Below, one piece after another: positions 1 to 12,121 of a DNA stretch of 12,121 nucleotides. A program made the translations under genes and the position numbers. Source of the DNA: Candidatus Woesearchaeota archaeon (GTDB taxonomy: Archaea; Nanobdellota; Nanobdellia; Woesearchaeales; UBA11576); NCBI GenBank assembly GCA_030591125.1, contig JAUVBP010000016.1, positions 1 through 12,121 of the forward strand. The letters are read 5' to 3'. The number at the start of each line of letters is the position of its first letter. Position 1 is the stretch's first letter. The notes beneath the pieces were generated by a model. That model did not search any database, was not told where the DNA came from, and saw only the letters and a list, made by a program, of their open reading frames with translations.

Positions 1-24
1 CTCAAGAAAGTCCCTATACGGGAT

Positions 25-1917
25 GTGCAGCCTCATGAAAAAGAGATGAAGGGTGTGCTGAGCTTCAAGGTCATCCTCCTTATCACGATAAACTCTATAA
101 TGGGTACGGGCATATGGTTCCTTACAGCAGCAGGAGCCAAGCACGCAGGACCTGCGTCGCTCATATCCTGGGGCGTACTTTCCGTCGTTGCCGTGTATAT
201 AGCGATGTGCTTCTCAGAACTGACATCGATGTTCCCTAAAGCAGGAGGGGTATATGAATTCGCAAAGCAGACATACGGCAGGTTCTGGTCATTTGTCATA
301 GGATGGACAACATCAATAGCAGGATCCGTGACGATTGCCATGCTCCTTCTGGGGGCTCTCCAGTACATGATACCAATAAAGTATTCCCACGTCTACATCC
401 CTATCGCAATCGCACTCATCATCCTCTTCAACTATATCGCGTATAGAGGGATGCAGACAAGCACATACATGCTTGTAGGTTTTGCGTTGGTCACCATCGC
501 GACCATAACTGCAATCATAATCCCAGGATTCTTCAATTTCGACATTGCAAACTTCACACCATTCTTTGTCTTCCCCACAATAAACATAATGCTCGCAATA
601 TTCTTCATCGCAGAGACATTCTTCGGGTGGGAAAGCGCAATCTTCCTCTCAGCAGAGACAAAGAACCCCAAGAAGATAATGCCTAAAGCCCTGATATATG
701 GGACGATGGTGATATCAGGATTCGCTCTGCTACTCTCTTTGATCGCCATGGGAGTCATCCCGTGGGAGCAATACGGTGAGTCGGTCGCGCCTTTGAGAGA
801 CCTGGGCGCAGCGTACTTCGGGACTGTAGGTATCATCATATTCACCGTGCTGGTATCCACATCGATAATCGGCGCTGTGGCCAGCTGGATAGTCACTGCA
901 CCCCGCCTGCTCATGGCCCTGGCAGAGGATAAGCTGTTTTTCGTACACTTCGCAAAGATACACCCTAAGAACAAGAGCCCATACGTGTCGATAGTATTCC
1001 AGGTCATCGTACTGTCCATCCTCGTATATATCGGATCAGGATCCTATGAGATGCTGCTGCACCTCCTCATACCATTGATACTCGTGCTGTATTCTGCCGT
1101 GATGCTCAGCGTCGTGGTGTTAAGGTTCAAGAGGCCCGACCTGCCAAGGCCTTTCAAGGCACCTTTCGGAAAGGTAGGCCCGTTCTTCACGATATTCTTC
1201 ATGGCTTTCCTGATGATCATGTTCATAAAAGAGACCCATGGCGCTCTAGATCTCCTGAAAGTATCGATGTCATTGATTGTCTTCGGAATCCCTGCATACT
1301 TCGCAATCGAGATATTCTACGAGCAGAAATACATCAATATGAGAAAGAATATCTACGCACGACTCTCATATTATTACCATTCAGCCCCTATCCCCCGGAT
1401 CCTTTTCAACAGGATACACAAGATATTGGGAGAGACCGATAAGAACACCGTACTGCTCGACTATGACTGCGGCGCCGGAGGCTTCACAAGGAGCATGATC
1501 AAGAAGAAGCTACCTTTCAAGAGGATATACGCGGTCGACAAGGCAGAGCAGCAGGTAAAAGTGTTCAAGGAGAACGTGCCTCTTAACCATAAGAGAAAGA
1601 TAAGCATATACTTCAGGGAATCATGGAGGATTCCCAAAAAGATAAAGGAAGTGGACATGTTTGTGTCATTCGATTCCCTCGGCTATATCGATGATGTCCC
1701 TTCTTTCCTCAAGCACGTGCGTCAGGTCCTGCGCAAGAAAGGCAGGTTCTGCTTCTACATCAAGAACACTTTCATCAACATGACGCCGAACGCCCTGCTG
1801 GTTGCGGACAAGAAAGAAGTCCTTAAGCTGTTCTCTGACGCGAAGCTGGACGCAGAGTACCACATCAGGAAGAAGATGTTCAAGGAAGAGATCTTCATCT
1901 ATGGCGTGAAGAAGTGA
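25..1917 (+). CDS. APC-family amino acid permease fused to a C-terminal methyltransferase-like domain
   Basis: Residues about 14-435 form an amino acid/polyamine permease of the APC superfamily, which would move an amino acid or related amine across the membrane by proton coupling or exchange. About 12 hydrophobic segments are visible, the first with the glycine-containing turn SIMGTGIWF (residues 24-32), and the FFGWESAIFLSAETKNPKK stretch (199-217) is typical of the family. After the last membrane segment, residues about 440-630 look like a class I S-adenosylmethionine-dependent methyltransferase: motif I LLDYDCGAGG (477-486) and an acidic residue after strand 2 (AVDK, D505). Normal permeases end near residue 430-450, so this is a fusion in one uninterrupted frame. 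The substrates of both halves are unknown. The start is uncertain: GTG at 25 is used here, ATG at 46 is possible, and the frame stays open to base 1, so the gene could begin before the window. Confidence 0.85.
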   Translation: MQPHEKEMKGVLSFKVILLITINSIMGTGIWFLTAAGAKHAGPASLISWGVLSVVAVYIAMCFSELTSMFPKAGGVYEFAKQTYGRFWSFVIGWTTSIAGSVTIAMLLLGALQYMIPIKYSHVYIPIAIALIILFNYIAYRGMQTSTYMLVGFALVTIATITAIIIPGFFNFDIANFTPFFVFPTINIMLAIFFIAETFFGWESAIFLSAETKNPKKIMPKALIYGTMVISGFALLLSLIAMGVIPWEQYGESVAPLRDLGAAYFGTVGIIIFTVLVSTSIIGAVASWIVTAPRLLMALAEDKLFFVHFAKIHPKNKSPYVSIVFQVIVLSILVYIGSGSYEMLLHLLIPLILVLYSAVMLSVVVLRFKRPDLPRPFKAPFGKVGPFFTIFFMAFLMIMFIKETHGALDLLKVSMSLIVFGIPAYFAIEIFYEQKYINMRKNIYARLSYYYHSAPIPRILFNRIHKILGETDKNTVLLDYDCGAGGFTRSMIKKKLPFKRIYAVDKAEQQVKVFKENVPLNHKRKISIYFRESWRIPKKIKEVDMFVSFDSLGYIDDVPSFLKHVRQVLRKKGRFCFYIKNTFINMTPNALLVADKKEVLKLFSDAKLDAEYHIRKKMFKEEIFIYGVKK

Positions 1918-1957
1918 GTGAAGTTGCACATAGAGTAAATTTCTGAAGGTAACCTCT

Positions 1958-1963
1958 TTATAC
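1958..1963 (+). promoter_or_regulatory. TATA box for the 168-aa gene
   Basis: TTTATA is centred about 24 bases before the ATG at 1985. This spacing places transcription start at or next to the start codon, giving a leaderless archaeal transcript. No Shine-Dalgarno sequence precedes the ATG, which agrees with this. Confidence 0.6.
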
Positions 1964-1984
1964 CTAGATCAGTCAGATAGTAGT

Positions 1985-2491
1985 ATGGCTAAAGGTGATT
2001 CGCTAGAGGATATCCTAGAAGGTGTATTGCACCTGCATTCTGAGACAGGTACTGAAGGGGGATACTGGGCTTTCCAGGACTCCAGGTTCATAGAACAGAA
2101 TACAACACGTCATGCCTGCAAAGGGTGTGGATTGTATTGGGATAAAAGCATGAGCAGTTCTATGCCTGAGAATCCTGACTATGAACGTCCTGAAGGATGG
2201 CCTGAATTCTGTGTTCCTGAGGAGCATGAATTTGAGTTAGTTTCTAAAGAATCCTGGTCTTATGAAGGGTTAAAGTATCTCAACGATGGGGATAAGCTGA
2301 CAATATATCATCCTGACACAGGTGATGAAGTGTGGTCTGGTGTTATAGATCTTGAACAGCATGACCTGTTCACAGAAGATGCGAGAGGATACTGGATACA
2401 CGCAGACCAGAAAGGCATCGACAGGGATGAATGGGCAGAATATTTCTTTGAGAAGTATCCGGCTAAGCTGGAGCCGTTGAAGAAAATCTGA
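1985..2491 (+). CDS. Uncharacterised acidic protein with a Cys/His cluster (168 aa)
   Basis: I do not recognise a named domain. The protein is acidic and soluble, with no signal peptide or membrane segment. Residues about 42-75 carry a possible metal site: HACKGCG gives a CxxC pair, and FCVPEEHEFE about 25 residues later offers another Cys and His. The C-terminal half has a pattern that looks conserved (WSYEGLKYLNDGDKLTIY, then VWSGVIDL, then GYWIHADQKGIDRDEW, ending in FFEKYPAKLEPL), suggesting a compact beta-rich domain. Similar strings seem familiar to me from uncharacterised archaeal and bacterial proteins, but I cannot name the family. A TATA box sits about 24 bases upstream, and the 146-aa gene follows after 12 bases, so the two are probably one transcript. 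It opens the accessory island behind the permease. Confidence 0.8.
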   Translation: MAKGDSLEDILEGVLHLHSETGTEGGYWAFQDSRFIEQNTTRHACKGCGLYWDKSMSSSMPENPDYERPEGWPEFCVPEEHEFELVSKESWSYEGLKYLNDGDKLTIYHPDTGDEVWSGVIDLEQHDLFTEDARGYWIHADQKGIDRDEWAEYFFEKYPAKLEPLKKI

Positions 2492-2503
2492 AAGGTAACC
2501 AAG

Positions 2504-2944
2504 ATGTCTGAAAATAATAAGATTGATGAACTTGAGCGACGAGTTGCGCGACTTGAGCACGACTCCTACCAAGGGAGAGTAAGCAATCTTCAGGAAGGAG
2601 TCACGTATAATGGATGTTCACCATCAGCAGAGGTTCCTTCAAAGGACAAAGCAGAACAAGCCAATACACGCATTGAACAAATCATCAGAAAACTTAGGGA
2701 GGTTGCTAACAACTACCTGTGTGCTGCTGGAAAGGTCATTCCACGTTCTTCGCTACCTTCTACCTATAGACAGGGTATGAGACTGTTCAGGGATCCAAAA
2801 GGTGAATTGATGCGCGTATATGCGCGCGGAGAAATCGACGACAGAGAATACTATCAGCGCAGTCATCAACTCGACAAGGAAGCTGAAGAGCGAGGCTCGC
2901 AATTCATCGAAGTCACAGAACAGGAGACTAGCACACAAAAGTAA
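2504..2944 (+). CDS. Uncharacterised coiled-coil protein (146 aa)
   Basis: Not a recognised family. The N-terminus (residues 5-20, NKIDELERRVARLEHD) has the heptad look of a short coiled coil, suggesting oligomerisation. A Ser/Pro-rich linker follows, then a second helical stretch (about 50-72, ending at a lone Cys) and a charged C-terminus rich in Arg, Glu and Gln. There are no membrane segments and no catalytic motifs. The start codon lies 12 bases after the stop of the 168-aa gene, with AAAGGTAACC between them, where AGGT may act as a weak ribosome binding site. Translation is therefore probably coupled to the upstream gene, and the two may be functional partners. Length, codon pattern and operon position support a real gene, but nothing indicates its role. 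Confidence 0.7.
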   Translation: MSENNKIDELERRVARLEHDSYQGRVSNLQEGVTYNGCSPSAEVPSKDKAEQANTRIEQIIRKLREVANNYLCAAGKVIPRSSLPSTYRQGMRLFRDPKGELMRVYARGEIDDREYYQRSHQLDKEAEERGSQFIEVTEQETSTQK

Positions 2945-2958
2945 AGGGATGGGTGATT

Positions 2959-2965
2959 AAAAAAA
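2959..2965 (-). terminator. Poly-T terminator of the 103-aa gene
   Basis: Seven T residues on the minus strand directly follow the TAG of the 103-aa gene (stop at 2966-2968). A T-tract alone is enough for intrinsic termination in archaea. It lies in the 21-base gap between two convergent genes. Confidence 0.5.
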
Positions 2966-3277
2966 CTACATTTCATACCAAGGTATAAATGCTTGTTTAA
3001 AACGATATTCTGCAAGTTCAGAAGCTTCGTCAGCATTTTTTCGCGCCTCATCTGCAACCTTACGAATCTTACTATAATTCCGACCCTTTCCCAAGGCTAC
3101 ATCAAAAATATTCATTACACTGGCTGAAGTAGCAAGATTGAGTTGTTGATCAGATTCTCTATATGCGCTATAAGCCTGAACCATACGAACTCCGCAGTTT
3201 CCAGTTAAAGCTAATAAACCTATTGCCCCACTTACAAGTGCAGCACTTTTTATCCTGTCAGCCAAATTTTTTGCCAT
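2966..3277 (-). CDS. Small single-pass membrane protein, unknown function (103 aa)
   Basis: One hydrophobic segment (about residues 11-30, SAALVSGAIGLLALTGNCGV) near the N-terminus would anchor the protein or act as an uncleaved signal. The cysteine in TGNC does not fit a lipobox. The remaining 70 residues are polar and mostly helical (KIRKVADEARKNADEASELA), like a short coiled coil on one side of the membrane. The family is not recognised. The ATG at 3277 is supported by a TATA box (3297-3304) at leaderless spacing, and a T7 tract follows the stop. It converges on the 168/146-aa pair and is transcribed alone. A phage-like or cassette-borne small membrane protein is possible but not shown. 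Confidence 0.65.
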   Translation of the reverse strand: MAKNLADRIKSAALVSGAIGLLALTGNCGVRMVQAYSAYRESDQQLNLATSASVMNIFDVALGKGRNYSKIRKVADEARKNADEASELAEYRFKQAFIPWYEM

Positions 3278-3296
3278 AAATATCCAGAAACAACAC

Positions 3297-3304
3297 TATT
3301 TATA
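3297..3304 (-). promoter_or_regulatory. TATA box for the 103-aa gene
   Basis: TATAAATA on the minus strand is centred about 24 bases before the ATG at 3277, with an A-rich stretch just upstream of it. It supports a leaderless start there. Confidence 0.65.
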
Positions 3305-3390
3305 TTTTTTTCGAAGGTTTAAAAGACATATTTAGTTCATTTCCCATAGCTAATCACGCTACATCAGCCCATAAAATATCAGAACCCTGA

Positions 3391-3515
3391 CTTTAAACCA
3401 GTAGTTGAACGCCCACCAAGTCATCTTTAACCAGAAGTTGAAGTCCTGCATAGTGCGAAGTTTAACATGAGGTTGGACGCCAGCGCCCAGGGATGAACTT
3501 ACAGTTCACGTCCGG
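3391..3515. repeat. Tandem array of four palindromic AAC-N5-GTT sites
   Basis: Four sites with AAC, five bases, then GTT lie in tandem: 3396-3406, 3429-3439, 3464-3474 and 3496-3506, at steps of 33, 35 and 32 bases. The right arms read GTTGAACGCC, GTTGAAGTCC, GTTGGACGCC and GTTCACGTCC; the left arms read TTTAAAC, CTTTAAC, GTTTAAC and GATGAAC. Each site is therefore an imperfect inverted repeat around a 5-base centre. The last forms a tight hairpin, TGAACT-TAC-AGTTCA (3494-3508), enclosed by GGACG (3475-3479) and CGTCC (3509-3513). A fifth site lies 1.5 kb away at 4984-4994. The arms match the invariant AAC and GTT of integron core sites, but a full attC is not present; iterons or operators are alternatives. 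Confidence 0.6.
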
Positions 3516-3732
3516 TCACAAATTCTTATTGTTAATGTACTAATATGCTTTCTTCTATATTAATTCATTGGCCTGACAGCTTGAAATTTTGTATGACAAA
3601 CACGATACAAGATTTAAATATAAGCATATCTTGCGACTTAACGATTACTTTCAGAATAAATAACTAGTTTTCTTATGTTTGAGTCCTTCACAAATGCTGA
3701 GTGATTCATGAGGTGGTGCAAACACCTTTCTG

Positions 3733-4824
3733 CTAATCTGTTCCATATCGAAGATATCCTTTGCCTTCCAACTTAGAATACGGCCTATATTCTGGCCAAT
3801 ACAGGTCACCATTAGCGTTGTATATCGGAAGAAGAAATTCTTCTTTACCCTTATAAGTTTCCAACATCAAAGAAGCGATCTTATTCGCTTTCTTCATCAA
3901 CTTGGTCTTGTCAGTCTCTTCGCAGTACTTGTATTTGTCTTGTTCTCTTAAGTCGTGTTCATCTCTATCACAATCTGAAGAATATTTGTCTGCAAGGTTC
4001 TTTTTCAAGACAAGTTTAACTCGAGAGTCAAGTTCTGATTCTGAGAGTTTTCTTACTGATCTGAATATGACCCCTCTGAAGAACCTTGGCGCCACTCTTG
4101 CATGAAGAACCCATCCATATTCATAATATGCTCTCGCTACACCTGTTGAGTAGTCTCCCTGGTATGCTGCGTATGTATTTGGCTGGAGGATTGGCTGCCA
4201 TTTATCTCCTCTTTTGTACGGGACTTCTTTGAATTTGTCTAGCCTGAACATGATTGCCACAGAGTCTCTAGCATCATGAACCATCCAAGTATATTCATTG
4301 ACGCGAACACTTACATGGTCACGCGCATCATGAACATTTCTGCCTATTATGTTGAACCATACAATGGATTCTCCATGCTGTCTGGCATTTTTTACCCATT
4401 GTTCCTTATTCACGTCTTTTTCGAAATCACCTTCTCCAGTTGTCTCAGGTCCTCTGCCAAGCAGACCATCAGTCAGGATATTCTTTAAAAGCGAAGGTTT
4501 AACCGCAGAAAACGCGGTCCATTCCAAGTTGATATCCTTAGCTTTTCTCCAGATCTTTTCGAGAATGGGTGTTGAAAGACTGTCAATCCCTACAGGTTTT
4601 TCGCTCAAAGTTCCATCTTCCCTTAAGGTCTTGAATCTATTGCGGATATACCAGCCATCTCCCAGAGAATATTTCTTCACTTCAAAACCTGCAGATTCCC
4701 AAGCTTTACGGAATTCAGCGTCACTGTTCAAAAAGATCTCTAAGTCTTCAACGAATATTTTCCAAGGTATATCATTTCGTAAGAAGGCTGCTATGAACGG
4801 ATATTCTTTATCTAGGTGTACCAT
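3733..4824 (-). CDS. Unrecognised 363-aa orphan protein flanked by repeats
   Basis: I cannot assign a family. The protein is soluble, rich in Tyr, Trp, Lys and Asp, with no signal or membrane segment. The hexapeptide VHDARD occurs twice, 18 residues apart (164-169 and 182-187). The order SAVKPSLLKNILTDGLL (about 106-122), VAIMFRLDKF (189-198) and VAPRFFRGVIF (244-254) faintly recalls ADP-ribosyltransferase-like folds, in which an early helix ends in 'ILxxGL' and a late strand precedes 'P..I.GVI', but no catalytic residues can be assigned. The C-terminal 100 residues are highly charged. The ATG at 4824 follows GAGG by 7 bases, with a TATA-like TTATATTA near 4868-4876. The gene is A+T-rich relative to its neighbours and lies between related repeats, which suggests transferred cargo. 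Confidence 0.75.
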   Translation of the reverse strand: MVHLDKEYPFIAAFLRNDIPWKIFVEDLEIFLNSDAEFRKAWESAGFEVKKYSLGDGWYIRNRFKTLREDGTLSEKPVGIDSLSTPILEKIWRKAKDINLEWTAFSAVKPSLLKNILTDGLLGRGPETTGEGDFEKDVNKEQWVKNARQHGESIVWFNIIGRNVHDARDHVSVRVNEYTWMVHDARDSVAIMFRLDKFKEVPYKRGDKWQPILQPNTYAAYQGDYSTGVARAYYEYGWVLHARVAPRFFRGVIFRSVRKLSESELDSRVKLVLKKNLADKYSSDCDRDEHDLREQDKYKYCEETDKTKLMKKANKIASLMLETYKGKEEFLLPIYNANGDLYWPEYRPYSKLEGKGYLRYGTD

Positions 4825-4831
4825 GGAAGTT

Positions 4832-4835
4832 CCTC
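4832..4835 (-). promoter_or_regulatory. Ribosome binding site GAGG for the 363-aa gene
   Basis: GAGG on the minus strand lies 7 bases before the ATG at 4824. An in-frame TGA just upstream rules out an earlier start. Unlike the leaderless genes around it, this one seems to have a short leader. Confidence 0.5.
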
Positions 4836-4855
4836 ATTCATATCTTAGTAATTAG

Positions 4856-5012
4856 GATGTATATTGCTATAATATAAGATTTTCGGTGGTGCGGCGCACA
4901 TACAAGAAACCAAGAACGCACTATTTCCTCATAAGATGAACGGACGATGCAAAAAATAAGTTAGTCCACCAGTTGCGGACGTGAACTGCTAGTTGAACGC
5001 CAGCGCCCGGAC
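4856..5012. other. Intergenic stretch between the 363-aa gene and the displaced ychF end
   Basis: No coding frame is visible. It contains the promoter region of the 363-aa gene, a T6 tract on the minus strand (about 4952-4957) that could terminate transcripts arriving from ychF and the peptidase gene, and the repeat site at 4976-5012. Confidence 0.5.
4868..4876 (-). promoter_or_regulatory. Possible TATA box for the 363-aa gene
   Basis: TTATATTA-like sequence on the minus strand about 48 bases before the ATG, which would give a leader of roughly 20 bases containing the GAGG ribosome binding site. Several overlapping TATA-like strings are present, so the exact box is uncertain. Confidence 0.4.
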
Positions 5013-5023
5013 TCAACGTCCAG
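4976..5023. repeat. Fifth AAC-N5-GTT site with nested hairpin, partner of the array at 3391-3515
   Basis: AAC-TGCTA-GTT lies at 4984-4994. GTTGAACGCCAGCGCCC (4992-5008) matches 3472-3488 at 16 of 17 bases in the same orientation. CGGACGTGAACTG (4976-4988) is the exact reverse complement of 3502-3514. GGACGT (4977-4982) can pair with ACGTCC (5016-5021), enclosing AACT/AGTT, so a nested hairpin similar to that at 3475-3513 can form. One arm of it runs into the last codons of the displaced ychF end. Confidence 0.65.
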
Positions 5024-5087
5024 TAATTATCTCAACGACATCCCGGTGTTTCAGTTTATGCTCCTTGCCGAAGGTCATCTTTGTCTT
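5013..5087 (-). pseudogene. Displaced, recoded copy of the 3' end of ychF (24 codons plus stop)
   Basis: Read on the minus strand, this encodes KTKMTFGKEHKLKHRDVVEI followed by ITGR and TGA. The intact GTPase ends in the same 24 residues except for R-to-M and V-to-F changes. At DNA level 55 of 75 bases match the true gene end (5640-5714); of the 20 mismatches, 17 are synonymous or within the stop codon. Both copies begin with AAGACAAAG (5079-5087 and 5706-5714), 627 bases apart. The copy starts directly after the TAA of the peptidase gene and is in frame with it, but has no start or TGS domain of its own. It is best explained as the former ychF end, displaced when DNA carrying the peptidase gene and a divergent ychF end entered. 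Confidence 0.85.
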
Positions 5088-5597
5088 TTAAACAATCTTC
5101 TTGAACAAGAATGAGAACCCTTTCTTATCCCCTAATGCAGCATATAGATGTGCAGCAGGCTCGCCAACCAGACAATAGTATATCTTACCGAATAATCCTG
5201 AATAATCTGTATGACCCATCTTGATATGCCCTAATTCATGCCTCAAGAGAGACCTGAACTGACCATTGTAATCTTTCTTCATAAAATTCGGTTCAAAGGG
5301 TAAGAAAATATTCTCACCTAACTCAGACAGACCTCCTGGAGGCAATGCTATCGAGATGCCATATACCCCCTCATCTATCTTTGAAGCGTCACCAACATAT
5401 TCGCGACAATATAGGTATTCAAGAGGCAGTTCAGGTGTGATTAGATCCATGTCCAAATGCTCTAACCCTGCTTTCTTCACTTCCTCGTCAAATATTTCCA
5501 AAATAGTCTCATCAACACACTCAACCATAACGTGTAAATCTCCAAACCTCTCCTCTGCCAACTTGCCGATATCTATAACTCTCTCTCCTGAAACCAT
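5088..5597 (-). CDS. ImmA/IrrE-like zinc metallopeptidase (169 aa)
   Basis: The motif RHELGHIKMGH gives the zinc-binding pair and catalytic glutamate of an HExxH peptidase (H120, E121, H124). GEPAAHLYAAL (145-155) resembles the downstream E-x-x-A helix that supplies the third ligand (E146) in ImmA/IrrE-type enzymes. Those proteins usually cleave a partner repressor, often in mobile elements or stress responses; the target here is unknown and no HTH partner is adjacent. There is no signal peptide or membrane segment, so it should act in the cytosol. The ATG at 5597 lies 42 bases after the ychF stop with no clear TATA box, so it probably shares the ychF transcript. Its stop abuts the displaced ychF end, marking it as the cargo of that insertion. 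Another minimal HExxH family is possible. Confidence 0.75.
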   Translation of the reverse strand: MVSGERVIDIGKLAEERFGDLHVMVECVDETILEIFDEEVKKAGLEHLDMDLITPELPLEYLYCREYVGDASKIDEGVYGISIALPPGGLSELGENIFLPFEPNFMKKDYNGQFRSLLRHELGHIKMGHTDYSGLFGKIYYCLVGEPAAHLYAALGDKKGFSFLFKKIV

Positions 5598-5639
5598 AAT
5601 TAATCTACCCCAAAATGTAACCCGAATATGATAATGAAC

Positions 5640-6839
5640 CTATCTCCCTGTGATTATCTCTACAACATCCCTGTGCTTCAACTTATGTTCTTTTCCGACA
5701 GTCCGCTTTGTCTTGACGTCTATGGCACGGATGAATTTCTTACCCAAGTCTGTGTGTATCTTGAATGCGAAGTCTAGGGCGGTGCTGCCGTCAGGTATCA
5801 GGAAGCAGTCTGGAAGGACGTTGCCGTGCTGGTCCACCAGGTTATTAACCCCGCCAGGAAATATCGCGATGTATTTCAGGAGATTGAAAACAGAATTATC
5901 AAGAACTTCCTGCACACCAGTAGAGCCAAACCTATCAAGCATGTTCGTCTTTATGAAATCAAGGGCTGCTTTCTGCTTTTCATTGAGCTTCTCAGGTTCC
6001 AGCAAGGTGAATGTCTTGGATCCTGGAATATATTCTATCATCTTGTGCTTTGCGGCCTCTCGTAATGCAAGCTCTGACTCTGCAGAGCAGGGAATGATTA
6101 TATAATCAGGAAACTCTTCTTTTACACGTTCATAATTCTTGTCTGCGCCAGGCACATCGATCTTGTTGGCCGCAATTATTATCGGCTTAGTGAGTTTCCT
6201 GAGTTCGACTGCGAGGCGTTTCAGATCCTCTTCCTGCCAGGTGCTCGGCTTCTCAAGATCAAGACCTAATTTATTGATGACATCCTCAGTCATCTCCTCA
6301 GTCACTTTCAGTCCGGAGAGCTGTTTACCAACTGCACTTGCGATGCTTCCTTTCTCCTGCATGACAGTACGGGCGAAACGCTCCCATCCCTTGTTGATTA
6401 TGCCAAGGTACCACATGTCAAGCTCTTCCTCAAGGAACTTCACGTCATTCGCAGGATCATAGCTCAATGGATCGACAGGCTCGCCTTTCTCATTCACACT
6501 ACCGGAGATGTCAATGACATGCACCAGAGCATCAGCCTGTCTCAGGTCATCAAGGAACTGGTTACCCATACCAAGACCCTTATGCGCTCCAGGGACAAGT
6601 CCAGCGACGTCCATGAGATCTACAGGAACAAAACGCTTTCCCCCCAGACAGAAACCTTCACGCGGATTGCATTGCTTGTCGAACTCCTTGTCGACACAGT
6701 CCAGCTTCACGAAACCGACAGCATGGTTCGGCTTTATAGTGGTGAATGGGTAATTCGCTATATCGACATCTGCAAGCGTGGCTGCCTTGAAGAAAGTGCT
6801 CTTTCCACAGCTTGGCTTTCCGACGATTCCGACAAACAT
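5640..6839 (-). CDS. ychF: Archaeal YchF-like GTPase with TGS domain
   Basis: A translation-associated P-loop GTPase of the Obg/YchF group, thought to act with ribosomes or tRNA. Visible motifs: P-loop GKPSCGKST (7-15), switch II DVAGLVPGAHKG (77-88), guanine-specificity NKID (225-228), G5 CSA (251-253), and a C-terminal TGS domain (about 325-399, from FPGGVNNLVDQHG to DVVEIITGR). NKID indicates GTP use, unlike bacterial and eukaryotic YchF/OLA1, which carry NxxE and prefer ATP; the name is kept because archaeal members are commonly labelled this way. Length (399 aa) is normal and complete. AGGT precedes the ATG at 6839 by 5 bases. Its last 25 codons (5640-5714) have a second, displaced copy at 5013-5087, so the present 3' end may be of foreign origin while the protein remains intact. 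Confidence 0.93.
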   Translation of the reverse strand: MFVGIVGKPSCGKSTFFKAATLADVDIANYPFTTIKPNHAVGFVKLDCVDKEFDKQCNPREGFCLGGKRFVPVDLMDVAGLVPGAHKGLGMGNQFLDDLRQADALVHVIDISGSVNEKGEPVDPLSYDPANDVKFLEEELDMWYLGIINKGWERFARTVMQEKGSIASAVGKQLSGLKVTEEMTEDVINKLGLDLEKPSTWQEEDLKRLAVELRKLTKPIIIAANKIDVPGADKNYERVKEEFPDYIIIPCSAESELALREAAKHKMIEYIPGSKTFTLLEPEKLNEKQKAALDFIKTNMLDRFGSTGVQEVLDNSVFNLLKYIAIFPGGVNNLVDQHGNVLPDCFLIPDGSTALDFAFKIHTDLGKKFIRAIDVKTKRTVGKEHKLKHRDVVEIITGR

Positions 6840-6920
6840 CTTAGACCTATAAAATAAGTGATTTTAAAAAACTATTGATAGAGTAATGATGTGCCCTCAT
6901 AATACCCCGCATCACTCACC

Positions 6921-8234
6921 CTAATTACCTTTAGATACCTTCAGAGCAAACCTGCTGTTCGAGAGCGGAACATAAGGCTTGAATGAGTAATCTCCCTTCG
7001 GCTTCCCAGGTATCTCCATGCAGTCCATACATCTGGCCTCATACACCTCAGTCACATCCTCGTCAGCCTCTTTACTGCCTATTGCAATGTCCTTATCCAG
7101 ATAAGGTGCAGGTGACTTCTGTCCATTGCGGACGATAAGCCTCTGGCTTTCCGTGGCCTTCTGGCCGCAAGCCTCACAATAAGCATACATGACAGATATA
7201 TTATCAGCGATGGTGAGAAGGTCTGCCATCTCACCGAAAGGTTCTATCTTGAAAGTCCTCATCAGCCCGGTCACGTAGAATCGGTATCCCTGATATATCA
7301 TATCCCTGACACCTGCGTATATCCCCTCTATGAACTGCCCTTCATCGATAAAGATGTGACCTACAGGAGATTTCCGATTCATAGAATCCAGTCCATCTAT
7401 CCCCGTCTCACCGCGGATATACCTGATCACATCCGCCATATCACGGACCAGGATCGCAGGTATCGATGCCTTGTGGTTGTTCATGCCGATGACACCTTTA
7501 TCGAACACTCTGTATTCCTTTCCCCTTTCAGAGAACCGTTTATCATTTGACCATTTGAAAACAACATACCTTATCCCTTTCGCATCAAGCTCTTTCATCT
7601 TCTCATACCAAGCAGTGGTCTTGCTGGCATACATGTTACCCACAAAAAGCTCAAGTCCACCTAACCGATCTATGTGCACGTCAGGACGTCCTCTGAAAGA
7701 ATGATGTATCAGGCAACGACGTTCACCTGAACTGCTGAGCTTCTGGCTCCTTGTCGCCCCTAACCTGCACCCCTGCACCATGCAAGGGGCATCCTTCAAT
7801 ATAAAATTGTTAGAGATGGACATTATCTGAGGCATGAAGTTGAACGGCTTCCCTTCCCAGTCAAGATTATGTCCTGCGACGTACACCTTTCGGTTACTCA
7901 ACACCAATGCATGGAGCAGATCCACTATCTTAGGATCCTCAAAGAAATTTATCCCAGAAATGACGACCGCTTCCGTGTCCTTAGTGACCTGCTTTGCGAT
8001 CAGATCAGGATCATCAGTCTCCAGTGCAGGATATCCTGCAATCTTACCAGGATTCGATATGTCATCCCGCGGGTGTTTAGCGACGACAATATTGCTTGAT
8101 TCGCCCTTGGCAGGATCCCAGATTATCCCGTGCGCTGAATTCAACAGCCTCTCAATCTCAGTTGTCTTGCCTGAAAGATTAGGTCCTGTTATCGTTATCA
8201 ATTCACCGTGTCTTGAACCCCTAAAAGAAAGCAT
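6921..8234 (-). CDS. tdk: Two-domain (tandem duplicated) thymidine kinase
   Basis: Type II thymidine kinase phosphorylates thymidine for dTTP salvage in the cytosol and is usually about 190-210 aa; this protein is 437 aa and holds two copies. Domain 1 (about 10-180): P-loop GPNLSGKTT (17-25), AGHNLDWEGKPF (120-131), and a reduced cysteine pair CMVQGC (151-156). The place of the catalytic DExQF motif reads SGINF (93-97). Domain 2 (about 192-410): P-loop position GNMYASKTT (199-207) has Ser for the final Gly, but DEGQF is intact (297-301), followed by VTGLMRTFKIEPF and zinc cysteines C353, C356, C402, C405. The domains thus appear complementary. Start: AAGGAGGG lies 5 bases before the ATG, the strongest ribosome binding site in the window. 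Divergent from the 199-aa gene. Confidence 0.88.
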   Translation of the reverse strand: MLSFRGSRHGELITITGPNLSGKTTEIERLLNSAHGIIWDPAKGESSNIVVAKHPRDDISNPGKIAGYPALETDDPDLIAKQVTKDTEAVVISGINFFEDPKIVDLLHALVLSNRKVYVAGHNLDWEGKPFNFMPQIMSISNNFILKDAPCMVQGCRLGATRSQKLSSSGERRCLIHHSFRGRPDVHIDRLGGLELFVGNMYASKTTAWYEKMKELDAKGIRYVVFKWSNDKRFSERGKEYRVFDKGVIGMNNHKASIPAILVRDMADVIRYIRGETGIDGLDSMNRKSPVGHIFIDEGQFIEGIYAGVRDMIYQGYRFYVTGLMRTFKIEPFGEMADLLTIADNISVMYAYCEACGQKATESQRLIVRNGQKSPAPYLDKDIAIGSKEADEDVTEVYEARCMDCMEIPGKPKGDYSFKPYVPLSNSRFALKVSKGN

Positions 8235-8239
8235 ATTAT

Positions 8240-8246
8240 CCCTCCT
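8240..8246 (-). promoter_or_regulatory. Strong ribosome binding site for the thymidine kinase
   Basis: AGGAGGG on the minus strand ends 5 bases before the ATG at 8234. It contrasts with the leaderless genes nearby and fixes the start. A TATA-like TTTATTAG about 45 bases upstream would give a leader of about 20 bases. Confidence 0.7.
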
Positions 8247-8320
8247 TATACGATACGGTGGGCAGACTTTCCACTAATAAAGCTTTTCATATCTCAATAT
8301 GCACTACATTGGGACGAAAC

Positions 8321-8328
8321 TTTTATAA
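8321..8328 (+). promoter_or_regulatory. TATA box for the 199-aa gene
   Basis: TTTTATAA, preceded by purine-rich GACGAAAC that fits a BRE element, is centred about 28 bases before the ATG at 8353. This predicts a leaderless transcript. It lies in the divergent gap shared with the thymidine kinase. Confidence 0.7.
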
Positions 8329-8352
8329 AACCGGTTTCTATGGGTAATACAT

Positions 8353-8952
8353 ATGCCACCACCACCATTTAAACTCACAAGTCCCTGGAAAGTACGACAG
8401 TTCAGCCTGAACTTCAAGCACGTGTTCAGCCTTGAGTACTTATACAAGAGAATCCACGAGTGGCTTGTTGAGGAAGGTTACTGCATGGGAGGAGACAACT
8501 GGATAGAGAAACTCTATCTTGAGAGAGTCGACAGCGGTGGCGGAAAGCAGATATGGATATGGTGGCGGACAGATAAGATGTATCCCCCCATGGGTGCCAA
8601 ATTCTTCAAGTTCTACCTTGACGTGGATTTCCATGTCCTTAACCTCAAGAATGAAGAGATAGTGGTGAACGGGAAAAAAGTCAAGACAAACAAGGGAGAG
8701 TGCGAGGTATTTGTCACAGCAAAGATGGAGATCGACCCTGCAGGCGAATGGGAACAGAACTTCATACTCAAGAACAGATATATACAGAAATTCTACCTCA
8801 ACAGGATGTACAAGTCACAGATAGAGAAAGCAGAAGACATGTTAGTCAGAGATGCTGCAAGACTTCTGGGTGCGATCAAGCAGTACTATCAGCTGGAGTC
8901 GTGGCTGCCAGAGTATGCAGAAGAGGCATTCCACGCTGAGAAAGGGGAGTGA
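8353..8952 (+). CDS. Conserved-looking hypothetical protein (199 aa)
   Basis: No named domain is recognised. The protein starts with a proline run (MPPPPF) and appears alpha/beta: a helix at about 27-41 (LEYLYKRIHEWLVEE), a strand-rich middle with paired aromatic segments (KQIWIWWRTDK at 65-75, KFFKFYLDVDFHVLNL at 83-98), a charged hairpin (EEIVVNGKKVKTNKGE) and a long C-terminal helix (about 149-180). There are no membrane segments, cysteine clusters or catalytic motifs. The DNA has the same composition as the housekeeping genes around it, and a clear TATA box gives a leaderless start, so it looks like a resident lineage gene rather than cargo. It converges on the TrmB gene with only 12 bases between stop codons. 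Confidence 0.8.
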   Translation: MPPPPFKLTSPWKVRQFSLNFKHVFSLEYLYKRIHEWLVEEGYCMGGDNWIEKLYLERVDSGGGKQIWIWWRTDKMYPPMGAKFFKFYLDVDFHVLNLKNEEIVVNGKKVKTNKGECEVFVTAKMEIDPAGEWEQNFILKNRYIQKFYLNRMYKSQIEKAEDMLVRDAARLLGAIKQYYQLESWLPEYAEEAFHAEKGE

Positions 8953-8964
8953 GGATCAGGACCA

Positions 8965-9681
8965 TCATGGTCTAGCAGTCTTCCAGAGATATTCAAAATA
9001 GTTCTTGTATGACTCTGCGACGGCTTTATGCTCAACCAGTATTCCCAAAGGGTTCTCGACCCACATTATCATTGCGACTTTATCATCAAAGATATATGTT
9101 GATACTGCTGAATTGAATTCAGCAGGAACATATCTTATCTGAGTCAAGGATATTTTAGTCGGCTTTATCTTGATGTTTGCCACAATCCGCATCTTTATTC
9201 TCTTCCTTATCCTCTCTTTGTCCCACTTAGGATAATCATATGGAAGAAATTCCTTGATCCTGTATTCTGCGCCAAAATCCAAGATTTCAGTCTTAGACTT
9301 GAGCATTTCCTGTAATATTGTCTTGACCCCTGCCAATGCCTTGAAACTGTGTACCTCTTGCTTATCTTTGGCCATCTGAAAGTCTAACATCAGCTCTGGC
9401 ACTATCTTTTTCGCTTCGTCCAATTCTGTCTCTTTCTCGTCTATGAGCTCAGTTATCTTATCAGGACTGCCTGCCTCAAAGAGCATCTTATTTGCTTTTG
9501 TGATCTGGCTGATCAATCCTTTTTCCCTCAGGCCTCTCAGAGCATCATATACTGACACCCTATGGACTCCTGAGCGCCGGGATATGGCATTTGCTGATGC
9601 AGAGCCTGCTTTCAGAAGCGCCAGGTAACATTTGGCTTCATTAGGGCTCAATCCTGCTTTTTCAAGCTTTTCCTGCTTCAT
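8965..9681 (-). CDS. TrmB-family transcriptional regulator
   Basis: Residues about 5-70 form a winged helix-turn-helix typical of TrmB (LSPNEAKCYLALLKAG, then ANAISRRSGVHRVSVYDALRGLREKGLI). A coiled-coil linker follows (about 73-105), then a C-terminal effector domain (about 110-238) with FDDKVAMIMWVENP, a strand-turn pattern common in this family. TrmB proteins repress or activate genes in archaea, often in response to sugars or other metabolites; the ligand here cannot be read. The ATG at 9681 is preferred over an upstream TTG at 9687 because the TATA box (9705-9712) is 27-28 bases from the ATG, as in other leaderless genes here. It diverges from the methyltransferase gene across a 98-base gap with three dyads, its likely binding sites. 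Confidence 0.88.
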   Translation of the reverse strand: MKQEKLEKAGLSPNEAKCYLALLKAGSASANAISRRSGVHRVSVYDALRGLREKGLISQITKANKMLFEAGSPDKITELIDEKETELDEAKKIVPELMLDFQMAKDKQEVHSFKALAGVKTILQEMLKSKTEILDFGAEYRIKEFLPYDYPKWDKERIRKRIKMRIVANIKIKPTKISLTQIRYVPAEFNSAVSTYIFDDKVAMIMWVENPLGILVEHKAVAESYKNYFEYLWKTARP

Positions 9682-9704
9682 GAGCAATCAATGGAGATGG
9701 TGCA

Positions 9705-9712
9705 TATTTAAA
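9705..9712 (-). promoter_or_regulatory. TATA box for the TrmB gene
   Basis: TTTAAATA on the minus strand is centred 27-28 bases before the ATG at 9681. It supports a leaderless start at that ATG rather than at the TTG at 9687. Confidence 0.65.
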
Positions 9713-9726
9713 TTTTTCTAAATGTT

Positions 9727-9740
9727 GTAAGCCCCCTTAC
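9727..9740. promoter_or_regulatory. Candidate operator dyad between divergent promoters
   Basis: GTAAG-CCCC-CTTAC is a perfect 5+5 inverted repeat with a 4-base spacer, located between the two facing TATA boxes. Its position suits a site for the adjacent TrmB regulator controlling itself and the methyltransferase gene. Confidence 0.4.
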
Positions 9741-9748
9741 TACACTCG

Positions 9749-9754
9749 TTTAAG
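9749..9754 (+). promoter_or_regulatory. TATA-like box and palindrome for the methyltransferase gene
   Basis: TTTAAG is centred about 28 bases before the ATG at 9780. It runs into the perfect palindrome AAGAATTCTT (9752-9761), so a regulator bound there would block TBP. Confidence 0.45.
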
Positions 9755-9765
9755 AATTCTTCAAA

Positions 9766-9781
9766 ATCACTTTTTAGTGAT
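9766..9781. promoter_or_regulatory. Inverted repeat spanning the methyltransferase start codon
   Basis: ATCACT-TTTT-AGTGAT is a perfect 6+6 inverted repeat whose right arm includes the first two bases of the ATG at 9780. It could be an operator at the transcription start or, if transcribed, a hairpin over the start codon. Confidence 0.4.
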
Positions 9782-10502
9782 GATCCCCATAGACAGACGC
9801 AGGATTGAACAGACGCGCACATTGGAAGAAGCAATCAAGGAAGTCTTTGACCTAGAGATTGAAGTGAGGACTTGCACCCTTACTGAAGATTCTATGTGCG
9901 GAGACGTAGCAATACAATATGATACATTAGGTAAGAATGTCAGGAAAACGACATATGGACTTATTGCTCAGGATTATGTCAATTCTGTCAAAGACTGGCT
10001 GGATCCGTTTGCCGAAAGGATAAGAACTGGAAAGATATTGGAGATCGGTTGCGGTTCAGGTCTGCTTTCTATAGAGTTGGCGAAGATACTGCCTGATACA
10101 ACCATCCATGGAGTGGACCTATCCCAAGAAATGGTCAATATAGGCAATAAAAATCCAGAAAAGACAGAAAACATAACATTCCATCAAGCATCAGTCTACG
10201 ATATCGAGGGCACATACGATGGAGTTGTATGCAGGAATGCATTGCACCGCTTCAGGGATTCTCCAGCAGCACTTGAACGCATGATCTCTGTACTAAGACC
10301 ACATTGCAAACTGTACATAAGAGACATCAGAAGAGATGCTGACTGGAAAACAATAATCGCGAGAATCGGAGAGCAAAGATGGAATAATCCGGAGCTCGTG
10401 CAAGATTATATCGGTGCGATGGCTGCGATGTTGACAATTGAAGAACTTGAAGACGTCCTTGGAGAAGTGGGTCTGAAAAGGTACCAGTACCTGATCAGAT
10501 AA
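9780..10502 (+). CDS. Class I SAM-dependent methyltransferase (small-molecule type)
   Basis: A soluble Rossmann-fold methyltransferase of about 240 aa. Visible features: motif I ILEIGCGSG (about residues 87-95) binding S-adenosylmethionine, an acidic residue after strand 2 (GVDLS), a motif-IV-like GVVCRNALHRF with the preceding acidic stretch, and a late LRPHCKLYIRDIRR strand-turn. An N-terminal extension of about 60 residues, with CTLTEDSMCGD carrying two cysteines, precedes the fold. The layout is of the UbiE/Tam type that acts on small molecules, but the substrate is unknown. The ATG at 9780 is chosen over the GTG at 9777 because the TATA-like box gives leaderless spacing to it. Divergent pairing with the TrmB gene suggests TrmB control. 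Confidence 0.85.
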   Translation: MIPIDRRRIEQTRTLEEAIKEVFDLEIEVRTCTLTEDSMCGDVAIQYDTLGKNVRKTTYGLIAQDYVNSVKDWLDPFAERIRTGKILEIGCGSGLLSIELAKILPDTTIHGVDLSQEMVNIGNKNPEKTENITFHQASVYDIEGTYDGVVCRNALHRFRDSPAALERMISVLRPHCKLYIRDIRRDADWKTIIARIGEQRWNNPELVQDYIGAMAAMLTIEELEDVLGEVGLKRYQYLIR

Positions 10503-10585
10503 GGATCCTACAAATCGGAAACAAAAGACAATCCACAATCTCAATTGAATGAATATAATTCAGACGTAGAATATGTATGTATAAT

Positions 10586-10599
10586 AAAAAAATAAAAAA
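10586..10599 (-). terminator. Poly-T terminator of the HAD gene
   Basis: On the minus strand two T-runs (six, then seven) separated by one A lie about 33 bases past the HAD stop codon. This is a typical archaeal T-rich terminator in the convergent gap with the methyltransferase gene. Confidence 0.55.
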
Positions 10600-10632
10600 T
10601 AGTGACTCAGCGTCAATCCTTAGTTCTTTATT

Positions 10633-11247
10633 TCACTTATCTACTTCAATCCCGTATTCGCTCAATACGGTCTTAAATTGAGCCAGTCCTTTATAGATGT
10701 GAAGCAAGAAGCCCTGTTTTTCCAGTATCTGGACATGAGACTCTTTATCATCACAGAACAATATTTTTCCTGGTTTTGATCCACAACGCTCAGTCACCGC
10801 CTGCAGCATCCTATCCTCTGTTTTTAGAGCGCTCACTTCATATGATGCGACAATATCATCAAACAGATCGTCAAGATGGATGTTGTCTTTCAGATACTCG
10901 ATACGATATTTATCATTATTGGTGCACAGAACGCATTTGATCCCTTTCCTTCTTAATTCTCTGATTAATCCAACTATGTCCTCATTTAGCTTACCATCAC
11001 TGAACCAATAATCGAAGAGCGGATCAATACCTTTATTCCAATTCCATCTGGATAGATATTTCTGTTGCAGTACACTCTTCAGATCCAGTTTTCCTCTTTG
11101 ACAGTCTTGGAACTCATTCTTAAATAACTCTGCCACTTCTTCAATAGGAACGTTGAAATCCCTAGAAAATCGCTCACTGAACCTCTCATCAGTAAGATAA
11201 ACCATACCATCAAAGTCAAACACAATCGCTTCTATCTGAGCAGCCAT
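10633..11247 (-). CDS. HAD-superfamily phosphatase
   Basis: A cytosolic haloacid dehalogenase-like hydrolase of about 204 aa. The motifs are in order: motif I FDFDGMVY with nucleophile D11 and acid/base D13, motif II CTNN with T109, motif III K142 in ALKTED, and motif IV FCDDKESHV with D166/D167 for magnesium. The helical cap between motifs I and II (about 18-90) is of the C1 type seen in beta-phosphoglucomutase-like and phosphoglycolate-phosphatase-like enzymes, so the substrate is a small phosphorylated metabolite that cannot be specified. Two starts are possible: ATG at 11253 and ATG at 11247. The TATA box (11268-11275) is about 25 bases from 11247 and only 19 from 11253, so 11247 is chosen. 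A T-rich terminator separates it from metK upstream. Confidence 0.87.
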   Translation of the reverse strand: MAAQIEAIVFDFDGMVYLTDERFSERFSRDFNVPIEEVAELFKNEFQDCQRGKLDLKSVLQQKYLSRWNWNKGIDPLFDYWFSDGKLNEDIVGLIRELRRKGIKCVLCTNNDKYRIEYLKDNIHLDDLFDDIVASYEVSALKTEDRMLQAVTERCGSKPGKILFCDDKESHVQILEKQGFLLHIYKGLAQFKTVLSEYGIEVDK

Positions 11248-11267
11248 GCGCATTTAGGAACCCTTTT

Positions 11268-11275
11268 TATTTATA
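11268..11275 (-). promoter_or_regulatory. TATA box for the HAD gene
   Basis: TATAAATA on the minus strand is centred about 25 bases before the ATG at 11247. It decides between the two nearby ATG codons. Confidence 0.6.
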
Positions 11276-11299
11276 AAATCTCCGTAGATCATACAACCA

Positions 11300-11318
11300 A
11301 AAGAAATAAAATAAAAAA
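11300..11318 (-). terminator. Poly-T terminator of metK
   Basis: Minus-strand T-runs (six, four, three, then more) begin about 5 bases past the metK TGA. The stretch resembles the terminator after the HAD gene and separates the two transcripts. Confidence 0.55.
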
Positions 11319-11322
11319 TAAC

Positions 11323-12121
11323 TCAAGCCCCGTCGAGAGATACCTCAACACCAGGATGCTCTGCCTTCTTCAGTATGCCTGCAGCTTCCTGGAGGATATC
11401 TACCTTGTCAGTCTTCTCCCAGGTGAAGTCAGGGTCATCCCGTCCGAAATGACCATATGCAGCAGTCTTCTCAAATATGGGTCGACGCAAGTCAAGCTCT
11501 TTCAATATATCTGCAGGCTTGACAGGGAAATGCTCCTTGACAAGTGCTGCAATCTTCTCTTCAGGGACGCGGTTGGTGCCGAAGCAGTGCGTCAACACAG
11601 AGACTGGCTCAGCCACACCTATGGCATAAGCGAGCTGCACCTCGCACTTATCAGCAAGACCTGAAGCGACGATGTTCTTGGCTATGTACCTGGCAGCATA
11701 TGCTGCAGAACGGTCCACCTTTGTCGGGTCCTTGCCTGAGAAAGCACCACCACCATGCGAACCGTGTCCGCCGTAAGTGTCTACGATTATCTTCCTGCCG
11801 GTGAGACCTGCATCACCCACCGGACCTCCGATCACAAAAGAACCGGTCGGGTTGACATAATACTTAGTATCCTCATCCAACCATCCTTTACACACTGGCT
11901 TGATCAGCTTCTCAATCACGTCTTCCTTGATCCTTGAGTGCGGGACGTTAGGCTTGTGCTGCGTAGATATCACGACAGCATCCACCCTTACAGGCTTGCC
12001 TGACTCATACTCTACAGTCACCTGCGACTTCGAATCAGGCCTCAGATAGGGTAGAGTACCTGCACGGCGAAGCTTCGCTAACTGAATAAGCAGCTTGTGC
12101 GCAAGCACTATAGGAAGAGGC
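11323..12121 (-). CDS. metK: S-adenosylmethionine synthetase, bacterial type (N-terminus outside window)
   Basis: Makes S-adenosylmethionine from methionine and ATP, releasing phosphate and pyrophosphate, in the cytosol. The bacterial/eukaryotic MAT family is clear from [28 protein letters not shown], and the ATP-binding loop [20 protein letters not shown] followed by [13 protein letters not shown]. The archaeal-type MAT, which most archaea use, is not similar at this level. About 266 codons are in the window; the frame stays open to the right edge ([11 protein letters not shown]), so roughly the first 120-130 residues of the usual 380-400 are missing. The GTG at 12108 is internal, not the start. 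The C-terminus ([15 protein letters not shown]) is complete. The product would supply the two methyltransferase domains also encoded here, though nothing shows a dedicated link. Confidence 0.95.

Follow-up and report, generated by a model that had tools for sequence, protein, structure and literature searches.

Paired 3′ ends of ychF around small inserts in archaeal genomes suggest integration with a replacement gene end

Why should the end of a conserved gene stand twice on one contig, once within the gene and once beyond another reading frame? The contig that raises this question, referred to here as the window, was analysed over its whole length of 12,121 bases and comes from a Candidatus Woesearchaeota genome of 1.31 Mb in 226 contigs, 67% complete. 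The original prediction held that the last 24 codons and the stop codon of ychF recur 627 nt away, directly after the stop of a zinc peptidase gene, and that an inserted gene end plus cargo had brought this about. The repeat lies exactly where it had been placed (Table 1), and the identities given for it, 22 of 24 amino acids and 55 of 75 nucleotides, are confirmed. The same is true of the 17 mismatches out of 20 said to be synonymous or in the stop codon: 15 are synonymous and two fall in the stop, while the other three are non-synonymous (R to M through two bases, V to F through one). The TAA of the frame at 5088-5597 does stand immediately before AAGACAAAG.

Similarity between the two tails starts sharply at AAGACAAAG, the preceding 36 nt being only 25% identical, and ends with the stop codons. 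When the tail is compared with all six translated frames of the window, ungapped BLOSUM62 scoring gives the displaced copy 112 and the runner-up position 29, and chance is therefore excluded. Scans of the window for Rfam families, at the gathering threshold, and for tRNA genes gave no matches. The displaced tail is in frame with the 169-residue reading frame across the TAA of the latter (window 5085-5093); read-through of this codon would append a ychF end to the encoded protein, an arrangement that may be coincidence (one in three).

Table 1. Positions of ychF, its two tails and neighbouring features in the window
Feature	Position	Strand	Description
ychF	5640..6839	-	399 aa, archaeal Obg-like GTPase with C-terminal TGS domain; Pfam YGR210-like_G4, MMR_HSR1, TGS
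In-gene tail	5640..5714	-	24 codons and TAG of ychF; core and putative recoded replacement end
Displaced tail	5013..5087	-	24 codons and TGA; probable native end of ychF
Core copy 1, AAGACAAAG (codons KTK)	5706..5714	-	At -72 to -64 from the stop; no longer exact match joins the two tails
Core copy 2, AAGACAAAG	5079..5087	-	Exact match to core copy 1
Putative insert	5088..5714	-	627-nt unit between the core copies: core, recoded tail, spacer, ORF; repeat spacing 627
Cargo ORF	5088..5597	-	Orphan, 169 aa, HExxH motif (HELGHIKMGH), ends at core
Orphan ORF	3733..4824	-	363 aa, past the displaced tail, where the genus natively has a different neighbour; matches itself alone among 5.8 billion proteins

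The label of zinc peptidase fared less well. The motif is present, but the Pfam matches of the 169-residue protein are below cut-off (M48, E 0.056, 13.7 bits against 20.3; phage metallopeptidase, E 0.15, 12.6 bits against 23.7) and those in PHROGs are weak (E 0.037 and 0.24). Its only match among 5.8 billion proteins is to itself, it is present in one of the 352 genomes of the order, its own, and a single-sequence fold model has a pLDDT of 36 and is useless.

The arrangement is not confined to the window. A search with the tail over the 352 genomes of the order gave two or more matches in ten, and in four of these (the genome of the window, G007, G088 and G218) the second match is on the same strand and shortly downstream of ychF. 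Further matches in G012, G234, G324 and G334 are other full-length ychF-like frames, of which these genomes, like G405, hold two or more, and those in G219 and G023 are at contig ends. Two extra cases are Candidatus Pacearchaeota Meg22_810_Bin_162 (L073) and AlinenSedimentsD2_bin-1345 (L106), the latter labelled Euryarchaeota. When ychF ends were compared with their own surroundings on both strands, these six loci scored 83-120 against a background of 41 or less.

The frequency of such copies was assessed in 181 loci, where up to 8 kb downstream was scanned for 165 distinct archaeal ychF ends and for the ends of 1520 other ORFs. A tail-only copy, in register and on the same strand, was called by eye on the scored list for six of the 165 ychF ends and for none of the 1520 others (Fisher p = 8e-7); leaving out the window, the count is five of 164 (p = 8e-6). 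Other scores of 67-73 arose from tandem paralogues or, once, from a match without an in-register stop, and scores of 50 or less from paralogues, low-complexity proteins and matches without an in-register stop. Several of the loci had been fetched on account of two matches. Among the 160 not so chosen, 80 of them named and 80 taken from the order search after removal of two-match genomes, a bias against finding more pairs, the copy is present at two of 150 ychF ends and none of 1401 other ends (p = 0.009).

Twenty further loci, compared with the ychF C-terminus alone, added no pair; they did show an orphan relic of the tail in G358. Among 371 genomes of the phylum, re-examination of 22 two-match genomes did not reveal a further pair on one contig; the second matches mostly lie inside long frames of other genes, the exceptions being G358 (the orphan relic), G405 (two full genes) and G406 (a contig break). 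A control with the C-terminus of PGK gave two matches in five of 352 genomes; the second matches were not among the matches listed, where the shortest frame is 72 aa. We left G219, G023 and G406 uncounted as cases, since their contigs break in the ychF tail. These breaks (L034/L035 in G219, L036/L217 in G023, L213/L214 in G406) look like the effect of a repeated tail or a polymorphic site. The tail of G219 has cargo behind it, a MazE/ParE pair included, and then the gene found past the displaced tail in G218; the displaced tail itself is a weak relic, and the genes after the ychF tail are presumably deaminase-like and Nudix-like, judging by sequence. The orphan tail of G358 (L215:3776-3871; G358:C9) has an internal stop, stands on another contig than the ychF of that genome, is flanked by weakly HIT-like and weakly PIN-like genes and is perhaps a decayed displaced tail.

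In all six genomes the 3′ end of ychF is doubled in direct orientation on either side of the insert, ychF remains an open frame as far as its stop codon, and its in-gene tail is not identical to the displaced copy. The tails are 1368 nt apart in G007, 627 in the window, 596 in G218, 255 in L073, 231 in G088 and 143 in L106; the last three pairs have no recognisable gene between them. Their longest exact runs are 75 nt in G007, 41 in G088, 32 in G218, 22 in L106, 9 in the window and 6 in L073. The cores of the window, L106, G088 and G007 all span -71 to -64 from the stop, at the end of the KTK codons. This is not the situation in G218, where the core is at -57 to -26 and lacks the common 8 nt, nor in L073, which is without an exact run above 6 nt.

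Beyond the core the window, L106 and G007 show mainly synonymous codon differences, which holds less for G088 and not for G218 (synonymous to non-synonymous codons over the last 24: 14:2, 13:2, 5:1, 3:2 and 2:7, respectively). The ratio for L073 is 9:10, with nine of the ten non-synonymous codons preceding the 15 common codons and a ratio of nine to one within those 15. In G088 the displaced copy is recoded to the left of the core too, as a reciprocal crossover would lead one to expect and a one-sided duplication would not; with recoding on both sides, homology-assisted duplication of the one-sided kind was set back as an explanation. Other cargo between a ychF end and a second end, which the original prediction had proposed to look for in relatives, was found twice. 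That of G007 consists of a nucleotidyltransferase (NTase) and a weakly HEPN-like protein and that of G218 of a UPF0175 protein, which we take to be antitoxin-like, and a 63-residue frame without matches. The cargo of G007 and G218 is thus of a mobile type; that of the window is an orphan.

Which tail is the native one? G009, of the same genus as G007, has a single tail followed by the sequence that in G007 is found past the displaced tail, and thus presents the empty site. In G088 the gene past the displaced tail sits 18-45 nt after ychF in four of the best six of 19 matches, and in G218 the genes past it follow ychF in several relatives. The gene about 0.3 kb past the displaced tail of L073, presumably Alba-like from its sequence, is found 0.8-1.3 kb after ychF in four loci. 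By synteny the displaced tail reads as native in G007, G088 and G218, the case of L073 being less tight.

Taken together, the paired ends, the core, the recoding, the empty site and the recurrence fit an integration event in which incoming DNA enters ychF at its 3′ end and brings a substitute for that end. We consider it reasonably probable that a small non-autonomous element entered ychF there through reciprocal crossover, most likely site-specific, at the KTK codons (AAGACAAAG). Such an element would bring a copy of the core and, behind it, a recoded ychF end of its own. Reciprocal crossover at AAGACAAAG, an att-like core in the ychF 3′ end, would then produce a ychF made up of host codons as far as the core and the last codons of the element, and would strand the original end of the host gene beyond the cargo. 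A circular intermediate would be involved, and the recombinase may have been supplied in trans or since lost.

The strongest competitor, unlikely in our judgement though of some weight, is homologous or homology-assisted recombination with a foreign fragment or circle bearing a ychF end and a downstream gene, in which no dedicated site or recombinase takes part and the survivors are those that keep ychF whole. Core lengths do vary, four cases have exact cores of 22-75 nt that such recombination could use, and a recombinase was recognised in no insert. The core of the window, however, is only 9 nt, four cores overlap at an identical 8 nt, and among the scanned ends the effect is confined to ychF (none of the 1520 others). 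Furthermore, the cargo ORF of the window, found in no other genome of the order, is thereby no usual neighbour of ychF there.

Returning to insertion of an element at the core, we asked how far the polarity applies to the window itself. Among 191 tails the displaced tail is nearest to that of G001 (59/72; next relative 53/72), and the body of ychF is also nearest to G001. The original prediction stands in so far as a gene end plus cargo was inserted at the shared core; the foreign origin that it assigned to the in-gene tail is weaker. Identity of the in-gene tail to G001 is 0.778 against a mean of 0.770 for the ychF body, so that it is not more diverged from G001 or G002 than the rest of the gene, and of the two tails it is the in-gene one to which G002 is slightly nearer (56/72, against 53/72 for the displaced one). 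Codon usage makes the displaced tail the more host-like in the window (log L -23.7 against -31.0). It is not a reliable guide to polarity, because it is right for G218 and wrong for G007 and G088, two of the three cases fixed by synteny.

Three genomes of the same genus have ychF proteins 79-83% identical to that of the window. A convergent gene of 739 aa stands directly after ychF in G001, G002, G003, G005 and G008 and 0.8 kb downstream in the other orientation in G004; G007 and G009 have another neighbour. Past the displaced tail of the window this gene is missing; the orthologue lies on a different contig, whose end truncates it. The window therefore has further DNA, outside the 627-nt unit, that is non-native or rearranged. 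The 5 kb past the displaced tail are not syntenic with the three same-genus genomes. Because this DNA is not the native neighbourhood of the genus, the polarity in the window is probable and not proved: the displaced tail is probably native and the last 24 codons of ychF are probably borne by the element. The empty site that the original prediction sought in relatives is supplied by G009 for the sister case G007, not by the flank of the window. None of the relatives carries the in-gene version of the tail.

The same flank bears on a second alternative, a tandem array of elements, in which the displaced tail at 5013-5087 would derive from an older element and the native end would lie further out or on another contig. 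We regard this as rather improbable. The lack of synteny over 5 kb, the position of the native neighbour at the end of another contig and the orphan nature of the ORF at 3733-4824 would suit it; against this, a third tail was looked for in the window and not found, and the displaced tail shares its nearest relative, G001, with the ychF body.

Less probable still is that the last 24 codons are all that is left of a decayed second ychF, whether tandem or xenologous. Upstream of the displaced tail the window is without ychF sequence, the tail-only form occurs six times, and the native neighbour follows a single ychF end in G009 and in the relatives of G088 and G218. Mainly synonymous differences such as those in the window are also not expected of a decaying remnant, even though G012, G234, G324 and G334 hold two or more full ychF-like genes and the relic in G358, with its internal stop and its separate contig, would be in keeping with such decay. 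A chimera of metagenome assembly, for which the fragmented and 67%-complete assembly might speak, is very improbable given an exact run of 9 nt, assembler k-mers usually being longer than this, and the same arrangement in five other genomes.

An insertion of the kind that we favour calls attention to the recombinase. Between the tails of the six pairs no recombinase gene was recognised among the ORFs, the larger of which were compared with Pfam. The 627-nt unit holds one ORF, that of 169 aa, and the recombinase that defines integrative elements was not recognised in it; for this reason we describe it as working like a 3′-end integrative element and do not file it as an intact one. The inserts may be either worn-down remnants or true cassettes. 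The tyrosine recombinase family PF00589 has no match in the window's own genome, 67% complete, so that there is no integron integrase in the assembled part; it has matches in ten of 11 other genomes tested, one of them on the ychF contig of G088 about 17 kb away and outside the tail pair. The casposon hallmarks, a Cas1-like casposase and a family-B polymerase, were both without a match in the 627-nt unit.

A mobile carrier of the tail was sought in virus, phage and plasmid collections, and no copy was found in them. In viral_contigs, alignments of full ychF and of the tail gave 13 and 42 pattern matches, none of which was confirmed, and a degenerate DNA pattern for the tail found nothing. The tail had no tblastn match in phages, and two matches in plasmids, at E 6-9, were put down to chance. 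Small proteins made up of an orphan tail were also sought, with nine entries returned; seven of these, judged by sequence, seem to be ychF ends truncated at a contig end or by a late start. P0009 has an unrelated N-terminus but comes from a contig of 518 bases, and P0004 begins VYKRQ, a sequencing-adapter artefact; neither was accepted.

How does the ychF site compare with known systems? Prophage e14, which together with phage 21 is a close parallel, has many genes, an integrase among them, and the two icd ends at e14 reportedly differ mainly by synonymous changes. The ychF pairs are unlike e14 in being 0.14-1.4 kb apart, in containing no recognised recombinase and in having an archaeal host and ychF as the target. 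The likeness is that a protein gene receives its 3′ end from the element and its original end survives as a displaced fragment, in the excerpted account of e14 in E. coli a 163-bp icd end (PMC6379469); a gene end supplied by the newcomer had thus been described before.

In the available portion of a survey of thaumarchaeal elements, 14 of 68 mapped elements sit in the 3′ ends of protein genes, and in the case of NitEve-E2 the frame is restored after replacement of 8 nt, the stop among them, the predicted att site being 13 bp long. The classes given are proviruses, casposons, IS-like, conjugative and cryptic elements. By contrast with the ychF pairs, the targets named in that portion do not include ychF, and a long recoded tail is not described there. 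Integron gene cassettes are one- or two-gene units without a recombinase, often of toxin-antitoxin type. The inserts at ychF differ from them in having their site inside a conserved protein gene, and we know of no integron integrase for them. They resemble such cassettes in being small units without a recombinase. Integrons have been described from archaea too (PMC9668308). For genomic islands in tRNA genes, the corresponding extract describes a regenerated target and a displaced fragment that mark the two island ends, much as here, whereas those islands enter tRNA or tmRNA genes through the action of tyrosine integrases (Islander; PMC4383910).

Among the literature matches listed, by title and the start of the abstract, insertions in the 3′ end of archaeal ychF were not found, and none of those on integrases and attachment sites uses the word Woesearchaeota in these parts of the text; one partial source places a pneumococcal satellite prophage upstream of ychF. 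The mobile elements of Woesearchaeales and other DPANN archaea seem to be little described. What is new against the precedents is the ychF target, the small size and the lack of a recognised recombinase; 3′-end integration with a replacement end was already known. The recurrent site in ychF points to a landing place for mobile DNA in tiny uncultured archaea, and the recurrent paired ends to a mobile pool that carries ychF ends. The end of a conserved gene may thus be swapped without loss of the protein, and paired native and replacement ends offer a simple sequence test for insertions in metagenomes.

We would entertain only tentatively, and rather doubt, a broader reading in which the 3′ ends of ychF in DPANN archaea, and in at least one genome labelled Euryarchaeota, are a dock for minimal recombinase-less cassettes that are moved in trans and exchanged between species. 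Such cassettes would be of 0.14-1.4 kb and would carry nothing, one ORF or a toxin-antitoxin-like pair, together with a recoded ychF end doubling as the attachment site; insertion would renew the tail of the GTPase, and recoding would prevent the cargo from being recombined away.

Some minor features of the loci may be recorded. At 1985-4824 the window has genes of 168, 146, 103 and 363 aa, none with a Pfam family over cut-off, and this stretch is possibly a larger island. An amino-acid permease and a methyltransferase domain share one open frame at 1-1917, and the 437-residue protein encoded at 6921-8234 has a thymidine kinase domain in its C-terminal half and a long N-terminal extension. Just past the in-gene ychF stop of G007 (L009:2733-2943) there are nested inverted repeats, one of 14 nt that is perfect and one of 20 nt at 85%, which resemble a small palindromic element.
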